Source: Clostridia bacterium (GTDB lineage Bacteria; Bacillota; Clostridia; Lutisporales; Lutisporaceae). Taken from it: DNA of 64,000 nucleotides. Location: positions 1 through 64,000 of the forward strand of contig DASPIR010000026.1 in the NCBI GenBank assembly GCA_035628995.1, written 5' to 3'. Positions 1 to 64,000 of this stretch are shown here, piece after piece (position 1 is the first letter of the stretch; every line of letters starts with the position of its first letter). The position numbers and the translations under genes are program-made. The notes beneath the pieces are model-generated. The model saw nothing but the letters and a program-made list of their open reading frames with translations. It searched no databases and was not told the origin of the DNA.

Positions 1-45
1 ATATATCTACTTTTACAACTATGAGCGTATCCAATTAAAAACTAA

Positions 46-74
46 ACTGACACCATACGAAAAACGGTGTCAGT
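46..74 (+). terminator. Hairpin, possible terminator of upstream gene
   Basis: Perfect 9-bp arms ACTGACACC and GGTGTCAGT enclose an 11-nt A-rich loop. The downstream T content is weak, so terminator function is likely but not certain. Confidence 0.5.
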
Positions 75-211
75 CTGCTTAATTTTATGAAATTCTGCGA
101 TAGGGCTTTTTATTTGTGTCCGATTAACGGGTATCAGTTCAATAATTCAGCAGGGGGTTTTGTTATGAAAATAAGTGCGTAGGGTCTATATTTGGAGCAA
201 TTAAAAAGTGT

Positions 212-242
212 TTGACTTAGAGTTAACTCCAAGTGATAAGCT
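212..242 (+). promoter_or_regulatory. MerR-type promoter and operator, cassette 1
   Basis: A -35 box TTGACT (212-217) and a -10-like TAAGCT (237-242) are 19 bp apart, the over-long spacing typical of promoters activated by MerR-family regulators. The spacer carries the near-perfect dyad CTTAGAGTTAACTCCAAG (216-233). The same arrangement occurs at 11577-11607. The likely regulator is the MerR protein encoded at 888-1265 in the same cassette. Confidence 0.8.
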
Positions 243-300
243 ATTAAAGAGAGAAGTTAATTCAATTAAATAAAAATATAAAAGAAGAGAGGAATATGAA

Positions 301-837
301 ATGATGAATCTGAAAGATAAAAAGGGTTTGATAGCCTATTATTCTCGAAGGGGAAATAACTATGTCAGTGGAAGGATTGTAGATTTACCAATTGGCAATA
401 CTAAAACAGCTGCAAAGATGATTCTGGAAATAACTGAAGGAGATATGTTTCATATAGAAGCAGTCAAGCCATATCCTAAGGATTATACAGAAACAACAAA
501 AATAGCACAAGACGAACTACATACCGATGCCAGACCAGAGCTTACCAACCATGTGCAAAACATGGATTCTTATGATGTGATATTCTTGGGCTATCCCAAC
601 TGGTGGGGAACGATGCCGATGCCGGTATTTACGTTCCTAGAACAATATGATTTTTCAGGAAAAACAATTGCTCCATTCTGTACCCATGAGGGAAGCGGAT
701 TAGGTCATAGTGAGAGAGATATTAAGAAGCTATGTCCTGAAGCAACTGTGCTGAAGGGGCTAGCTATTAATGGCTCCCGTGTGAGTGAAGCAAAAAAGGA
801 TATCGCAAATTGGCTGGATAAAGCGGAAATTCTATAG
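301..837 (+). CDS. Flavodoxin family protein (cassette 1)
   Basis: A 178-residue flavodoxin-like protein, predicted to be a cytoplasmic FMN-binding electron carrier or quinone/nitro reductase. The N-terminal strand GLIAYYSRRGNNYVSG is followed by a phosphate-loop-like segment, and the middle contains [19 protein letters not shown] and FCTHEGSGLGHSERDI, hallmarks of the short flavodoxin_4-type family. The start at 301 (ATGATG) sits 8 nt after AGAGAGG. It is a clear paralogue of the protein at 11794-12321. It is followed 50 bp later by a MerR regulator and preceded by a MerR-type promoter, so it is probably induced by an electrophile or other thiol/redox stress. The substrate cannot be read from the sequence. 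Confidence 0.85.
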   Translation: MMNLKDKKGLIAYYSRRGNNYVSGRIVDLPIGNTKTAAKMILEITEGDMFHIEAVKPYPKDYTETTKIAQDELHTDARPELTNHVQNMDSYDVIFLGYPNWWGTMPMPVFTFLEQYDFSGKTIAPFCTHEGSGLGHSERDIKKLCPEATVLKGLAINGSRVSEAKKDIANWLDKAEIL

Positions 838-887
838 GAGCTGTAAGGCTTGACATATTTCAATATGAATATCAGGAGGAAAAAGCA

Positions 888-1265
888 ATGACAATTGCTG
901 AAGTGAGTAAGAAATTTGGCCTTTCACAAGATACACTGCGTTATTATGAGCGCATTGGATTGGTTCCCAGCATTGGCCGGAGCAAAAGCGGAATTAGAGA
1001 TTATTCGGAAGAGGACTGCAGATGGATTGAATTTATCAAATGCATGAGGAACGCAGGTCTTCCGATTGAAGTGTTGATTGAGTATGTTACGCTGTTTCAA
1101 AAGGGTGATGAAACCATTGCTGCTAGAAAAGAACTTTTAACTGAGCAGCGTAAGCTATTAGCGGAAAAAATGGACGAGATGAAGAAGACGTTAGAACGCT
1201 TAGATTATAAGATTGAAAGTTATGAACGATTGGTGGTTGAAATTGAAAAAGAGCTAAAGAAATAG
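888..1265 (+). CDS. MerR family transcriptional regulator (cassette 1)
   Basis: 125 residues. The N-terminal winged helix-turn-helix (residues 1-70; TIAEVSKKFGLSQDTLRYYERIGL) has the strictly conserved LRYYERIGL of MerR regulators, followed by a long C-terminal coiled-coil dimerisation helix rich in Lys/Glu (residues 80-125). There is no cysteine pair in the C-terminal part, so metal sensing is unlikely. It resembles the AdhR/NmlR-like group that reacts to aldehydes or redox stress. RBS AGGAGG precedes the ATG. It is nearly the same protein as that at 13611-13997 and probably acts on the dyads at 212-242 and 11577-11607, which raises the possibility of cross-regulation. Confidence 0.9.
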   Translation: MTIAEVSKKFGLSQDTLRYYERIGLVPSIGRSKSGIRDYSEEDCRWIEFIKCMRNAGLPIEVLIEYVTLFQKGDETIAARKELLTEQRKLLAEKMDEMKKTLERLDYKIESYERLVVEIEKELKK

Positions 1266-1597
1266 TCTACACACAAGGACATACCATCCCTGTGGAGTAT
1301 TTTGCTGTTGGGTAGAGTAAAAATTAGAGCGAAAACTTTAAATTTTTTTATAAGATGTTAATATTAAATTAGCCACACTTATAATAAGATTATTGGTATA
1401 GTTAATCGTGATTGATAATCATCCAGTGAATAATGGCAGGTCTCATGACTTATACAATCAGACACCAATCCTGCCTTTGTTAATTTAGTTGCATAAATAA
1501 TAGCTTCGATACCTCATTCTAAAAAGGTTAAGCTATCATAATCGCATATGAATAAAAAATAAAGCAAAACAGTCTATGTAAAAGGAAGGTGCAAATT
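1266..1597. other. Intergenic region before the DUF362 gene
   Basis: No gene is seen in this AT-rich stretch. It contains the divergent hairpin-repeat copy A (1269-1318) directly after the merR stop. At 1435-1475 a stem GGCAGG...CCTGCC, extended by GTCT...AGAC inside, is followed by TTTGTT and may be an attenuator or terminator. A short stretch at about 1408-1422 weakly recalls half of a Fur-type box, too poor to call. Confidence 0.5.
1269..1318 (+). repeat. Dispersed hairpin repeat, copy A (divergent)
   Basis: Begins a few bases after the merR stop. It shares the core ACCATCC..TGTGGAGT and the trailing GTTGGGTAGAG with the family consensus described at 15990-16042. The outer stem is altered to TACC/GGTA. 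It is the most diverged recognisable copy. Confidence 0.55.
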
Positions 1598-2626
1598 TTG
1601 AGTAAAGTATACCTAATCAGAAATTCAGAATCCAATTATGAACAGCTTGGAAAAGACGCCTTGGAACTACTGAAAAAAATAGTATCAGAAACTGGGCATA
1701 GGTTTGAAAAAGAAGTGCCTATCAAGGTGCATTTTGGTGAAAAAGGGAATAAGACTTTTACTCCGGCAAGATGCTATGATGAAACCATAAACTATCTGAA
1801 AGAAAACGGAGTGTCTCCGTCCTATATAGAAACAAATGTCTTATATAGAGGGTCAAGGACTACTACAGAGAAGCATATTGAGACAGCAAAATCTCATGGC
1901 TTCACACAGATTCCAATTATCATAGCAGACGGAGATATTGGAACAGAGTACCATGAAATAGAAATTAATAAAGAGTATATACATAAATGCAAAATAGGTA
2001 AGGAATACGGAAATTACAAACAGTTTATTGTTATGAGCCATTTTAAAGGGCATGTAGCAGCGGGATTTGGTGGTGCGCTAAAGCAGCTTGCTATGGGCTT
2101 TGCTGCTAGAGGCGGGAAACTGGAACAGCATTCCGGAATATCCCCTGTGATAGATGAAGAAAAATGTATCTCTTGTGGTATTTGCGTGAATAAATGCAAC
2201 TATGGTGCTATCCAAACCCCAGACACTGCCGTAATTGATGAAAGCAAATGCATTGGCTGCGCAGGAGGTATTGCTGTTTGCCCTCAAGGTGCAATTGAAA
2301 ACACTTGGGGAGGATCATATTTTCTTGAGAAGCTTTCAGAGTATGCCTACGGAGCTTCAAAAGATAAGGATATCATATACATTACCTTCGTTCACAATAT
2401 CACCAAGGAGTGTGACTGTGCTGGTACGCATATGAAGCCAATTGCGGCTAATATTGGCATTCTTGCCGGAAAGGATCCTGTTGCCTTAGATACAGCATGC
2501 CTGGACATGGTTCAGAGAAACAGCGGAGAGAAGCTATTTGAAAAAGGTAGAAAATCTCTTCAACATGCAGAAAAAATTGGATTGGGCACAATGCAATATG
2601 AGCTTATTGAAATCAATGCCTGCTAA
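1598..2626 (+). CDS. DUF362 domain protein with ferredoxin motifs
   Basis: About 342 residues. A DUF362 domain (residues 1-170, containing KVHFGEKGN and GHVAAGFGGALKQLAMGFAARGGK) is followed by a ferredoxin-like insertion and the DUF362 C-terminal part (PIAANIGILAGKDPVALDTACLD). The first iron-sulfur motif is complete (CISCGICVNKC). The second reads CIGCAGGIAVCP, where the third cysteine expected for CxxCxxCxxxC is glycine. The start is taken as TTG at 1598, 8 nt after AAGGAAGG. A GTG at 1589 overlaps that ribosome binding site and is less likely. The family is cytoplasmic and of unsettled function. It stands alone, with a hairpin repeat just after the stop. Confidence 0.8.
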   Translation: MSKVYLIRNSESNYEQLGKDALELLKKIVSETGHRFEKEVPIKVHFGEKGNKTFTPARCYDETINYLKENGVSPSYIETNVLYRGSRTTTEKHIETAKSHGFTQIPIIIADGDIGTEYHEIEINKEYIHKCKIGKEYGNYKQFIVMSHFKGHVAAGFGGALKQLAMGFAARGGKLEQHSGISPVIDEEKCISCGICVNKCNYGAIQTPDTAVIDESKCIGCAGGIAVCPQGAIENTWGGSYFLEKLSEYAYGASKDKDIIYITFVHNITKECDCAGTHMKPIAANIGILAGKDPVALDTACLDMVQRNSGEKLFEKGRKSLQHAEKIGLGTMQYELIEINAC

Positions 2627-2673
2627 TGGTTGCAGGTAAGATGTTTAAAAGGTTATTCAGTCTGAATATAAAC

Positions 2674-2728
2674 ATATGCTAACAAGAACACACCATCCAT
2701 ACAGAATCTGTCGCGAGGCTTGAGAGGC
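2674..2728 (+). repeat. Dispersed hairpin repeat, copy B
   Basis: Lies about 50 bp after the DUF362 stop. The 5' block CATATGCTAACAAGAACACA and the left stem arm ACCATC are conserved, while the loop and right arm have diverged, so the hairpin is not intact. See 15990-16042 for the family description. Confidence 0.7.
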
Positions 2729-2830
2729 TGTAAGGCTTATAAATGAAGGGTTGCGGTGAATTGACGTCTTTAAGGTTTATTTCTTTGAAAAAAAAATTGC
2801 AAATGCAGACTATTTGTTCTCTTTTTCTAC

Positions 2831-2839
2831 TGCTATAAT
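2831..2839 (+). promoter_or_regulatory. Extended -10 promoter of the rph gene
   Basis: TGCTATAAT is a perfect extended -10 element (TGnTATAAT) with no convincing -35 box. Transcription would start near 2846, giving a leader of about 65 nt before the ATG at 2912. Confidence 0.6.
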
Positions 2840-2854
2840 GCAATAGTACATTAA

Positions 2855-5527
<2,673 letters not shown>

Positions 5528-5581
5528 AGTGGGGAAGATGTTATCTTCCTCCTGGAGAATTAAATAAAAGATGAAAGCTAG

Positions 5582-5608
5582 GAAGGCGGCCCAATCAGGG
5601 TCGCTTTC
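5582..5608 (+). terminator. Probable rph terminator hairpin
   Basis: GAAGGCGGCCC pairs with GGGTCGCTTTC (11 bp including two G-U pairs) around a 5-nt loop. No strong T-run follows, so this may be a weak or factor-assisted terminator. Confidence 0.5.
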
Positions 5609-5791
5609 TCAGACGGAAAAAAGTAATTACATGAGTCAATTTCATAATGTTGTCAATAGCTAAAGATTAGTCCTCCAGAGCATCTAGATGGCGGGATAAT
5701 AAGCCCAGTTTAACTTTTTACACGCAAACGTTTGAAATTAAAAAGCATTCCGCCAAGGCCCTACCAGACTCTAGCGGCATCTTTTTTGTAT

Positions 5792-5876
5792 CCTCAAGGC
5801 ATGTGGAGGTGACAGTGAAACTTGTCAGAGGGTAATAGGTGATATGTTTTCGTGTTTACTCTATCCATGTGGAGAC
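5792..5876 (+). repeat. Dispersed hairpin repeat, variant copy C (truncated)
   Basis: Nearly identical over about 80 bp to 8343-8430 (CTCAAGGCA, GTGAAACTTGTCAGAG, TATGTTTTCGTGTTTACTC). It includes the left arm CTCTATC and the loop start TGGAG, but the sequence changes after the loop start, so the right arm is missing. It belongs to the D-type variant of the family. Confidence 0.8.
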
Positions 5877-5995
5877 AGTTGTACTTTTACGCAAAACTAA
5901 TTAAGGAAAAGCTAGTAAAATTAAAGAATTCTGGTTCTACCGCGTGCATCTTGAAAACTTCAAATAGCCAAAATGATAAGAAATCCATATATGAG

Positions 5996-6508
5996 TTAAC
6001 TAATCAATTTTATTTTTATAAGATAATTCATGAATTTTCTAAGGCAAATATTCCAGATGCTCGCGTAAACAAGTGAAAATGAGAAAAAAATTAAAAAAGT
6101 TAAAGGAGTTGATAACGAACTGGTTAAATCTACAAACGCCGAAATACCTACTATATAAGTTAAAAATATCATCCCAAGAGATAATGTTATGCTTGAAAAT
6201 AATATAGAAATTATTATTCCCTTACTATAAAGCAATGTTCCGATAACAATACCTAGTAGCCCGGTGGTAAAAAGCAGGATTATTGTCTCCTGCACACTAA
6301 CTATAGCAAGAATTAATGCGGAAGATAAAAATACAGTAAAACCAAGAGAAATATTAGAAACAGCAGCTATCGCAATAGGTAATGTACTTAATGGACTTAA
6401 GGCCAATCCAATCGCGGGTAAAAATATAGGTGCTGATTGGAATAGTACAGCTATTGCTGTTAATATGCCTCCAATACATATAAACCTGCCTATATTCATT
6501 TTTTTCAA
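5996..6508 (-). CDS. Small integral membrane protein, unknown
   Basis: 170 residues, almost entirely hydrophobic, with about five predicted membrane segments (near residues 7-30, 35-60, 62-88, 92-118 and 130-155). The pattern, with a Pro/Gly-rich second segment (PAIGLALSPLSTLPIAIAA), recalls substrate-binding components of ECF vitamin transporters or DUF2232-like proteins, but no defining motif is seen and no function is assigned. The start is TTG at 6508, because an AGGAGGT-like site lies 9 nt upstream. The ATG three codons later would be too far away. No partner gene is adjacent. Confidence 0.6.
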   Translation of the reverse strand: MKKMNIGRFICIGGILTAIAVLFQSAPIFLPAIGLALSPLSTLPIAIAAVSNISLGFTVFLSSALILAIVSVQETIILLFTTGLLGIVIGTLLYSKGIIISILFSSITLSLGMIFLTYIVGISAFVDLTSSLSTPLTFLIFFSFSLVYASIWNICLRKFMNYLIKIKLIS

Positions 6509-6667
6509 TTTAATATACCTCCAGTAAACGCTTTCATCATTTACATTAAATCAGTTTCAAAATTGACGATGGAACATGATTACTCTCTCTTATTTGTTTT
6601 ATATTTCGATTCAATAAATCCTAGAAAGGGATTTATATGGTATTAAGTCTAATTTTATAGTTATGAA

Positions 6668-8083
6668 TTATGGAACAATTTCAAAAACAGTACCTTGGTT
6701 AAAATCAGTCACATTCATAGAGCCATAAACCCCTAAATATAGTCTGGTTTGATCCGGATTCGTTCCCAAACTAACATAAAAAGCTGATTGAGACGCAAAA
6801 TTATAATCGGTTTCAATAACACTAAGATCATTTAGTTTACAATCTGTTCTTACCCTGGTATAAGCTAAAACCCCTCTAACGGTCGGTTGAGATACTCCAT
6901 CCCGGGCAAGATCGGTAAACACAACGCTTCCCTTTAAATCGGGGATTCCATTCCCCATATATGACTGGACTCCTGTAAGTGCAGTTCCTCCAAACTTATT
7001 GGGTCGGGGATCTTTATGAAAATAACTAGTTAGAGGCTGAAGACGATGCACTGAAGTTTTTACTGCTTCATTGTAATAAGCAATTGTTTTCTCATCCAAA
7101 GTCGGACTTGCAGAGCAGCCCCTTATAATCGAAGCAGGAAAAGCGCCTTCCCACCCTCGCCAGCCAAAGTTAATAAATCCTTCTTGGTCAGGTTCAGATT
7201 TCATTAAAGAAGCTTGAATAAGCTGAGTAACCGGTATTGGTTTATAATGAACGAATGAAAAAATCGACTCTACCAGATCCTGTCCGACATTTCCCACATA
7301 TTTGATATACTGATCATAAAACCTTTGAAATGAAATGCCAGGTATATTGCGAACCCCTTTGGCAATTACCGTAAGCGTTTCCTGAATAGGTACGGGGAGT
7401 TCATTAAAACGTGTAACTACTGGTGGATTATCGATAAATGTATTCTTAACTACATCAATTTCAATTATTTTACCGGCGATTTCCATATCATCCTGGCTTA
7501 AATTAAATGGATCATAGCCTAATCCACCATCTCCGGTTGTTAAAATAAGTTTTCCTGTTTCAGGTGAAAAGTTTAAGCTATTGACACCATTATGATTAAA
7601 AAATGGTCTTCTTAAATTAAGTAATGTCCGCCGTTTTTGAGGTTGACCATTCGATTGTAAAATCCATTCTTCAACTGTATCAATATGATCATATTGAATT
7701 TCTCTATTTAGCCACTTTAGGTTTAAGGTTCTGGGGTCACACGGATTAGGCTTAAAAAATTCAGGAAGAGCACCTGGACCTTGTGTTCCAGCTACTGAAT
7801 AATGAAGATAAAACAGACCGTTATAATAAAATTCGGGATGAAACGCTAGCCCTATCAATCCCCGTTCATCATATCCACCACCAGAAACACCTAGTTTAAT
7901 GATTCGCGGGCGAATATCTAAAAAAGTCCCTATAACTCCGTTTCCTATGTAAAAGATCTCTCCTACCTGGGTTGCAATAAATAATCTTTCGATTGAGTCA
8001 CCCGGAAGTATAGTTGCTTTCAAAACAGTGGGTAAATTTATCTTACTAACAATGGGCCGTAAACTAACTTTAACTTTTGCCAA
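6668..8083 (-). CDS. PQQ-type glucose/sorbosone dehydrogenase beta-propeller
   Basis: 471 residues matching the GSDH (PF07995) six-bladed propeller family. Visible landmarks are GLIGLAFHPEFYYNGLFYLHY, FNHNGVNSLNFSPETGKLILTTGDGG (with the region of the catalytic histidine), GVRNIPGISF, FINFGWRGWEGAFP and the late blade SYMGNGIPDLKGSVVFTDLARDG. Members oxidise aldoses with pyrroloquinoline quinone, although many are uncharacterised. The protein has no signal peptide, starting MAKVKVSLRPIVSK from a TTG with AAGGAG 11 nt upstream. That is odd for an enzyme family that is normally exported, and PQQ synthesis is not expected in a clostridium. It may be a spore or surface protein, or a repurposed propeller. 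It stands alone. Confidence 0.75.
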   Translation of the reverse strand: MAKVKVSLRPIVSKINLPTVLKATILPGDSIERLFIATQVGEIFYIGNGVIGTFLDIRPRIIKLGVSGGGYDERGLIGLAFHPEFYYNGLFYLHYSVAGTQGPGALPEFFKPNPCDPRTLNLKWLNREIQYDHIDTVEEWILQSNGQPQKRRTLLNLRRPFFNHNGVNSLNFSPETGKLILTTGDGGLGYDPFNLSQDDMEIAGKIIEIDVVKNTFIDNPPVVTRFNELPVPIQETLTVIAKGVRNIPGISFQRFYDQYIKYVGNVGQDLVESIFSFVHYKPIPVTQLIQASLMKSEPDQEGFINFGWRGWEGAFPASIIRGCSASPTLDEKTIAYYNEAVKTSVHRLQPLTSYFHKDPRPNKFGGTALTGVQSYMGNGIPDLKGSVVFTDLARDGVSQPTVRGVLAYTRVRTDCKLNDLSVIETDYNFASQSAFYVSLGTNPDQTRLYLGVYGSMNVTDFNQGTVFEIVP

Positions 8084-8175
8084 CTAACTTCACACTCCTT
8101 CTTATTGTTTTCTTTTATAACGAGTAGGGGCATCTGTTCCACATTAATTTGTTATGCCCCGTAAGCGAGTTTCAT

Positions 8176-8221
8176 AAAAGGCTTCCTTAATCGTTAAAAT
8201 GCTTAAATAGAAGCCTTTTTT
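8176..8221. terminator. Bidirectional terminator-like hairpin
   Basis: AAAAGGCTTC at 8176 pairs with GAAGCCTTTT at 8210 and is followed by a T-run, with A's in front. It lies in the gap upstream of the minus-strand dehydrogenase and downstream of the minus-strand rsmH-like gene. Confidence 0.6.
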
Positions 8222-8342
8222 ATAAGAATATGATTAGAACTGTTCTATTAGTACCAAATTGGGGCAGGGGAATCTGATAATGCATCGCACCATTTTCCGC
8301 ATCAGCATCGGAGGAATCCAGGGCGTTCATCATTTTTATCTG

Positions 8343-8446
8343 CTCAAGGCACGTAGAAGTGATAGCGAAACTTGTCAGAGTGTAATAGGTGGTATGTTTT
8401 CGTGTTTACTCTATCCACATGGAGTGCGTAGTGTTGATAGAGAAGG
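8343..8446 (+). repeat. Dispersed hairpin repeat, variant copy D (intact stem)
   Basis: The best variant copy. CTCTATC (8409-8415) pairs perfectly with GATAGAG (8436-8442). After a C/T mismatch, ACA (8417-8419) pairs with TGT (8432-8434), leaving the 12-nt loop TGGAGTGCGTAG. The loop equals the family consensus while both helices carry different but still paired bases from copy G, which is strong evidence that the structure is under selection. The first 80 bp are shared with copy C. Confidence 0.85.
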
Positions 8447-8521
8447 CATAGGGCTGGTAGTAAGCTTCGGGGCAGGGGAAGTCTGTCTTTTTTAGGCAAA
8501 TAAAGTGCCGAAAATTACAAA

Positions 8522-9571
8522 TCATGCTTTTATAGCCCAACGCAATTTAGCAGAACGAGCACGGCTATTGGTATTACATTCTTCTGATGATGGCCGAATA
8601 GGATCGGGAGCTATTTCACGATAGACGCCTTCACGAAAAAAGCGTTGAAAAGATTTTTTAACGAGACGATCTTCTCCTGAATGAAATGAAAGTATAGCAA
8701 CGCGCCCACCCTCAGCAAGGGTAGCGGGAAGTTTTTCCAAAAATTCATATAACACTTCAAATTCATTATTGACATCAATTCGCAACGCTTGAAAGCATCG
8801 TTGACAGGATTTTTTAATCTCATCGTTCCTATTATTTTCTGGTATAAATTTCAGAGCATCTTTGATAATTTGTTGGAGCTGCGTTGTTGTTGATATGTCT
8901 ATTCCTTTTTTTATTTCGGAAATAATAGCACGAGCGATTGCTGCGGAATGAGGCTCGTCTGCGTTTTCTATCAACATACCTTGTAATTCATCCTGCGAAA
9001 TAGTTTTTAAACGAGCTGCGGCAGATTTACCTCTATTAGGATTCAGCCGTAAGTCTAATGGTCCTTCCCTCTTATATGAAAATCCTCTTTCAGGATTGTC
9101 TATTTGCATAGAAGAGACACCCAAATCTGCCAATACAAAATTCAATGGCCCTGATTCGAAAGCAATTTGATCTATATCGGAAAAGTTCATTTGATTGATC
9201 GTTAAAATTTCGGAGCCATAACCTAAGCTCTTTAAACGCTCTTGGGTGCGCGGTAATTCAATAGAATCTACATCAATTGCATACAAGTGCCCCTTTGAAT
9301 TTAAACATTTAAGCATCTCTAAAGTATGACCACCATAACCTAGTGTTGCATCTAATCCAGTTTGTCCAGGAGTAATTTGTAAGAATTCTAATATTTCTTT
9401 AACGCAAATTGAACGATGCATACCGGCAGGAGTACTGCCCTTTTGAATAACTTTTGCCACAGTATCAACATATTTTTCTGGTTGCAGTTCCTTATATTTT
9501 TCTTTATAAGTTTTGGGGTGAGTGCCTTTATATCGAATACGTCGCTGGTGTTTTTGCTCTTGATTATCCAT
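8522..9571 (-). CDS. RsmH-like 16S rRNA cytosine methyltransferase paralogue
   Basis: 349 residues of the RsmH/MraW family, SAM-dependent enzymes that methylate N4 of C1402 in 16S rRNA. Motifs are GLDATLGYGGHTLEML (SAM site), LADLGVSSMQIDNPERGFSYKREGPLDLR, FQALRIDVNNEFEVL and AILSFHSGEDRLVKKSF, all strongly conserved. Compared with ordinary RsmH (about 310 residues) it has a basic N-terminal extension of about 40 residues (QKHQRRIRYKGTHPKTYKEK) before the conserved HRSICVKEIL. It is not in a division/cell-wall cluster, so it is probably a second copy besides the standard mraW gene. The target might be the same site or another rRNA position. Confidence 0.85.
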   Translation of the reverse strand: MDNQEQKHQRRIRYKGTHPKTYKEKYKELQPEKYVDTVAKVIQKGSTPAGMHRSICVKEILEFLQITPGQTGLDATLGYGGHTLEMLKCLNSKGHLYAIDVDSIELPRTQERLKSLGYGSEILTINQMNFSDIDQIAFESGPLNFVLADLGVSSMQIDNPERGFSYKREGPLDLRLNPNRGKSAAARLKTISQDELQGMLIENADEPHSAAIARAIISEIKKGIDISTTTQLQQIIKDALKFIPENNRNDEIKKSCQRCFQALRIDVNNEFEVLYEFLEKLPATLAEGGRVAILSFHSGEDRLVKKSFQRFFREGVYREIAPDPIRPSSEECNTNSRARSAKLRWAIKA

Positions 9572-9782
9572 TATCTTTCCCCCACCTTTTTTAATATCTC
9601 TTTGTAATATTGTTACAAATCATATGATATCAAATACAATTCATGATAGCAAACTTGCAAAGAAGAAAATCTGTTAGAAAAATTAAAGCCAATAGTTGAT
9701 GGAAATTTAAAAATCCCAATTGAAATTTCTCCAACTCAATTTCGGTCTTGCGGATAAAAATACAATTTTACGATGGTAAGGA

Positions 9783-9835
9783 TTGACACGTACTAAAACA
9801 ACTGGTATTATAAAAACATACCAAACGGTCGGTTT
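9783..9835 (+). promoter_or_regulatory. Promoter with TetR-type operator for the VOC gene
   Basis: TTGACA (9783-9788) and TATTAT (9806-9811) are 17 bp apart, a strong vegetative promoter. Just downstream, around the expected start, AAAC-GGTCG-GTTT (9823-9835) forms an inverted repeat of the kind bound by TetR repressors. The TetR gene encoded in the same operon is the natural candidate. Confidence 0.75.
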
Positions 9836-9858
9836 TTCAAAATTAGGAGGAATAGAAT

Positions 9859-10245
9859 ATGAAAATTAACCTAACAAGTGTGTTTGTTGAGGACACAAAT
9901 AAGGCACTGAGATTTTATACAGAGGTATTAGGTTTTGTTAAAAAAGTACATATTCCAGAAATTAATTGGATAACAGTCGTATCCCCTGATGATCAAGAGG
10001 GTACTCAGCTGCTTCTAGAACCAAATGACAATCCAGCTGCTAAGATATATCAGCAGTCTATTTTTAATCAAGGGATTCCTGCAACGTCCTTTGCTGTTGA
10101 GGATATTGAAACAGAGTATGAAAGATTGACAAAGCATGGCGTTGAGTTTACTATGAAGCCTACTAAGACAGTAGGCGCAATTATTGCTGTGTTTAATGAT
10201 ACCTGCGGCAATCGCATACAGATTCATCAACCAGTGATTGCTTAA
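9859..10245 (+). CDS. Glyoxalase/bleomycin-resistance (VOC) family protein
   Basis: 128 residues with the two beta-alpha-beta-beta-beta modules of the vicinal oxygen chelate superfamily. The first (residues 1-55) begins KINLTSVFVEDTNKALRFYTEVLGF, and the second (residues 70-125) contains YERLTKHGVEFTMKP and ends FNDTCGNRIQIHQP. Members include glyoxalases, dioxygenases and drug-binding proteins, and the substrate here cannot be told. It starts 13 bp after AGGAGG and is followed at 50 bp by a TetR regulator. This gives a typical self-regulated detoxification or resistance unit. Confidence 0.85.
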   Translation: MKINLTSVFVEDTNKALRFYTEVLGFVKKVHIPEINWITVVSPDDQEGTQLLLEPNDNPAAKIYQQSIFNQGIPATSFAVEDIETEYERLTKHGVEFTMKPTKTVGAIIAVFNDTCGNRIQIHQPVIA

Positions 10246-10294
10246 CATAATGACACCCAAATCATAGTTCGTACATGAGGAGAGTAGGTAGATT

Positions 10295-10891
10295 ATGAGT
10301 AATAGCAGAGAACATATATTAAACGTTGCATTTCATCTTTTCCTGCAGAAGAGCTTTAAAGAAGTAACACTAAGGGAAATTGTTGAAAAGACTGGGATGT
10401 CAAAAGGCGCTTTCTACCATTACTTTACCAGTAAAGAGCAGCTTTTTCTTGAGCTTGTGAACGATGTGTTTGCCTCTGTCCTGGATATTCCTTATGACAG
10501 TTTTAGCAAGGATTCTCTCTATAATTTTTATATTGATTATATCAGCTATTATACTGAAAATTTAAAACGGCAGAATAATGAAGAGGTTGGCCGTATGGCA
10601 AACTTCAATTATATATCTCTTATTTTTGATGCGATTAAACTTTTTCCGGATTTTCAGGAAAAGCTGCTGGAATCTAAACAAGTCCAGCTAGATGCTTGGA
10701 AGGAAATCATACATGCCGCCCGAAGCAGAGGGGAGATAGAATCTTCCATGAGTGATGAACAAATCGCAAATATGTTTATAAATTCCTCAGGCGGTATTGA
10801 GATGAACAATATATTTAAAGGCAGCAGTGAGGATATTGGTATAAGTTTAGTAAATCTATGGGATAGTTTTTATAAACAATTAAAAGCATGA
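10295..10891 (+). CDS. TetR/AcrR family transcriptional regulator
   Basis: 198 residues. The N-terminal helix-turn-helix (residues 1-50) has the classic pattern ILNVAFHLFLQKSFKEVTLREIVEKTGMSKGAFYHYFTSKEQLFLEL. The helical C-terminal ligand-binding domain is not conserved enough to suggest an inducer. It lies in one operon with the VOC protein upstream and probably represses it through the dyad at 9823-9835. Confidence 0.9.
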   Translation: MSNSREHILNVAFHLFLQKSFKEVTLREIVEKTGMSKGAFYHYFTSKEQLFLELVNDVFASVLDIPYDSFSKDSLYNFYIDYISYYTENLKRQNNEEVGRMANFNYISLIFDAIKLFPDFQEKLLESKQVQLDAWKEIIHAARSRGEIESSMSDEQIANMFINSSGGIEMNNIFKGSSEDIGISLVNLWDSFYKQLKA

Positions 10892-10931
10892 TGCTACTTA
10901 CAAGATAGACCAACAAAAGAAAGGATATTCT

Positions 10932-11408
10932 ATGAAAAGTGAAGGTTTATTTACAATCGCAGATGTTATAAATTCCCTGAATGATATGAATCGTGCAACT
11001 GTATTAGAATTTCATCAGTTGGGAGTTTCTTTAGGATGTAAGGAAGCAATTAGCAGTATGGGGAAGAAAGTCGATGATTGGAAATGTGAGTATACCACGA
11101 AAAAGCCCAAAAGAGCATTGTTTATTTTAAGGGTCAACAAAAAAGGTTGGAGCATCAGATGTAAACTATTCAATATTGCAAAATATGAGGAAGCTGTTGC
11201 GAATTGTACAGAACGAATTAAGCATGTGCTTAGCTCTATACCCGATTGTGAAATGCATGGCGGGCAATGCAAGGGACCTGTCCAATTTTCGATTAATAAT
11301 GATAAGCATTCAAAATGCAGGCACTATTTTCTTTTTCAGGATTTACAAGTTGAGGATTGGGCTTGTGTACAGACATTGATCAAGCTTGAAAGCAACTATG
11401 AAGAATAA
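10932..11408 (+). CDS. Conserved hypothetical protein, DUF3788-like
   Basis: 158 residues, no signal peptide or membrane segment. It has a pattern of short strands and a long helix (KKPKRALFILRVNKKGWSIRCKLFN, then YEEAVANCTERIKHVLSSIPDC) and six or seven cysteines, including DCEMHGGQC and CRHYF, that could bind metal. It recalls small DUF3788-type proteins, but this is not firm. It lies 40 bp after the TetR gene on the same strand and is probably cotranscribed with the VOC/TetR pair. A hairpin-repeat copy begins just after the stop. Confidence 0.55.
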   Translation: MKSEGLFTIADVINSLNDMNRATVLEFHQLGVSLGCKEAISSMGKKVDDWKCEYTTKKPKRALFILRVNKKGWSIRCKLFNIAKYEEAVANCTERIKHVLSSIPDCEMHGGQCKGPVQFSINNDKHSKCRHYFLFQDLQVEDWACVQTLIKLESNYEE

Positions 11409-11420
11409 GGATATTTTCGA

Positions 11421-11480
11421 TATGCTAACTAGAACACAGCATCTACGTTGAGTCCGTAGCGTTGGCGATAAGGGAGTAGA
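11421..11480 (+). repeat. Dispersed hairpin repeat, copy E
   Basis: Starts about 12 bp after the stop of the preceding gene. It keeps TATGCTAACTAGAACACA, the inner helix ACG/CGT, a loop close to consensus (TTGAGTCCGTAG), and the trailer GCGTTGG..ATAAGGGAG. Two outer-stem pairs are broken. It runs directly into the terminator at 11489. Confidence 0.8.
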
Positions 11481-11488
11481 ACAGAAAT

Positions 11489-11526
11489 AAATCCTCAACT
11501 GAATTAATTCAGTTGAGGATTTTTGC
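11489..11526 (+). terminator. Palindromic terminator
   Basis: A perfect 34-bp palindrome (17-bp arms, left arm AAATCCTCAACTGAATT) is followed by further T's. The 46 bases beginning in its right arm (11515-11560) match 24292-24337 at 37 positions, so terminator and tail form another short dispersed unit. Confidence 0.85.
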
Positions 11527-11576
11527 TGTAGAAATAAGTTTTTATGTGCTGTGTCTGGCGCTATTTTAAAAAGTGT

Positions 11577-11607
11577 TTGACTTGGAGTTAACTCCAAGTG
11601 ATAAGAT
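11577..11607 (+). promoter_or_regulatory. MerR-type promoter and operator, cassette 2
   Basis: TTGACT (11577-11582) and TAAGAT (11602-11607) are separated by 19 bp. The spacer contains the perfect dyad CTTGGAGTTAACTCCAAG (11581-11598). It differs from the cassette 1 operator at one base in the dyad. It drives the decayed merR remnant, the flavodoxin and probably the aldo-keto reductase. Confidence 0.85.
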
Positions 11608-11626
11608 ATTATTCGGAGGTGGATCT

Positions 11627-11716
11627 ATGACTTTTGCGGAAGTACGGAACAATTCTATATCTCATATGATATTTTACGCTATTATGAAAGAACTTAAAAT
11701 GTCAATTAAATACTAG
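11627..11716 (+). pseudogene. Decayed merR remnant
   Basis: Follows the promoter with its own GGAGGTGG ribosome binding site. The first codons read MTFAEV, like MTIAEV of the intact MerR proteins at 888 and 13611. A frame change of two bases near 11667 restores SHDILRYYER, which matches SHDTLRYYER of MerR2, before a stop. The literal frame gives only a 29-residue nonsense peptide. It is therefore the 5' end of a third merR copy, truncated after about 24 codons. Confidence 0.75.
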
Positions 11717-11793
11717 ATACTGACTTAGCGTCAACTATATGTAACAAAATATAATTTAAAAAGGATTATTGATTGGAAAGGAAGGAATAAGAA

Positions 11794-12321
11794 ATGGCAA
11801 AGAGTCTTATCGCTTATTTTTCACGCGAAGGAAATAATTATGTGGGAGGCAGCATTGTAAATCTGCCAATTGGAAACACAGAAGTAATAGCAAAGAAACT
11901 ACAGGAACTAACAGGAAGCGAAATGTTCCAAATCAAAACCGTAAAATCTTATCCGGATGATTATACGGAGACAACAAATGCAGCACAGGACGAACTGAGC
12001 GAAAATGCCAGACCTGAGCTTACGAAAACGATAGATGATATGGATTCATATGATGTGATTTATCTCGGATATCCGAACTGGTGGGGAACGATGCCGATGG
12101 CGGTATTTAGATTTTTAGAGTCTTATGATTTTTCAGGAAAGACCATTATTCCATATTGCACACATGAAGGCAGTGGAATGGGGAGCAGTGAGCGAGATAT
12201 TAAGAAATTTTGTCTGAATGCAAAGGTGTTATCTGGTTTGGCGATCAGGGGTGGCAGTGTTGGTAGAGCAGACAAAGAGTTGGAAAACTGGCTGAAAAAA
12301 CTTGGAATGTTCAGAATCTGA
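11794..12321 (+). CDS. Flavodoxin family protein (cassette 2)
   Basis: 175 residues, a paralogue of the protein at 301-837 with the same landmarks: [50 protein letters not shown]. It is a predicted cytoplasmic FMN protein involved in electron transfer or reduction of quinones or nitro compounds. The ATG follows GGAAGGAATAAGAA. The stop overlaps an ATG by one base, but the better start of the following aldo-keto reductase is 26 bp downstream, so the two are probably translated together. Regulation is expected from the MerR-type promoter at 11577. Confidence 0.85.
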
Positions 12322-12347
12322 TGGAAGAAAAGGAAGGAAATACAGAT

Positions 12348-13487
12348 ATGCAAAAGAAAAAATTAGGCTTTGGATTCATGCGTTTGCCAGTAAAGAGCCA
12401 GAATGATACATCAAGCATCGATATGGGTATTTTAAACAAAATGGTTGATACTTTTTTGGAAAGAGGCTTTACTTATTTTGATACAGCTTATGTGTATCAT
12501 ATGGGTAAGAGTGAAATAGCTATGAAAGAGGCTTTAGTAAAACGTCATAAAAGAGATAGTTTCACTGTAGCCACAAAATTACCAGTGATGCTCTTAAAAA
12601 CTAAGGAAGATCAGGAAAGAATTTTTAACGAGCAATTAGAAAAATGCGGTGTGGATTATTTTGATTACTACCTGCTTCACAACCTTGGTATATCGAACTA
12701 TGAGAAAGCTCAAAAATTTGATAGTTTTGCTTTTATTGAGGAAAAGAAGAAAGAAGGGAAAATCAGACATATTGGATTTTCGTTCCATGATACTGCTGAT
12801 TTGCTGGATGAAATTCTGACAGCGCATCCTGAAGTGGATTTTGTCCAGTTACAGATTAATTATAACGATTGGGAAAATGAAAGCATTCAGTCAAAGAAAT
12901 GTTATGAAGTAGCTAGAAAGCATAATAAACCAATTATAGTTATGGAGCCGATCAAAGGAGGCACGCTTGCGAAAGTACCTGAAAAAGTAGAAAAGTTGTT
13001 TAAAGAATATTATGCAGATATGTCCGCACCATCATGGGCAATCCGTTATGCAGCAAGCCTTGAGGGCGTCATGATGGTATTAAGTGGGATGTCTGATATG
13101 TATCAGTTATTGGATAATACGGGATATATGCAGGAATTTAAACCTTTTGTACATGAAGAATATGATATTGTAAAAAGAGCAGTAAAAATTATTAATGAAT
13201 CAATTGTGATTCCATGTACAACCTGCCAGTACTGTGTAGAGGGCTGTCCGAGAAATATAGCAATTCCTAAGTATTTTACGTTGTACAATGCGGAAAAACA
13301 ATCCCTGAACTCCGGTTTTTCCATACAAAGAGTATATTATGATAATTATACAAAAACATATGGAAAAGCATCAGATTGTATCGGATGTAAACAGTGTGAA
13401 AGACATTGTCCGCAGCATATTGAGATTATAAAATGCTTAACTGAGGTAGCAAATACTTTTGAAGAAGAACATTCATTCCGCAGGTAG
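12348..13487 (+). CDS. Aldo/keto reductase with C-terminal 4Fe-4S ferredoxin domain
   Basis: 379 residues. A TIM-barrel aldo/keto reductase domain (residues 1-270; [24 protein letters not shown] with the catalytic Asp/Tyr, [38 protein letters not shown]) is fused to a ferredoxin-like tail with [12 protein letters not shown] and [12 protein letters not shown], enough ligands for two 4Fe-4S clusters. This fusion is common in anaerobes, where the physiological substrate is mostly unknown. The start is ATG 12348 with AAGGAAGG about 9 nt upstream. An ATG at 12321 overlapping the flavodoxin stop is less likely. The flavodoxin next to it is a plausible electron partner. Confidence 0.85.
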
Positions 13488-13510
13488 AAGATATAAGCGA
13501 GGAGATAAAC

Positions 13511-13603
13511 ATAAAAGTAGTATTAGTAATAGAAGTCCTCATGAAAAGGGATGTATTTATACAGCATGGCAGAAGTGGGGAAAACACTAAAGCAGAAGAG
13601 GTG
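13511..13603 (+). pseudogene. Remnant of NADPH-dependent FMN reductase-type flavoprotein
   Basis: After a good ribosome binding site (GAGGAG) the frame begins ATA-AAA-GTA-GTA-TTA (IKVVLVI) with ATA in place of ATG. A short deletion then shifts the frame, and the next frame reads SPHEKGCIYTAWQKWGK. This matches the usual N-terminus of iron-sulfur-flavoprotein/FMN-reductase proteins (KVLLINGSPHEKGCTYTAL-like). A further shift gives KTLKQKR before a stop. Only about 30 codons remain between the aldo-keto reductase and merR. Confidence 0.65.
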
Positions 13604-13610
13604 ATATGCA

Positions 13611-13997
13611 ATGACAATTGCAGAAGTGAGTAAAAAATTCAATCTTTCACATGATACACTACGCTATTATGAACGCATCGGACTGATTCCCCGCGTGAAT
13701 CGCAATAAAAGCGGAATCAGGGATTTTACAGAAGAAGATTGCAGATGGATCGAATTCATCAAATGTATGAGAAGTGCAGGCCTTCCGATTGAAGTATTGA
13801 TTGAGTATGTTACGCTGTTCCAGCAGGGTGATGAAACTACTGAGGCTAGAAAAGAACTCTTAACTGAGCAACGTAAGCTGTTAATAGAAAAAATGGAAGA
13901 AATGAAGAAAACGTTAGAACGCTTGGATTACAAAATAGGAAGTTATGAACAATCGGTGGTTGAAAAAGAAAAAGAGCTAAAGGGATTGGATAATTAG
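13611..13997 (+). CDS. MerR family transcriptional regulator (cassette 2)
   Basis: 128 residues, almost the same protein as that at 888-1265. The winged helix (TIAEVSKKFNLSHDTLRYYERIGL) has a recognition segment followed by DFTEEDCRWIEFIKCMRSAGLPIEVLIEYV, then a C-terminal coiled coil. There is no metal-binding cysteine pair. RBS AGAGGTG precedes the ATG. It probably activates the 19-bp-spacer promoters of both cassettes in response to an unknown electrophile or redox signal. It is the last gene of cassette 2. Confidence 0.9.
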   Translation: MTIAEVSKKFNLSHDTLRYYERIGLIPRVNRNKSGIRDFTEEDCRWIEFIKCMRSAGLPIEVLIEYVTLFQQGDETTEARKELLTEQRKLLIEKMEEMKKTLERLDYKIGSYEQSVVEKEKELKGLDN

Positions 13998-14449
13998 TCC
14001 AGGCACGACGTTAAGAAGATGATTAAGTGGTGGTGCTGACATATGCTAGCAAGAACACACCATTCACGTGGAGAGTGCAGCGGTGATAGAGCGGATGTAA
14101 CCCTTGGGTTTAAAGAGTTTACGGGTCTGTTGTGATGAATGCCAAGTTTAGGTGTATATTAGGGTGTAGAATTAAATATATTTAAAGTGTACCGGTTGAG
14201 GTGAATTTTACTTTGACCGGGTTTTATTTTTAAGGATGAGAGGATAAAAGTCTATTTGCTAAAGTATTAGGAAGGCTCCATCTTTGTGTGAAAAGGTATA
14301 ATAAATTGGCAGAAGCAGACTCTAAAAAGGGCTGCATTGTGTTGGTATAGGAAGCAGATAACTTAAAATATCATAGAAAACCTATTCTTTTGTTTTATGT
14401 AAAAGAAAAAGCTAGGATATAAAAATATATAAGAAGAAAAGGAGAAACG
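13998..14449. other. Intergenic region between merR and selO
   Basis: No gene. It contains hairpin-repeat copy F with its 5' block (from about 14000), and a terminator-like stem around 14187-14222 (CCGG...CCGGG followed by TTTTATTTTT). A TATAAT at 14297-14302 without a good -35 may be the selO promoter. The remainder is unassigned. Confidence 0.55.
14040..14094 (+). repeat. Dispersed hairpin repeat, copy F (chimeric arms)
   Basis: CATATGCTAGCAAGAACACA is followed by left arm ACCATT, inner ACG, loop TGGAGAGTGCAG, and right part CGGTGATAGAG. The left arm is of the G type while the right arm is GATAGAG as in copy D, so the arms no longer pair well. It looks like a recombinant between the two subtypes. 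Confidence 0.75.
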
Positions 14450-15925
14450 ATGACAGAGGAAAAAACAATAATAGAAACAGGATGGAACTTAGATAACAGT
14501 TATGCTCGTCTGCCCGAATTGTTTTTTACCAGCCTCAATGCAACCCCGGTACGCTCACCTAAGTTGATAATCCTCAATGAGACCCTGGCAACATCCCTGG
14601 GGTTGAAGGTTCAGGAACTGCAAAGCAATGATGGCGTTGCGGTATTTGCCGGCAACCAGGTTCCCGAAGGCGCTTTGCCGCTTGCTCAAGCTTACGCAGG
14701 GCATCAATTTGGACATTTTACGATGTTGGGCGATGGCCGGGCTCTGCTGCTTGGCGAGCAGATTACTCCCACAGGTGAGAGGTTTGATATTCAGCTCAAG
14801 GGGTCAGGCAGAACTCCGTACTCCCGCCGGGGTGACGGCAGGGCGGCACTTGGACCGATGCTGCGCGAATACATCATCAGCGAAGCAATGCATGCCCTTG
14901 GAATTCCTACCACCCGCAGCCTGGCAGTGGTAATAACCGGTGAGCCGGTATTCCGACAAGACGAGCAGCCTGGTGCAATTCTGACCCGCGTGGCCGCCAG
15001 CCATCTGCGCGTCGGCACTTTTCAATATGCTTCAGAATGGGGCACTGTTGAAGATCTCCGGGTCCTGGCTGATTATACACTGCAGCGGCATTTTTCAAAC
15101 TTTGACGCTGCCCCGAACCGTTATCTTTTCCTGCTCGAGGAAGTAATCAAGCGTCAGGCTGGGTTGATTGCAAAATGGCAATTGGTTGGCTTTATTCACG
15201 GGGTGATGAATACCGACAACATGACCCTTAGTGGGGAGACCATTGATTATGGTCCTTGTGCTTTCATGGATGCCTTTGACCCTGCAACGGTATTCAGTTC
15301 CATTGACATACATGGACGCTATGCCTATGGCAATCAACCGAGTATTGCCGTGTGGAACCTCACAAGATTTGCTGAAACTCTATTGCCGCTGCTGCATGAC
15401 AATCAGGAGCAGGCTATCAAACTGGCACAGGATGCGATTTCAGATTTTACTGAATTGTATCATTATAATTGGCTCGCGGGAATGCGAGCAAAACTGGGAA
15501 TATTTAACGAAGAGCTGCAGGATGAATCCCTGATTGAAGGGCTCCTACGCATGATGCAGAAGTATCATGAGGACTATACCAATACCTTCCGCGCATTAAC
15601 TTTTGATAAACGGTCGGATACGGTACTGTTTGACACCCCGGAATTTACTCAGTGGCATGCGCTATGGCAGGCGAGACTGGGCAGGCAGCAGGAGCCAAAA
15701 GCCTCCTCCTACGAGTTGATGCAAAACAGCAATCCTGCGCTAATTCCTCGCAACCATCGGGTAGAAGAAGCATTAGAAGCCGCAGTGAAGCAAGGAGACT
15801 ATAGCGTGATGAAGCAGCTTCTTGATGTGCTTTCGAGACCCTATGCCCACTCCCCCGAACAGGCTGATTACTCCACACTGCCTGCGCCATCAACCTGCCC
15901 TTACCAAACATATTGCGGTACCTGA
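14450..15925 (+). CDS. selO: Protein adenylyltransferase SelO (YdiU)
   Basis: 491 residues, full length for bacterial SelO, a pseudokinase-fold enzyme that transfers AMP to Ser/Thr/Tyr of target proteins in redox homeostasis. Conserved blocks are [40 protein letters not shown] (ATP site), [29 protein letters not shown] and [14 protein letters not shown] (metal-binding NTDN...DYG). It ends in the family signature YQTYCGT. RBS AAAGGAG precedes the ATG. The gene is markedly GC-richer than its surroundings (40 of 60 bases are G or C in 14821-14880, versus 22 of 60 in 14281-14340) and is bracketed by hairpin repeats, suggesting horizontal acquisition. Confidence 0.9.
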
Positions 15926-15989
15926 TATAGAAGCATTGAATAAGTGCCAAGTACGACGTTTAAACGGTTACTAAGTGGCAAGTACTACC

Positions 15990-16042
15990 GTATGCTAACT
16001 GGAACACACCATCCACGTGGAGTGCCTTGCGTTGGTGGTTAC
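15990..16042 (+). repeat. Dispersed hairpin repeat, copy G (reference copy)
   Basis: Family consensus: TATGCTAACnAGAACAC, then a hairpin, then a purine-rich trailer. Here ACCATC (16008-16013) pairs with GGTGGT (16034-16039). After a C/T mismatch, ACG (16015-16017) pairs with CGT (16030-16032), around the 12-nt loop TGGAGTGCCTTG. Copies D, E and H keep loop and geometry while stem bases vary. A block before it (AAGTACGACGTT, near 15950) recurs before copy F. No coding potential was seen. Confidence 0.85.
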
Positions 16043-16172
16043 ATAATTGATATAATTATTAAGTTCCTAAACAAGAGATAAAGATGATAATTGGATTATC
16101 TTTAACTAGGTAAGATTATAGATTTAACTTAGCTATTGTTATGTTATTATAGTAATTGGCACATATTTATAA

Positions 16173-16232
16173 TATGATAGCTATAACACACCATCCATTG
16201 TGAGGCCGTAGCGTTGGTGGTTAGGGAATAAT
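16173..16232 (+). repeat. Dispersed hairpin repeat, copy H
   Basis: Outer stem ACCATC (16190-16195) and GGTGGT (16216-16221) are intact, with a 12-nt loop GTGAGGCCGTAG. The inner helix is weakened to ATT/CGT. The trailer TTAGGGAATAATTGAAT leads to the dus start 25 bp later. Confidence 0.8.
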
Positions 16233-16256
16233 TGAATCAAGGGAGCAATTTGATAT

Positions 16257-17225
16257 ATGAATTTTTATTTCGCACCTATGGAGGGTTTGACAGGGTACAT
16301 TTATAGAAATGCCCATAATGTTTTTTTCAATAATATAGATAAGTATTTTTCTCCTTTTATTGTTCCAAATCAAAGTAAAAGTTTTAAAACTAAAGAATTA
16401 AATGATGTTTTGCCTGAAAATAATCAGGGGCTAGTTTTGATTCCACAATTACTGACCAATAATGCAAAAGATTTTATGCATACTTCAAAGAAAATTAAGC
16501 ATCTGGGATATAATGAGATAAATTTAAATTTGGGATGTCCCTCCGGTACCGTAGTTTCAAAAAATAGAGGGGCTGGATTTCTTGCAAAAAAAGAAGAGCT
16601 TGATGTATTTTTAGAAGAAATTTTTTCTCAATCCATAACTAAAATCTCAATCAAAACCAGAATAGGCAAAGAACAGCCTGAAGAATTTTATGATTTAATA
16701 CAGATATTTAACAAATACCCAATAGAAGAGCTTATCATTCACCCTAGGATTCAAAAAGATTTTTATAAAAATAAGCCTAATCTAGGAATTTTTAATGAAG
16801 CCTTGGTGATGAGTAAAAATCCTGTTTGCTATAATGGTGATATTTTTACAGTCAAAGATTGCAAGGAGTTTTCCGCTGATTTCCCTGGCGTAGATAAGCT
16901 AATGCTAGGCAGGGGGTTAATTGCCAATCCTGGATTGATAGGTGATATCAAAAACAATACTAAACTCGAAAAAGATTTACTGAAAGAGTTCCATGACAAA
17001 GTATATAGCGACTATAAAAGCATACTTTTCGGAGATCGGAATGTCTTGTTTAAAATGAAGGATCTATGGTTTTATATGATTTTGCTGTTTTCTAACAATG
17101 CAAAATATGCAAAGAGAATTAAGAAGTCAGAAAGATTATCTGATTATGACGAAGCTGTATCTAGCTTATTCAAGGAACAGGACGTTGTAGAAAACTACGA
17201 AAACAATCTTTTTAAAGTTCAGTAG
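16257..17225 (+). CDS. tRNA-dihydrouridine synthase (Dus family)
   Basis: 322 residues. An FMN-dependent TIM barrel that reduces uridine in tRNA. Motifs are FYFAPMEGLTGYIYR at the N-terminus, INLNLGCPSGTVVSKNRGAGFL with the catalytic Cys, ISIKTRIG, LIIHPRIQKDFYKNKP and MLGRGLIANPGL, followed by the helical tRNA-binding C-terminal domain. It differs from the main DusB type and resembles the second, AT-rich Dus paralogue of clostridia. GGGAG lies 11 nt before the ATG. The gene at 17243 follows closely and is probably cotranscribed. Confidence 0.9.
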   Translation: MNFYFAPMEGLTGYIYRNAHNVFFNNIDKYFSPFIVPNQSKSFKTKELNDVLPENNQGLVLIPQLLTNNAKDFMHTSKKIKHLGYNEINLNLGCPSGTVVSKNRGAGFLAKKEELDVFLEEIFSQSITKISIKTRIGKEQPEEFYDLIQIFNKYPIEELIIHPRIQKDFYKNKPNLGIFNEALVMSKNPVCYNGDIFTVKDCKEFSADFPGVDKLMLGRGLIANPGLIGDIKNNTKLEKDLLKEFHDKVYSDYKSILFGDRNVLFKMKDLWFYMILLFSNNAKYAKRIKKSERLSDYDEAVSSLFKEQDVVENYENNLFKVQ

Positions 17226-17242
17226 GTTCATAGGAGGAATAC

Positions 17243-17812
17243 ATGGCTTGGAGTAAAGAGAAGCAGCTTCTGGAGAGCTTCCTTTGTCCTGCATTATATG
17301 GCAGAGTGGAGTACCTTGCAACCAGCTACCGTTATTTACCTGATAAAGCTGGACGGTGTTATATTACGGCAGATAAAAAGTACGTATTCAATATGAGTGA
17401 TGAAACTACCTTGATCAGGTGGTATCAGACAGAGCAGGAAATAAAGAATAATCCGGATATTCTAGTTCCTATCAATAATGAAGAAATTGAAGCTATCAGA
17501 AAAGATATCAAGGGGACAGTCCCGGAGGATCGCCTAATAGTCATTGCAAGAAATAGAAAAATATCAGAACATGCAAAGGAGCTGTTGTCAGCACAGTCAG
17601 TATTAAGCAAATCGGATTTTAACGTTGTTGCCAACAAGTTTTTATCTATTTCTATAGAGGAAAGTTTAGAGAGCAATGATATCTTATTGAATGTGTTGGC
17701 TTTGGTGGACAGACGAGTCGGGAAAAAGAGGCTCTTGAACATGGCTGAGATGATGAAGCTAAAGCACCCGATTGTGCAGTATTTTTATACACTACGCCTT
17801 AGTACGCTATAA
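17243..17812 (+). CDS. Conserved hypothetical protein (SF0329-like)
   Basis: 189 residues, soluble, no signal. The sequence AWSKEKQLLESFLCPALYGRVEYLATSYRY, RCYITADKKYVFNMSD, WYQTEQEIKN and LVDRRVGKKRLLNM resembles a small family of uncharacterised bacterial proteins (SF0329 family, from memory). The last third, VDRRVGKKRLLN..KLKHPIVQYFYTLR, is the most conserved-looking part. AGGAGG precedes the ATG, 17 bp after the dus stop. Function unknown. A repeat copy and a terminator follow. Confidence 0.6.
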   Translation: MAWSKEKQLLESFLCPALYGRVEYLATSYRYLPDKAGRCYITADKKYVFNMSDETTLIRWYQTEQEIKNNPDILVPINNEEIEAIRKDIKGTVPEDRLIVIARNRKISEHAKELLSAQSVLSKSDFNVVANKFLSISIEESLESNDILLNVLALVDRRVGKKRLLNMAEMMKLKHPIVQYFYTLRLSTL

Positions 17813-17881
17813 TAACGGGTCTGCTTACTTATTGCTTGACCTTTGGAGCAGGACAACGGCAAGTCAGGATGAAATATTTGT

Positions 17882-17931
17882 CATATGCTAACCAGAACAC
17901 GCCATCCATATGGAGTGTGTAGGGAGTAAAA
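17882..17931 (+). repeat. Dispersed hairpin repeat, copy I (3'-truncated)
   Basis: CATATGCTAACCAGAACACG, GCCATC and the loop region TGGAGTGTGTAG are present. The right arm is missing and the sequence passes directly to the trailer GGGAGTAAAA, then into the terminator at 17941. Confidence 0.75.
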
Positions 17932-17940
17932 TATAAACTG

Positions 17941-17978
17941 AACCCCGCTACAGAGTTAAACTCAGTGGAGGGGTTTTG
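17941..17978 (+). terminator. Terminator
   Basis: AACCCC(G)CT pairs with AGTGG(A)GGGGTT around a 14-nt loop and is followed by TTTGTTG. It ends the dus operon. Confidence 0.75.
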
Positions 17979-18076
17979 TTGTATAATTAAATTAGGTTCT
18001 GTATTAAATGTATTTTATGAGTAAATTAATCTTAATTAAGCATATCTGATTAAAAGTATTGAAATGAGGTAGTGAA

Positions 18077-20530
18077 GTGGACAACATCATTATTAAGGGT
18101 GCTAAAGAAGGAAATTTGAAGGATATCTCATTTGAGATACCTAGAAACAAACTTGTTGTTTTTACTGGTCTATCTGGCTCCGGAAAATCCACATTGGCTA
18201 TTGACGTTATTTTTCAAGAATGTCAAAGACAGTATTTAGAGGCAATGGGACTTCAGGGGATTAATAAGCCTAAAATTGATTTTATTCGCAACTTGTCACC
18301 GGCAATCCTGATTACACAAAATGAGTATAGTAAAAACCCACGTTCATCCGTTGGCACAGTCACTGACATTTATACGGATCTTAGGATGATTTATGAAAAA
18401 CTGAGTAAAAGAGTTTGTCCCAATTGCAGCAGGGAAATAATATCTTCGGAATGTAAAGAAGAAGTTGAGAAGTCAGAAGGTGATTTTAAAGTTTATATGT
18501 ACTGCAAGCATTGCAATCATAGAATGGAAAAGATTACACGAACACACTTTTCTTACAATACCAGGGAGGGCGCCTGCAAGACATGTCAAGGGTTAGGAAA
18601 GGTCTTAAAGATAAACGAGAATAGTGTAATACACGAACATTTATCATTGGAAGCTGGAGCAATCGACTTTTGGGAACAAAAATATAAGGATTATCAAATC
18701 TCTTCACTATACAATGCTTTCAAGTATTATGGTATTCCAATTAAACCGGATACTCCAATATTAGGTTTTAACAAAGGCCAAAAATCAATACTTCTTTATG
18801 GTGTTGAAAGCGACGAAGTTAAGAAAGTATTTCCGGGTATTGTTCCTCCTAAAACAGTAGCAGCGGGCAGATTTGAAGGTATATTCCCTGTCCTTTGGAG
18901 GAGATTATCAGAAAAAGATGGTGAATCAAAGCAGCTGGATACTTATTTTGACTCTGATATTTGTGAGGATTGCAAGGGGGAAAGATTAAATGAGTTAAGC
19001 CGCAGTGTAACCGTACTGGACACTAGACTGACCGAATTGGTTTTTTTATCCTTAGAGGAGTTATATCAGTGGGTACTAAGGCTTGAAGACTTTGTCAGCG
19101 GTCCAACTGAACTTATGGTAGAACCATATTTGTTGGATTTGAAAACAAAGATTCAAAGAATCGTTAATGTTGGACTTGGTTATCTTTCTCTCGACAGGCA
19201 GACCATGACTTTGTCCGGCGGTGAAGCGCAAAGAATAAAACTAGCCGCAACTTTAGATTGTACTCTAACAGGGATTATCTACATAATGGATGAACCAACA
19301 ATCGGTCTTCATCCAAAAGATACTACTGGAATTATAAATATACTAAAAGAATTAAGAGATATGGGAAACACGGTTATAGTCATTGAACATGACATAGATG
19401 TTATGCAAGAGGCTGACTATATTGTAGATATTGGTCCCGGTTCCGGCAAATATGGCGGAGAAATTATTGGGAAAGGGTCTTTAGAAGAACTTAAGAGACA
19501 AGATAATTCTGTTACAGGTTCCTACCTAAAGAGAATAATACAAAATCGTAAAGAGTTCCGCAAAGGAACGGGAGACATTATAGAAGTAAAAAATGCGAAT
19601 TTATATAATTTAAAAAGTATTAATGTTGGATTTCCTGTTGGTTGCTTGATAAGTGTTACTGGAGTTTCTGGTTCCGGAAAGTCAACACTGGTATTTGAGG
19701 TACTGGCAAAACCAAGTTTAAAGAATCAAACAGACTGTAATAAGGTCTCCGGTACTGAGGGTTTTGATCGGATTATAACAGTCGAGCAATCTCCGCTTAC
19801 TAGAATGAAACGCTCAAATGTGGCAACCAATTCTGGGGTTTATTCTGAAATAAGGAAAATTTTTGGTGAGTTAATGGATGCAAAAGATAAAGGATTAACC
19901 ATTAAACACTTTTCCTTCAACACGTCAGGAGGACGTTGCGAGAATTGTGAAGGCCTTGGATATGTCACAAGCAGCATGTTATTTTTTAAGGATATAGAAG
20001 TGCCTTGCCCGATTTGCAGTGGAAATCAATTTAATGATGAGGTGCTATCTGTAAAGTACAAGGGATATTCTATTAAAGACATTCTAGGAATGTCTGTTGA
20101 AGATACGTTGGACATCTTCAATAATCATCCCAAAATTCTTAAGATCTTAAGGTTGCTTGTAGATGTAGGATTGGGTTATCTGGAGCTTGGACAAACATTG
20201 ACTACTTTATCTGGCGGCGAGGGCCAGAGATTAAAGCTTGCGAAAGAATTAATCAATAACGAGGGTAAGAATAATCTTTATCTAATCGATGAACCGACAG
20301 CAGGATTGCATCCAATTGATGTAGAAAACTTTCTTGTGCTTCTAGATCGAATAGTAGATTCAGGAAGTACAGTAATTGTAGTAGAACATAATCAACAGGT
20401 TATAAAAGCTTCCGACTGGATAATAGACCTTGGGCCAGAAGGCGGAGTCAATGGGGGTAAGGTAATTGCCGTGGGAACTCCTGATAAGATAATACACAAT
20501 AAAAATTCTGTAACAGGAAAATTTTTATAA
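18077..20530 (+). CDS. UvrA-like ABC protein (class II UvrA)
   Basis: 817 residues, shorter than the about 940 of canonical UvrA. Two ABC ATPase halves are present: Walker A GLSGSGKST near residue 32 with signature TLSGGEAQRI, and GVSGSGKST at 529-537 with signature TLSGGEGQRL. Zinc-binding Cys pairs include CPNC, CKHC, CKTC and, in the second half, CENC and CPIC. The segment that binds UvrB in canonical UvrA is largely absent, as in class II UvrA proteins. These are DNA-binding and are often linked to drug or DNA-damage tolerance rather than standard excision repair. The start is GTG 18077 after GAGGTAGTGAA. It is monocistronic. Confidence 0.85.
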   Translation: MDNIIIKGAKEGNLKDISFEIPRNKLVVFTGLSGSGKSTLAIDVIFQECQRQYLEAMGLQGINKPKIDFIRNLSPAILITQNEYSKNPRSSVGTVTDIYTDLRMIYEKLSKRVCPNCSREIISSECKEEVEKSEGDFKVYMYCKHCNHRMEKITRTHFSYNTREGACKTCQGLGKVLKINENSVIHEHLSLEAGAIDFWEQKYKDYQISSLYNAFKYYGIPIKPDTPILGFNKGQKSILLYGVESDEVKKVFPGIVPPKTVAAGRFEGIFPVLWRRLSEKDGESKQLDTYFDSDICEDCKGERLNELSRSVTVLDTRLTELVFLSLEELYQWVLRLEDFVSGPTELMVEPYLLDLKTKIQRIVNVGLGYLSLDRQTMTLSGGEAQRIKLAATLDCTLTGIIYIMDEPTIGLHPKDTTGIINILKELRDMGNTVIVIEHDIDVMQEADYIVDIGPGSGKYGGEIIGKGSLEELKRQDNSVTGSYLKRIIQNRKEFRKGTGDIIEVKNANLYNLKSINVGFPVGCLISVTGVSGSGKSTLVFEVLAKPSLKNQTDCNKVSGTEGFDRIITVEQSPLTRMKRSNVATNSGVYSEIRKIFGELMDAKDKGLTIKHFSFNTSGGRCENCEGLGYVTSSMLFFKDIEVPCPICSGNQFNDEVLSVKYKGYSIKDILGMSVEDTLDIFNNHPKILKILRLLVDVGLGYLELGQTLTTLSGGEGQRLKLAKELINNEGKNNLYLIDEPTAGLHPIDVENFLVLLDRIVDSGSTVIVVEHNQQVIKASDWIIDLGPEGGVNGGKVIAVGTPDKIIHNKNSVTGKFL

Positions 20531-20560
20531 ATATAGGTATTGACCATGTTTATTTAGTAT

Positions 20561-20606
20561 TATCAACACCATTGACATGAAGTGCGTGGCGTTGGTAGTG
20601 AGGAGT
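20561..20606 (+). repeat. Dispersed hairpin repeat, copy J, overlapping an RBS
   Basis: AACACCATTGACATGAAGTG is followed by GCGTGGCGTTGGTAGTGAGGAG. The outer stem is partly broken (ACCATT/GGTAGT). Its purine-rich 3' end GAGGAG serves as the ribosome binding site of the next gene. Confidence 0.75.
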
Positions 20607-20613
20607 GATTGAA

Positions 20614-22218
20614 TTGATTGATATTCTGATAAAAAATGGATTAATAGTTGATGGGACAGGCCGTGCTGCTTATGAAGCGGATATTGCAGTTAACGATGGA
20701 AGAATTGTTGATATTGGAAAGAATTTAAGCTATGAAGCCGGAGAGATTATTGATGCATCAGAGTTGGTAGTAGCTCCTGGATTTATTGACGTACATAGCC
20801 ACAACGATCTGGTACCTTTTATGGATCAGCAAATTGGGAATTTGAAACTGCTGCAGGGTGTTACTACTGAGCTAGTTGGTCAATGTGGTTTAGGCGTTGT
20901 ACCTTGTATGGAAGATGAAAGCAAAGTATGGAAGAATTATATCAGGGGTGTAGTGGGAGACCCAGGTATTAGATGGGAGTTCAGCGATTTAAATGAGTAC
21001 TTTAATAGTATAAATTCAAGAGGATTAAAAAATAATTATGCAGCACTTATATCACATGGAGCAGTCAGGACATATGTAATGGGGTTTGATAACAGAATGC
21101 CCGATAGAGGCGAGCTTGAGGATATGTGCAAAATTGTTGATGCAGCAATGGAAGCAGGGGCTTTTGGCATGTCTTTGGGACTGCAATATATGCCGGCCAT
21201 TTTCAGCTCAAGAGATGAACTTATAGAAATATGCAAGGTTGTGAAGAAATATAATGGGGTGGTTATGGTTCATCTTAGGAACCATGATAGCTCCATAGTC
21301 GATGCCTTGGACGAAATAATCGCTATTGCTGAAAGTTCAAAAGTAAGACTTCATATTTCTCATATGCGGTCTTATAATTCCAAGGAACTTGGATGTAGTG
21401 CTGAAGTACTTATTGAGCTTATAGAAAATGCAATTAAGAAGGGCATAAATATTACATTTGATGAACATCTATATCTTTCAGGAAGTACATTAATGACACA
21501 ACTTTTACCTCCTTGGATTACAGAGGAGGGAAGTGATAATTTAATAGCTAAGCTAAAGGATAAAGAAGTATTAGGAAAAGTAAAGATTGAGCTTTCCAAT
21601 AAGGAAACTCATTATAAAGGATGGGACAACTATAGTGCAATTAATGGCTGGGACGGAATACTTATAACCTCCGTAAAAACAGAAAAAAATAGAATTTATA
21701 TTGGCAAAACTGTTGGGTCTATTGCTAAAAACTTAGAAATACATCCGGTAGATTTTGTTGCAAATCTATTAATAGAAGAACAAACCGGAGTAGGAATAGT
21801 GACTTTAAATGTATTTTCAGAGGAGGATACTATAAAGCTAATAAAGCATCCATTGCAAATGGTAGGCTCTGACAGTATACCTGCTGGTGTGCCGCATCCA
21901 CGTTTGTATGGCAATTATCCGCTTTTCATAGGTAAATTTGTAAGAGAAAAAAAGGTTATTGGCTTGGAAACTGCTATTAATAAGTGCACATTACTGCCAG
22001 CAGCAACCTTGGGCATTCAGTATATAGGGGAACTATCAACAGGAAAAACAGCAGATATTACAATATTTAATTTTAATGAAATCACTGGCTTTGAGGATTA
22101 TAACAATTCAACTTTACCACCTATTGGTATAAAGCATGTTATATTAAGGGGTAAAGTTGCTGTTAGAGACGAGAAACCATGTGTGGAGAGCTATGGAAGA
22201 GTGATTAAAAAGCTGTAA
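20614..22218 (+). CDS. N-acyl-D-amino-acid deacylase family amidohydrolase
   Basis: About 534 residues of the D-aminoacylase branch of the amidohydrolase superfamily, which hydrolyses N-acyl-D-amino acids. Landmarks are APGFIDVHSHND (metal-binding HxH), GVTTELVGQCG with the Cys ligand, FGMSLGLQYMPAIFSSRDEL, HLRNHDSSI, LHISHM and GSDSIPAGVPHPRLYGNYP with the catalytic Asp, then the C-terminal beta-sandwich (TADITIFNF). No signal peptide, so intracellular. The start is placed at TTG 20614, 8 nt after GAGGAG. A GTG at 20605 overlaps that site. It ends in a perfect 12-bp-arm terminator. Confidence 0.85.
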   Translation: MIDILIKNGLIVDGTGRAAYEADIAVNDGRIVDIGKNLSYEAGEIIDASELVVAPGFIDVHSHNDLVPFMDQQIGNLKLLQGVTTELVGQCGLGVVPCMEDESKVWKNYIRGVVGDPGIRWEFSDLNEYFNSINSRGLKNNYAALISHGAVRTYVMGFDNRMPDRGELEDMCKIVDAAMEAGAFGMSLGLQYMPAIFSSRDELIEICKVVKKYNGVVMVHLRNHDSSIVDALDEIIAIAESSKVRLHISHMRSYNSKELGCSAEVLIELIENAIKKGINITFDEHLYLSGSTLMTQLLPPWITEEGSDNLIAKLKDKEVLGKVKIELSNKETHYKGWDNYSAINGWDGILITSVKTEKNRIYIGKTVGSIAKNLEIHPVDFVANLLIEEQTGVGIVTLNVFSEEDTIKLIKHPLQMVGSDSIPAGVPHPRLYGNYPLFIGKFVREKKVIGLETAINKCTLLPAATLGIQYIGELSTGKTADITIFNFNEITGFEDYNNSTLPPIGIKHVILRGKVAVRDEKPCVESYGRVIKKL

Positions 22219-22250
22219 GGAAACAGTATCAATGCTTCCTTACAGCTTTC
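22211..22250. terminator. Bidirectional terminator
   Basis: AGCTGTAAGGAA pairs perfectly with TTCCTTACAGCT around a 13-nt loop, with A's before and T's after. It spans the stop codon of the deacylase and serves the convergent ABC operon too. Confidence 0.85.
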
Positions 22251-22252
22251 AT

Positions 22253-23062
22253 TTACTCCAGATTCAGTTTTCTCTTCAAAATATAATTGGTTAATATGAA
22301 ATACCCAGCGCTGATGGCTACGAAGTATAAGATAGAGACCAACAGAAAGTTATTAACTTGTAAAGCACTGGGAATGGAGTTAATTTCTATTCCAAAGGCA
22401 GCTTTATTCCAGAAAATGAAGCTTATTAACGTCATGAATACTTGTGAAATCGTCTTCAGTGCGATATACATACCGAAGGAGGCCAGCAGTTTATGCTTGT
22501 TGAAAAGGTGCCCCAATGCAATGGCTGCATAAATAGTCAATATAGTAGAAGCAATGGCCAATAAACCAAGGATGATGGCTTCAAAGCTCACTAGATAAGT
22601 GGATGCTCCAAAATATTGCCTGAACTGGTTAAAAACCATTGACAGTCCATTATAAAGCTCTATAGTGGAAATATCCTTTGAGGAAATGAACAAAATGGAG
22701 CATAAAGCAACACCACTGCTCACAACCGTCCAAAGCATTGAAACGGCTAACTTGCTGAGAATATGACTCCACGATTCAACCGGAAGAGTAAACATCAGAT
22801 AGCCTTCGTCGCCCAAAAGGTTTTTATAGAATCGCTGTATCAGTACAATGAATGTCATCAACACCATACCTACCACCAAAGTTACATAAACAACCATACT
22901 GATGGTCATAGCAAGACTGCTAAAAGAAAATGATCTTTCACCTATATTGGGCACAGCAAAGAAGAACCGATTTATCGCCCCAAAGATCAGAATGGTAAGA
23001 TAAAGAGGTAGAAACAGACGGGCTGTTGCCTTTACCTCATATTTTAAAAGTTTGCCTAACAT
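22253..23062 (-). CDS. ABC transporter permease, YtrC/ABC-2-like
   Basis: 269 residues with about six membrane segments (near residues 15-37, 50-75, 100-130, 150-185, 190-215 and 240-262). It is the membrane partner of the ATPase encoded immediately upstream and overlaps that gene by 7 bp (ATGTTAG). The family is an ABC-2-type exporter permease, as found with GntR-controlled YtrA-like regulators. The substrate is unknown. Candidates from related systems are peptide antibiotics or cell-envelope stressors. Confidence 0.8.
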   Translation of the reverse strand: MLGKLLKYEVKATARLFLPLYLTILIFGAINRFFFAVPNIGERSFSFSSLAMTISMVVYVTLVVGMVLMTFIVLIQRFYKNLLGDEGYLMFTLPVESWSHILSKLAVSMLWTVVSSGVALCSILFISSKDISTIELYNGLSMVFNQFRQYFGASTYLVSFEAIILGLLAIASTILTIYAAIALGHLFNKHKLLASFGMYIALKTISQVFMTLISFIFWNKAAFGIEINSIPSALQVNNFLLVSILYFVAISAGYFILTNYILKRKLNLE

Positions 23063-23754
23063 TTGAAAACCTCCCTGAATAAAGCATCAACTGATTTTCC
23101 GTTTTCATCGCGGATTTCATCCACCGTTTTTGTGAGCACCACTTGACCATCCTTCAAAAAGATGATATCGTCAAGGATCTTCTCAATATCAGAAATCAGA
23201 TGTGTCGAAATAATGATAGTTGCATTTTCCTGATAGTTGCCCAGTATGGTATCTAGAATATAGTCCCTGGCTGCCGGGTCCACACCACCGATGGGTTCAT
23301 CAAGCAGATATAGCTGCGCCTCACGGCTCATTACTAGAATCAGCTGTACTTTTTCCTTTGTTCCCTTCGACAGTGTCTTTAATCGCTCAGAAGGGTTGAT
23401 ATTTAGTCTTTTCAACATGTCATAGGCCTTTTCTACATTGAAATCTGTGTAAAAATCCTGGAACATCTGAATAATCTCGGAAACCTTCATCCAGTCATTA
23501 AGATAGGTTTTCTCCGGTAAATAGGAAATAACTTTTTTTGTTTCGATTCCCGGTGTGTTTCCCGCTATTTGAAGTTCGCCGCTTGTTGACGTCAGAAGAT
23601 CATTACAAAGCTTTATGAAGGTGCTTTTTCCACTGCCGTTAGGCCCAAGCAAGCCTACTATCCGACCTCTCTCTATGTTCAAGTTAATGTTACTCAAAGC
23701 CTTTTTATTACCAAAGCTTTTGCTTAAGTTCTTACATGTTAGAATGGAACTCAT
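23056..23754 (-). CDS. ABC transporter ATP-binding protein
   Basis: 232 residues with all ABC ATPase motifs: Walker A GLLGPNGSGKST, Q-loop, signature-like LSKGTKEKVQL (degenerate LSGGQ, typical of this exporter type), Walker B QLYLLDEPIGGVDP and the H-loop STHLI. It energises the permease encoded next. It overlaps gntR by four bases (ATGA), so the three genes form a tightly coupled operon. Confidence 0.9.
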   Translation of the reverse strand: MSSILTCKNLSKSFGNKKALSNINLNIERGRIVGLLGPNGSGKSTFIKLCNDLLTSTSGELQIAGNTPGIETKKVISYLPEKTYLNDWMKVSEIIQMFQDFYTDFNVEKAYDMLKRLNINPSERLKTLSKGTKEKVQLILVMSREAQLYLLDEPIGGVDPAARDYILDTILGNYQENATIIISTHLISDIEKILDDIIFLKDGQVVLTKTVDEIRDENGKSVDALFREVFKC

Positions 23755-24122
23755 TTTTTCGCCTCCTCCAGCATTGTTGAAATTATGGAAAGGGTCTCTG
23801 TTTTGCCAAAGCCCAAGCTTTTCATTTTTTCAAGAAATTCCGATATTTGATCCTGAGCCAGTTTATGTTTTGCCTGTTGAATCATTTTAACATCCTCCGT
23901 TATAAATCTTCCAGTTGTGCGGTTGGTATAGAGCAGCCCATCTTCCTCTAATTTAGAGAGAGCCTTCTGCATGGTATTTGGGTTCACTGCAGCCTCCTGC
24001 GCCAACTCTCTGACTGAAGGAAGCTTTGAGCCTGGTGCAAATATCCCAGAGCAAATTTTGATCTGGATTTGCTCAATTAACTGCGAATAAATAGGTCGGT
24101 CTGATTTTAAATCCCAAGACAC
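23751..24122 (-). CDS. GntR family regulator (YtrA type)
   Basis: 123 residues. A GntR winged helix (residues 10-75; PIYSQLIEQIQIKICSGIFAPGSKLPSVRELAQEAAVNPNTMQKALSKLEEDGLLYT) is followed by a short helical tail only, as in the YtrA subfamily. It starts at GTG 24122 with AAAGGAG upstream and is the first gene of the gntR-ATPase-permease operon. It very likely represses the operon by binding the long palindrome at 24149-24188, which covers its own -10 box. Confidence 0.9.
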   Translation of the reverse strand: MSWDLKSDRPIYSQLIEQIQIKICSGIFAPGSKLPSVRELAQEAAVNPNTMQKALSKLEEDGLLYTNRTTGRFITEDVKMIQQAKHKLAQDQISEFLEKMKSLGFGKTETLSIISTMLEEAKK

Positions 24123-24148
24123 ACGATCACTCCTTTCTGAAACACGTC

Positions 24149-24207
24149 ATTGTATTATTGTATTAAGTGCTTAATACAATAATACAATGGTAAATTTAGA
24201 TTGTCAA
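24149..24207 (-). promoter_or_regulatory. gntR operon promoter with 40-bp palindromic operator
   Basis: On the minus strand TTGACA (24202-24207) and TATTAT (24179-24184) are 17 bp apart. A perfect palindrome covers 24149-24188: 19-bp arms containing tandem TGTATTA units, with central TG. The -10 box lies inside it, so GntR binding would block transcription. Confidence 0.85.
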
Positions 24208-24263
24208 TAGATTTTGAAGATTTTGGAGTTAAGATCTTCATGGGAGGTAGCAGCTTATACAAT

Positions 24264-24301
24264 AAAATCCCCTGTTATTTAAATAATAACAGAGGATTTT
24301 T
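24264..24301. terminator. Terminator of xpt, bidirectional
   Basis: AAAATCCCCTGTTATT pairs with AATAACAGAGGATTTT (one mismatch) around a short AT loop. It ends the minus-strand xpt transcript. The following 24292-24337 segment is the tail repeat shared with 11515-11560. Confidence 0.75.
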
Positions 24302-24337
24302 GTTACACAAATAAGTTCTAAAGTGGTGTATCTGGCG
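24292..24337 (+). repeat. Terminator-tail repeat, second copy
   Basis: 37 of 46 positions match 11515-11560, including AAATAAGTT and TCTGGCG. A more diverged relative may lie at 161-190. Confidence 0.6.
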
Positions 24338-24366
24338 TCATGGATTCGCGTAAATGTTATAAATAA

Positions 24367-24942
24367 TTAATTATTTCTGAAAGTTATTTCATCTTCTTCC
24401 AGAGAATCTATAATAGCTAATGATTCGATATTTATGCCAGCTTCTCTTAACAAGCTTCCACCCTTTTGGAATCCTTTTTCTATAACAATCCCGACTCCCA
24501 CTAAATTTGCATTAGCAGCATCAACAATTTCCTTTAGGCCTAAGATTGCTTGGCCATTAGCTAAAAAGTCGTCAATAATTAAGATGTTGTCATCTTTACT
24601 AATATATCTTTTTGAAACTCGTATTTTATAATGCTGAGCTTTAGTGTAAGAGTAAACACTACCTTCATAGACCTCTTTATCTAAATTTTTCGATTCAGTT
24701 TTTTTTGCGAAGACAACAGGTACATTGAAGTATTGAGCTGCAATAACTGCGATTGCAATACCGGATGCCTCTAATGTTAGTATTTTGGTAACATTTTCAT
24801 CTTGGAATCTTTTTTTAAACTCTTTTCCTATCTCATTTAACAATTCAATATCAATCTGGTGGTTTAAAAAACTATCTACCTTTAATATATTCCCTTCTAA
24901 TTTTCTACCTTCTTTTAATATCTTTTCCCTTAAAAGCTGCAT
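24367..24942 (-). CDS. xpt: Xanthine phosphoribosyltransferase
   Basis: About 191 residues. Converts xanthine and PRPP to XMP in purine salvage. It has the typical [11 protein letters not shown] start region, [27 protein letters not shown] and the PRPP loop [17 protein letters not shown], ending with [12 protein letters not shown]. Length matches the Bacillus enzyme. The start at 24942 (MQLLREKI) has GAGGG 7 nt upstream. An ATG four codons earlier is too close to its own AGGAAG. Expression is controlled by the guanine riboswitch at 25068-25135. Confidence 0.95.
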
Positions 24943-24976
24943 AATATCCCTCATTTCTTCCTAAATATTAAATAAC

Positions 24977-25006
24977 AAAAAAACCTGCAGAGATTATCTA
25001 CAGGTT
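24977..25006 (-). terminator. xpt: Riboswitch expression-platform terminator (xpt)
   Basis: On the minus strand AACCTGTAGA pairs with TCTGCAGGTT (one mismatch) and is followed by seven T's. Guanine binding would favour this terminator. Confidence 0.85.
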
Positions 25007-25067
25007 CATAAAATTCAAATATTATACTAGTATAAAAGTACTACTTAAGTATAAATCTAAATTAATT

Positions 25068-25135
25068 CCCCGTAGTCAGACTGTTTACGGTAGTCTGGTA
25101 GAAACTTATGGACCATATCTCCATGATTATACGAG
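25068..25135 (-). promoter_or_regulatory. Guanine (purine) riboswitch aptamer
   Basis: The minus strand carries the purine-aptamer core: P1 CTCGTA/TACGGG, TATAATC, loop 2 GATATGG, the linker AAGTTTCTACC, loop 3 CCGTAAA and closing GACTACGG. The base equivalent to position 74 is C (GAC), which specifies guanine/hypoxanthine rather than adenine. Confidence 0.95.
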
Positions 25136-25164
25136 CTTCGATTAATTTTTCAAAAGTATAGTTT

Positions 25165-25193
25165 ATTGTAACTTATGTAATATTAAAAATCAA
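25165..25193 (-). promoter_or_regulatory. xpt promoter
   Basis: Minus strand TTGATT (25188-25193), 17-bp spacer, TACAAT (25165-25170). Transcription would start about 25 nt before the aptamer. Confidence 0.75.
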
Positions 25194-25246
25194 GTTAAAA
25201 AAGCATACGGAAAACAATGATACGTTATTTGTCTATATTCTTCAGG

Positions 25247-25328
25247 GTTGCAGCGATGCAACTCATTCATAGTTGCAGTATCATCGAACTGGTCGGCAAG
25301 GTGGGAACTACTTTCCCTTTGTGTTGCC
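25247..25328 (+). other. Cluster of overlapping inverted repeats, possible structured RNA
   Basis: GTTGCA-GCGA-TGCAAC (25247-25262) is a 6-bp hairpin with a GNRA loop. TGCAAC can pair instead with a second GTTGCA at 25272-25277, and CGAT/ATCG extends that alternative. A further stem GGCAA/TTGCC (25295/25324) encloses GGGAA/TTCCC. No known riboswitch class was recognised. The last arm overlaps a -35 box. Confidence 0.5.
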
Positions 25329-25352
25329 AATATTAATATTATCTAGTAAAAT
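25324..25352 (+). promoter_or_regulatory. Promoter of the acetyltransferase gene
   Basis: TTGCCA (25324-25329) and TAAAAT (25347-25352) with 17-bp spacing, about 60 bp before the start codon. Confidence 0.65.
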
Positions 25353-25412
25353 GTAAGTGTTTACAATGCGCAAAAGTTTTTACATGCTGTCTGTTAAAGG
25401 AGGTAATGGGGT

Positions 25413-25961
25413 TTGGATAACAACACTAATAACGCTGTTCCATATATTGAGACAGAACGTTTGAGATTAAGGAAATTTAAAATTGAAGATTCAGCAGAGT
25501 ATTTAAAATATCATAACATTAAAGAGTCTCTTACATTTTATGATTGGAAGCCGGATACTTTAGCTGATGCACAACAAGACATCAGACTGATGATAAGCGA
25601 TTATGATGAAATGAGCCGTATCCAATGGGCGATTACCAATAAGGAAAACAATACTTTAATCGGTGATTGTGGAGTTCTTATTGATACTTTTGGACTAAAA
25701 GGCGAAATCAATTATATACTCTCAAAAGACTATTGGGGATTGGGGCTAATGGCAGAAGCTCTAAATTCTGTTATTTCATACTGCTTTAATGAAACAAAAA
25801 TTTTACGGATACAGGCACTTACTCGACCGGATAATGACTCTTCCAGCAGGCTTCTAAAGCGGCTTGGATTTTCATTGGAAGGCCTATTGAGCAAGTATGG
25901 ATATAGTCTTGTAACGAATCAGCCTGTTGATCTTAATATGTGGTCGTTACTAAAGGATTAA
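25413..25961 (+). CDS. GNAT family N-acetyltransferase (RimJ/RimL type)
   Basis: 182 residues. Begins with the strand ETERLRLRKFKIEDSAEYLKYHN typical of RimJ/RimL-like GNAT proteins, then IGDCGVLIDTF, INYILSKDYWGLGLMAEALNSVISYCF with the acetyl-CoA-binding region, and LTRPDNDSSSRLLKRLGFSLEG. It probably acetylates the N-terminus of a protein or a small amine, and the substrate is not deducible. It starts with TTG 25413, 9 nt after AAAGGAGG. Monocistronic with its own promoter and a terminator shared with the convergent helicase gene. Confidence 0.85.
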   Translation: MDNNTNNAVPYIETERLRLRKFKIEDSAEYLKYHNIKESLTFYDWKPDTLADAQQDIRLMISDYDEMSRIQWAITNKENNTLIGDCGVLIDTFGLKGEINYILSKDYWGLGLMAEALNSVISYCFNETKILRIQALTRPDNDSSSRLLKRLGFSLEGLLSKYGYSLVTNQPVDLNMWSLLKD

Positions 25962-25974
25962 TAGAAAAGAATAT

Positions 25975-26017
25975 AATAATCCCCTGCTTATAGTAATATA
26001 GCAGGGGATTATTTTTA
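25975..26017. terminator. Bidirectional terminator
   Basis: AATAATCCCCTGCT pairs perfectly with AGCAGGGGATTATT around an 11-nt loop, followed by T's. It separates two convergent genes. Confidence 0.85.
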
Positions 26018-26074
26018 TTTGTGCTTAATTCCATAAAAGCATAAATCACATTAACTATCCGAAACTTGGTACCC

Positions 26075-27388
26075 TTACTTGCCCAATATGCGCTGCAGTA
26101 CACGCTGAAGGAATGGTTCCTTAGTTATGGAAGCTTGACTCTGCTCGGGCTCTGCGGGAGCTTTGACATGGGCTGCAGCGACTTCCACGTTATGTGGGGG
26201 TACGGGCTTGGGAATTGTATTGATTGGTTTTACCTGCTCGATTGGTCGACTTTTGTGCGCATTGACAACAGCCTCCGAGGGCAATTCCGCCTCGGCAATC
26301 ATAGCACCGATATGCTCTTCTATCGCATAAAGGCTCATGATGTCTTCGCCTGTAACTAAAGTAATGGCGCGGCCGGCCTTCCCGGCTCTGCCGGTACGTC
26401 CGATTCTGTGTACGTAGCTGTCCTTCTCCATAGGGACATCATAATTAATCACCAGAGATAAATCATCAATGTGAATACCGCGGGCAGCAACATCTGTGGC
26501 TACCAGCAAACGGCACTCTCCCTGCTTAAATTGCTGTATAGTCTTCAGCCGCCTGCCTTGGGGGATGTCCCCGTGCAGCGCCTGAGAAGCATAACCCTTT
26601 CGGGATAAAAAGGTTTGAACCTTATCAACAGCGATTTTTGTGTTGCAGAAAATCATACAGCTTTCCGGCTGCTCAACCTGAAGCAGGCGATTCAACTGTA
26701 TGTTCTTTTCGTTATGATTCACACGGTAGTACACTTGTTGAGTTGTATCCACTGTCATGGTCTGCGATTCAATCTCAATAGTTACTGGTTGCTTCATATA
26801 CTCCCTGCAAATCTTACGGATTTCAGCAGGTATGGTGGCTGAAAAAAGGAGGGTCACCCTATCTTTGGGGAGACTTTTGACAATTCTCACCACCTGATCA
26901 TAAAAACCCATGTCCAGCATCCTGTCCGCTTCATCGAGCACTAAAAAGCGTACATGTTTGGTTTCAAGATTTCCATGACGAATGTGATCATATACTCTGC
27001 CGGGTGTTCCAGTAACAATGGAAACGCCCTTTTTAAGAGCTTGGATTTCAACGTTCATATTGTGCTGTCCGTATACAGCTGTTGTCTTGTGTGGAAGATG
27101 CTTTGCCATCTGTTTGAGATCACTGTCTATCTGTACCGCCAGTTCGCGCGTCGGTGTGAGAATCAGGCCTTGAGGTCCTGCCGCAGCCTGATCAGTCATT
27201 TGCAGCATGGAAATGCCAAAAACAGCAGTTTTGCCGCTGCCCGTTTTAGACATGACAATCAGATCTTCCTTATTCAGAATATGAGGAATTGCCTTGCTCT
27301 GCACCTCTGTAGGTTCCTCAAAGCCCATCTCTTCTATGGCCTTTAAAATGAGAGGCGAAATGCCCAGGTCATTAAAACTATTTTTCAT
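26075..27388 (-). CDS. DEAD-box ATP-dependent RNA helicase
   Basis: 437 residues. All core motifs are present: Q motif FNDLGISPLILKAIEEMGFEEPTEVQ, motif I KTGSGKT (degenerate A/S), PTRELAVQ, TPGRV, DEAD (VLDEADRM), SAT, ATDVAARGIHIDDL and [14 protein letters not shown] low-complexity Pro/Ala/Glu tail follows (residues 370-437), ending FLQRVLQRILGK, an arrangement close to CshA/RhlE proteins that unwind mRNA or rRNA duplexes at low temperature. The gene is GC-richer than its neighbours. A second, shorter DEAD-box protein is encoded at 54977-56104. Confidence 0.9.
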   Translation of the reverse strand: MKNSFNDLGISPLILKAIEEMGFEEPTEVQSKAIPHILNKEDLIVMSKTGSGKTAVFGISMLQMTDQAAAGPQGLILTPTRELAVQIDSDLKQMAKHLPHKTTAVYGQHNMNVEIQALKKGVSIVTGTPGRVYDHIRHGNLETKHVRFLVLDEADRMLDMGFYDQVVRIVKSLPKDRVTLLFSATIPAEIRKICREYMKQPVTIEIESQTMTVDTTQQVYYRVNHNEKNIQLNRLLQVEQPESCMIFCNTKIAVDKVQTFLSRKGYASQALHGDIPQGRRLKTIQQFKQGECRLLVATDVAARGIHIDDLSLVINYDVPMEKDSYVHRIGRTGRAGKAGRAITLVTGEDIMSLYAIEEHIGAMIAEAELPSEAVVNAHKSRPIEQVKPINTIPKPVPPHNVEVAAAHVKAPAEPEQSQASITKEPFLQRVLQRILGK

Positions 27389-27648
27389 AATTATCTTCTT
27401 TCATTATTACGAGATGCTTTAATTATATCATTTTCTTCTAATTTGTTCTATATGATAGAAGAAGGGACCGGCTAAAGGCTCAGAATATTGCTAACCTTTG
27501 TCAAAAAGAATATAATGGAGGTAATGCTTTAACTTGATGCTGCAGGTCGTTGACAGTTTTTTTTATAAAATGAAAAACAAACCCCAAACAGTCCGAATTT
27601 TGTGTATAATTTATATAAGTGACAAATTTTTATAAGCGAGGTAGCACT

Positions 27649-28857
27649 ATGTCAAAGTTTGCACAACGTATGACAACAATGGAGAAATCGGCAACAATTA
27701 TCCGAAACTTATTCGGTGCCATGAATGATCCGGAAATCATCTCTTTTGGCGGCGGTGCCCCGGCCAAAGAAGCGCTTCCCATTGATATTGTCCGTGAAAT
27801 TACAAATGAAATTATGAGAGTTGACAAAAGGGGTGTGGAAGCCCTTCAATACGGTGGCGTCATGGGTTTGGCAGATCTTCGTGAAGTCGTTGTTAATGAA
27901 TTGCTGGCACCTAAGGGAGTTAAAGGAAAAGTTGATAACGTTTTGATTACCAATGGTGGTTTGGAACCGATGAACTTAATCTGCCAGTTATATATTGAGC
28001 CTGGTGATGTGATTTTAGTTGAATCACCTACCTTCGTTCATTCTGTAGAAATATTTGAAATGTTCCAGGCAAAATGCATCGCTGTAGACATGGATGACAA
28101 CGGTATGGTTCCGGAAGATTTGGAAGTAAAGATCAAAGAATACAAACCTAAAATGGTTTATGTTATTCCCACTTTCCAGAATCCCACAGGCAGAACCCTG
28201 TCTCTGGACAGAAGGCAAAAGATCGCTGAATTGGGCAGCAAATACGATATTGTAATTTTGGAAGATGATCCATATCGTGATATTCGCTACAGCGGAAGCG
28301 ATCTGCTGCCGATTAAAGCGTTTGATAAAACCGGCCATACAATTTTAGCAAACAGTTTCTCCAAGATATTCTCACCGGGCAGCAGGCTTGGCTATATCCT
28401 TGCCAATGATGAAGTGACGGCAAAATTGTTTGATGCCAAGACGGCAACAAATTCCCATACATCTATGCTGCCGCAGATAATCTGTGCAGAATTCTTTAAA
28501 CGAGGATACTATCCAGCTCATCATAAGATGATTTGTGACTTGTACCGTGAAAGAAGAAATGTCATGATCGACTCTATTGACAAGTTCTTTCCTAAAGGAA
28601 CTAAGAGGACCTTCCCGGATGGAGGCCTGTTCACATGGGCAGAATTGCCGGGCGGCATTAATACCACTGAGCTGCTGGCTGAATCCACCAAGAATCCGGA
28701 CGTTAAGGTTGCTTATGTAGCCGGCGAGAGCTTCTTCACAGAAGGCGGCGGCATGGGCAATAACTGCATGAGAGTTAGCTTCGGTGGTGTTGTTCCTGAA
28801 AAAATCAGAATAGGCATCGAAAGATTAGGCAACTTGATTTGCTCTAAACTTACATAG
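27649..28857 (+). CDS. PLP-dependent aminotransferase (class I, MocR/LysN-like)
   Basis: 402 residues. Fold-type I aminotransferase of the 2-aminoadipate/aromatic transaminase group. It has ISFGGGAPAKEALP near the N-terminus, ALQYGGVMGLADLRE, NGGLEPMNLICQLY, IPTFQNPTGRTLSLDRR, EDDPYRDIRYSG and the PLP lysine K239 in NSFSKIFSPGSRLGY. It lacks the GntR DNA-binding domain of MocR regulators. The substrate is probably an aromatic, branched or aminoadipate amino acid. The start is ATG 27649 after GAGGTAGCACT. An upstream in-frame TTG has no ribosome binding site. A TATAAT lies at 27605. Confidence 0.9.
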   Translation: MSKFAQRMTTMEKSATIIRNLFGAMNDPEIISFGGGAPAKEALPIDIVREITNEIMRVDKRGVEALQYGGVMGLADLREVVVNELLAPKGVKGKVDNVLITNGGLEPMNLICQLYIEPGDVILVESPTFVHSVEIFEMFQAKCIAVDMDDNGMVPEDLEVKIKEYKPKMVYVIPTFQNPTGRTLSLDRRQKIAELGSKYDIVILEDDPYRDIRYSGSDLLPIKAFDKTGHTILANSFSKIFSPGSRLGYILANDEVTAKLFDAKTATNSHTSMLPQIICAEFFKRGYYPAHHKMICDLYRERRNVMIDSIDKFFPKGTKRTFPDGGLFTWAELPGGINTTELLAESTKNPDVKVAYVAGESFFTEGGGMGNNCMRVSFGGVVPEKIRIGIERLGNLICSKLT

Positions 28858-28873
28858 AAATTGATATTTTACC

Positions 28874-28918
28874 AACCTTCTGTTATTATGATATAAGCAT
28901 TATAATAGAAGGTTTTTT
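28874..28918 (+). terminator. Terminator of the aminotransferase gene
   Basis: AACCTTCTGTTAT pairs with ATAATAGAAGGTT and is followed by TTTT, about 20 bp after the stop. Confidence 0.75.
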
Positions 28919-28944
28919 GCATTTTATTTATAAAGGGTGAGATT

Positions 28945-30897
28945 TTGAGCAAGCAATTATACATAACTGAAAAACCGTCTGTCGCTGCCAGTTTTGCAAG
29001 TGCGCTGGGCGTGCAGATTTCAGCAGCAGATAGAGGCAGGGGTTATGCTGAAACAGCAAATACCATAATATCCTGGTGCTTTGGGCATCTTGTGACAATG
29101 GCATATCCCGATGTCTACAATCCGGAGTATAAGTCCTGGCGGGTGGAGCATCTGCCAATCATTCCCAAGGAATATAAATATATTGTAATAGATAACAAAG
29201 GAACTGTGAAGCAGTACGAAGTAATAAGATCTCTGATGTGCAGGAAAGATGTAGATATGATTTATGCTTGCACCGACAGCGGGCGTGAGGGTGAGTATAT
29301 TTTTCGATTGGTCTACAATCAAAGTGGGTCGGACAAGCCTGCAAAAAGAGTCTGGATTTCTTCTCAGACTGAAGATGCAGTTAAGAAGGGAATCAGCGAA
29401 GCAAAGAGCATCAATGAGTACGATTCTCTTGCAAAAGCCGCCTATTGCAGGGCAAAAGAGGATTGGCTCTTTGGCATGAATTTCAGCAGAATGTATACCT
29501 GCCAATACGGCAAGAAATTATCAGCTTTATTAAAAGAGGATAAATCCTCAGTCATCCCTATCGGCAGAGTAATGACATGCGTATTAGGCTTGATTGTAGA
29601 CAGGGAGTTGGAAATCAGAAATTTTGTGCCAAAGCCTTATTATGGAGTTATGGCTAGCTTTCTTTCAAAAGACAGCGGTATCCCCTATAAAGGCAGATGG
29701 CAGCAAAAGAAAAAAGAAGATAAAAATCCGGCTGATGATCCGGAGAATGAAGATAAATATATCAGCAAAGAGGAAGCGGAAGAAATCATTAAAAAGCTGG
29801 AAGGCAGTGAGGCTGCGGTCAAAAAGGTTGAGGTGAAGGTAAAGAAGGAGCAAGCCCCTTTACTTTTTAATCTTGCCGAGCTGCAGTCGGAGGCGAATAA
29901 GAAATTTAAGCTTCCCGTAAATCGAACGTTGGAAATTGCTCAAGGACTCTATGAGAAGAAGATGATATCCTATCCCAGAACTGACAGCAGAGTGCTTTCC
30001 ACCGACGTTATACCAGAGCTGCCGAAGGTTCTCAATGGTTTATATGGCAATACTGATTTTAAGGAATTTATTTCAAGGATTAAGGAATTTGGAAAGCTTG
30101 GAATTGATAAGAGTACTAAGCGATATGTGGATGACAGCAAGGTCACAGACCATTACGCCATCATCCCAACCTATGTTACAACTGAGCTGTCCAAGTTGGA
30201 TGCAGACACAAGGAATATTTATAATCTGATTGTTAAAAGGTTTCTTGCCATTTTTTATCCTCCGGCAGAGTATAATACTGTCAGGGTGGAGACGTCCGTT
30301 GGCACAGAAATTTTTGTGACCAATTCAAAAACCTTGAATGTACAGGGCTGGAAGGAAGTTTATGATATCACTTCTTCAAAAAAAGAAGAAGAACTGTCCG
30401 ATTCCCCTATTCAAAAGCTAATCAAGAAAGAGAAGTGCGATGTGACTAAGTTTGATTTGGAGGAGAAGGAAACTAAGCCTCCATCTCGATTTACCGATGG
30501 TTCATTGATCATTACAATGGAAAAAGCGGGAAAGTATATCGAAAATGAGGAACTCAGGGAGCAGTTGAAAACGTGTGGTATCGGTACTTCCGCCACCCGC
30601 TCGGGAATCATTAAAAAGCTGGTCGATATAGGACATATTAAAATTAACGATAAGACCCAAATCGTGACCCCGGAGCCAAAAGGGGAGGCTATTGTGGAAC
30701 TGGTTCGCCTTACAGCAAAGGAACTATTGAATCCAACCCTCACTGCCAGTTGGGAGAAGGGTCTGTTCATGATAGAGAACCATGAGACAACAGCCGAGGT
30801 TTTCGAGGAGAAATTGACACAATATATAACAAAAACCATTGGAAAGGTAAAAAGCACGGGAGACGCGCAGCAATTTAACTTCAAATCCAAAGTTTAA
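28945..30897 (+). CDS. topB: DNA topoisomerase III (type IA)
   Basis: 650 residues. TOPRIM domain at the N-terminus (KQLYITEKPSVAASFASALG, and the acidic triad region ACTDSGREGEYIFRLVYN). The central domain has the catalytic Tyr343 in MISYPRTDSRVLSTD and downstream DHYAIIPT, and GIGTSATRSGIIKKLVDIGH is a typical topoisomerase III block. A lysine/aspartate-rich insertion (KKKEDKNPADDPENEDKY) sits near residue 255. The protein has no C-terminal zinc ribbons. It decatenates and relaxes DNA. The start is TTG 28945 after AAGGGTGAG. Chromosomal, with no conjugative genes nearby, although TopB proteins are also common on mobile elements. Confidence 0.9.
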   Translation: MSKQLYITEKPSVAASFASALGVQISAADRGRGYAETANTIISWCFGHLVTMAYPDVYNPEYKSWRVEHLPIIPKEYKYIVIDNKGTVKQYEVIRSLMCRKDVDMIYACTDSGREGEYIFRLVYNQSGSDKPAKRVWISSQTEDAVKKGISEAKSINEYDSLAKAAYCRAKEDWLFGMNFSRMYTCQYGKKLSALLKEDKSSVIPIGRVMTCVLGLIVDRELEIRNFVPKPYYGVMASFLSKDSGIPYKGRWQQKKKEDKNPADDPENEDKYISKEEAEEIIKKLEGSEAAVKKVEVKVKKEQAPLLFNLAELQSEANKKFKLPVNRTLEIAQGLYEKKMISYPRTDSRVLSTDVIPELPKVLNGLYGNTDFKEFISRIKEFGKLGIDKSTKRYVDDSKVTDHYAIIPTYVTTELSKLDADTRNIYNLIVKRFLAIFYPPAEYNTVRVETSVGTEIFVTNSKTLNVQGWKEVYDITSSKKEEELSDSPIQKLIKKEKCDVTKFDLEEKETKPPSRFTDGSLIITMEKAGKYIENEELREQLKTCGIGTSATRSGIIKKLVDIGHIKINDKTQIVTPEPKGEAIVELVRLTAKELLNPTLTASWEKGLFMIENHETTAEVFEEKLTQYITKTIGKVKSTGDAQQFNFKSKV

Positions 30898-30929
30898 GCA
30901 CCCTGCTGTAATATTTTCAGCAGGGTGCT
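30897..30929 (+). terminator. topB terminator
   Basis: AGCACCCTGCTG pairs perfectly with CAGCAGGGTGCT around a 9-nt loop. It begins at the last base of the stop codon. Confidence 0.85.
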
Positions 30930-30980
30930 TATTAATAAGTATCTAAGTGCAATGTATTGGAGTATTCTTCCATATCACTA

Positions 30981-31412
30981 TCAGAAGGAATGAATTTGAC
31001 CGTTTTTAGTAAAAGGAAACAGCTTCAGCTTAACAAGCATATATAATGCTATTGAACTTTCAAGTAAACCTATAAGAAAGAAAATAACATGTAAAATATT
31101 AATCGCATGCAATATATAGCATTGTATCAGAATCCAGCCCATCAATATGCAGCCTGCGCCGCCGCTAATATATGCATGAAACCTTAGTCTGCGTTTCACA
31201 AATATAAATGAAACTAGATGCCCTATGCCTATCGCAAAGAACAAAAATAAGCCTGGAATCAGGAAACTAGTAAAAGGGCCTGTTTTCAACATATCAGTTG
31301 ATGCCCCGAATGAAATCCCAGTAGGATCAGATAGAGCCAAACTGCCTCCCAACAATGCCCCTACTCCAACGAAGCAAAGAACAGCTGATTGAATCCTATA
31401 CAGCTTCTTCAA
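30981..31412 (-). CDS. Small membrane protein, four segments, unknown
   Basis: 143 residues with four predicted membrane helices (about residues 8-27, 45-70, 82-104 and 106-128) and a basic C-terminus. No family could be named with confidence. The starting residues KKLYRIQSAVLCFVGVGALLGGSLAL could also be read as a signal anchor. The start is TTG 31412 with only a weak AAAGAAG site. It stands alone between topB and the TIM-barrel gene. Confidence 0.6.
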   Translation of the reverse strand: MKKLYRIQSAVLCFVGVGALLGGSLALSDPTGISFGASTDMLKTGPFTSFLIPGLFLFFAIGIGHLVSFIFVKRRLRFHAYISGGAGCILMGWILIQCYILHAINILHVIFFLIGLLESSIALYMLVKLKLFPFTKNGQIHSF

Positions 31413-31617
31413 ATTAAATCACTTCTTTCATTTAACTATTGATACCATTATATAACAGATATGGATAACTTCAAAGAAGCATATATTGAACAAATTTTAT
31501 TCTGAAAAGGTAAATATAAAAAGTAGATTAAGTATTATAATTTGTATACAATAAATTCAGGAGAGTTATAACTAGTTGTATATATAATTACTGTTTGAAA
31601 GTGTAAGGATAATAAAT

Positions 31618-32436
31618 ATGGACAAACTATTATTTGGAATATCAGGCTTGCCAATAGACAGTGGGTTAAAAAAGATAAACTATGCTTCTGGCATTGACTA
31701 TATAAAATCAATAGGGCTTGATGCAATGGAGCTTCTTTTTGTGAGAAGCGTCAATGTGACAGATAAAAATAAGAATATAATATTAAAAACTAAGTTAGAC
31801 AATGATTTTTATCTGTCGGCTCATGGGTCGCATTATATAAATTTAAATGCAGATGAATATGAAAAGCAAGGACAATCAATGAAAAGAATAACAGATGCAA
31901 TGGAAGGATTGTCAAAGGTTAAGGGGAAGAGTTTAATATTTCATCCGGGTTTCTATTTAAAGGATTCAAAGGAGACGGCTTATGATACTATAAAAGAAAA
32001 CCTGCTAAAGCTTCCATATAAGGAAATAGATTATAGGCTTGAAACCACAGGAAAAAGAACTCAGTTTGGAACCCTTGAGGAACTAGTTTCTCTCTGTAAA
32101 GAAGTAAGTTCCTGTAAGTTATGTATTGACTTTTCTCATATACATGCAAGACAAAACGGCAGTTTAAAAGGTTATGATGATTTTGCAAAAATACTGCAAT
32201 ACGTGCTGGATAAACTGGGCAGGTCTGCTCTAGACGATTTACATATTCACATAGGTGGGATAAATTATAATGAAAAAGGCGAGAAAAACCATCTTCCCCT
32301 ATTAGAGAGTGATTTCAATTATGCAGCGTGTTTAAAAGCTATAAAGGATTTTGGAGTCAAGGGATGTGTAATTTCAGAGGGACCGCTGGTAGAGAAAGAT
32401 GCATTGTTATTGAAGAATACTTTTGAACGATTATAA
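31618..32436 (+). CDS. Endonuclease IV-like TIM barrel (AP endonuclease 2 family)
   Basis: 272 residues. The fold of the Nfo/xylose-isomerase-like family is indicated by DKLLFGISGLPID, YLSAHGSHYINL (metal His), LIFHPGFYL (metal His), YRLETTGKRTQFGTLEEL (metal Glu), LCIDFSHIHAR (metal Asp/His), LHIHIGGINYNEKGEKNHLPL (metal His) and a late SEGP. The ligands of the trinuclear zinc site of Nfo appear conserved, so it may cleave abasic sites in DNA, though sugar-phosphate isomerase relatives exist. RBS AAGGA precedes the ATG. Codons around 32219-32277 recur as a 59-bp copy at 34892. Confidence 0.8.
   Translation: MDKLLFGISGLPIDSGLKKINYASGIDYIKSIGLDAMELLFVRSVNVTDKNKNIILKTKLDNDFYLSAHGSHYINLNADEYEKQGQSMKRITDAMEGLSKVKGKSLIFHPGFYLKDSKETAYDTIKENLLKLPYKEIDYRLETTGKRTQFGTLEELVSLCKEVSSCKLCIDFSHIHARQNGSLKGYDDFAKILQYVLDKLGRSALDDLHIHIGGINYNEKGEKNHLPLLESDFNYAACLKAIKDFGVKGCVISEGPLVEKDALLLKNTFERL
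32219..32277 (+). repeat. 59-bp duplicated segment, intact-gene copy
   Basis: Internal part of the endonuclease IV-like gene encoding RSALDDLHIHIGGINYNEK. It matches 34892-34950 at 56 of 59 positions. Confidence 0.9.
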
Positions 32437-32463
32437 ATATCGCGAAATATATAGGAGAAAACA

Positions 32464-34050
32464 ATGATTAAAATAGCTGACTTAATAATACCCCTAACGT
32501 ATGATTTCAAAGTTCTTGAGGACATTGTTGCAAAAAGGCTGCAAATTGAGCACAGCCGCATTGAATGCATTAACATTGCAAAACGCTCGGTAAATAACCT
32601 CAATAAGCAGGACATATATTTCAATATGACCGTTATTGTGTATGTTTCAGGAGATGAAGATGAAGTAATATCACTTAACAGGGATAAATGCATATCCAAA
32701 GAAGGAGAGTTAATTTACACTGTGCCGAAGAAGAAGCTAAAAGAGAGACCTGTTGTTGTGGGCTGTGGTCCGGCGGGAATGTTTGCGGCGCTGATACTGG
32801 CACAAGCAGGGGCCAGACCCATACTGCTGGAGCGAGGTCTTGACGTGGATAGCCGCAGGCAAAGCGTTTTAGAATTTTGGAGGACAGGAGTTCTTGATAC
32901 CAATAGCAATGTCCAGTTCGGAGAAGGGGGTGCGGGTGCCTTTTCTGACGGCAAAGTAAAAACCGGAAAAAAAGATTCTCGTAAGATGAAGGTTTTTAGG
33001 GAACTTGTAGAGGCTGGAGCTCCGCCTGAAATAATGTATTTAAGTAAACCGCATATCGGGACAGACCGCTTGAATGAAACGGTTAAGGGGATCAGGGAAA
33101 AGACGATAAGTTTAGGTGGAGAGGTACGATTCGGCGCAACCGTTACAGAGATACTGCGCAAGGACGGGCAAGTGACTGGTGTAGGCTTTGTTGAAGATGG
33201 GAAGTATGCTGAGCTTTCTACAGATAATGTAGTTCTGGCTATCGGACACAGTGCACGTGATACCTTTGAGAGATTACTGGTCAGCGGCATTTATATAGAA
33301 CAGAAGCCCATTGCGGTGGGAGTACGTATTGAACACTCACAGGAGATGATCGACAAAATCCAATACGGAGACTTCGCCGGGCACCCTGCACTTGGTGCAG
33401 CTGATTACAGAATGGTAGTGCATTTGAAGAACGGAAAGGGTGTATATACTTTCTGCATGTGCCCAGGGGGAACAGTTGTCGCGGCGACATCCGAAGAAAA
33501 TGCTCTAGTTACAAATGGAATGAGCGAATACGTGAGGGATGGCAGGAATGCCAACACTGCACTTTTGGTGACTATTGAGAAAAAAGATTTTGGAAGCGAC
33601 CATCCCTTGGCGGGTGTCGCGTTTCAACGTAAGATTGAAGCAGCAGCATTTGAAGCGGGCGGCGGAGGCTATAAGGCACCAGTGCAAAGACTGGAGGATT
33701 TCCTTCATAAGCGCAATACAACAGCCTTCGGGGATGTACTGCCTACCTACCTGCCTGGAACCGGGTTCAACCAGGTGGATTCTTATTTGCCGGACAATAT
33801 CACAGATTCACTGCGTCAAGGTATCTCGGAGATGGGTGAGTGGATGCCGGGCTTTGCCTACCCGGATGCGCTGCTGACGGGGGCTGAAACTCGCAGTTCC
33901 TCTCCTGTGCGCATTACAAGAGGGAACAACCTGGAAGCCATTGGCATCAAAGGTCTTTATCCTTGCGGAGAGGGAGCGGGATATTCGGGAGGTATCGTTT
34001 CCGCTGCCGTGGACGGGGTGCTTTGTGCTGAGAAGATATTAGGCAGTTGA
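32464..34050 (+). CDS. FAD-dependent dehydrogenase (COG2509 type)
   Basis: 528 residues. An N-terminal alpha/beta domain of about 85 residues precedes a dinucleotide-binding flavoprotein domain: PVVVGCGPAGMFAALILAQAGARPILLERG is the FAD-binding GxGxxG motif, then NVQFGEGGAGAFSDGKVKTG, ATVTEILR, LAIGHSARDTFERL and the C-terminal GLYPCGEGAGYSGGIVSAAVDG. The family is widespread and conserved in Firmicutes and distantly related to electron-transfer-flavoprotein/GidA-like enzymes, but its substrate is not known. The start has AGGAG upstream. It lies 27 bp after the endonuclease IV-like gene and is probably cotranscribed. Confidence 0.85.
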   Translation: MIKIADLIIPLTYDFKVLEDIVAKRLQIEHSRIECINIAKRSVNNLNKQDIYFNMTVIVYVSGDEDEVISLNRDKCISKEGELIYTVPKKKLKERPVVVGCGPAGMFAALILAQAGARPILLERGLDVDSRRQSVLEFWRTGVLDTNSNVQFGEGGAGAFSDGKVKTGKKDSRKMKVFRELVEAGAPPEIMYLSKPHIGTDRLNETVKGIREKTISLGGEVRFGATVTEILRKDGQVTGVGFVEDGKYAELSTDNVVLAIGHSARDTFERLLVSGIYIEQKPIAVGVRIEHSQEMIDKIQYGDFAGHPALGAADYRMVVHLKNGKGVYTFCMCPGGTVVAATSEENALVTNGMSEYVRDGRNANTALLVTIEKKDFGSDHPLAGVAFQRKIEAAAFEAGGGGYKAPVQRLEDFLHKRNTTAFGDVLPTYLPGTGFNQVDSYLPDNITDSLRQGISEMGEWMPGFAYPDALLTGAETRSSSPVRITRGNNLEAIGIKGLYPCGEGAGYSGGIVSAAVDGVLCAEKILGS

Positions 34051-34177
34051 AAGATTTAGATTTATATATTTTGGAATACTTTTCAATTTGTTGATTTTGA
34101 GATAGAATAAGAAAATGGATTATAAAAAAGGATTTATAAAATGTGTTTAAGAATTAATTACCAATGGGGGTGAGGAT

Positions 34178-34906
34178 ATGTTCCGTACGATAGCTTGGTT
34201 CGGTTACTTCTGGCTTTATCTTATAAAGATTATGCCTGAATATTTTAAAGTGAACCGTCTTCTAAAAGAGGGGAAAATCAAAGAACGGGATTTGCTGGTG
34301 GATTCAGTAGCTTCGAAATGGGCTAAAGCCTTATTAAGATTTGCGGGTGCCAGGGTGAAGGTTATTGGTGCTGAAAATGTACCTTCAGATCGTGCGGTTT
34401 TATTCGTGAGCAACCATCAGGGAAATTTTGATATACCGATATTCTTGGGATGTATTAATAAACCCAAAGCATTTATTGCAAAAGTTGAAATGCTCAAGAT
34501 GCCAATAATCAGCACATGGATGAAGCAAATGAATTGCGTATTTTTGGACAGGCAGGATTTGCGTCAAAACTTGCGGGTAATGAATGATGCCACAGAATAC
34601 TTAAAAAAGGGATATTCAATGGTTATTTTTCCTGAAGGCACGCGCTCAAAAGGGAAAACGATGGGAGAATTTAAAGCCGGCAGCTTAAGAATGGCAATAA
34701 AAGCAAATGTCCCTATCGTTCCTGTTACTATTAATGGAAGCTATAAATTAATGGAACAAAACGGATTTATAATAAAGCCGGCAGAAGTAGAGATTGTAAT
34801 ATCAGAGCCTATTGAGACTATCGGCCTCACAAAAGAGCAGACTAACGAGCTGAACGAAAAAGTGCAGTCAATTATAGCAGGCAATTTAGAGGCAGGTCTG
34901 CTCTAG
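34178..34906 (+). CDS. plsC: 1-acyl-sn-glycerol-3-phosphate acyltransferase
   Basis: 242 residues. Membrane-associated acyltransferase of phosphatidic acid synthesis. An N-terminal hydrophobic segment (AWFGYFWLYLIKIM) is followed by the catalytic HX4D motif NHQGNFD, then FLDRQDLRQ, the substrate-binding FPEGTRSKG and VPIVPVTINGSYKLM. GGGGTGAGG lies before the ATG. The last residues AGLL and the TAG stop come from a 59-bp fragment of the neighbouring TIM-barrel gene, so the original C-terminus was probably a few residues different. Confidence 0.9.
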   Translation: MFRTIAWFGYFWLYLIKIMPEYFKVNRLLKEGKIKERDLLVDSVASKWAKALLRFAGARVKVIGAENVPSDRAVLFVSNHQGNFDIPIFLGCINKPKAFIAKVEMLKMPIISTWMKQMNCVFLDRQDLRQNLRVMNDATEYLKKGYSMVIFPEGTRSKGKTMGEFKAGSLRMAIKANVPIVPVTINGSYKLMEQNGFIIKPAEVEIVISEPIETIGLTKEQTNELNEKVQSIIAGNLEAGLL

Positions 34907-34950
34907 ACGATTTACACATTCACATGGGTGGAATAAATTATAATGAAAAA
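34892..34950 (+). repeat. 59-bp fragment of the endonuclease IV-like gene
   Basis: Matches 32219-32277 at 56 of 59 positions. The three differences fall at third codon positions of the original frame (His and Gly silent, Ile to Met), so the fragment derives from a once-coding copy. The plsC stop codon lies inside it. Confidence 0.9.
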
Positions 34951-34989
34951 AAAGCACTAAATTGGAATATTACCAATCTAGTGCTTTGT
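34951..34989. terminator. Terminator between plsC and the multicopper oxidase
   Basis: AAAGCACTA plus TTGG pairs with CCAA plus TAGTGCTTT. A second hairpin GAGGGAGC/GCTCCCTC follows at 34999-35018. Both lie between convergent genes. Confidence 0.75.
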
Positions 34990-35101
34990 CACTGTTCTGA
35001 GGGAGCATAAGCTCCCTCCAGTTTATCCGGCTACTTGTTAAAGATTTACAGCGTAGTTTGCACCTTTCGGATGCAGTTACCGCATTAGGTGGTGCTGCAG
35101 G

Positions 35102-38100
35102 TTATAGATTCACATTTGCCGTGTTCGAGTAAGCTGACAATCCTGCCTCATTCACGGACGCTACCCGATAGCTATAGCTATTGCCAGGCACAACAGTACT
35201 ATCAGTGTAGTTTACATTACCTGTAAAAAGTCTGGGTCCAACTGTAACGAGTGTGAAATAGGCTCCACCATTATCAGAGCGTTCGATCACAAAACCAGTC
35301 TCGTTACTGGCGTTGTCCCGCCAGGTCAGACGAACTCGTGATCCGGTTAGCCGTATTGCGGTCAAGTTGGTTGGGGCCGCTGGCGGCAGAATCTGAATTT
35401 GACCAACCTTTACGATGTTTGAAGAATCAGAGTCAACTGTCACCGTTGGGAAGCCAGGAGTGGCAGTATCACCCACAGTGTTGGAGGCAACCACTCGGTA
35501 GTAGTAAGCATTGTTCGTGTTGCCAATTGGATCGCGGTATGAAGTTGAACCGGATGGCAGAGTTGCTATAGTAGTCCATGGCCCGATATTATTGACCGAT
35601 TTTTGAACAGTGAAGCCAGCCTCGGTTGTCGAGTTATCTGTCCAGGTTAAAACCACACGCCTGTTGAAAAGAAAACCGATAATATTGGCAACTAGATTGG
35701 ATGGTGCTTTCGGTGGAACGGCGAACGCCATCGCATGCATCATATCCATCTCTTCGTGGGCGAGAATATGGCAGTGATACACGTACTCCCAGCCAAAGTT
35801 CACGTAGTGGTTGGTAACTTGATTAATTGGATTTCCCAATGGGTCGAACCATCCTGCAGGTGGTGGTGGTGTTAGTATAGAACCCAGGGGCATTGCCGGG
35901 TCGATTAGGCGAACACTGTTTGGTACCTCGAATGGTACCTGCGCAGGGGTAGGAATATTCGGCCTCAGCGCAATAATTGTATGCTCGAGCGGGTTCACCC
36001 TGAAGGTTTCCTTCCAACCCAGTTCGTTAGGATCAGGCGGTATCATAGCCCCGTCCCAGGCGACCCGGTTGATGAGCTGTGCCGAAAACAGGTGGGTGTG
36101 AATGGTATGGGTATCCACACCGTTATGAGTGATCTTCCAAATCTGAGTTCCGTCATTAAGAGAGCCAATAGGAGTTGCATTAAGATTTACGGTACCTTTG
36201 ACAATCTCAACGGGTGGACTGGCATAGCCGTACACTACAAATTGATTGAAGGCGGAACTGGTGACCGGGAATTCAAGTCCAAGCATACCACTCATCCGTC
36301 CATATCCGGTGTCGTAAACTTCACCCATTTCGTCTTGCAAAGCCTTCGGTCCGATCTGTAGGGTAACAGGTGACAGAAGAGCTCCGTTCGCATTTATCGG
36401 TCGAAAGGTCTTGGAAAACTCTTGAAGTTGCACATAGGCACTGGCAGCATCAGCAGGTAGATTAGTAACGTTATAGGCAGAGTTGTAAGCGGCCTGTGGT
36501 ATAATGATCGGATCATGGGTAGCTTCAAAGACGCCTCTTTTTATATTTGTTTTAGCAAACACTGTTTCTAACAAAGTTATGTCGTATACAGGAGCGGGAG
36601 TAGAAGCTGCCACTCTTATCTGCATGATCGTACGGATGTTGGGTCCGTAACCAGGCTGCGTGGTCGGCGCACCACCGTCAGCAGTAAGATCCGGGTTACC
36701 CGTGTAGTAGTCATAGCGTGGGTCGGCCGCCGGGAAAGCTGCGGGAGCGTCATTGTAAAGAATGAGGGTTTTTCCGGCATACTGGGAAAAGTCAACGATA
36801 ACATCTGCTCGTTCTGCGGTTCCAAGCAGCAGCGAGTGTTGATCGACATTTCCGAAGTTGAAGTTTGTTGGATTCAGGTTCCAGGTGATGGGCTGGCTGG
36901 GTATTACCACAGGTGCTGGCAGGAAACCGCCTTCGGTACCAATCTGAATCCAGTCCGGTCCCTTTAAGGCAGGATCGGGTATGCCGCTTGGCCAGTCTGC
37001 AGGAATGCCCGGTGTTCCACAAGCTGACACCATCTTGACTTCTGTAGCATATCCCGTGTCAATTGAGATATGACCGGCAGAGTCAGCTACATACATCTGC
37101 AGGTTGAAAAAACGGTCATCAGCAGCATTTAGGATGCGGAAACGGTAAGCCTTGGGCTCCACTTCCAGATAGGGGTAGGCAGTACCGTTGACAATGGGAG
37201 TGTCCATAAACGCTTCACCCGGCATCGAGGGGTAAGGCATCGCAGGCATCATCGGCGGTTGCTCGGGCGCATTTACAGGGTCGTAGTAAGGGTTCGGAAT
37301 CGGCCCATGTTGAATATTCGTTGTGGGTGGCCAAAACCACGGACCATACATCCAGCGGCCAAACGGGTTTGCTCCGCTGGGATCCCATGGATTCTGGGCA
37401 GGGCTATAGACATGAGGATACCAAAGGTCGCCGGTATAGGGTGTGCCTGGCGTCGTTCCCCATGCCCAAGTAGGGTCAGTATTGAGAATGGTGTTAGTAT
37501 CAACGAAGGTCTTATCTTGGATAACCAGGGGAATACCAAGTCCGGGAAGAATCTTTTCCAGGCCTGGATTGACCCCGGTTTCGTTGGTGCCATTCATAAG
37601 ATCCTGTTCGACCCGGTCTGTCAGTAGATAAGCTGCGGCTTCTCCGACATAGACATTAAGGCGAGTGATACCATAGGAGTGATCATGATAGAACATCAAC
37701 CTTGCACTTTGTGCATTGGTGTAGTATAAGGTCTGTATGCCATCGCGGGGGTTGTCTACATTCTCCATATCAGGGACATTCACTACACTGACACCCTGAG
37801 GGTAGGGAGTGTTTTCTCCCGCCGGGGTAATCCACTGATGCGGTGTCCCATCGCTGATCCAGACGGTATTATTACCATGGAGATGGACATTGGCTCGGTT
37901 TTGCGTATAATTCATAGACATGGCATCATGTCCTAGCGGTCCATGCCCTGCTCCCATAACGGTTGTATCCACCGGCACGAAGAGGTCACCTCCAGCACCT
38001 GTAGGAAGCAGATTATAGAACTTGATGCGCACTGGTATGTCACGGGTGGCAATAATAGCAGGTCCCATATAATGGGGCGCATCTACAGCGTAAGCCTGAG

Positions 38101-38476
38101 TACCATCACCTTTTAAAACCGGCACACCATTATGGGTCAAAGCAATATGAGCACCGGGAACGACTGTTGTAGACAATTGCACATAGCCCCGGAGCATGGT
38201 GGGTGGCAGATCCGAGTGCATCTGTTCTTTAAACTCAACCACGGCGATTTCGTAGTAGTCGGAACCCGGATAGGTTGTCGTATCGGCGACAGCAACCGGG
38301 ATATACTGACCTAATGCGTTTGCGCTTATAGGTCCCAGCCCCGGCATTGCATCAATGAATTTTCTCAGGGTTGGACTATAGGCCCAGTTGGCAGTACCAA
38401 AATAGTCCGGAACCAGGTATCCAGTATCCGGATCGGGCACGAGAGCCTCTCGGACTAAAGCTTTGTTAGCCTGCAT
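35102..38476 (-). CDS. Large multicopper oxidase with two fibronectin type III domains
   Basis: 1124 residues. Copper-binding motifs in order are HLHGNNTVW, YHDHSYGITRLN, HTIHTHLFSAQL and YHCHILAHEEMDMMHAM (type 1 Cys-His with axial Met), so all four coppers can be ligated. Two C-terminal fibronectin III domains (about residues 920-1120: APSNLVANIIG, TWTDNSTTEAGFTVQKS; APTNLTAIRL, TWRDNASNETGFVIERS) may bind carbohydrate or other surfaces. No signal peptide is seen (starts MQANKALVREALVPDPDTG after a strong AGGAGGAG). Related enzymes oxidise metals, phenols or bilirubin with oxygen, unexpected in an anaerobe. A spore-coat role as for CotA is possible. GC is high (36 of 60 bases in 37321-37380). 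Confidence 0.85.
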   Translation of the reverse strand: MQANKALVREALVPDPDTGYLVPDYFGTANWAYSPTLRKFIDAMPGLGPISANALGQYIPVAVADTTTYPGSDYYEIAVVEFKEQMHSDLPPTMLRGYVQLSTTVVPGAHIALTHNGVPVLKGDGTQAYAVDAPHYMGPAIIATRDIPVRIKFYNLLPTGAGGDLFVPVDTTVMGAGHGPLGHDAMSMNYTQNRANVHLHGNNTVWISDGTPHQWITPAGENTPYPQGVSVVNVPDMENVDNPRDGIQTLYYTNAQSARLMFYHDHSYGITRLNVYVGEAAAYLLTDRVEQDLMNGTNETGVNPGLEKILPGLGIPLVIQDKTFVDTNTILNTDPTWAWGTTPGTPYTGDLWYPHVYSPAQNPWDPSGANPFGRWMYGPWFWPPTTNIQHGPIPNPYYDPVNAPEQPPMMPAMPYPSMPGEAFMDTPIVNGTAYPYLEVEPKAYRFRILNAADDRFFNLQMYVADSAGHISIDTGYATEVKMVSACGTPGIPADWPSGIPDPALKGPDWIQIGTEGGFLPAPVVIPSQPITWNLNPTNFNFGNVDQHSLLLGTAERADVIVDFSQYAGKTLILYNDAPAAFPAADPRYDYYTGNPDLTADGGAPTTQPGYGPNIRTIMQIRVAASTPAPVYDITLLETVFAKTNIKRGVFEATHDPIIIPQAAYNSAYNVTNLPADAASAYVQLQEFSKTFRPINANGALLSPVTLQIGPKALQDEMGEVYDTGYGRMSGMLGLEFPVTSSAFNQFVVYGYASPPVEIVKGTVNLNATPIGSLNDGTQIWKITHNGVDTHTIHTHLFSAQLINRVAWDGAMIPPDPNELGWKETFRVNPLEHTIIALRPNIPTPAQVPFEVPNSVRLIDPAMPLGSILTPPPPAGWFDPLGNPINQVTNHYVNFGWEYVYHCHILAHEEMDMMHAMAFAVPPKAPSNLVANIIGFLFNRRVVLTWTDNSTTEAGFTVQKSVNNIGPWTTIATLPSGSTSYRDPIGNTNNAYYYRVVASNTVGDTATPGFPTVTVDSDSSNIVKVGQIQILPPAAPTNLTAIRLTGSRVRLTWRDNASNETGFVIERSDNGGAYFTLVTVGPRLFTGNVNYTDSTVVPGNSYSYRVASVNEAGLSAYSNTANVNL

Positions 38477-38667
38477 TTTTTCTCCTCCTTTTAAATTTAT
38501 TTATGCAGCGATGTTTCTACTGGCATTTGGCATCTTTTGAGCGTTTCTACTTTTTATCTATTTTCAGTACATATTATTAATTATTTGCACTATTTGTGAG
38601 TGTATCATCATAAAAGGTAGATCGCCGGTTGTCAACTTTTAGTATTCGTTCTCAAATATTTATTGAT

Positions 38668-38696
38668 TTGACAAAATTATTGATATAGACTATTCT
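38668..38696 (+). promoter_or_regulatory. lacI-family gene promoter
   Basis: TTGACA (38668-38673), 17-bp spacer, TATTCT (38691-38696), about 52 bp before the start codon. An ATCAA/TTGAT inverted repeat lies between. Confidence 0.7.
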
Positions 38697-38748
38697 TGGA
38701 AATAATATCAATTGTTGATTATTTAATAGGGTTTTTTGGAGGAAGTAT

Positions 38749-39771
38749 ATGGTAACTTTAAAAGACATTGCTAAAGAAGCAAATGTTAGTGTTACTACTG
38801 TGTCAAATGTCATACACGGAAATCATAAGCGTGTTGCACCGGAAACGGTTGAGAAAATAAAAATGATAATTGAAAAAACTAATTACGTTCCAAATATGAC
38901 TGCCAGATCTTTAGTAAATAAGCTATCGAAGATAATTGGTGTAATTAATCATGTAGTACCGGAAAAAAGCGGCAACTTTATTTCTGATCCATTTCATAGT
39001 GTTGTGATTGAAGGGATCGAAGAGAAGCTTCGGGAAAAAGGCTATTATTTAATGGTACGTACCGTATATAGTGAAGATGAATTATTTTCATTGCTTCGCA
39101 ACTGGAATATAGATGGTTTGATTTTAATTGGACTGTTTCAGGATGAGTTTTTCGAAAAGCTGATGAATGCTGATGTACCCTTTGTATTGATTGATAGCTA
39201 CATAGATAACCATAAGGTACTGAACATTGGACTTGAGGACTGCAATGGAGGGTATATGGCTACCAAGTATCTTATTGATAAAGGGCACAGGAATATAATT
39301 TTTGCATCTCCCATAATTAAGTACAACGGAGTTGTGGAAGAACGTTTTAAAGGATATAAGACGGCACTTAAAGAAGCGAATATTACATTTGAAAAGAAGA
39401 ATGTATACCAGCAGGAGATTACTATTACGGAAGGTATAGAGCTAGGGCATAAATTAGCCTATAGAACCGATGTGTCTGCTATATTTGCAACTGCAGATAT
39501 ATTGGCTGCGGGCATTATATCCGGTCTCAATGAGCAAGGGAAAAGGGTTCCGGATGACTTCTCAGTTATAGGCTTTGATGACCTGTATATCAGCTCTCTT
39601 ACAGCGCCAAGGTTAACTACAATACATCAAGACGCACAGGAAAAGGGCAAGGTTGCAGCTGAGTCATTGATTAGAGTTATTGAAGGAAATCCAGTTGAAA
39701 ATAATAATATAATTATGCCGGTTACATTAGTAGAAAGGCATAGTGTGAAAGATATTTCAAATGTAATATAG
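38749..39771 (+). CDS. LacI family transcriptional regulator
   Basis: 340 residues. The N-terminal helix-turn-helix and hinge TLKDIAKEANVSVTTVSNVIHGNHKRVAPETVEKI is typical of LacI/GalR proteins, followed by a periplasmic-binding-protein-like effector domain (residues 60-335) with FVLIDSYID, GGYMATKYLIDKGHRNI, AIFATADILAAGI and VIGFDDLYISSLTAPRLTTI. The RBS is GGAGGAAG. It lies directly upstream of, and in the same direction as, a sugar ABC/GH65 operon and very likely represses it through the palindrome at 39904-39931. Confidence 0.95.
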   Translation: MVTLKDIAKEANVSVTTVSNVIHGNHKRVAPETVEKIKMIIEKTNYVPNMTARSLVNKLSKIIGVINHVVPEKSGNFISDPFHSVVIEGIEEKLREKGYYLMVRTVYSEDELFSLLRNWNIDGLILIGLFQDEFFEKLMNADVPFVLIDSYIDNHKVLNIGLEDCNGGYMATKYLIDKGHRNIIFASPIIKYNGVVEERFKGYKTALKEANITFEKKNVYQQEITITEGIELGHKLAYRTDVSAIFATADILAAGIISGLNEQGKRVPDDFSVIGFDDLYISSLTAPRLTTIHQDAQEKGKVAAESLIRVIEGNPVENNNIIMPVTLVERHSVKDISNVI

Positions 39772-39800
39772 AAAAAAATAATAGAAAGTTGATAATTAGG

Positions 39801-39838
39801 GCTAAGCATATATTTTAATAGGGATGCTTAGCTTTTTT
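39801..39838 (+). terminator. lacI-family gene terminator
   Basis: GCTAAGCAT pairs with ATGCTTAGC and is followed by TTTTTT, so regulator and transport operon have separate transcripts. Confidence 0.85.
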
Positions 39839-39874
39839 AAGTGTAAATTGTCATAAAAATCAAATTATTCCATA

Positions 39875-39953
39875 TTGACAAATAATACAAAAATGATATA
39901 GTAAAAATAGGTTTAACGTTAAACCTATTTTATCAATGTTTGACGTTTAACCT
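39875..39953 (+). promoter_or_regulatory. Promoter and LacI-type operators of the GH65 operon
   Basis: TTGACA (39875-39880), 16-bp spacer, extended -10 TGATATAGT. Just downstream is a perfect 28-bp palindrome (39904-39931) whose core GGTTTAACGTTAAACC fits LacI-family operators with a central CG. A second, imperfect copy of the core lies at 39938-39953. Binding would cover the transcription start. Confidence 0.9.
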
Positions 39954-39984
39954 GGAAATAAATATTTTATTAGGGGGAAATTAA

Positions 39985-41412
39985 ATGAGAAAGAGCATTC
40001 AAAGACTTATTTCCTTAGGTTTAATATTATTGATGCTTCTATTGGCAGGCTGCGCGAAGAGTGGCACAGAAGCCAGCAAACCAGCAGATGCTCCAGCGCC
40101 AACACCGGAAGAAATAACACTTAAGCTTGGTATTTGGCCGGAGGATACATTAACTGATGATATCAAGATGCATGAAAAATGGGTAGAAACTTTTAACGCT
40201 AAGTATCCCAATGTTAAAATTGTACCGGCATACTATAAGTATGCAGTAGATACCTTTGTATCCTTGGCAGAATCAGGAAATCTCCCTACAGTATTTGAAT
40301 CCTGGTACACAGAACCACAGAAGCTCATTGAAGGTGGATTTGTAAAAGACATTACTGCCGAGCTTCAAGAACTTGGATGGGATAAAGCTATGAATCCAAC
40401 CATAAAAGATTTACTGTCAAAGGATGGCAAAATTTATGGTATTCCACGAGATGGATATGCATTAGGATTAATGATAAATATTGAGTTGTTTGAAAAAGCG
40501 GGATTAGTAGACGCTAATGGCATTCCAAAGTACCCGAAGACATGGGATGAACTTGCACAAACAGCTAAAACAATAAAAGATAAAACTGGAAGTGCCGGTA
40601 TATGTATATTAGCTAGAGATAATGCCGGTGGATGGCATTACTCCACTATAGCCTGGGCTTTCGGCGCACAGATGGAAGCGCAGAAGGACGGCAAATGGAT
40701 TGCACAGCTTAACTCGCCTGAAAATATAGCAGCAATGAGCTATGTAAAGGATTTAAAATGGAAATATGATGTTATGACAGCTGATCCGACAAATGTAGAT
40801 TGGAGTGGAGGCCACAAGGCTCTTGGAACCGGCGAGGCTGCAATGCATATTGGAGCAAATGACGCTGTAAACCAACCAACTCAAGTTAATGGATTAAACA
40901 TTAAGAAACTTGCTCTTGTACCTCTACCTGCTGGTCCTGGTGGACAATATTCATTAATGGGCGGTACACCTTATATGTTCTCTGCTAAAGCTACTTCTGA
41001 AGAAGTTAAAGCAGCACTTAGATACTTGGAAGTTATGGGAAAGGCTCCGGTAGTAACACCAGAATCTTTGGCCGGTATAGAAGCTGATGCAAAAAATAAA
41101 GTTACAGCGGGAGTACCTGTTATTCCTGACTTTCCAGCATGGATTGCACCGGATTTCGTAAAAGCTAAAGAGGAAGTTATTGCAAAGAACTCAAATGTTG
41201 ACATGGCACTCTATAATGACTACTATAGCATTTTAAAGAAGCAGGGCAATCTGCACCTTGAAGAGCCAAAGCTCACCCAGGATATGTATGCAGAATTAGC
41301 TAAGGTGCTTCAAGCTGTCGTTACTGACAAAAATGCAGATGTTAAGAAGCTTCTTGATGCTGCAAATACTAATCTCCAAGACCTGCTAGACAGTCAAGTG
41401 AATAACAAATAA
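39985..41412 (+). CDS. Sugar ABC transporter substrate-binding lipoprotein
   Basis: 475 residues. Signal peptide of lipoprotein type (RKSIQRLISLGLILLMLLLAGC, lipobox LLAGC, Cys22 lipidated) followed by a Pro/Ala linker. The mature part is an extracellular solute-binding family 1 domain (LGIWPEDTLTDD, GNLPTVFESWYTEPQKLIEGGFVKDIT, YGIPRDGYALGLMINIELFEKAGL, YPKTWDELAQTAKTIK, GGTPYMFSAKA). It captures the sugar at the cell surface for the permeases encoded next. A stable 13-bp hairpin after the stop (41449-41490) probably protects the 3' end and raises its level relative to the permeases. Confidence 0.9.
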   Translation: MRKSIQRLISLGLILLMLLLAGCAKSGTEASKPADAPAPTPEEITLKLGIWPEDTLTDDIKMHEKWVETFNAKYPNVKIVPAYYKYAVDTFVSLAESGNLPTVFESWYTEPQKLIEGGFVKDITAELQELGWDKAMNPTIKDLLSKDGKIYGIPRDGYALGLMINIELFEKAGLVDANGIPKYPKTWDELAQTAKTIKDKTGSAGICILARDNAGGWHYSTIAWAFGAQMEAQKDGKWIAQLNSPENIAAMSYVKDLKWKYDVMTADPTNVDWSGGHKALGTGEAAMHIGANDAVNQPTQVNGLNIKKLALVPLPAGPGGQYSLMGGTPYMFSAKATSEEVKAALRYLEVMGKAPVVTPESLAGIEADAKNKVTAGVPVIPDFPAWIAPDFVKAKEEVIAKNSNVDMALYNDYYSILKKQGNLHLEEPKLTQDMYAELAKVLQAVVTDKNADVKKLLDAANTNLQDLLDSQVNNK

Positions 41413-41448
41413 TCAGATTACTATAATTGCATTATTAAAATTTATTTA

Positions 41449-41490
41449 TACACCGTGAAAGGAAGGGATACTCTATACTTTCACGGTGTA
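41449..41490 (+). terminator. Intercistronic hairpin after the binding-protein gene
   Basis: TACACCGTGAAAG pairs perfectly with CTTTCACGGTGTA around a 16-nt loop. With no T-run it is more likely an mRNA-stabilising or partial-termination structure than a full terminator. Confidence 0.7.
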
Positions 41491-41544
41491 TACTCTGAAT
41501 ACCAAAATTGCTGGTTAACTACATAAAGGCAGGGGGGGATTCGA

Positions 41545-42468
41545 TTGCTTGATCGGAAGTTTGAATTGAGTAGAGAAAGAGTTATAAAGTATAAATCGCC
41601 AGGTGTCATTAAACAAAACATTTCCGGATGGATGGTCATGGCACCTACCCTTCTTTTATTTGCTTTTTTCGTTTGGGAACCATTACTGGCAAGTATCCGC
41701 CTTTCATTCTATAGTGCAAAAGGCATGAGGGTTATAGAATTTGTAGGTTTTAAAAATTATATTGATGTACTCCATCATCCCGACTTTCTGCCTGCTATAA
41801 GAAATACGTTTTCTTATACCATATGGTCTCTGGTAATTGGTTTTTTAGTGCCAATCGTTTTGGCCATCATAATCAACGAAATGGTACATGCCAAATCATT
41901 TTTCAGAGTGGGGACTTATTTTCCCAATATTGTACCTGGTTTGGCTACAGTTTTAATGTGGGGATTTATTTTCAGACCTGGCAAGACCGGTGTGCTTAAT
42001 ATCATTTTAGGCCAGTTGGGGATTGAGCCGATGGTTTGGCTTAGTAACCCAAAGCTAACGATACCTTTGATAGTTGTTACCATGACCTGGAAGGCTGCAG
42101 GAGCCACCGCACTCATTTATCTGGCTTCACTTCAAGGAATAAACCCTGAGCTATATGAAGCTGCCATTATAGATGGAGCTGGCATATGGGATAGGATCAA
42201 GCATGTAACCATACCCGGTCTTCGCAATTTAGCCCGTACTCTTCTGATCCTGCAGGTAATATCCGTTTTCCAGATTCTTTATGAACCATTGGTTATGACT
42301 AATGGCGGTCCAAATAATGCTTCTATTTCAATAATGCAGCTGGTCTTCAAATATGCATTTGAGAAATTTGACTATCCAAAGGCTGCTGCAGTTTCGGTTA
42401 TTATCAGTATATTCTTAATCATATTGACAGCAGTTTATAATAAATTCAGCAAAGTACAGGACATATAG
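41545..42468 (+). CDS. Sugar ABC transporter permease (MalF/UgpA type)
   Basis: 307 residues with six membrane segments beginning near residue 30 (GWMVMAPTLLLFAFFVWEPL). The ABC-coupling EAA loop is present as YEAAIIDGAGIWDRIKHVTIPGL. It forms a heterodimeric channel with the protein encoded next. The start is TTG 41545 after GGGGGGG. No ATPase gene is in the operon, so a shared MsmK/MalK-type ATPase elsewhere must drive transport. Confidence 0.9.
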   Translation: MLDRKFELSRERVIKYKSPGVIKQNISGWMVMAPTLLLFAFFVWEPLLASIRLSFYSAKGMRVIEFVGFKNYIDVLHHPDFLPAIRNTFSYTIWSLVIGFLVPIVLAIIINEMVHAKSFFRVGTYFPNIVPGLATVLMWGFIFRPGKTGVLNIILGQLGIEPMVWLSNPKLTIPLIVVTMTWKAAGATALIYLASLQGINPELYEAAIIDGAGIWDRIKHVTIPGLRNLARTLLILQVISVFQILYEPLVMTNGGPNNASISIMQLVFKYAFEKFDYPKAAAVSVIISIFLIILTAVYNKFSKVQDI

Positions 42469-42483
42469 AAAGGAGTGAGTTTA

Positions 42484-43356
42484 TTGTCAAAATTGCAGAA
42501 CAAGGATAATGGCATTATTACACGGTCAGATCTGAAAAGGCCTCAAGTACGGATTCTATACTATGCTTTGTTTACTATCTGCTTGATTATTACGATAATT
42601 TCAATTGCTCCTCCTTTATGGGTGCTGCTTTCCAGTTTTAAGGATATCAAGGAATTTACCATAGAGCCAACCATACTTCCAAAAGAATATGATTTGAATA
42701 GATTTATAAAAACATGGAATGACCTTAAATTCTTCAAGTTTTATGTAAACTCATTTTACTCTGTAGCCGGCAGTGTTGTATGTGCAATAGTATTCAATGG
42801 TTTGCTGGCATTTGCGCTTTCCATAATCAAACCAAAGGGATCAAAATTTATCTATGCACTTGTGCTGGGAAGCCTTATGGTTCCTGCAACTACAAGCATA
42901 GTGCCTTTATTTATTAATATTAATAAATTGGGCTTGAGTGGAACCTTCTACCCGTTGTGGTTCTCTATCGGAGCCAATGCTTTCTATGTAGTTTTGTATA
43001 AGCAGTTTTTTGACACACTTCCAAAATCAATTATAGAAGCAGCCAGGATAGATGGGTGTAATAATCTTCAGATATTTACCAGGATAGTAATGCCGCTTAG
43101 CAAGCCGATCACAATGGTAGTCGCGATGTATGCAGTTAATTATGCATGGTCTGATTTCTTACTTCCTTATCTGGTGCTTAATAATTCAGGACTCGAAACG
43201 GTTATGGTACGTTTATTCCAATTCAGAAATGGCAAGACAGCGGATGTTGATATACTGAGAGCTATTGTATTTGCAATAATTCCACCAATTATATTATTTA
43301 CAGCCTTCCAAAAACAAATTACTCAAAGCAATACTCATTCAGGGGTAAAGGGTTAG
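42484..43356 (+). CDS. Sugar ABC transporter permease (MalG/UgpE type)
   Basis: 290 residues with six membrane segments. The EAA loop is IEAARIDGCNNLQIFTRIVMPL, and the C-terminus is ITQSNTHSGVKG. It partners with the preceding permease. The start is placed at TTG 42484, 8 nt after GGAG. The GTG at 42475 overlaps that site. The start follows the previous stop by 15 bp. Confidence 0.9.
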   Translation: MSKLQNKDNGIITRSDLKRPQVRILYYALFTICLIITIISIAPPLWVLLSSFKDIKEFTIEPTILPKEYDLNRFIKTWNDLKFFKFYVNSFYSVAGSVVCAIVFNGLLAFALSIIKPKGSKFIYALVLGSLMVPATTSIVPLFININKLGLSGTFYPLWFSIGANAFYVVLYKQFFDTLPKSIIEAARIDGCNNLQIFTRIVMPLSKPITMVVAMYAVNYAWSDFLLPYLVLNNSGLETVMVRLFQFRNGKTADVDILRAIVFAIIPPIILFTAFQKQITQSNTHSGVKG

Positions 43357-43396
43357 TAGAAAACACTTTAAACTTTATAGCAAGGCGGGGGTTACT

Positions 43397-45706
43397 ATGG
43401 CAAAAATTGCAGATGTATATTATAAAATTGATCCATGGAAAATTATAGAGGAGGGCTTTGATCCAAATCGGAATATGGTATCTGAGTCAATATTCTCATT
43501 GGGAAATGAGTATATGGGAGTAAGAGGATATTTTGAAGAGGGTTCATCCTGCGATAGTCTTCTTGGGAGCTATTTTAATGGCGTATATGAATTTTCCTAT
43601 GATAAAAACAAATCAGCCTATAAGGGAATCGTAGATCATACCCACTTTATGGTTAATTCAGTAGACTGGCTTTATACCAGAATATTAGTTGATGGCCAGG
43701 AGCTGAATCTAAAAACCGCTAATTTTGATAACTTTATTAGGGTATTGGATCTTGGAGAAGGCACACTTACACGTGAATTTGTTTGGAATACCCAATGTGG
43801 CAAGAGTATAAAAATCAAGTTTTTAAGATTCTTAAATATGGACAGAACTAGTGAAGGCTTTCAAAGAATTGTATTTGAGCCTATAAATTTCTCGGGAAAT
43901 GTTGGGCTCATAATGGGGTTGGATTTTGGCGCCATTCATGCTTCTGAACAGAGAAATTTTTGGAATGTAATTAAAAAAGAAGCAACTTATGACATTGCTG
44001 CAATTATTGGGAATACCCTTACTTCAAATCAAAGGGTTTTTTCAGGTTTCAAGCTTATAGCTGATAATATCATAAATAAGAGCATTTACGAGAGGGATAA
44101 AGCCATTGGTTATAAGTTTTCTTTGGCGCTTACACAAGGTGAAGCAAGCTCGGTGGATAAGCTTATATCTAATATTGTTCTAAAGGACTCGTCTTTGGAT
44201 AATGAATATCTTTGGAGCACTGGCATCAGCCAAGTTTTGGCTCAGTCAAATAAAGGACTGGATTTGGCTCTGAAAGACAATAAGGCGCTATGGAATAATA
44301 TTTGGGATAGGTTTGATATTCAAATCGATGGTGATGAAAAAAACCAGCAAGGTATTCGTTTCTGCATTTTTCAAATGCAGCAAACATATAATGGACATAA
44401 CCCTAATAATAATATTGGTGCAAAAGGCTTAACAGGTGAGGCATATAACGGGCATGCATTCTGGGATACAGAAACTTATTGCCTGCCGTTTTATATATTT
44501 AACAATTTAAAAGCTGCTAAAAATCTGTTGGAATTCAGATATAGCAATCTTGACAGGGCTATGGAACGCGCAAAGATGCTCGATGGTCAAGGGGCTTGCT
44601 ATCCAATTGCAACGTTAAATGGGGAGGAGGCTTGTGATCTTTGGCAGCATGCCAGCCTTCAATTTCAATCCAGTACTGGAGTTGCTTATGGTATTTGGCA
44701 CTATGTGCATATAAGTAATGATAAGGAGTTTTTATTTACGCACGGAGTAGAGATGCTGGTTCAAATCAGCAGATTCCTAAAGTCTCGTGGAGCATGGGGC
44801 CAAACCAGCAACCAATTTGGGTTCTTCTCAGTCATGGGGCCTGATGAGTTTCACATGATGGTGAATAATAACTGTTACACCAACTATATGGCAAAAAAAA
44901 CCTTCGATTATACATTAGATGTTCTAAAAGAAATGAAAGAAAAATCAGTGCTTCAGTATAATGAATTGAAAAAGAAAACGGGATTTACTGAGACTGAGCT
45001 TCAAAGCTTTGAAGACTGTTCGAAAAATATGCTTATACTGTTGGATGAAGATAGCAGTGTTTACGAGCAGCATGAAGGATATTTTAATCTGCCTCATATT
45101 GATGTGGATTCCATACCTGTTGAGGAATTTCCGCTCTACCACAGTTGGTCCTATGACAGGATATATCGTTCCGATATGATAAAGCAGCCTGATGTTTTGA
45201 TGTTTATGTTTTTATATAATCAAGAATTTAGTCTTAAATGCAAAAAGGCTAACTATGAATATTACGAGCCCAGGACTATTCATGAGTCCTCGCTTTCCCC
45301 ATCTGTTCATTCGATTTTTGCATCAGAGCTCCAAAGACATGAAGAAGCATTCAACTTCTTTGGCTTTGCAACTCGCATGGACCTTGACAACTATAATAGA
45401 AATACTAAAGAGGGGCTGCATACAACAAGTCTGGCCGGAGCTTGGGTAAATATTGTTTATGGCTTTGGCGGAATGAGAAGCGATGGTGAGATGCTTAAGT
45501 TTAATCCATCCATCCCTAAGGCCTGGAACAGCTATAGCTTTAGGATTGTATACAAGGATGCAGTACTATCTATAAAAGTTAATAAGCGGAGTTTAAGCTT
45601 CAGGGTTATGAATAGTAAATCTGTAACAATAGAGATATACGATGAAAAATATGAAATCGGCCCTCGGGGACTAACTATAGCGATACCGGACTGTTGGAGG
45701 GGATAG
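43397..45706 (+). CDS. GH65 phosphorylase, maltose/nigerose phosphorylase-like
   Basis: 769 residues, a full-length GH65 inverting disaccharide phosphorylase: N-terminal beta-sandwich (FSLGNEYMGVRGYFEEG), linker helices, (alpha/alpha)6 barrel and small C-terminal sheet. The general acid is Glu484 in GPDEFH. The phosphate site reads HESSLS, the form seen in maltose-type phosphorylases rather than HGSSLS. It splits an alpha-linked glucoside with phosphate to give beta-glucose 1-phosphate plus a sugar. Linkage (alpha-1,4 or alpha-1,3) cannot be decided here. Cytoplasmic. It is followed after one base by a second, different GH65 gene. Confidence 0.85.
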   Translation: MAKIADVYYKIDPWKIIEEGFDPNRNMVSESIFSLGNEYMGVRGYFEEGSSCDSLLGSYFNGVYEFSYDKNKSAYKGIVDHTHFMVNSVDWLYTRILVDGQELNLKTANFDNFIRVLDLGEGTLTREFVWNTQCGKSIKIKFLRFLNMDRTSEGFQRIVFEPINFSGNVGLIMGLDFGAIHASEQRNFWNVIKKEATYDIAAIIGNTLTSNQRVFSGFKLIADNIINKSIYERDKAIGYKFSLALTQGEASSVDKLISNIVLKDSSLDNEYLWSTGISQVLAQSNKGLDLALKDNKALWNNIWDRFDIQIDGDEKNQQGIRFCIFQMQQTYNGHNPNNNIGAKGLTGEAYNGHAFWDTETYCLPFYIFNNLKAAKNLLEFRYSNLDRAMERAKMLDGQGACYPIATLNGEEACDLWQHASLQFQSSTGVAYGIWHYVHISNDKEFLFTHGVEMLVQISRFLKSRGAWGQTSNQFGFFSVMGPDEFHMMVNNNCYTNYMAKKTFDYTLDVLKEMKEKSVLQYNELKKKTGFTETELQSFEDCSKNMLILLDEDSSVYEQHEGYFNLPHIDVDSIPVEEFPLYHSWSYDRIYRSDMIKQPDVLMFMFLYNQEFSLKCKKANYEYYEPRTIHESSLSPSVHSIFASELQRHEEAFNFFGFATRMDLDNYNRNTKEGLHTTSLAGAWVNIVYGFGGMRSDGEMLKFNPSIPKAWNSYSFRIVYKDAVLSIKVNKRSLSFRVMNSKSVTIEIYDEKYEIGPRGLTIAIPDCWRG

Positions 45707-45707
45707 T

Positions 45708-47927
45708 ATGTCATGGACTGTTTATGAAGAAGGGTATAACAGTAATAATATAGTTGGCAATGGAAACAAGTTTATTACTGGCAATGGATATATGGGCTTC
45801 CGCGGTACTATGGAGGAATATACTAAAAATGAGCTTGTTGCCTGCAATATCTCTAATCTTTATGACAAGCAGGGTGATAATTGGCGTGAGCCAATCAATT
45901 CCCCTAATGGTTTTTTTACTACCTTAACTGTTGAGGGCAAAGAAATTGGACTTCTGCAGCAGGAACCGGCAGAACATGTACAAACACTTGATATTAAAGA
46001 AGGGCTTCATAGAAGGAATACAGTGTGGAGTACAGAATGTGGTGTAGTAAATGTTAAGGCAGAGCGGTTTGTCAGCCTATCTGATGTCCATCTGATGTGT
46101 CTCAAGTATGCCGTAGCTGTAGAAAAAGGTTGTAAATTAGTCATTAAGACGGGTATAGATGGAGATGTATGGGATATTAACGGTCCTCATCTAGAAGATT
46201 ATATTTTATATGAAGCAGAGGGAATACTGAGGGTTTCCACCAGGACTCAGGAATTAAAGGTTCCTGTAGTAGTAGCAGAAGCCTGTATAAAAAGCTTTGA
46301 AGCAGAGGAAGTTATTGAAAAGAGCGAAAAGGGTATTTTCCGCATTATAAAAATCAACGCAGAGCCTAAGGTAGAATACACCATTTATAAATATATTTCA
46401 GTGTATACTGGAAATGATGAAACTTCCAATATTCAGGAGGACTGTGCAGCTTTAGCTTTGAAGGCTGCTGCAGCGAGTTATGCTAAGGTTTATAATGAGC
46501 ATAAATTAAAGTGGAAGGCTAGATGGGAAGCTTCCGATGTAATTATTGAGGGAGATGAGGGCGATCAGTTAGCCCTCCGATATAGCATTTACCAGCTTCA
46601 AATTATAGCACCTTTGCATTCACAAGGACAATCAATACCTGCCAGAGGACTTTCAGGACAAACCTATAAAGGCGCAATATTTTGGGATACTGAGATGTTT
46701 ATGCTCCCATTCTTTCTTCATACAGCTCCTGAGGTAGCCAGAAATTTAATAAGCTATAGAATAAAAACCTTAGATGGAGCCAGAAAAAAAGCAGCCCATT
46801 ATGGTTATAGAGGAGCCTTCTATGCCTGGGAAAGCCAAGAAAGCGGCGAAGATGCCTGCAGTGATTTTAATGTTACTGATGTTTTCACAGGGCGGCCTGT
46901 CAAGACTTATTTCAAGGATAAGCAAGTCCACATAAGTGCTGCTGTGGCCTATGCAATATGGGAAGTCTATGAATTTACCGGGGATATAAGCATACTTATA
47001 AATGGGGGTGCTGAGGTAATCCTTGAATGTGCAAGATTCTTTTACTCTTATGCCTACTACAAAGAGGATAAGGATAGATATGAAATATTGGATGTCATAG
47101 GTCCGGATGAGTATCATGAAAGAGTAAATAATAATGCTTACACAAATAAGATGGTTTATCATACATTAGATGTTGCATTGCAAGCTTTAGAACTACTAAA
47201 AAGTGAATATCCCAGGGAGTATGAAGTGCTTATTTCGAAGCTTGATTATAGTAAGGAAGTTGCAAACATCATTAAGCTTAAAGAAAAGCTTTACATAGTG
47301 GAGCCTGATGAAAAAACACTTATAATAGAACAGTTTGATGGTTATAACAGACTGGAAGAATGCTGTTTAGCTGAAGTTAAAAGCAGGATGCTTGACCCTA
47401 AGGAATACTGGGGTGGTGGACATGGGGTTGCAACAAACACTAAGATTATTAAACAGGCTGATGTAGTGTTTATGCTTTATCTATTTAGGAATGAGTATTC
47501 TCAAGAAGTTTTGAGGGCCAACTGGACTTACTATGAACCAACGACAGAGCATGGCTCCAGTCTAAGCCCATGTATATACTCACTTCTTTCCTGTGAAATA
47601 GGAAATGAAGAGTGGGCATATCCATTTTTTGTTAAGAGCGCAAACGTTGACTTGAGTGGTGAATCCAAGCAGTTTGCAGGCTCAATATATATAGGTGGTA
47701 CACATCCTGCAGCTAGTGGAGGAGCTTGGATGGCAGCGGTTTTAGGCTTTGCAGGGTTAAATGTCCGCGCTGGCAAAATTACTGTCAGCCCTAATCTGCC
47801 TAAAAAGTGGAGCAGACTTGCTTTCAACATCACTGTAAGAGGAGAAAAATACTTTATAGATATTACCCATGATAATCAGCAAATTCAAAAAATATGTCCT
47901 ACCATATTTTTTGAATTTGCTGTATAA
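45708..47927 (+). CDS. GH65 phosphorylase, kojibiose phosphorylase-like
   Basis: 739 residues with the same architecture as its neighbour but clearly a different subfamily. NKFITGNGYMGFRGTMEEY opens the beta-sandwich, the general acid is Glu468 in VIGPDEYHERVNNNAYTN, and the phosphate site is HGSSLSPC, as in kojibiose and trehalose-type phosphorylases. The product is expected to be beta-glucose 1-phosphate. Translation is probably coupled to the upstream gene (start 2 bp after its stop, GGAGGGG before it). Together the two enzymes could degrade mixed-linkage alpha-gluco-oligosaccharides taken up by the ABC transporter. Confidence 0.85.
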   Translation: MSWTVYEEGYNSNNIVGNGNKFITGNGYMGFRGTMEEYTKNELVACNISNLYDKQGDNWREPINSPNGFFTTLTVEGKEIGLLQQEPAEHVQTLDIKEGLHRRNTVWSTECGVVNVKAERFVSLSDVHLMCLKYAVAVEKGCKLVIKTGIDGDVWDINGPHLEDYILYEAEGILRVSTRTQELKVPVVVAEACIKSFEAEEVIEKSEKGIFRIIKINAEPKVEYTIYKYISVYTGNDETSNIQEDCAALALKAAAASYAKVYNEHKLKWKARWEASDVIIEGDEGDQLALRYSIYQLQIIAPLHSQGQSIPARGLSGQTYKGAIFWDTEMFMLPFFLHTAPEVARNLISYRIKTLDGARKKAAHYGYRGAFYAWESQESGEDACSDFNVTDVFTGRPVKTYFKDKQVHISAAVAYAIWEVYEFTGDISILINGGAEVILECARFFYSYAYYKEDKDRYEILDVIGPDEYHERVNNNAYTNKMVYHTLDVALQALELLKSEYPREYEVLISKLDYSKEVANIIKLKEKLYIVEPDEKTLIIEQFDGYNRLEECCLAEVKSRMLDPKEYWGGGHGVATNTKIIKQADVVFMLYLFRNEYSQEVLRANWTYYEPTTEHGSSLSPCIYSLLSCEIGNEEWAYPFFVKSANVDLSGESKQFAGSIYIGGTHPAASGGAWMAAVLGFAGLNVRAGKITVSPNLPKKWSRLAFNITVRGEKYFIDITHDNQQIQKICPTIFFEFAV

Positions 47928-48025
47928 TATAATAAACTGTTTTAACTAACAGTGGTTTAGTTGGAAAGTCTATACAGAAACAGCAAATTTGAGGCTTATT
48001 GATTAAAATTATAGGAGGGAATATC

Positions 48026-48115
48026 ATGGGAGATAAGAATCCAAAACCAAAAAGCGAGGACAAGAAAAAGCCAAAAGAGGACAAGGTAAAGAAGGAAAAA
48101 AAGAAATACGCTTAA
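48026..48115 (+). CDS. Small lysine-rich protein, 29 residues
   Basis: An ATG preceded by a strong TAGGAGGG opens a 29-codon frame, MGDKNPKPKSEDKKKPKED followed by KVKKEKKKYA. Nearly half the residues are lysine. The strong ribosome binding site and biased composition suggest a true gene, and similar tiny basic proteins occur in clostridia. It may bind nucleic acid or acidic surfaces, but the function is unknown. Confidence 0.6.
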   Translation: MGDKNPKPKSEDKKKPKEDKVKKEKKKYA

Positions 48116-48128
48116 ACAAAAAAAGAAG

Positions 48129-48203
48129 AGTGCCAGGTGCAAAAGTTATTAGGGTATTTGAACCAAAAGAAATTATAACTTAATAACTTTTACACCTGGC
48201 ACT
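48129..48203. repeat. REP-like long inverted repeat
   Basis: 23-bp arms (one mismatch) AGTGCCAGGTG-C-AAAAGTTATTA and its complement enclose a 29-nt AT-rich loop. Arms ending in GTGCCAGGTGC resemble the repeats mobilised by single-domain Y1 transposases. It also sits where a terminator would be expected, 14 bp after a small gene. Confidence 0.7.
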
Positions 48204-48361
48204 TATTATTATAGAAATACTAGAGATACTGTTTATCTCAGAGAACACACTCAAGATTCTAAATTTTAAAATTATTGATAACTGCATAAAACAATATATT
48301 GCAAATGTATAGCTGAAATGATATCCTAATATGCAGATGGTGTTGGAAAATACCCATCTGT

Positions 48362-48465
48362 TAAAGGGGAGTAACTACCTAGTATAGGAGATAAAGTCAA
48401 CAACCGGTAGAGTGATAACACTACCTGGCTTTATCCTTTGATTAGTCAAAGATGTAAGACCTTTA
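48362..48465 (+). promoter_or_regulatory. yybP-ykoY manganese riboswitch aptamer
   Basis: The conserved AAAGGGGAGTAACTACC and GATAAAGTCAACAACCGGTAG are present, with closing CTACCTGGCTTTATC. P1 forms between TAAAGG (48362-48367) and CCTTTA (48460-48465). The 3' strand of P1 is also the left arm of the following terminator, so Mn2+ binding should prevent termination and switch the ATPase on. Confidence 0.9.
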
Positions 48466-48511
48466 GCAATATTTTATCTTTTGGGATAGAATGCTGCTAA
48501 AGGTCTTTTTG
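48457..48511 (+). terminator. Riboswitch-controlled terminator
   Basis: AGACCTTTAGCA (48457-48468) pairs perfectly with TGCTAAAGGTCT (48495-48506), followed by TTTTT. It competes with aptamer helix P1. Confidence 0.9.
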
Positions 48512-48668
48512 TATAGGTTTTGGATTTTTAGAATGATTAAATCTATTATAAGGAGGTGGATAATATAAAGGGAATATGTTGAGCATATAAATAAGATTTA
48601 AATGAATTTATAAGATTAAAAAGTATTAAGTTAAATTATTATTCACACTGAAGGGAGAGGGACTGTAT

Positions 48669-51335
48669 ATGTGGTTTTCTATATCAAAGGAAGAAGTACT
48701 CAAAGAACTTAATGTAAACCCAGTCACGGGGCTGTCTAAAGACGAAGTGAAGGCAAGGCTTGAAAAGTATGGTGAAAATAAACTTAAGGGGAAGCCAAAG
48801 AAAAGCTTAATTTCATTATTCTTCGCACAGCTCCAGGATATGCTTATATATGTTCTATTGGGTGCAGCGGTGATTACTGTAGTAATTGGAGAATATGTAG
48901 ACGCAATTATTATACTGTTGGTTGTAGTTTTGAATGCGGTTATAGGTGTGATTCAAGAGTATAAGGCTGAAAAAGCTATTGAAGCTTTACAAAAAATGAC
49001 AACCCCTAAAGCTTTAATAAGACGAGACAGTGAAGTTAGAGAGATTAACTCTGAAGAGATAGTACCGGGGGACATTATAGTTTTAGATGCCGGAAGATAT
49101 ATACCTGCGGATATCAGACTTATAGAAAGCGCTAACTTGCAGATTGAAGAATCAGCCTTAACAGGTGAATCAGTACCATCAGAAAAGAATGCAAATGATA
49201 TTCATGAAGATCCGAAAACGCCAATAGGGGATAAATCAAATATGGCATTTATGTCTACCCTGACTACATACGGCAGAGGTGAAGGTGTAGTAGTCGGAAC
49301 GGCGATGGAGACTGAAATAGGGAAAATTGCTAAAATACTTGATGAAGATATCGAAGAAATGACCCCCCTTCAAAAGAGACTGGATGAGCTGGGCAGGATA
49401 CTGGGATTCTTAGCTATTGGCATATGTGTACTAATATTTATAATAGCTCTATTCCAGAAGAGAGATTTATTTGAAATGTTCCTTACTGCAATAAGCTTAG
49501 CTGTTGCCGCTATTCCGGAAGGACTTCCTGCAATAGTTGCAATAGTTCTTGCTCTTGGTGTAACAAGAATGTCGAAGATAAATGCCATAGTTAAAAAACT
49601 GCCTGCTGTTGAGACCTTGGGTTCTGTAAACATAATATGCTCTGATAAAACAGGCACGTTAACTCAAAATAAGATGACAGTTGTGAAATTCTATACGTTA
49701 GAAAGCCTGAAGGATGTTCCTTCAGAGGGAAAAGGATTTGATGCAGGAAAAGATGCCAGGGAATTAATGAAATCCTTCGTGCTATGCTCAGATGCTACCT
49801 ATGAAAATGGACAGAGCACAGGAGATCCTACTGAAGTTGCTTTGGTTATACTGGGTGACAGATATAATCTGGAAAGAAGAACACTGCACTCCGAATATAA
49901 AAGAGTTGGCGAAAAGCCCTTTGATTCAGATAGAAAACTTATGTCAACGTTAAATGAAGAAGAAAGTGGATATAGGATTCATACTAAGGGTGCTATAGAC
50001 AATATTCTAAAGATTTCAAAGAATGCTTTAGTTAATGGTGTTATTGTTCCATTAACTGAAGAAATGAAAGCAAGCTACCTGAAGGTGGCAGAAGAAATGT
50101 CAGATGATGCATTGAGAGTTCTGGGTGCAGCATTTAGAGATGTTGATTGCATAATTGATCCGAGCGAAATGGAAAAGGATTTAACTGTTATTGGAATAGT
50201 CGGTATGATAGATCCTCCGAGACTTGAAGTTAAGGACTCAATAATTGAAGCTAAGCGGGCTGGTATTACCCCGGTAATGATAACCGGAGATCACAAGAAT
50301 ACAGCGGTTGCCATTGCAAAGGAGCTTGGAATTGCAGCATCTATAGAACAGAGTATTACTGGTGCCGAAATAGATGAATTATCAGAGGTCGAGTTTTCAA
50401 AAAGAATAAATAATTATAGAGTATTCGCGAGAGTATCTCCTGAGCATAAGGTTAAGATAGTTAAGGCTTATAAGGCACAAGGAAATATTGTTTCTATGAC
50501 AGGAGACGGAGTCAATGATGCACCTTCATTAAAGAATGCAGATATTGGTGTTGCTATGGGTATCACAGGCACTGACGTCTCTAAGGGCGCTAGTGATATG
50601 ATACTTACTGATGATAACTTTACAACTATAGTTCGTGCTATAGAAGAAGGAAGAAACATTTACAGCAACATTAAGAAGTCAGTAATATTCCTTCTTTCAT
50701 GCAACCTTGGAGAAGTTATTGCAGTATTTGCTTCAGTACTGTTCTTCTGGCCGGTACCACTAATGCCAACACAGATTTTGTGGATAAATTTAATAACCGA
50801 TACACTTCCAGCTATTGCCCTTGGTATAGACCCCGGTGATAAGGATGTTATGAAAAAGAAGCCAAGAGATCCAAAAGAAAGCTTCTTTGCAAAAGGTGCT
50901 GGATATAGAGCTGTAATTGGTGGTACATTAATCGGGGTGCTTACTCTTGCTGCCTTCTACTTTGGATTAAGTGAATATGGATATAGCTTAGGCTCGGAGA
51001 ATATACCGGAACATGTATTAACATATGCCAGAACAATGGCATTTGTGGTTCTCGCAGGTTCACAGCTATTCTATTCACTAACAATGAGAAATTCAACCAA
51101 ATCAATATTCAAGGTAGGATTATTCTCTAACATATACCTGGTTGGTGCTATAGTAATCGGTTTTATACTACAGCTTGGAGTCATTTCAGTGCCTTTCCTT
51201 GCAAGCGCATTTAAGGTTCAAATGCTTTCGGGAAGAGACTGGATACTAGTTATACTATTTGCTTTAGTGCCTCTTGCAGTAAATGAAGTAATTAAGCTGT
51301 TTGCAAGACTAAAGGAAAGCAATAATAAGAGTTAA
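48669..51335 (+). CDS. P-type cation ATPase (Ca2+/Mn2+ exporter), P2 type
   Basis: 888 residues, a P2A-like ATPase: cytoplasmic N-terminus, actuator domain with TGES (ESALTGESVPSEK), M4 PEGLP metal-binding motif (AAIPEGLPAIVAIV), phosphorylated Asp326 in CSDKTGTLTQNKM, nucleotide-binding domain with KGA, hinge MTGDGVNDAPSLKNADIGVAMG, and about ten membrane segments. By homology it would be called a calcium pump, but the manganese riboswitch upstream argues that it exports Mn2+ when that metal is in excess, as for the yybP-ykoY-controlled P-type ATPases of lactococci. Monocistronic. Confidence 0.9.
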   Translation: MWFSISKEEVLKELNVNPVTGLSKDEVKARLEKYGENKLKGKPKKSLISLFFAQLQDMLIYVLLGAAVITVVIGEYVDAIIILLVVVLNAVIGVIQEYKAEKAIEALQKMTTPKALIRRDSEVREINSEEIVPGDIIVLDAGRYIPADIRLIESANLQIEESALTGESVPSEKNANDIHEDPKTPIGDKSNMAFMSTLTTYGRGEGVVVGTAMETEIGKIAKILDEDIEEMTPLQKRLDELGRILGFLAIGICVLIFIIALFQKRDLFEMFLTAISLAVAAIPEGLPAIVAIVLALGVTRMSKINAIVKKLPAVETLGSVNIICSDKTGTLTQNKMTVVKFYTLESLKDVPSEGKGFDAGKDARELMKSFVLCSDATYENGQSTGDPTEVALVILGDRYNLERRTLHSEYKRVGEKPFDSDRKLMSTLNEEESGYRIHTKGAIDNILKISKNALVNGVIVPLTEEMKASYLKVAEEMSDDALRVLGAAFRDVDCIIDPSEMEKDLTVIGIVGMIDPPRLEVKDSIIEAKRAGITPVMITGDHKNTAVAIAKELGIAASIEQSITGAEIDELSEVEFSKRINNYRVFARVSPEHKVKIVKAYKAQGNIVSMTGDGVNDAPSLKNADIGVAMGITGTDVSKGASDMILTDDNFTTIVRAIEEGRNIYSNIKKSVIFLLSCNLGEVIAVFASVLFFWPVPLMPTQILWINLITDTLPAIALGIDPGDKDVMKKKPRDPKESFFAKGAGYRAVIGGTLIGVLTLAAFYFGLSEYGYSLGSENIPEHVLTYARTMAFVVLAGSQLFYSLTMRNSTKSIFKVGLFSNIYLVGAIVIGFILQLGVISVPFLASAFKVQMLSGRDWILVILFALVPLAVNEVIKLFARLKESNNKS

Positions 51336-51356
51336 ATATTAATCTTTAGTATTCAG

Positions 51357-51405
51357 GGAGCCAGCTTCTTTACATTTCACAATTGTAAGGAAGCTGGCTC
51401 CTTGC
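51357..51405 (+). terminator. ATPase gene terminator
   Basis: GGAGCCAGCTTC pairs perfectly with GAAGCTGGCTCC around a 21-nt loop that itself contains TTACA/TTGTAA. Confidence 0.8.
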
Positions 51406-51426
51406 AAGTTTTTGGGACGGTTGCTT

Positions 51427-51455
51427 TTGCTTTGGCTTTTTCAAAATGGTATAAT
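51427..51455 (+). promoter_or_regulatory. cvfB promoter
   Basis: TTGCTT (51427-51432), 17-bp spacer, extended -10 TGGTATAAT ending at 51455. A tiny frame of nine codons behind GAGGTGG follows at 51474 but is not annotated as a gene. Confidence 0.75.
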
Positions 51456-51587
51456 ATTACTTGAGGTGGATAATATGTCAGGCAGTAAAGAATTCAGAGC
51501 CTGAAGGATTATTGCCATTAAGAAATATTAAATGGGCAAAGAGGATATATTAAATACAATTAATATATAAGTAAAGGAAGGTACATA

Positions 51588-52424
51588 ATGATAGAATTAG
51601 GTGAAATGCAAAAGCTTGAGGTAATTAGAACGACTAAAATTGGCGCGTTTCTGAATACTGAATATGGAAGAGATCAGGAAGATATTCTGCTGCCGATGAA
51701 CCAGGTGCCACAAGGCATTGAAATAGGAGACGAAATTGAAGTATTTGTTTATAAGGATTCGGAAGACAGAATGATAGCAACTATGAAAAAGCCAAAGATA
51801 ACAATGGGAGAGTTTGCGCTGCTTGAGGTAGTAGATAATTCGAAAATTGGTGCTTTTATGGATTGGGGTTTGGAGAAGGACTTGCTGCTGCCTTTTAAGG
51901 AACAGACATATGAAGTGGAAAAGGATGGGTCCTATTTAGTGGGATTATATATAGATAAGAGCAGCAGATTATGCGCTACTATGGATATATACAAGCTATT
52001 GAGCACAGAATCACCTTATAAGGAAAATGACAGGGTTAATGGAACCATCTATCAGATCAATGAGGACATGGGAGCTTTTGTAGCTGTGAATAATAAATAC
52101 AGCGGGTTGATACCTAAAAAGGAATTCTATGGTGAATATAAGTGCGGGGATAGCGTAGAGGTTAGAATAAAGAAGGTCAGAGAAGACGGAAAATTGGAAT
52201 TGAGTTTAAGAAAAGAAGCTTATAATCAAATGGATGATGATGCCATAATGATTTTAGACAGACTGGCATCAAACGGGGGTAAGCTGGCATTAAATGATAA
52301 CAGCCGGCCAGAGGATATAAATGCGGAGCTGAAGATGAGTAAAAGTGCGTTTAAAAGAGCTGTTGGAAAACTTCTTAAGGAAAGAAAAATCAAAATAACC
52401 GAACAAGGTATTGAAACAGTCTAA
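51588..52424 (+). CDS. cvfB: CvfB family S1-domain RNA-binding protein
   Basis: 278 residues. Three S1-like beta-barrel repeats (about residues 1-65, 70-135 and 145-210; IGAFLNTEYGRDQEDILLP, IGAFMDWGLEKDLLLP, MGAFVAVNNKYSGLIPKKEF), followed by a C-terminal winged helix (MILDRLASNGGKLALNDNSRPEDINAELKMSKSAFKRAVGKLLKERKI). This is the exact architecture of CvfB/YitL, an RNA-binding regulator of virulence and growth in staphylococci. RBS AAGGAAGG. Probably cytoplasmic and constitutive. Confidence 0.9.
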   Translation: MIELGEMQKLEVIRTTKIGAFLNTEYGRDQEDILLPMNQVPQGIEIGDEIEVFVYKDSEDRMIATMKKPKITMGEFALLEVVDNSKIGAFMDWGLEKDLLLPFKEQTYEVEKDGSYLVGLYIDKSSRLCATMDIYKLLSTESPYKENDRVNGTIYQINEDMGAFVAVNNKYSGLIPKKEFYGEYKCGDSVEVRIKKVREDGKLELSLRKEAYNQMDDDAIMILDRLASNGGKLALNDNSRPEDINAELKMSKSAFKRAVGKLLKERKIKITEQGIETV

Positions 52425-52535
52425 GAAGTGCACTCAAAGCTAACCTATGTAATGGACAAATGTGGTATAATTAGTGTGTACAGCACTTGAAGGTGACGGA
52501 TTATATAGTTGATATTGAGAAAGGGAGAGTAAAAA

Positions 52536-52691
52536 ATGTCAAATAAAAATATTGAAGCTATGAAAAAGATAATTGAAGAAAAGAAAAAAAAGAGCTCAGA
52601 ACAAGGTGGAATTCCTAGAGCCAATGCGGATATAACGGAAATTAGAGAAAGTTACAAAAAGAACAAAAAAGGCGGGTTATTTGATAAATAG
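52536..52691 (+). CDS. Small charged protein, 51 residues
   Basis: The frame MSNKNIEAMKKIIEEKKKKS ... GGLFDK has a good AGGGAGAG ribosome binding site 8 nt upstream and 51 codons. Its composition (Lys/Glu-rich helix, then a Gly-containing tail) and the C-terminal GGLFDK look protein-like rather than random. It lies between cvfB and ywbE on the same strand and is probably cotranscribed with ywbE, 23 bp downstream. Function unknown. Confidence 0.7.
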   Translation: MSNKNIEAMKKIIEEKKKKSSEQGGIPRANADITEIRESYKKNKKGGLFDK

Positions 52692-52714
52692 AATTACTCC
52701 GGAGGAGATAGACC

Positions 52715-52909
52715 ATGGATGGAACTAATCGTGAAAATATAAAGCCAGGGGCTCATGTTTCTATTGTACAAAAGCAAGATCAACGCTCCGGGGAGTTAAC
52801 AGAAGGTATAGTAATGAAAGTACTTACAAATTCTCAGACTCATCCCCACGGAATAAAGGTGATGCTTGAAAACGGTATAGTTGGCAGAGTAAAAGAAGTA
52901 TTGCGCTAA
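52715..52909 (+). CDS. ywbE: YwbE family protein
   Basis: 64 residues. NREN(I)KPGAHVSIVQKQDQRSG, LTEGIVMKVLTNSQTHPHGIKVMLENGIVGRVKEV is the full conserved YwbE (DUF2196) sequence, a small beta-barrel protein, probably nucleic-acid or ribosome associated, of unknown role. The RBS is GGAGG. A strong terminator follows. Confidence 0.9.
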   Translation: MDGTNRENIKPGAHVSIVQKQDQRSGELTEGIVMKVLTNSQTHPHGIKVMLENGIVGRVKEVLR

Positions 52910-52930
52910 AAGCAAAAGAGACGGTTTTCT

Positions 52931-52978
52931 AAAAACAATATTCTTATAAATAATTGCTTATAAGAGTATTGTTTTTGT
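52931..52978 (+). terminator. ywbE terminator
   Basis: 19-bp arms beginning AAAAACAATATTC (one G-U pair) with an 8-nt loop and terminal T's. Confidence 0.85.
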
Positions 52979-53062
52979 GTTTTGTGCGAATATAAAAGCA
53001 TGGAACCAAAAACATAATATTTCCGTCTATAAACTTAAAGAAATTTCTCAGGAGGCAGCAAC

Positions 53063-53605
53063 ATGAAAAAAATATTATTGATTGCACTTGTTTTGTTGCT
53101 GAGTGTTTCTCTGTTTGGTTGTACAAGTAGAGTAAATGGGGCTCAGCCAAAAGAAGAAGGGCAGAACAAAGCGGAGCCGCAGCAGACAGATAAATCTGAT
53201 GAGGAGGCAGCTGCAAGTCTGGTTGAGGGTTTTGGCAGCAAGCTCCAATTAGTCTCGCTGCTAGCCCCCAAAGATATAGTGGAAAAGAGCATGAAAGAGA
53301 ACTATGGTAATTTTGTCTCTGAAGCACTTATAGCAAAATGGATAAGTGATCCGCTGAATGCTCCGGGGCGACTGACTTCGAGTCCATGGCCGGATCGTAT
53401 AGAAGTTCTAAGCATTGTGAAGTTATCAGAAGATACATACGAAGTTAAAGGCAAAATAATTGAAGTAACGAGCACTGAGAAGGAAAGCGGCGGAATTGCC
53501 GCAAAGCGCCCTATTACTCTTATGATAAAAAAATTCAACAATAACTGGCTTATAGACGATGTGACTCTCGGCGCTTATGAGGAAACCGATTCAGTCGTCA
53601 ACTGA
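53063..53605 (+). CDS. Predicted lipoprotein, unknown function
   Basis: 180 residues. Type II signal peptide KKILLIALVLLLSVSLFGC (lipobox LFGC, Cys20), a charged low-complexity linker (residues 25-55), then a folded domain ending ITLMIKKFNNNWLIDDV, the shape of NTF2-like or DUF4878-type domains of clostridial lipoproteins. Expected on the outer face of the cytoplasmic membrane. RBS AGGAGG. Monocistronic, with a strong terminator after it. No specific function can be given. Confidence 0.75.
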   Translation: MKKILLIALVLLLSVSLFGCTSRVNGAQPKEEGQNKAEPQQTDKSDEEAAASLVEGFGSKLQLVSLLAPKDIVEKSMKENYGNFVSEALIAKWISDPLNAPGRLTSSPWPDRIEVLSIVKLSEDTYEVKGKIIEVTSTEKESGGIAAKRPITLMIKKFNNNWLIDDVTLGAYEETDSVVN

Positions 53606-53611
53606 TTTAAG

Positions 53612-53658
53612 ATAACCAATGGAAAGTAAGTGTCAGTCGCTTACTTTCCATTGGTTAT
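53612..53658. terminator. Strong terminator
   Basis: Perfect 19-bp arms starting ATAACCAATGGAAAG, 9-nt loop. It ends the lipoprotein transcript. Confidence 0.85.
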
Positions 53659-53686
53659 ATAATTACTAAAATTTATTAATATATGG

Positions 53687-53716
53687 TTGACTAAATATTC
53701 TTATTCTAGGTATAAT
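53687..53716 (+). promoter_or_regulatory. Promoter of the acetate-transporter-like gene
   Basis: TTGACT (53687-53692), 18-bp spacer, perfect TATAAT (53711-53716). Confidence 0.75.
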
Positions 53717-53760
53717 CTAGATTGTGTGTAAATTTACAAGGAAAAATTACTTAGGAGGAA

Positions 53761-54381
53761 ATGAATAGGATGGATAAGGGCAACCATAGCCAGACAAGCA
53801 TTATAACAGCTAGCTTAAAGGATGTTTCAGCAAATCCGGCACCATTGGGATTATTGGGATTTGGCATGACAACGGTATTACTTAATTTACATAATGCAGG
53901 TTTTTTCCCGCTTAGCGCCATGATATTGGCAATGGGCATTTTTTATGGAGGCTTGGCTCAAATTATCGCAGGAATTATGGAATGGAAGAAAAACAATACC
54001 TTTGGGACGACGGCTTTTATCTCATATGGTTTCTTCTGGCTATCCTTAGTGGGGCTGCTTGTTATGCCCAAACTAGGATTGGCAGAAGCAGCAACAGGTC
54101 CAGCGATGGCGGCATATCTTTTCATGTGGGGAATATTTACTTTCGGTATGTTTATTGGAACACTCCGAATCAGTCGTGCCCTGCAATTTGTTTTCGGTTC
54201 ACTGACTATTCTCTTTTTCCTTCTTGCACTAGGAGATTATACCGGTATTGAAGGAATTAAGGTAGTTGCTGGATATGAAGGCACTGTCTGCGGTCTTTCC
54301 GCTATTTATACTGCGCTTGCTCAGATTCTGAATGAGGTTTACGGCAAAGCAGTGCTGCCTCTGGGAACTGTGAGAAAATAA
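53761..54381 (+). CDS. GPR1/FUN34/YaaH family acetate/succinate transporter
   Basis: 206 residues with six membrane helices. The family signature [14 protein letters not shown] is at residue 21 (NPAPLGL is the anion-path motif), with further [35 protein letters not shown] and [23 protein letters not shown]. Members (SatP) move acetate, succinate or related short acids. The start is uncertain: ATG 53761 is only 2 nt after AGGAGG, while ATG 53770 is 11 nt after it. A small cysteine-rich protein gene follows 20 bp later. Confidence 0.9.
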
Positions 54382-54401
54382 ACTTGTAAGGACGTGAAAA
54401 A

Positions 54402-54659
54402 ATGCAGCTCTCAAGATTAAGAAACATGAATGATCAGGGCAGCCGGAAAGGGCACGGTCAGGATGAGGAATATCAACGATGTGAACTCTGCAATGTGCCT
54501 ATATTCAATAACCCTTGTTGTGATGTAAGAAGCAGTGGCGTTTTTAAAGGGAAAGGGAAAATACTTTGTAACAAGTGTGCAGCGACACTTGCAAAGATAC
54601 CCACACAACAAGCTATTCAAGCTTTGAATAATGCGTATGAGACTTACCCCAAAAAGTAA
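54402..54659 (+). CDS. Small zinc-ribbon-like protein
   Basis: 85 residues. Two cysteine pairs, CELC (and a nearby CC) and CNKC, spaced about 25 residues apart, form a probable zinc ribbon: RCELCNVPIFNNPCCDVRSSG ... GKILCNKCAATLAKIP. A basic, disordered N-terminus precedes it. AAGGACG lies before the ATG. It probably shares a transcript with the upstream transporter gene. Function unknown. Confidence 0.7.
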   Translation: MQLSRLRNMNDQGSRKGHGQDEEYQRCELCNVPIFNNPCCDVRSSGVFKGKGKILCNKCAATLAKIPTQQAIQALNNAYETYPKK

Positions 54660-54976
54660 CGCATGAATTAGAAGATGGAATAGTAAACAAAAATATCATA
54701 TATTTGATACTAACATTGCTACATTTTCCATTACATGTTATGATATATATGTAATATTGTTTTTTCAACTGCCGAACTCCGGTATCATTATGAAGAATTT
54801 CGGGATTATAGAGCGGGAGACTCAATTAATTATGAGTTGACTGCTCTTTTTATATTTGTATAGCGCAAAGTGAATATAATGAATAACGTTAATCTGCAAA
54901 AGTTAGTGGACAAAGCTCGAGAACAGATAAAATTAATAATAAGCAGTGGCTTGCCACTTTTAAAGGAGAACACAAA
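54660..54976. other. Intergenic region before the second DEAD-box helicase
   Basis: No gene. A terminator lies at 54810-54855. A perfect TATAAT at 54875-54880 without a good -35 may be the helicase promoter. The 33-codon frame starting at 54879 overlaps that box and is not counted. Confidence 0.55.
54810..54855 (+). terminator. Terminator hairpin
   Basis: AGAGC/GCTCT with inner ACTCA/TGAGT, followed by TTTTTATATTT. It ends the transporter/zinc-ribbon transcript. Confidence 0.7.
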
Positions 54977-56104
54977 TTGAATTTTGAAGAACTGAACATC
55001 ATTACGCCTATAATGAAGGCTTTAAAAACTGAAGGATATACCATGCCTACTCCTATCCAGGAACAGGCGATTCCGGTTATACTAGAAGGAAAGGATCTGC
55101 TTGGATGTGCGCAAACCGGTACAGGAAAGACGGCAGCATTTGCCATTCCCATGCTGCAGATGCTTCATGAAGAAGCGAAAAATGAAAAAGGACCACGAAG
55201 GATCAAAGCTTTAATATTAACACCAACACGTGAACTGGCAATTCAGATAGACGAAAGCTTCGCCGCCTATGGAAGATATACCGGAATTAAGCATACTGTG
55301 GTTTTTGGCGGGGTTTCACAAATTCCCCAAACAAACGCATTGAAGTCGGGAGCGGATATTCTTGTGGCAACTCCAGGTAGACTGCTTGATCTTATAAACC
55401 AGAAGTACATCAGTCTGAGTCATGTAAAGATGTTTGTGCTTGATGAAGCAGATCGTATGCTTGATATGGGGTTTTCCCACGATGTGAAAAAAATCATAGC
55501 ACAATTGCCGATTGCAAGGCAAACACTATTGTTTTCTGCAACCATGCCGCCGGAGATTACAAAACTGATAGATACCATTCTGTCAAACCCGGTTAAGGTT
55601 GAAGTGACTCCTGCTTCATCAACGGTGGACACAATACAGCAAACAGTATATTTCGTCGATCAGAAGGACAAGAAATCCTTGCTTATAAAGCTGTTGAAAA
55701 GCAGGTCTATTGATTCAGCTTTGGTATTTACACGGACAAAGCATGGAGCTGATAAGATTGCGAGAGATCTGGCAAAGGCAAGTATAGCTGCCCAGGCAAT
55801 ACATGGAAATAAATCGCAGATGGCTCGCCAGCTTGCTCTGGAAAATTTCAAATTAAAGCGTACAAGGGTGCTTGTGGCAACCGATATAGCAGCGAGAGGA
55901 ATCGATGTGCAGGAGTTATCCCATGTAATTAATTTCGACCTTCCAAATGTGCCTGAAACATATGTCCATAGGATAGGGAGGACCGGAAGGGCAGGAATGG
56001 GAGGAACTGCTGTATCATTTTGTGACAGCGAGGAAAGGGCATATCTGAGGGATATACAGAAGCTCATATCTAAAAAGATACCTGTCAGTGTGAATCAACC
56101 ATAA
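54977..56104 (+). CDS. DEAD-box RNA helicase, RhlE type (core only)
   Basis: 375 residues. Q motif [26 protein letters not shown], motif [57 protein letters not shown] and [13 protein letters not shown]. It consists of the helicase core with almost no C-terminal extension, unlike the 437-residue protein at 26075. It probably remodels rRNA or mRNA. The start is TTG 54977 after AAAGGAG. The rpoZ-like gene follows 50 bp later. Confidence 0.9.
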
Positions 56105-56154
56105 TGTCAATGAAGAATAAAAATTAAAAATAAATGTTTAAGGAGAACTATCTT

Positions 56155-56358
56155 ATGATGAACCCTACAATAAGTGAATTGTTAACGAAAGTAGACAGCA
56201 CATATACACTATGTAATGTAGTAGGCAAGAGAGCAAGGCAGCTAGTCGGTGGAGATCATCCGCTTTCAAAGTGCAATTCAGGAAAACCTGTTTCTATTGC
56301 GACTAATGAGGTTAATGACGGAAAACTTATTTATACTCGAAACAAAAGCGAGATTTAG
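56155..56358 (+). CDS. rpoZ: RNA polymerase omega subunit-like protein
   Basis: 67 residues. NPTISELLTKVDSTYTLCNVVGKRARQLVGG, KPVSIATNEVNDGKLIYTRN matches the omega core (the KRARQL helix that clasps the beta' C-terminus, and KPVxIAxxE). The start is the ATG pair at 56155-56160, 9 nt after AAGGAG. An upstream ATG in frame has no site. In most Firmicutes rpoZ lies between gmk and coaBC. Here it stands alone after a helicase gene, so it may be a second copy or a relocated gene. It has atypical cysteines (TLCNV and SKCNSG). Confidence 0.85.
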   Translation: MMNPTISELLTKVDSTYTLCNVVGKRARQLVGGDHPLSKCNSGKPVSIATNEVNDGKLIYTRNKSEI

Positions 56359-56397
56359 TTAAAATGAGTTAGTGAAGTAAAGATTATTTGGTCTTTG

Positions 56398-56452
56398 AAA
56401 AGGCATATCCATTGTGGTAAAGTATATGTACCATAATGGATGCGCCTTTTCT
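56398..56452 (+). terminator. rpoZ-like gene terminator
   Basis: AAAAGGCATATCCAT pairs with ATGGATGCGCCTTTT (one mismatch), loop about 25 nt. Confidence 0.8.
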
Positions 56453-56562
56453 GTCATATTTGAGATGAATGGCATATATAAGGACATAAACCTATTGACA
56501 TGAAATTTGGTGTGTGGTATATAAAAAATTGAAACTTCTTAATAACGAAAGGAGAGATACAC

Positions 56563-58443
56563 TTGGCAAAAAAACAATTTAAGGCAGAGTCTAAAAGGCT
56601 GCTGGATATGATGATCAACTCAATTTACACTCATAGGGAGATTTTTCTTAGAGAGCTCATTTCTAATGCCAGTGATGCAATTGATAAAATCTATTATAAA
56701 GCTTTAACGGATGACTCCTTGAGCTTTGATAAAGACAATTATTACATCAGAATAGCAGCTGACAAGAAAAACAGGGTATTGAGAATCTCTGATACCGGAA
56801 TTGGAATGACAAAAGAGGAGCTTGATGATAACCTTGGAGTTATTGCAAAAAGCGGATCGTTATCATTCAAAAAAGAAAATGAATTGAAAGATGGGTATGA
56901 CATAATAGGACAGTTCGGTGTAGGTTTCTATTCAGCATTTATGGTAGCTGATACTGTTACTGTCATAAGCAAAGCTTTTGGCAGCAGCGAAGCTTTCAAA
57001 TGGGAATCAAAAGGCGCGGAAGGCTATACAATCGAGCCCTGTGAAAAGGATTCTGCCGGTACTGATATCATACTAAAAATAAAAGAGAATAATGAAGATG
57101 AGAAATTTGATGAATATCTTGAAGAATATAGAATAAAATCCATTATTAAGAAGTACTCCGATTTTATCAGATACCCGATAAAAATGGAGATGACCGGAAG
57201 AAGACTCAAAGAGGGCAGTGAAAAAGAATACGAGGACTATGCAGAGGAAAAGACTATAAATAGCATGGTTCCTTTGTGGAAAAAGAATAAAAGTGAGCTT
57301 ACCCAGGAGGACTATGACAATTTCTATTCAGAGAAGCACTACGGCCATGATAATCCAATAAAGCACATACATATCAGCGCTGATGGTGCTGTAAGCTACA
57401 ATGCTATTTTATTCATCCCAGAGAAAATGCCATTTGATTTTTATACAAAAGAATTTGAAAAGGGCTTAGAGTTGTATTCAAATGGCGTATTAATTATGAA
57501 TAAATGTGCAGACTTGCTGCCCGACTATTTCAGCTTTGTAAAGGGAATGGTGGATTCAGAAGATTTGTCACTTAATATATCCAGAGAGGTGCTGCAGCAT
57601 GATAGGCAGTTGAAGCTTATCGCTAAAAACATTAAAACAAAAATAAAAAGCGAGTTGGAAAATTTACTAAAAAATGGTAGGATTAAGTATGAGGAGTTTT
57701 ACAAATCCTTCGGAAGGCAACTGAAGTACGGCATATATAGTGATTACGGAAGCAACAAGGATGTACTGCAAGATTTGCTGATGTTTTATTCATCAAAAGA
57801 GAAAAAGATGGTTACTTTAGATGAATACGTTTCCAGGATGCCTGAAGAGCAAAAATATATTTATTATGCGGCAGGGGAAACAAACGAAAGAATTGAGAAA
57901 ATGCCGCAGACAGAATCGGTATCAGATAAGGGCTACGAAATCTTATACTTTACTGATGATGTGGATGAGTTTGCAATAAGAATGATAATGACATATAAAG
58001 AAAAGGAATTCAAATCTGTATCAAGCAGTGACTTGGGTATAGAAAATGAAGAAAATGAAAGCTCATCCGACTCAGATGAGAAGGAAAGCAAAGAGCTGTT
58101 CGAATACATGAAAGGTATTTTGTCGGGTAAGGTTAGCGATGTTAGAGCATCTAAAAGACTGAAAAACCATGCTGTATGTCTATCCAACGATGGTGAGCTT
58201 ACGATAGAAATGGAGAAAATACTAAACGCCATGCCTAACAATCAGAATATAAAAGCAGACAAGGTTCTGGAAATAAACGTTAACCATGATGTGTTTAAAT
58301 CCTTGAAGGAAGCTTATGAAAAAGATAAAGCTAAATTGAATTTATATACAGATTTATTGTATAGTCAAGCTCTTCTTGTCGAGGGGTTAACCATAGATGA
58401 TCCGGTAGAATTCACGAATAACATATGTAAGCTAATGATGTAA
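56563..58443 (+). CDS. htpG: Chaperone HtpG (Hsp90)
   Basis: 626 residues, full length. N-terminal GHKL ATPase domain ([69 protein letters not shown]), middle domain ([41 protein letters not shown]) and C-terminal dimerisation domain. An acidic, serine-rich insertion ([16 protein letters not shown]) lies near residue 495, slightly longer than usual. The start is TTG 56563 after AAAGGAGAG. No CIRCE or other heat-shock operator was recognised upstream. Cytoplasmic. Confidence 0.95.
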
Positions 58444-58613
58444 ACAGAAGTTGATTCCAGCATTTATGTCAATTTGCCTTCGAGTTTTGGAGTGTATGCG
58501 GGTAATGTAATTATTTTTTTAACAATCCTGTACACATGTATTAATATACATTAAAATATATATTAATAGTAGCGCTGCAATAGTGCTATATAAAAAAATA
58601 AGGGGGCAAGTGT

Positions 58614-60179
58614 ATGGATGGAGGAAGTTTACAGATTTTGATTGCCATGGCTTCATATGTGGCAGTGGTTATCGGTATAGGAGTGTATTACTCAAAGCGC
58701 GCCAGTGAAAGCAGCGACAACTATCTTATCGGTGGCAGATCCCTGGGTCCATGGGTTGTTGCAATGGGTGCTGAGGCCTCTGACATGAGCGGGTGGCTTT
58801 TAATGGGACTCCCTGGAGTTGCATATTTCTTCGGTTTCAGTGATGCGGCATGGACTGCAATAGGACTTGGTATAGGTACTTATTTAAACTGGTTGTTTGT
58901 AGCTAGGAGACTTCGTACATACTCACACATTGCCGGAGATTCAATAACAATTCCTGATTTTATCAGCAACAGATACAAAGAAGAGAAAAAAGTTATAATG
59001 ACAATAGCAGCACTTTTCATTTTGGTATTCTTTAGTGTTTATGCTGCAAGTTGTTTTGTTACGGTAGGAAAGCTATTTAGTACATTGTTTGGCGTAAAAT
59101 ATGTATATATGATGATTGTAGGGGCTTTATTCGTAGTTTTTTATACCTTTATAGGCGGCTTCTTAGCTGAAAGCGCATCGGATTTTATGCAGGGTATTGT
59201 AATGTTCTTTGCCTTGACTTCTGTGTTAATAGCCGGCGTTTCCGCTGCTGGAGGCATTTCTGCTGTTGTTGAAAATGCAAAGGCAATACCGGGGTTCTTT
59301 GATTTCTTCGGAATTGCTCAGCCTACGCTTGTAAATGGGGTTCAGCAAATTGGTGAGGCGGGCAAGCCTTTGTTCGGCGAAGCAGGCAGCTATGGGTTAT
59401 TAACCATAATATCAACACTTTCCTGGGGACTGGGCTATTTTGGCATGCCGCAGGTTTTATTGAAATTTATGGCTATCAAAAAAGCAAGTGATCTTAAATT
59501 ATCCAGAAGGATTGCGATTATATGGGTTATTATTTCCCTTGGTGCTGCTGTAGCAATTGGCATGATTGGAAGAATATTGTTTCCGGCTGCTCTGCTTACA
59601 CAAAGCGCGTCAGAAAGTATATTTATACTAATGTCTACTAATTTCTTCGTTCCATTATTTGCTGGAATTGTTATGGCAGGTATTCTGGCAGCAACCATTA
59701 GTTCATCAGATTCGTACTTGCTTATTGCAGCTTCTGCATTTTCAAAAAATATCTATCAAGGCATTATGAAAAAAGAAGCTAGTGATAAAGCAGTTTTATA
59801 TGTATCCAGGGTTACATTAGTTGTAATAGCTGCTATTGCAATGTTTATTGCCATAGATGAAAACAGTATTATTTTCAAAGTGGTTTCATTTGCATGGGCG
59901 GGCTTTGGGGCAACCTTTGGACCGGTTATGTTGTTTTCACTATTTTGGAAAAGAACCACAAGAAGCGGTGCAATTGCGGGCATGCTGGCTGGCGGCGGAA
60001 TGGTCTTCATATGGAAGCTGATTCTTAAACCTATGGGAGGAGTTTTTGGAATATACGAATTGTTCCCAGCATTTGTAGTATCCTGTATTGCCATAGTGAT
60101 ATTCTCTCTATTATCCAAAGAGCCATCGAAAGAAATACAAGATGAGTTCGAGCTTGCAAGGACACAAACCAAAGGGTAA
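58614..60179 (+). CDS. putP: Sodium/proline symporter
   Basis: 521 residues with about 13 membrane helices of the SSS family. SDNYLIGGRSLGPWVVAMGAEASDMSGWLLMGLPG is the classical PutP N-terminal block with the Na+ and proline binding region. Further typical segments are LRTYSHIAGDSITIPDFISNRYK, GGFLAESASDFMQGI, and AATISSSDSYLLIAASAFSKNIYQ. It imports L-proline with Na+. GGGGGCAAG precedes the ATG. Monocistronic apart from a possible read-through into the small gene 70 bp downstream. Confidence 0.95.
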   Translation: MDGGSLQILIAMASYVAVVIGIGVYYSKRASESSDNYLIGGRSLGPWVVAMGAEASDMSGWLLMGLPGVAYFFGFSDAAWTAIGLGIGTYLNWLFVARRLRTYSHIAGDSITIPDFISNRYKEEKKVIMTIAALFILVFFSVYAASCFVTVGKLFSTLFGVKYVYMMIVGALFVVFYTFIGGFLAESASDFMQGIVMFFALTSVLIAGVSAAGGISAVVENAKAIPGFFDFFGIAQPTLVNGVQQIGEAGKPLFGEAGSYGLLTIISTLSWGLGYFGMPQVLLKFMAIKKASDLKLSRRIAIIWVIISLGAAVAIGMIGRILFPAALLTQSASESIFILMSTNFFVPLFAGIVMAGILAATISSSDSYLLIAASAFSKNIYQGIMKKEASDKAVLYVSRVTLVVIAAIAMFIAIDENSIIFKVVSFAWAGFGATFGPVMLFSLFWKRTTRSGAIAGMLAGGGMVFIWKLILKPMGGVFGIYELFPAFVVSCIAIVIFSLLSKEPSKEIQDEFELARTQTKG

Positions 60180-60249
60180 TTGTAAGATAGGGAGAAGAGT
60201 GGTATAATATGCTATAAATTCTTGAATTAAGAAAGGTAGGATAAAAAAA

Positions 60250-60432
60250 GTGGATAATTATGATGTAATTCTGGACTTTTTCAGCAAGGCGGAAAAGCCG
60301 GTCGGTGCAGGGCAGATTGCAACTGCAACAGGCATAGACAGGAAAGAAGTTGACAAAGTGATGACTAAGCTCAAAAAAGAGGAAAAAATAGTTTCTCCTA
60401 AGGTTTGTTTTTGGGAGTTAAAAAGAATATAG
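60250..60432 (+). CDS. Small winged-helix protein
   Basis: 60 residues. YDVILDFFSKAEKPVGAGQIATATGIDRKEVDKVMTKLKKEEKIVSPKVCFWELK is a minimal winged helix-turn-helix: three helices and a short beta wing, resembling small DNA-binding proteins predicted to be regulators in clostridia. It starts at GTG 60250 after GAAAGGTAGG. No partner or target is evident. A terminator follows at 60458. Confidence 0.75.
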   Translation: MDNYDVILDFFSKAEKPVGAGQIATATGIDRKEVDKVMTKLKKEEKIVSPKVCFWELKRI

Positions 60433-60457
60433 TAAAGAATTGCTTTATTAATAACTG

Positions 60458-60502
60458 CCACAGATTGAGATGCTGGAAAGTATCTTGAACTGTGGTTTTT
60501 TA
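60458..60502 (+). terminator. Terminator after small winged-helix gene
   Basis: CCACAG and CTGTGG close a longer imperfect stem, followed by TTTTTT. Confidence 0.75.
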
Positions 60503-60524
60503 TATAAAAGCATATTATTTCATA

Positions 60525-60580
60525 TTGTCTATTGTAAATATAAATCATATTATATATAATTTATATATAATATGATTTAT
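60525..60580 (+). promoter_or_regulatory. marR promoter with 41-bp perfect palindrome
   Basis: TTGTCT (60525-60530), 17-bp spacer, TATTAT (60548-60553). A perfect palindrome covers 60540-60580 (20-bp arms around T60560, left arm ATAAATCATATTATATATAA). It overlaps the -10 and abuts the GGAGG of the marR gene, an ideal autoregulatory operator. Confidence 0.85.
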
Positions 60581-60591
60581 GGAGGAATATC

Positions 60592-61044
60592 ATGGAGATT
60601 GCTGAATTCAAAAATATTGTTTGGGATTATACAAGGAAAATTGCAGAAAGTATGAATTGCATATTCGCACCTGTAAGTGAAGAATATGGATTAACTATGA
60701 TACAAACAAGAATTCTTATGGAATTGTATAAATATGAGTCTCACACAATAGGCAGTTTAGCAGACAGCACGTGTATTGCAGGTGCAAATATTTCCGCCAT
60801 GTGTAAAAAGCTTGAGGTTCAAGGTTTATTAGAACGTGCTAGAAACCGAGAGGATGAGAGAGTAGTGCTGGTGGCACTTACAAAGCTGGGGAAAGAGACT
60901 ACGTTGGAAATAGATAGGCTTTGCAATGATAAGATCTCACAGCATCTGGCAAATGAGGCAGAAGAGACTTTTGAAGATATTATAGCAGGATTGCAGAAAC
61001 TGGATGAGCTATTAAAAAAAATCAACTGTGTTGAAAAGAAATAG
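60592..61044 (+). CDS. MarR family transcriptional regulator
   Basis: 150 residues. A winged helix (residues 30-105; EYGLTMIQTRILMELYKYESHTIGSLADSTCIAGANISAMCKKLEVQGLLERARNREDERVVLVALTKLG) has the DERxxxxxLT wing signature of MarR, with dimerisation helices at both ends. The single Cys in the recognition region (TCIAGA) could serve as a redox switch, although this is speculative. It probably represses itself and the FtsH-like gene 45 bp downstream through the palindrome at 60540-60580. Confidence 0.9.
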   Translation: MEIAEFKNIVWDYTRKIAESMNCIFAPVSEEYGLTMIQTRILMELYKYESHTIGSLADSTCIAGANISAMCKKLEVQGLLERARNREDERVVLVALTKLGKETTLEIDRLCNDKISQHLANEAEETFEDIIAGLQKLDELLKKINCVEKK

Positions 61045-61088
61045 ATTCAAACCCTATAAACGGAGAGAATTGAAATGGAGAGAATAAT

Positions 61089-62903
61089 ATGAAAGAAGAA
61101 AAGAATCCTAAAAAGTCAATTGTTTATTTTTATATTGCTACAATGATTATTGTACTAGTATTAAATACATTTGTTATTCCATCACTATTTAAGCAAGAGA
61201 TCACCCAAGTAGACTATGGTACATTTCTGTCACAAATTGAAAGCGGGAAAGTAAAAACCGTAGAAATTCAGGAGAACCAAATTGCATTTACTCAAGTAAA
61301 TGGCGCAGGTGAAGATAGTATTTATGTGACAGGGCGCGTAGATGACCCGGAGCTCGTGAATCGTCTTCATTCTGCTCATGTTGAATTTTCCAGGGTTATT
61401 CCAAAAGAAAATTCACCTTTAGTAAACTTTATATTTTCTTGGATTCTTCCAATTATTATTTTCATAGGAATTGGGCAGCTTCTTACCAACTCCATGCAAA
61501 AAAGAATGGGCGGCAATGCCATGACCTTTGGGAAGAGCAATGCCAAGGTATATGTCGAAGCGCAGACCGGCAAAACCTTTGCGGATGTGGCAGGACAAGA
61601 TGAGGCAAAAGAGGCTTTGACTGAAATAGTGGATTTTATGCATAACCCGACGAGATATAAGGAAATTGGTGCAATCATGCCGAAGGGTGCATTGCTTGTA
61701 GGCCCTCCGGGTACTGGTAAAACGCTTCTTGCAAAAGCTGTGGCAGGTGAATCAAAAGTACCGTTTTTCTCGATTTCCGGTTCAGAATTTGTGGAGATGT
61801 TTGTAGGTATGGGCGCGGCGAGAGTGAGAGACCTTTTTAAACAAGCTCAGGCAAAGGCTCCTTGTATTGTATTTATCGATGAAATTGATACTATTGGTAA
61901 AAAACGTGACAATGGAGGAATTGGTGGTAATGATGAGCGGGAACAGACATTAAATCAGCTGTTGGCTGAGATGGACGGTTTTAATGGGGAAAAGGGTGTA
62001 GTAATTCTTGCAGCAACCAATAGACCTGACTCTCTTGACAAGGCTTTGCTCCGCCCCGGTAGATTTGACCGTCGTATTCCGGTAGAATTGCCGGATCTTG
62101 CGGGTCGTGAGGCTATTCTAAAGGTACATTCAAAAATAATAAAGTTAGGCAATGATGTAGATTTTAATGGAATAGCAAGAGCAACCTCCGGCGCATCCGG
62201 TGCTGAACTTGCCAATATAATAAATGAAGGAGCCTTGAGGGCGGTAAGATGCGGCCGCAAATATGTGGAGCAGATAGATTTGGAGGAAGCTGTGGAAGTT
62301 ATAATTGCAGGATACCAGAGAAAAGGTGCTGTCATATCAGCAAAGGAAAAGAAAATTATTGCATATCATGAAATTGGACATGCAATTGTTGCGGCGAAAC
62401 AGACTGAATCAGCACCTGTGCACAAGATAACAATAATACCTCGTACCTCAGGAGCACTAGGTTATACTATGCAGGTTTCAGAGGGCGAAAATGTGCTGAT
62501 GACGCGAGAAGAGGCCTTGAATAAGGTTGCTACCTTTACTGGTGGCCGTGCCGCAGAGGAGCTGGTTTTTGAAACCTATACCTCAGGAGCATCCAATGAT
62601 ATTGAGCAAGCTACAAAAATAGCAAGGGCAATGGTCACTCGCTTGGGCATGAGCAAGGCCTTTGATATGATGGCGTTGGAGACAGTGACCAATCAGTATC
62701 TTGGAGGAGATTCTTCATTGGCATGCTCTTCAGATACAGCAGCTAAGATTGATGAAGAAGTATTGTCCATTATAAAAAATGCTCATGAGAAAGCAATCAA
62801 TATTTTGAAAGATAATATGGACAAGCTTCACTTATTGTCCTCACACCTGCTTGAAAAGGAAACTATATCTGGTGATGAGTTTATGAAGATTTTGACTGCT
62901 TAG
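61089..62903 (+). CDS. FtsH-family ATP-dependent zinc metalloprotease
   Basis: 604 residues. Two N-terminal membrane helices (about residues 10-32 and 113-133) flank an external domain ([24 protein letters not shown]). The AAA module has Walker A GPPGTGKT from residue 205, Walker [12 protein letters not shown], and [38 protein letters not shown]. The peptidase domain has HEIGH (His427, Glu428, His431). It degrades membrane and short-lived cytosolic proteins as a hexamer. The context (MarR upstream, no tilS/hpt) and its slightly short C-terminus suggest an additional, regulated FtsH besides the housekeeping one. Confidence 0.9.
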
Positions 62904-62926
62904 TGCGTATTAACATAACAGAATTC

Positions 62927-62970
62927 CAAAAGCAAGGTCGATGATTATGTTGGCTTTGCTTTTGCTTTTG
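62927..62970 (+). terminator. FtsH-like gene terminator
   Basis: CAAAAGCAA pairs with TTGCTTTTG about 20 nt later, followed by more T-rich sequence. Confidence 0.6.
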
Positions 62971-63078
62971 TATCGACAAGTAAGGTTGTCAATGCTATCA
63001 TTTGGATATAGCGACGGATAAGGACAAATAAGTTTGCGTTATTCACAAATGCTAATTAGAAAGAAAGGGGTGAAAGCA

Positions 63079-64000
63079 ATGAAACAGATTTTTAATTTTC
63101 AAGATAGGCTCCGGGGATTGAACGATGCTATTGCGCGGTATCCGTTAACGACTGCATTTCTTTTGGCGGCTGCAGTCATTAATGCTTTTGATATCAGCAC
63201 ATCAAAGGACTATTCGAAATATCTTATAACCTTTGTGGTTGGTGCATTTCTGGGTGCAGTGGTGCAGGTAGCTTATGAGCGATTTTTTTGTAAATCTGTC
63301 AGCCGCGTGATTTTAATGGGTACGGCAGTCTTGCTAACTGCAGGTTATTATCTTATAATCATGACAGCGCCCAAGCTGGGTATGGAGATCGGCATCAGGA
63401 CGTCGGTTGCGCTGTTTGCCCTGCTTATTGCATTTATATGGGTGCCTGTGATAAAAAGCGAAATAAGCTTTAATGAAAGCTTTATGGCAACATTTAAAGC
63501 CTACTTTAATTCTCTGTTTTTCTCCGGTGTAATTCTGGGGGGTATATACATCATCATAGCAGCAGTTGACCAGCTTCTCTTCCCTGTGGATTATAAAGCC
63601 TATTCACATGCTGCCAATATTGTTTTCATTCTGTTTGCACCGATGTATTTTTTATCCCTTATACCTGTTTATCCTGGAACAGCAGATAAAGAAAAAATTG
63701 AAAGTGCAGCTCATTGTCCGAAGTTTTTGGAGATTCTCATCTCTTTTATTCTCATTCCTTTGATAGCGGTGTTTACAATAATTTTATTGATATATATAAT
63801 CCGAAATATCGGAGGAAAATTCTGGACGGATAATCTTCTGGAACCGATGCTTGTATCTTATTCAATCACTGTTATACTATTGTATATACTGGCTAGTCGG
63901 CTGGAAAACAAATTCGCCATATTCTTCAGAAGAATATTTCCCAAGGTGTTGGTTCCGATTGTACTCTTTCAAATTGTTTCCTCTGTGTTAAGCCTGGCGG
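63079..64000 (+). CDS. DUF4153 membrane protein, 3' end outside window
   Basis: The open frame runs from ATG 63079 (RBS AAAGGGGTGA) to the window end without a stop, 307 codons visible. At least seven hydrophobic helices are seen (TAFLLAAAVINAF, YLITFVVGAFLGAVVQV, ILMGTAVLLTAGYYLIIM, SVALFALLIAFIWVPV and later ones). The segment FLEILISFILIPLIAVFTII, LIYIIRNIGGKFWTDNLLEP with later LENKFAIFFRRIFPKVLVPI is characteristic of DUF4153 proteins of Firmicutes. Integral membrane, function unknown. Confidence 0.8.
   Translation, partial: MKQIFNFQDRLRGLNDAIARYPLTTAFLLAAAVINAFDISTSKDYSKYLITFVVGAFLGAVVQVAYERFFCKSVSRVILMGTAVLLTAGYYLIIMTAPKLGMEIGIRTSVALFALLIAFIWVPVIKSEISFNESFMATFKAYFNSLFFSGVILGGIYIIIAAVDQLLFPVDYKAYSHAANIVFILFAPMYFLSLIPVYPGTADKEKIESAAHCPKFLEILISFILIPLIAVFTIILLIYIIRNIGGKFWTDNLLEPMLVSYSITVILLYILASRLENKFAIFFRRIFPKVLVPIVLFQIVSSVLSLA

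Follow-up and report, generated by a model that had tools for sequence, protein, structure and literature searches.

Can a leader RNA indicate which ion is moved by a transporter whose name rests on similarity? The question arises at a P-type ATPase gene of a Clostridia bacterium, which homology assigns to the calcium pumps and which lies behind a Mn2+ riboswitch in a 64,000-nt stretch of contig DASPIR010000026.1 (the window). The reading favoured here, with a probability of about 0.8, is that Mn2+ switches transcription of the gene and thereby induces export of Mn2+, and probably of Ca2+ too, by the ATPase. The locus represents a clear case in which a pump named a calcium ATPase by similarity alone has a leader RNA that informs on its substrate.

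The gene (48669..51335, + strand) encodes a type IIA P-type ATPase of 888 aa, recognised by DKTGT and TGES in its translation, by Pfam domains (PF00690, PF00122, PF00702, PF13246 and PF00689), NCBI rules and PDB alignment, and its ATG is preceded by AGGGAGAGG. Because a strong terminator follows the gene (51354..51414, +; 21 pairs, -36.8 kcal/mol, z -7.6), it probably forms a transcription unit by itself; the ORF that comes after it, from 51588, encodes a CvfB-like S1 protein (Pfam) and is separate from this unit. The expectation of the sequence-only reading that homology would label the product a calcium ATPase proved correct, since TIGR01517 (calcium-translocating, PMCA-type) passes its cut-off of 507.05 with 518 bits, while TIGR01522 and TIGR01116 reach more bits yet remain below their own cut-offs. 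This label is a name from similarity, not from function. Among PDB sequences, the best match is LMCA1 (residues 20-878), followed by human SPCA1 and SERCA. Alignment identifies E284, N679, E682, N707, T710 and D711 as cation ligands and places Q799 at the position of SERCA Glu908. In SERCA numbering, where the cation ligands of M4, M5, M6 and M8 comprise E309, N796 and D800 for site II and N768, E771, T799 and E908 for site I, the residues E309, N768, E771, N796, T799 and D800 are retained and E908 is replaced by Q799. At this last place, Glu in SERCA, the window pump carries Gln, a second pump of the same genome Glu, LMCA1 Arg and SPCA1 Asp. Judged by these residues, the metal site resembles the one in Ca2+ pumps.

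The leader upstream of the gene (48330-48512) contains the aptamer of a Mn2+ riboswitch (yybP-ykoY, RF00080) at 48356..48470 (+), assigned by an Rfam match, by two models built here (R1 and R2) and by covariation of P1 and P3 in 37 related sequences. Its parts on the + strand are P1 (48359-48367/48460-48468), L1 with GGGGAGUAAC, P2 (48378-48388), P3 (48390-48435) with the L3 core UCAACA/CCUGG, and P4 (48436-48451). An Rfam search with E-values shown places RF00080 at 48354-48451 (+) with 35.8 bits (E 5.4e-8). As the gathering score is 45, a scan of the whole window at curated cut-offs misses the aptamer and lists a purine riboswitch alone, located at 25053-25154 (-) before a 195-aa ORF (24367-24954) which, from its sequence, we take to be a xanthine phosphoribosyltransferase. 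The microRNA names that also appear among the Rfam matches in the window were rejected as chance matches to long hairpins. The RF00080 cut-off is evidently strict, since of 14 control genomes five have matches and two have matches above it, and the leader of an MntP-family gene of the same genome scores 11.9 bits.

Because the score fell below a strict cut-off, 37 candidates picked by the core motif (regular expression), the window included, were aligned (alignment A1). They derive from 39 regex candidates after exclusion of L109, which lies within a coding region, and L013, a near copy of L012; L001 and L017 were lengthened. Model R1, built on all 37 rows, gives the window 92.3 bits at 48356-48470, a score obtained with the window in its own training set. 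Model R2, built on 27 rows with the window and its near orthologues excluded, gives 62.6 bits (E 2.8e-11) as its sole match in the 64 kb. P1 and P3 were not used in candidate choice, save for bases adjoining the core; across the 37 sequences, 93.7% of their cells are paired vs 76.2% in shuffles, and 90 cells carry double-sided changes, where shuffles give 23.1 and sliding of the partner strand gives 11 to 30. The GGGAGUA (L1) and UCAACA (L3) of the window contain the invariant columns of alignments A1 and A2, where row selection used the L1 core and the L3 core entered selection loosely only; the L3 core is here taken together with the C and A next to it on the 3' side, the A being the metal-binding A of Mn2+ riboswitches. 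Both search scores and the covariation bear out the aptamer core proposed from the letters alone. The start of the leader had been set at 48362, which is slightly late, as P1 begins at 48359 and an additional hairpin, P0, at 48333.

This P0 hairpin (GCAGAUGG...CCAUCUGU; 48333..48361, +; -12.8 kcal/mol, z -4.5) lies just 5' of P1, near the presumed RNA 5' end. It was rejected as a conserved part of the leader: in a comparison of 15 leaders it was present in the window and in L058, weak in L059 and missing from most orthologues, and it is therefore probably accessory. A putative promoter was located by eye at 48299..48327 (+), with TTGCAA, a 17-nt spacer and TATCCT with a TG extended -10; it matches 8 of 12 consensus positions, where the listing cut-off was 9 of 12, and a TG-n-TATCCT/TATTCT-like element or TGTTATCCT stands at the equivalent place in L058, L070 and L074. 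The stretch that separates the riboswitch from the gene upstream also contains a long, near-perfect inverted repeat (48126-48206; AGTGCCAGGTGYAAAAGTTATTA arms, 25 pairs, -35.7 kcal/mol), which occurs as a single copy within the window and might represent a mobile element of the small, palindromic kind.

Downstream, the aptamer overlaps an intrinsic terminator (48456..48512, +), in which a stem of 13 perfect pairs, a single 1x1 mismatch and 10 further pairs (48456-48507) is followed by a U-rich tail. Folding of aptamer and terminator together yields z -6.2, and none of 200 shuffles was equally stable. As the sequence-only reading had noticed, a P1 strand is common to both structures: the 3' strand of P1 (48460-48468) lies entirely within the terminator 5' arm (48456-48468), so that P1 and terminator are mutually exclusive, which is most naturally read as an ON switch. 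An overlapping terminator with a stem score of at least 13 accompanies 47 of 53 related leaders vs 8 of 530 shuffled controls. Inspection of six leaders by eye revealed no conserved small ORF in the interval from the terminator to the ATG.

Support for manganese as the signal comes from the rest of the genome (3.65 Mb searched, 99% complete), which contains three Mn2+ riboswitches, two found as RF00080 matches and the third by R1. One precedes the window ATPase, another a second IIA ATPase with 48% identity to it, and the third an MntP-family protein; this third riboswitch (L205; C33:30003-30098 of this genome, -) escaped the RF00080 search. No IIA pumps other than these two ATPases were found in the genome. 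Other transport proteins include two of the CDF family, one of GDT1 type and one TerC, and a CaCA exchanger (PF01699) had no match in this genome. Since the same aptamer class precedes MntP, Mn2+ is the likely ligand here, and this together with the shared P1 strand agrees with the earlier prediction of switching on by Mn2+. The inference of a manganese function can be considered sound because the three riboswitches precede MntP and the only two IIA ATPases. The proposal that the ATPase is probably a Mn2+ exporter is thereby strengthened by the regulon, with the ion itself being deduced from regulation.

Whether the pump itself is specialised was approached through the occurrence of the riboswitch among related pumps. 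The comparison drew on 114 ATPase rows, of which 30 were supplied as loci, another 60 were fetched and 24 (mostly partial or weak) were left out, and on 170 loci in a sample skewed to relatives of the window pump. Removal of L043, which has no usable ORF, and of 12 copies left 157 distinct pumps; seven loci with less than 400 nt of upstream sequence were not scored for the riboswitch, and L190 lies outside the tree. Sufficient upstream sequence was available for 150 IIA ATPase loci; the leader is present at 53 of them, so that a leader-informed reading of substrate would be widespread in these relatives, and absent from 97. The 53 include L061 (R1 E 0.47) despite its lost L1 core, and a weak R1 match at L056 (E 0.77) was not counted; 21 of the riboswitch loci, L061 among them, are outside the R1 training set. 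All matches are on the strand of the pump gene, and most are separated from the open frame by no more than about 330 nt; L158 and L170 lie at about 640 nt. A scan for core motifs in the 600 nt upstream of the 97 leaderless pumps gave a relaxed match at L136 only, which was judged to be chance. L061 itself (2790-2903, Desulforamulus aeronauticus) is a decayed Mn2+ riboswitch in which the L1 core is gone and the terminator retained.

The leader is retained in orthologues with 90% and 88% identity and absent from the near orthologues L060 (85%) and L033 (84%), and Mn2+ control is therefore not an essential companion of the pump. Together with the 25 changes of riboswitch state needed on a FastTree phylogeny, at least 16 of them on well-supported branches, these orthologues indicate that leader and pump are separable. 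Nor do the residues of the metal site mark Mn2+ specificity, a candidate criterion ruled out across the 157 pumps: riboswitches precede pumps with Glu (18), Gln (30) and Arg (5) at the Glu908 place alike, LMCA1-type pumps among them, and of the pumps with the ligand signature of the window pump, 22 have a riboswitch, whereas 67 lack one or are of undetermined state. As the same residues occur with and without riboswitch, they give no sign of a differing substrate in riboswitch-bearing pumps, and regulation is no proof of a substrate change. Aptamer variants (L3 CAACA vs CGUCA) were likewise rejected as a marker of pump type, each being found with every type.

These results bear directly on the alternatives. 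A dedicated exporter, which pumps Mn2+ and not Ca2+ owing to Gln799 at the Glu908 position and to other changes, would fit a gene under Mn2+ riboswitch control and a position unlike both SERCA and the second pump of the genome, which have Glu there; it is nevertheless rather unlikely, given that the Gln signature is shared with many pumps of the sample lacking a detected riboswitch and that the riboswitch accompanies Glu, Gln and Arg types without distinction. MgtA of Streptococcus pneumoniae is, moreover, described as exporting both ions (PMC9936198). For the same reasons, the suggestion that this context corrects the calcium-pump annotation goes too far where it means manganese instead of calcium: the ligands are of SERCA type save Q799, riboswitch-free orthologues share them and the genome search returned no CaCA exchanger.

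The opposite possibility, a calcium pump with a riboswitch that responds chiefly to Ca2+, or to Ca2+ and Mn2+ mixed, and for which induction by Mn2+ is secondary, appears improbable. In its favour, the mgtA aptamer reportedly binds Ca2+ more tightly than Mn2+, which leaves Mn2+ as the sole ligand uncertain, and the two IIA ATPases are the only recognised candidates for Ca2+ export among the families searched. Against it, an aptamer of this class also precedes MntP in the genome, and MntP belongs to a family of Mn2+ exporters; the L1/L3 core is invariant and is that of Mn2+ riboswitches; and mgtA is reportedly activated more strongly by Mn2+. That the leader is a functionless chance resemblance or a decayed riboswitch is hardly credible: its score does fall below the Rfam cut-off, but the E-values of RF00080 and R2 and the covariation rule out chance, the overlapping terminator is conserved, and L061, by contrast, shows how a truly decayed copy has lost its L1 core.

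Mn2+-induced export of Mn2+, probably with Ca2+, remains the preferred explanation and would operate as follows. While Mn2+ is scarce, the 3' strand of P1 would pair within the terminator and the RNA would end at about 48512. Upon a rise of cytosolic Mn2+, the ion is expected to dock L1 and L3 and hold P1 closed, which would block the terminator and allow RNA polymerase to proceed into the ATPase gene. The ATPase would then spend ATP to expel the surplus of Mn2+, probably along with Ca2+, and act beside MntP and the second IIA ATPase, each behind its own Mn2+ riboswitch. Since both IIA ATPases, the only recognised Ca2+ pumps of a genome in which no CaCA exchanger was found, lie behind Mn2+ riboswitches, it may tentatively be proposed that this lineage couples Ca2+ export to Mn2+: both could be joint Ca2+/Mn2+ pumps, or their aptamers could read both ions, and Mn2+ stress would also lower cytosolic Ca2+. 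In another Clostridia genome (L229), a Mn2+ riboswitch precedes a protein that, from its sequence, we take to be a Na+/Ca2+ exchanger (CaCA), which looks like another coupling of Mn2+ sensing to a calcium-type transporter.

Two further loci carry paired Mn2+ aptamers. In the related genome G029, R1 matches two aptamers before a IIA ATPase (L177 1565-1666 and 1709-1805; G029:C60:4829-4930 and 4973-5069), neither of which was in its training set; of the two, Rfam detects the first only (E 1e-4). By eye, a TTGACA/TATAAT promoter precedes the first aptamer only and each aptamer has a separate terminator, a hairpin at the first and, at the second, one also recovered by terminator analysis. In G127:C199 (L240 3557-3674 and 3967-4084, -), two near-identical aptamers 292 nt apart precede a GDT1/UPF0016-type gene, and both are found by Rfam below its cut-off; this pair is perhaps a recent duplication, and a separate promoter may serve each aptamer. 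A series of two switches that both depend on Mn2+ would steepen the response. In its accessible part, a 2022 review of tandem riboswitches calls the tandem Mn2+ type surprisingly lacking (PMC9481103), a gap that a tandem Mn2+ riboswitch would fill if confirmed, and a search of the open literature found no later report of one.

The arrangement of the window locus is already known, as YoaB, MgtA and CD2503 have been published. For Lactococcus lactis yoaB, the accessible text describes a riboswitch in which Mn2+ stabilises P1.1 and the terminator is prevented (PMC11087558), the gene being ON with Mn2+ and its P-type ATPase implicated in Mn2+ efflux. As in the window, a yybP-ykoY element precedes a P-type ATPase and the 3' strand of P1 enters the terminator, a likeness of leader and gene arrangement that is drawn from published descriptions and not from pump sequence. 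One review, in the part available, terms these riboswitches OFF switches (PMC11477304); ON rather than OFF is favoured by the L. lactis work and by the anatomy of the window leader, from which we infer the direction. A review also expects other ligands for some yybP variants. S. pneumoniae mgtA (formerly caxP), by the accessible account, has a Mn2+-activated yybP-ykoY riboswitch before a PII-type pump, as in the window, in another class of bacteria. Listeria LMCA1 (lmo0841), a Ca2+-ATPase of solved structure, shares with the window pump the fold family and the M4/M6 ligands, and differs at the places of SERCA Glu771 and Glu908, which are Ala and Arg in LMCA1 but Glu and Gln in the window pump. 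A parallel from the same class is Clostridioides difficile, also of the Clostridia, for which the available text gives one predicted Mn2+ riboswitch, before the cation P-type ATPase CD2503; the arrangement is the same, whereas the genome of the window has three such riboswitches, two of them before ATPases.
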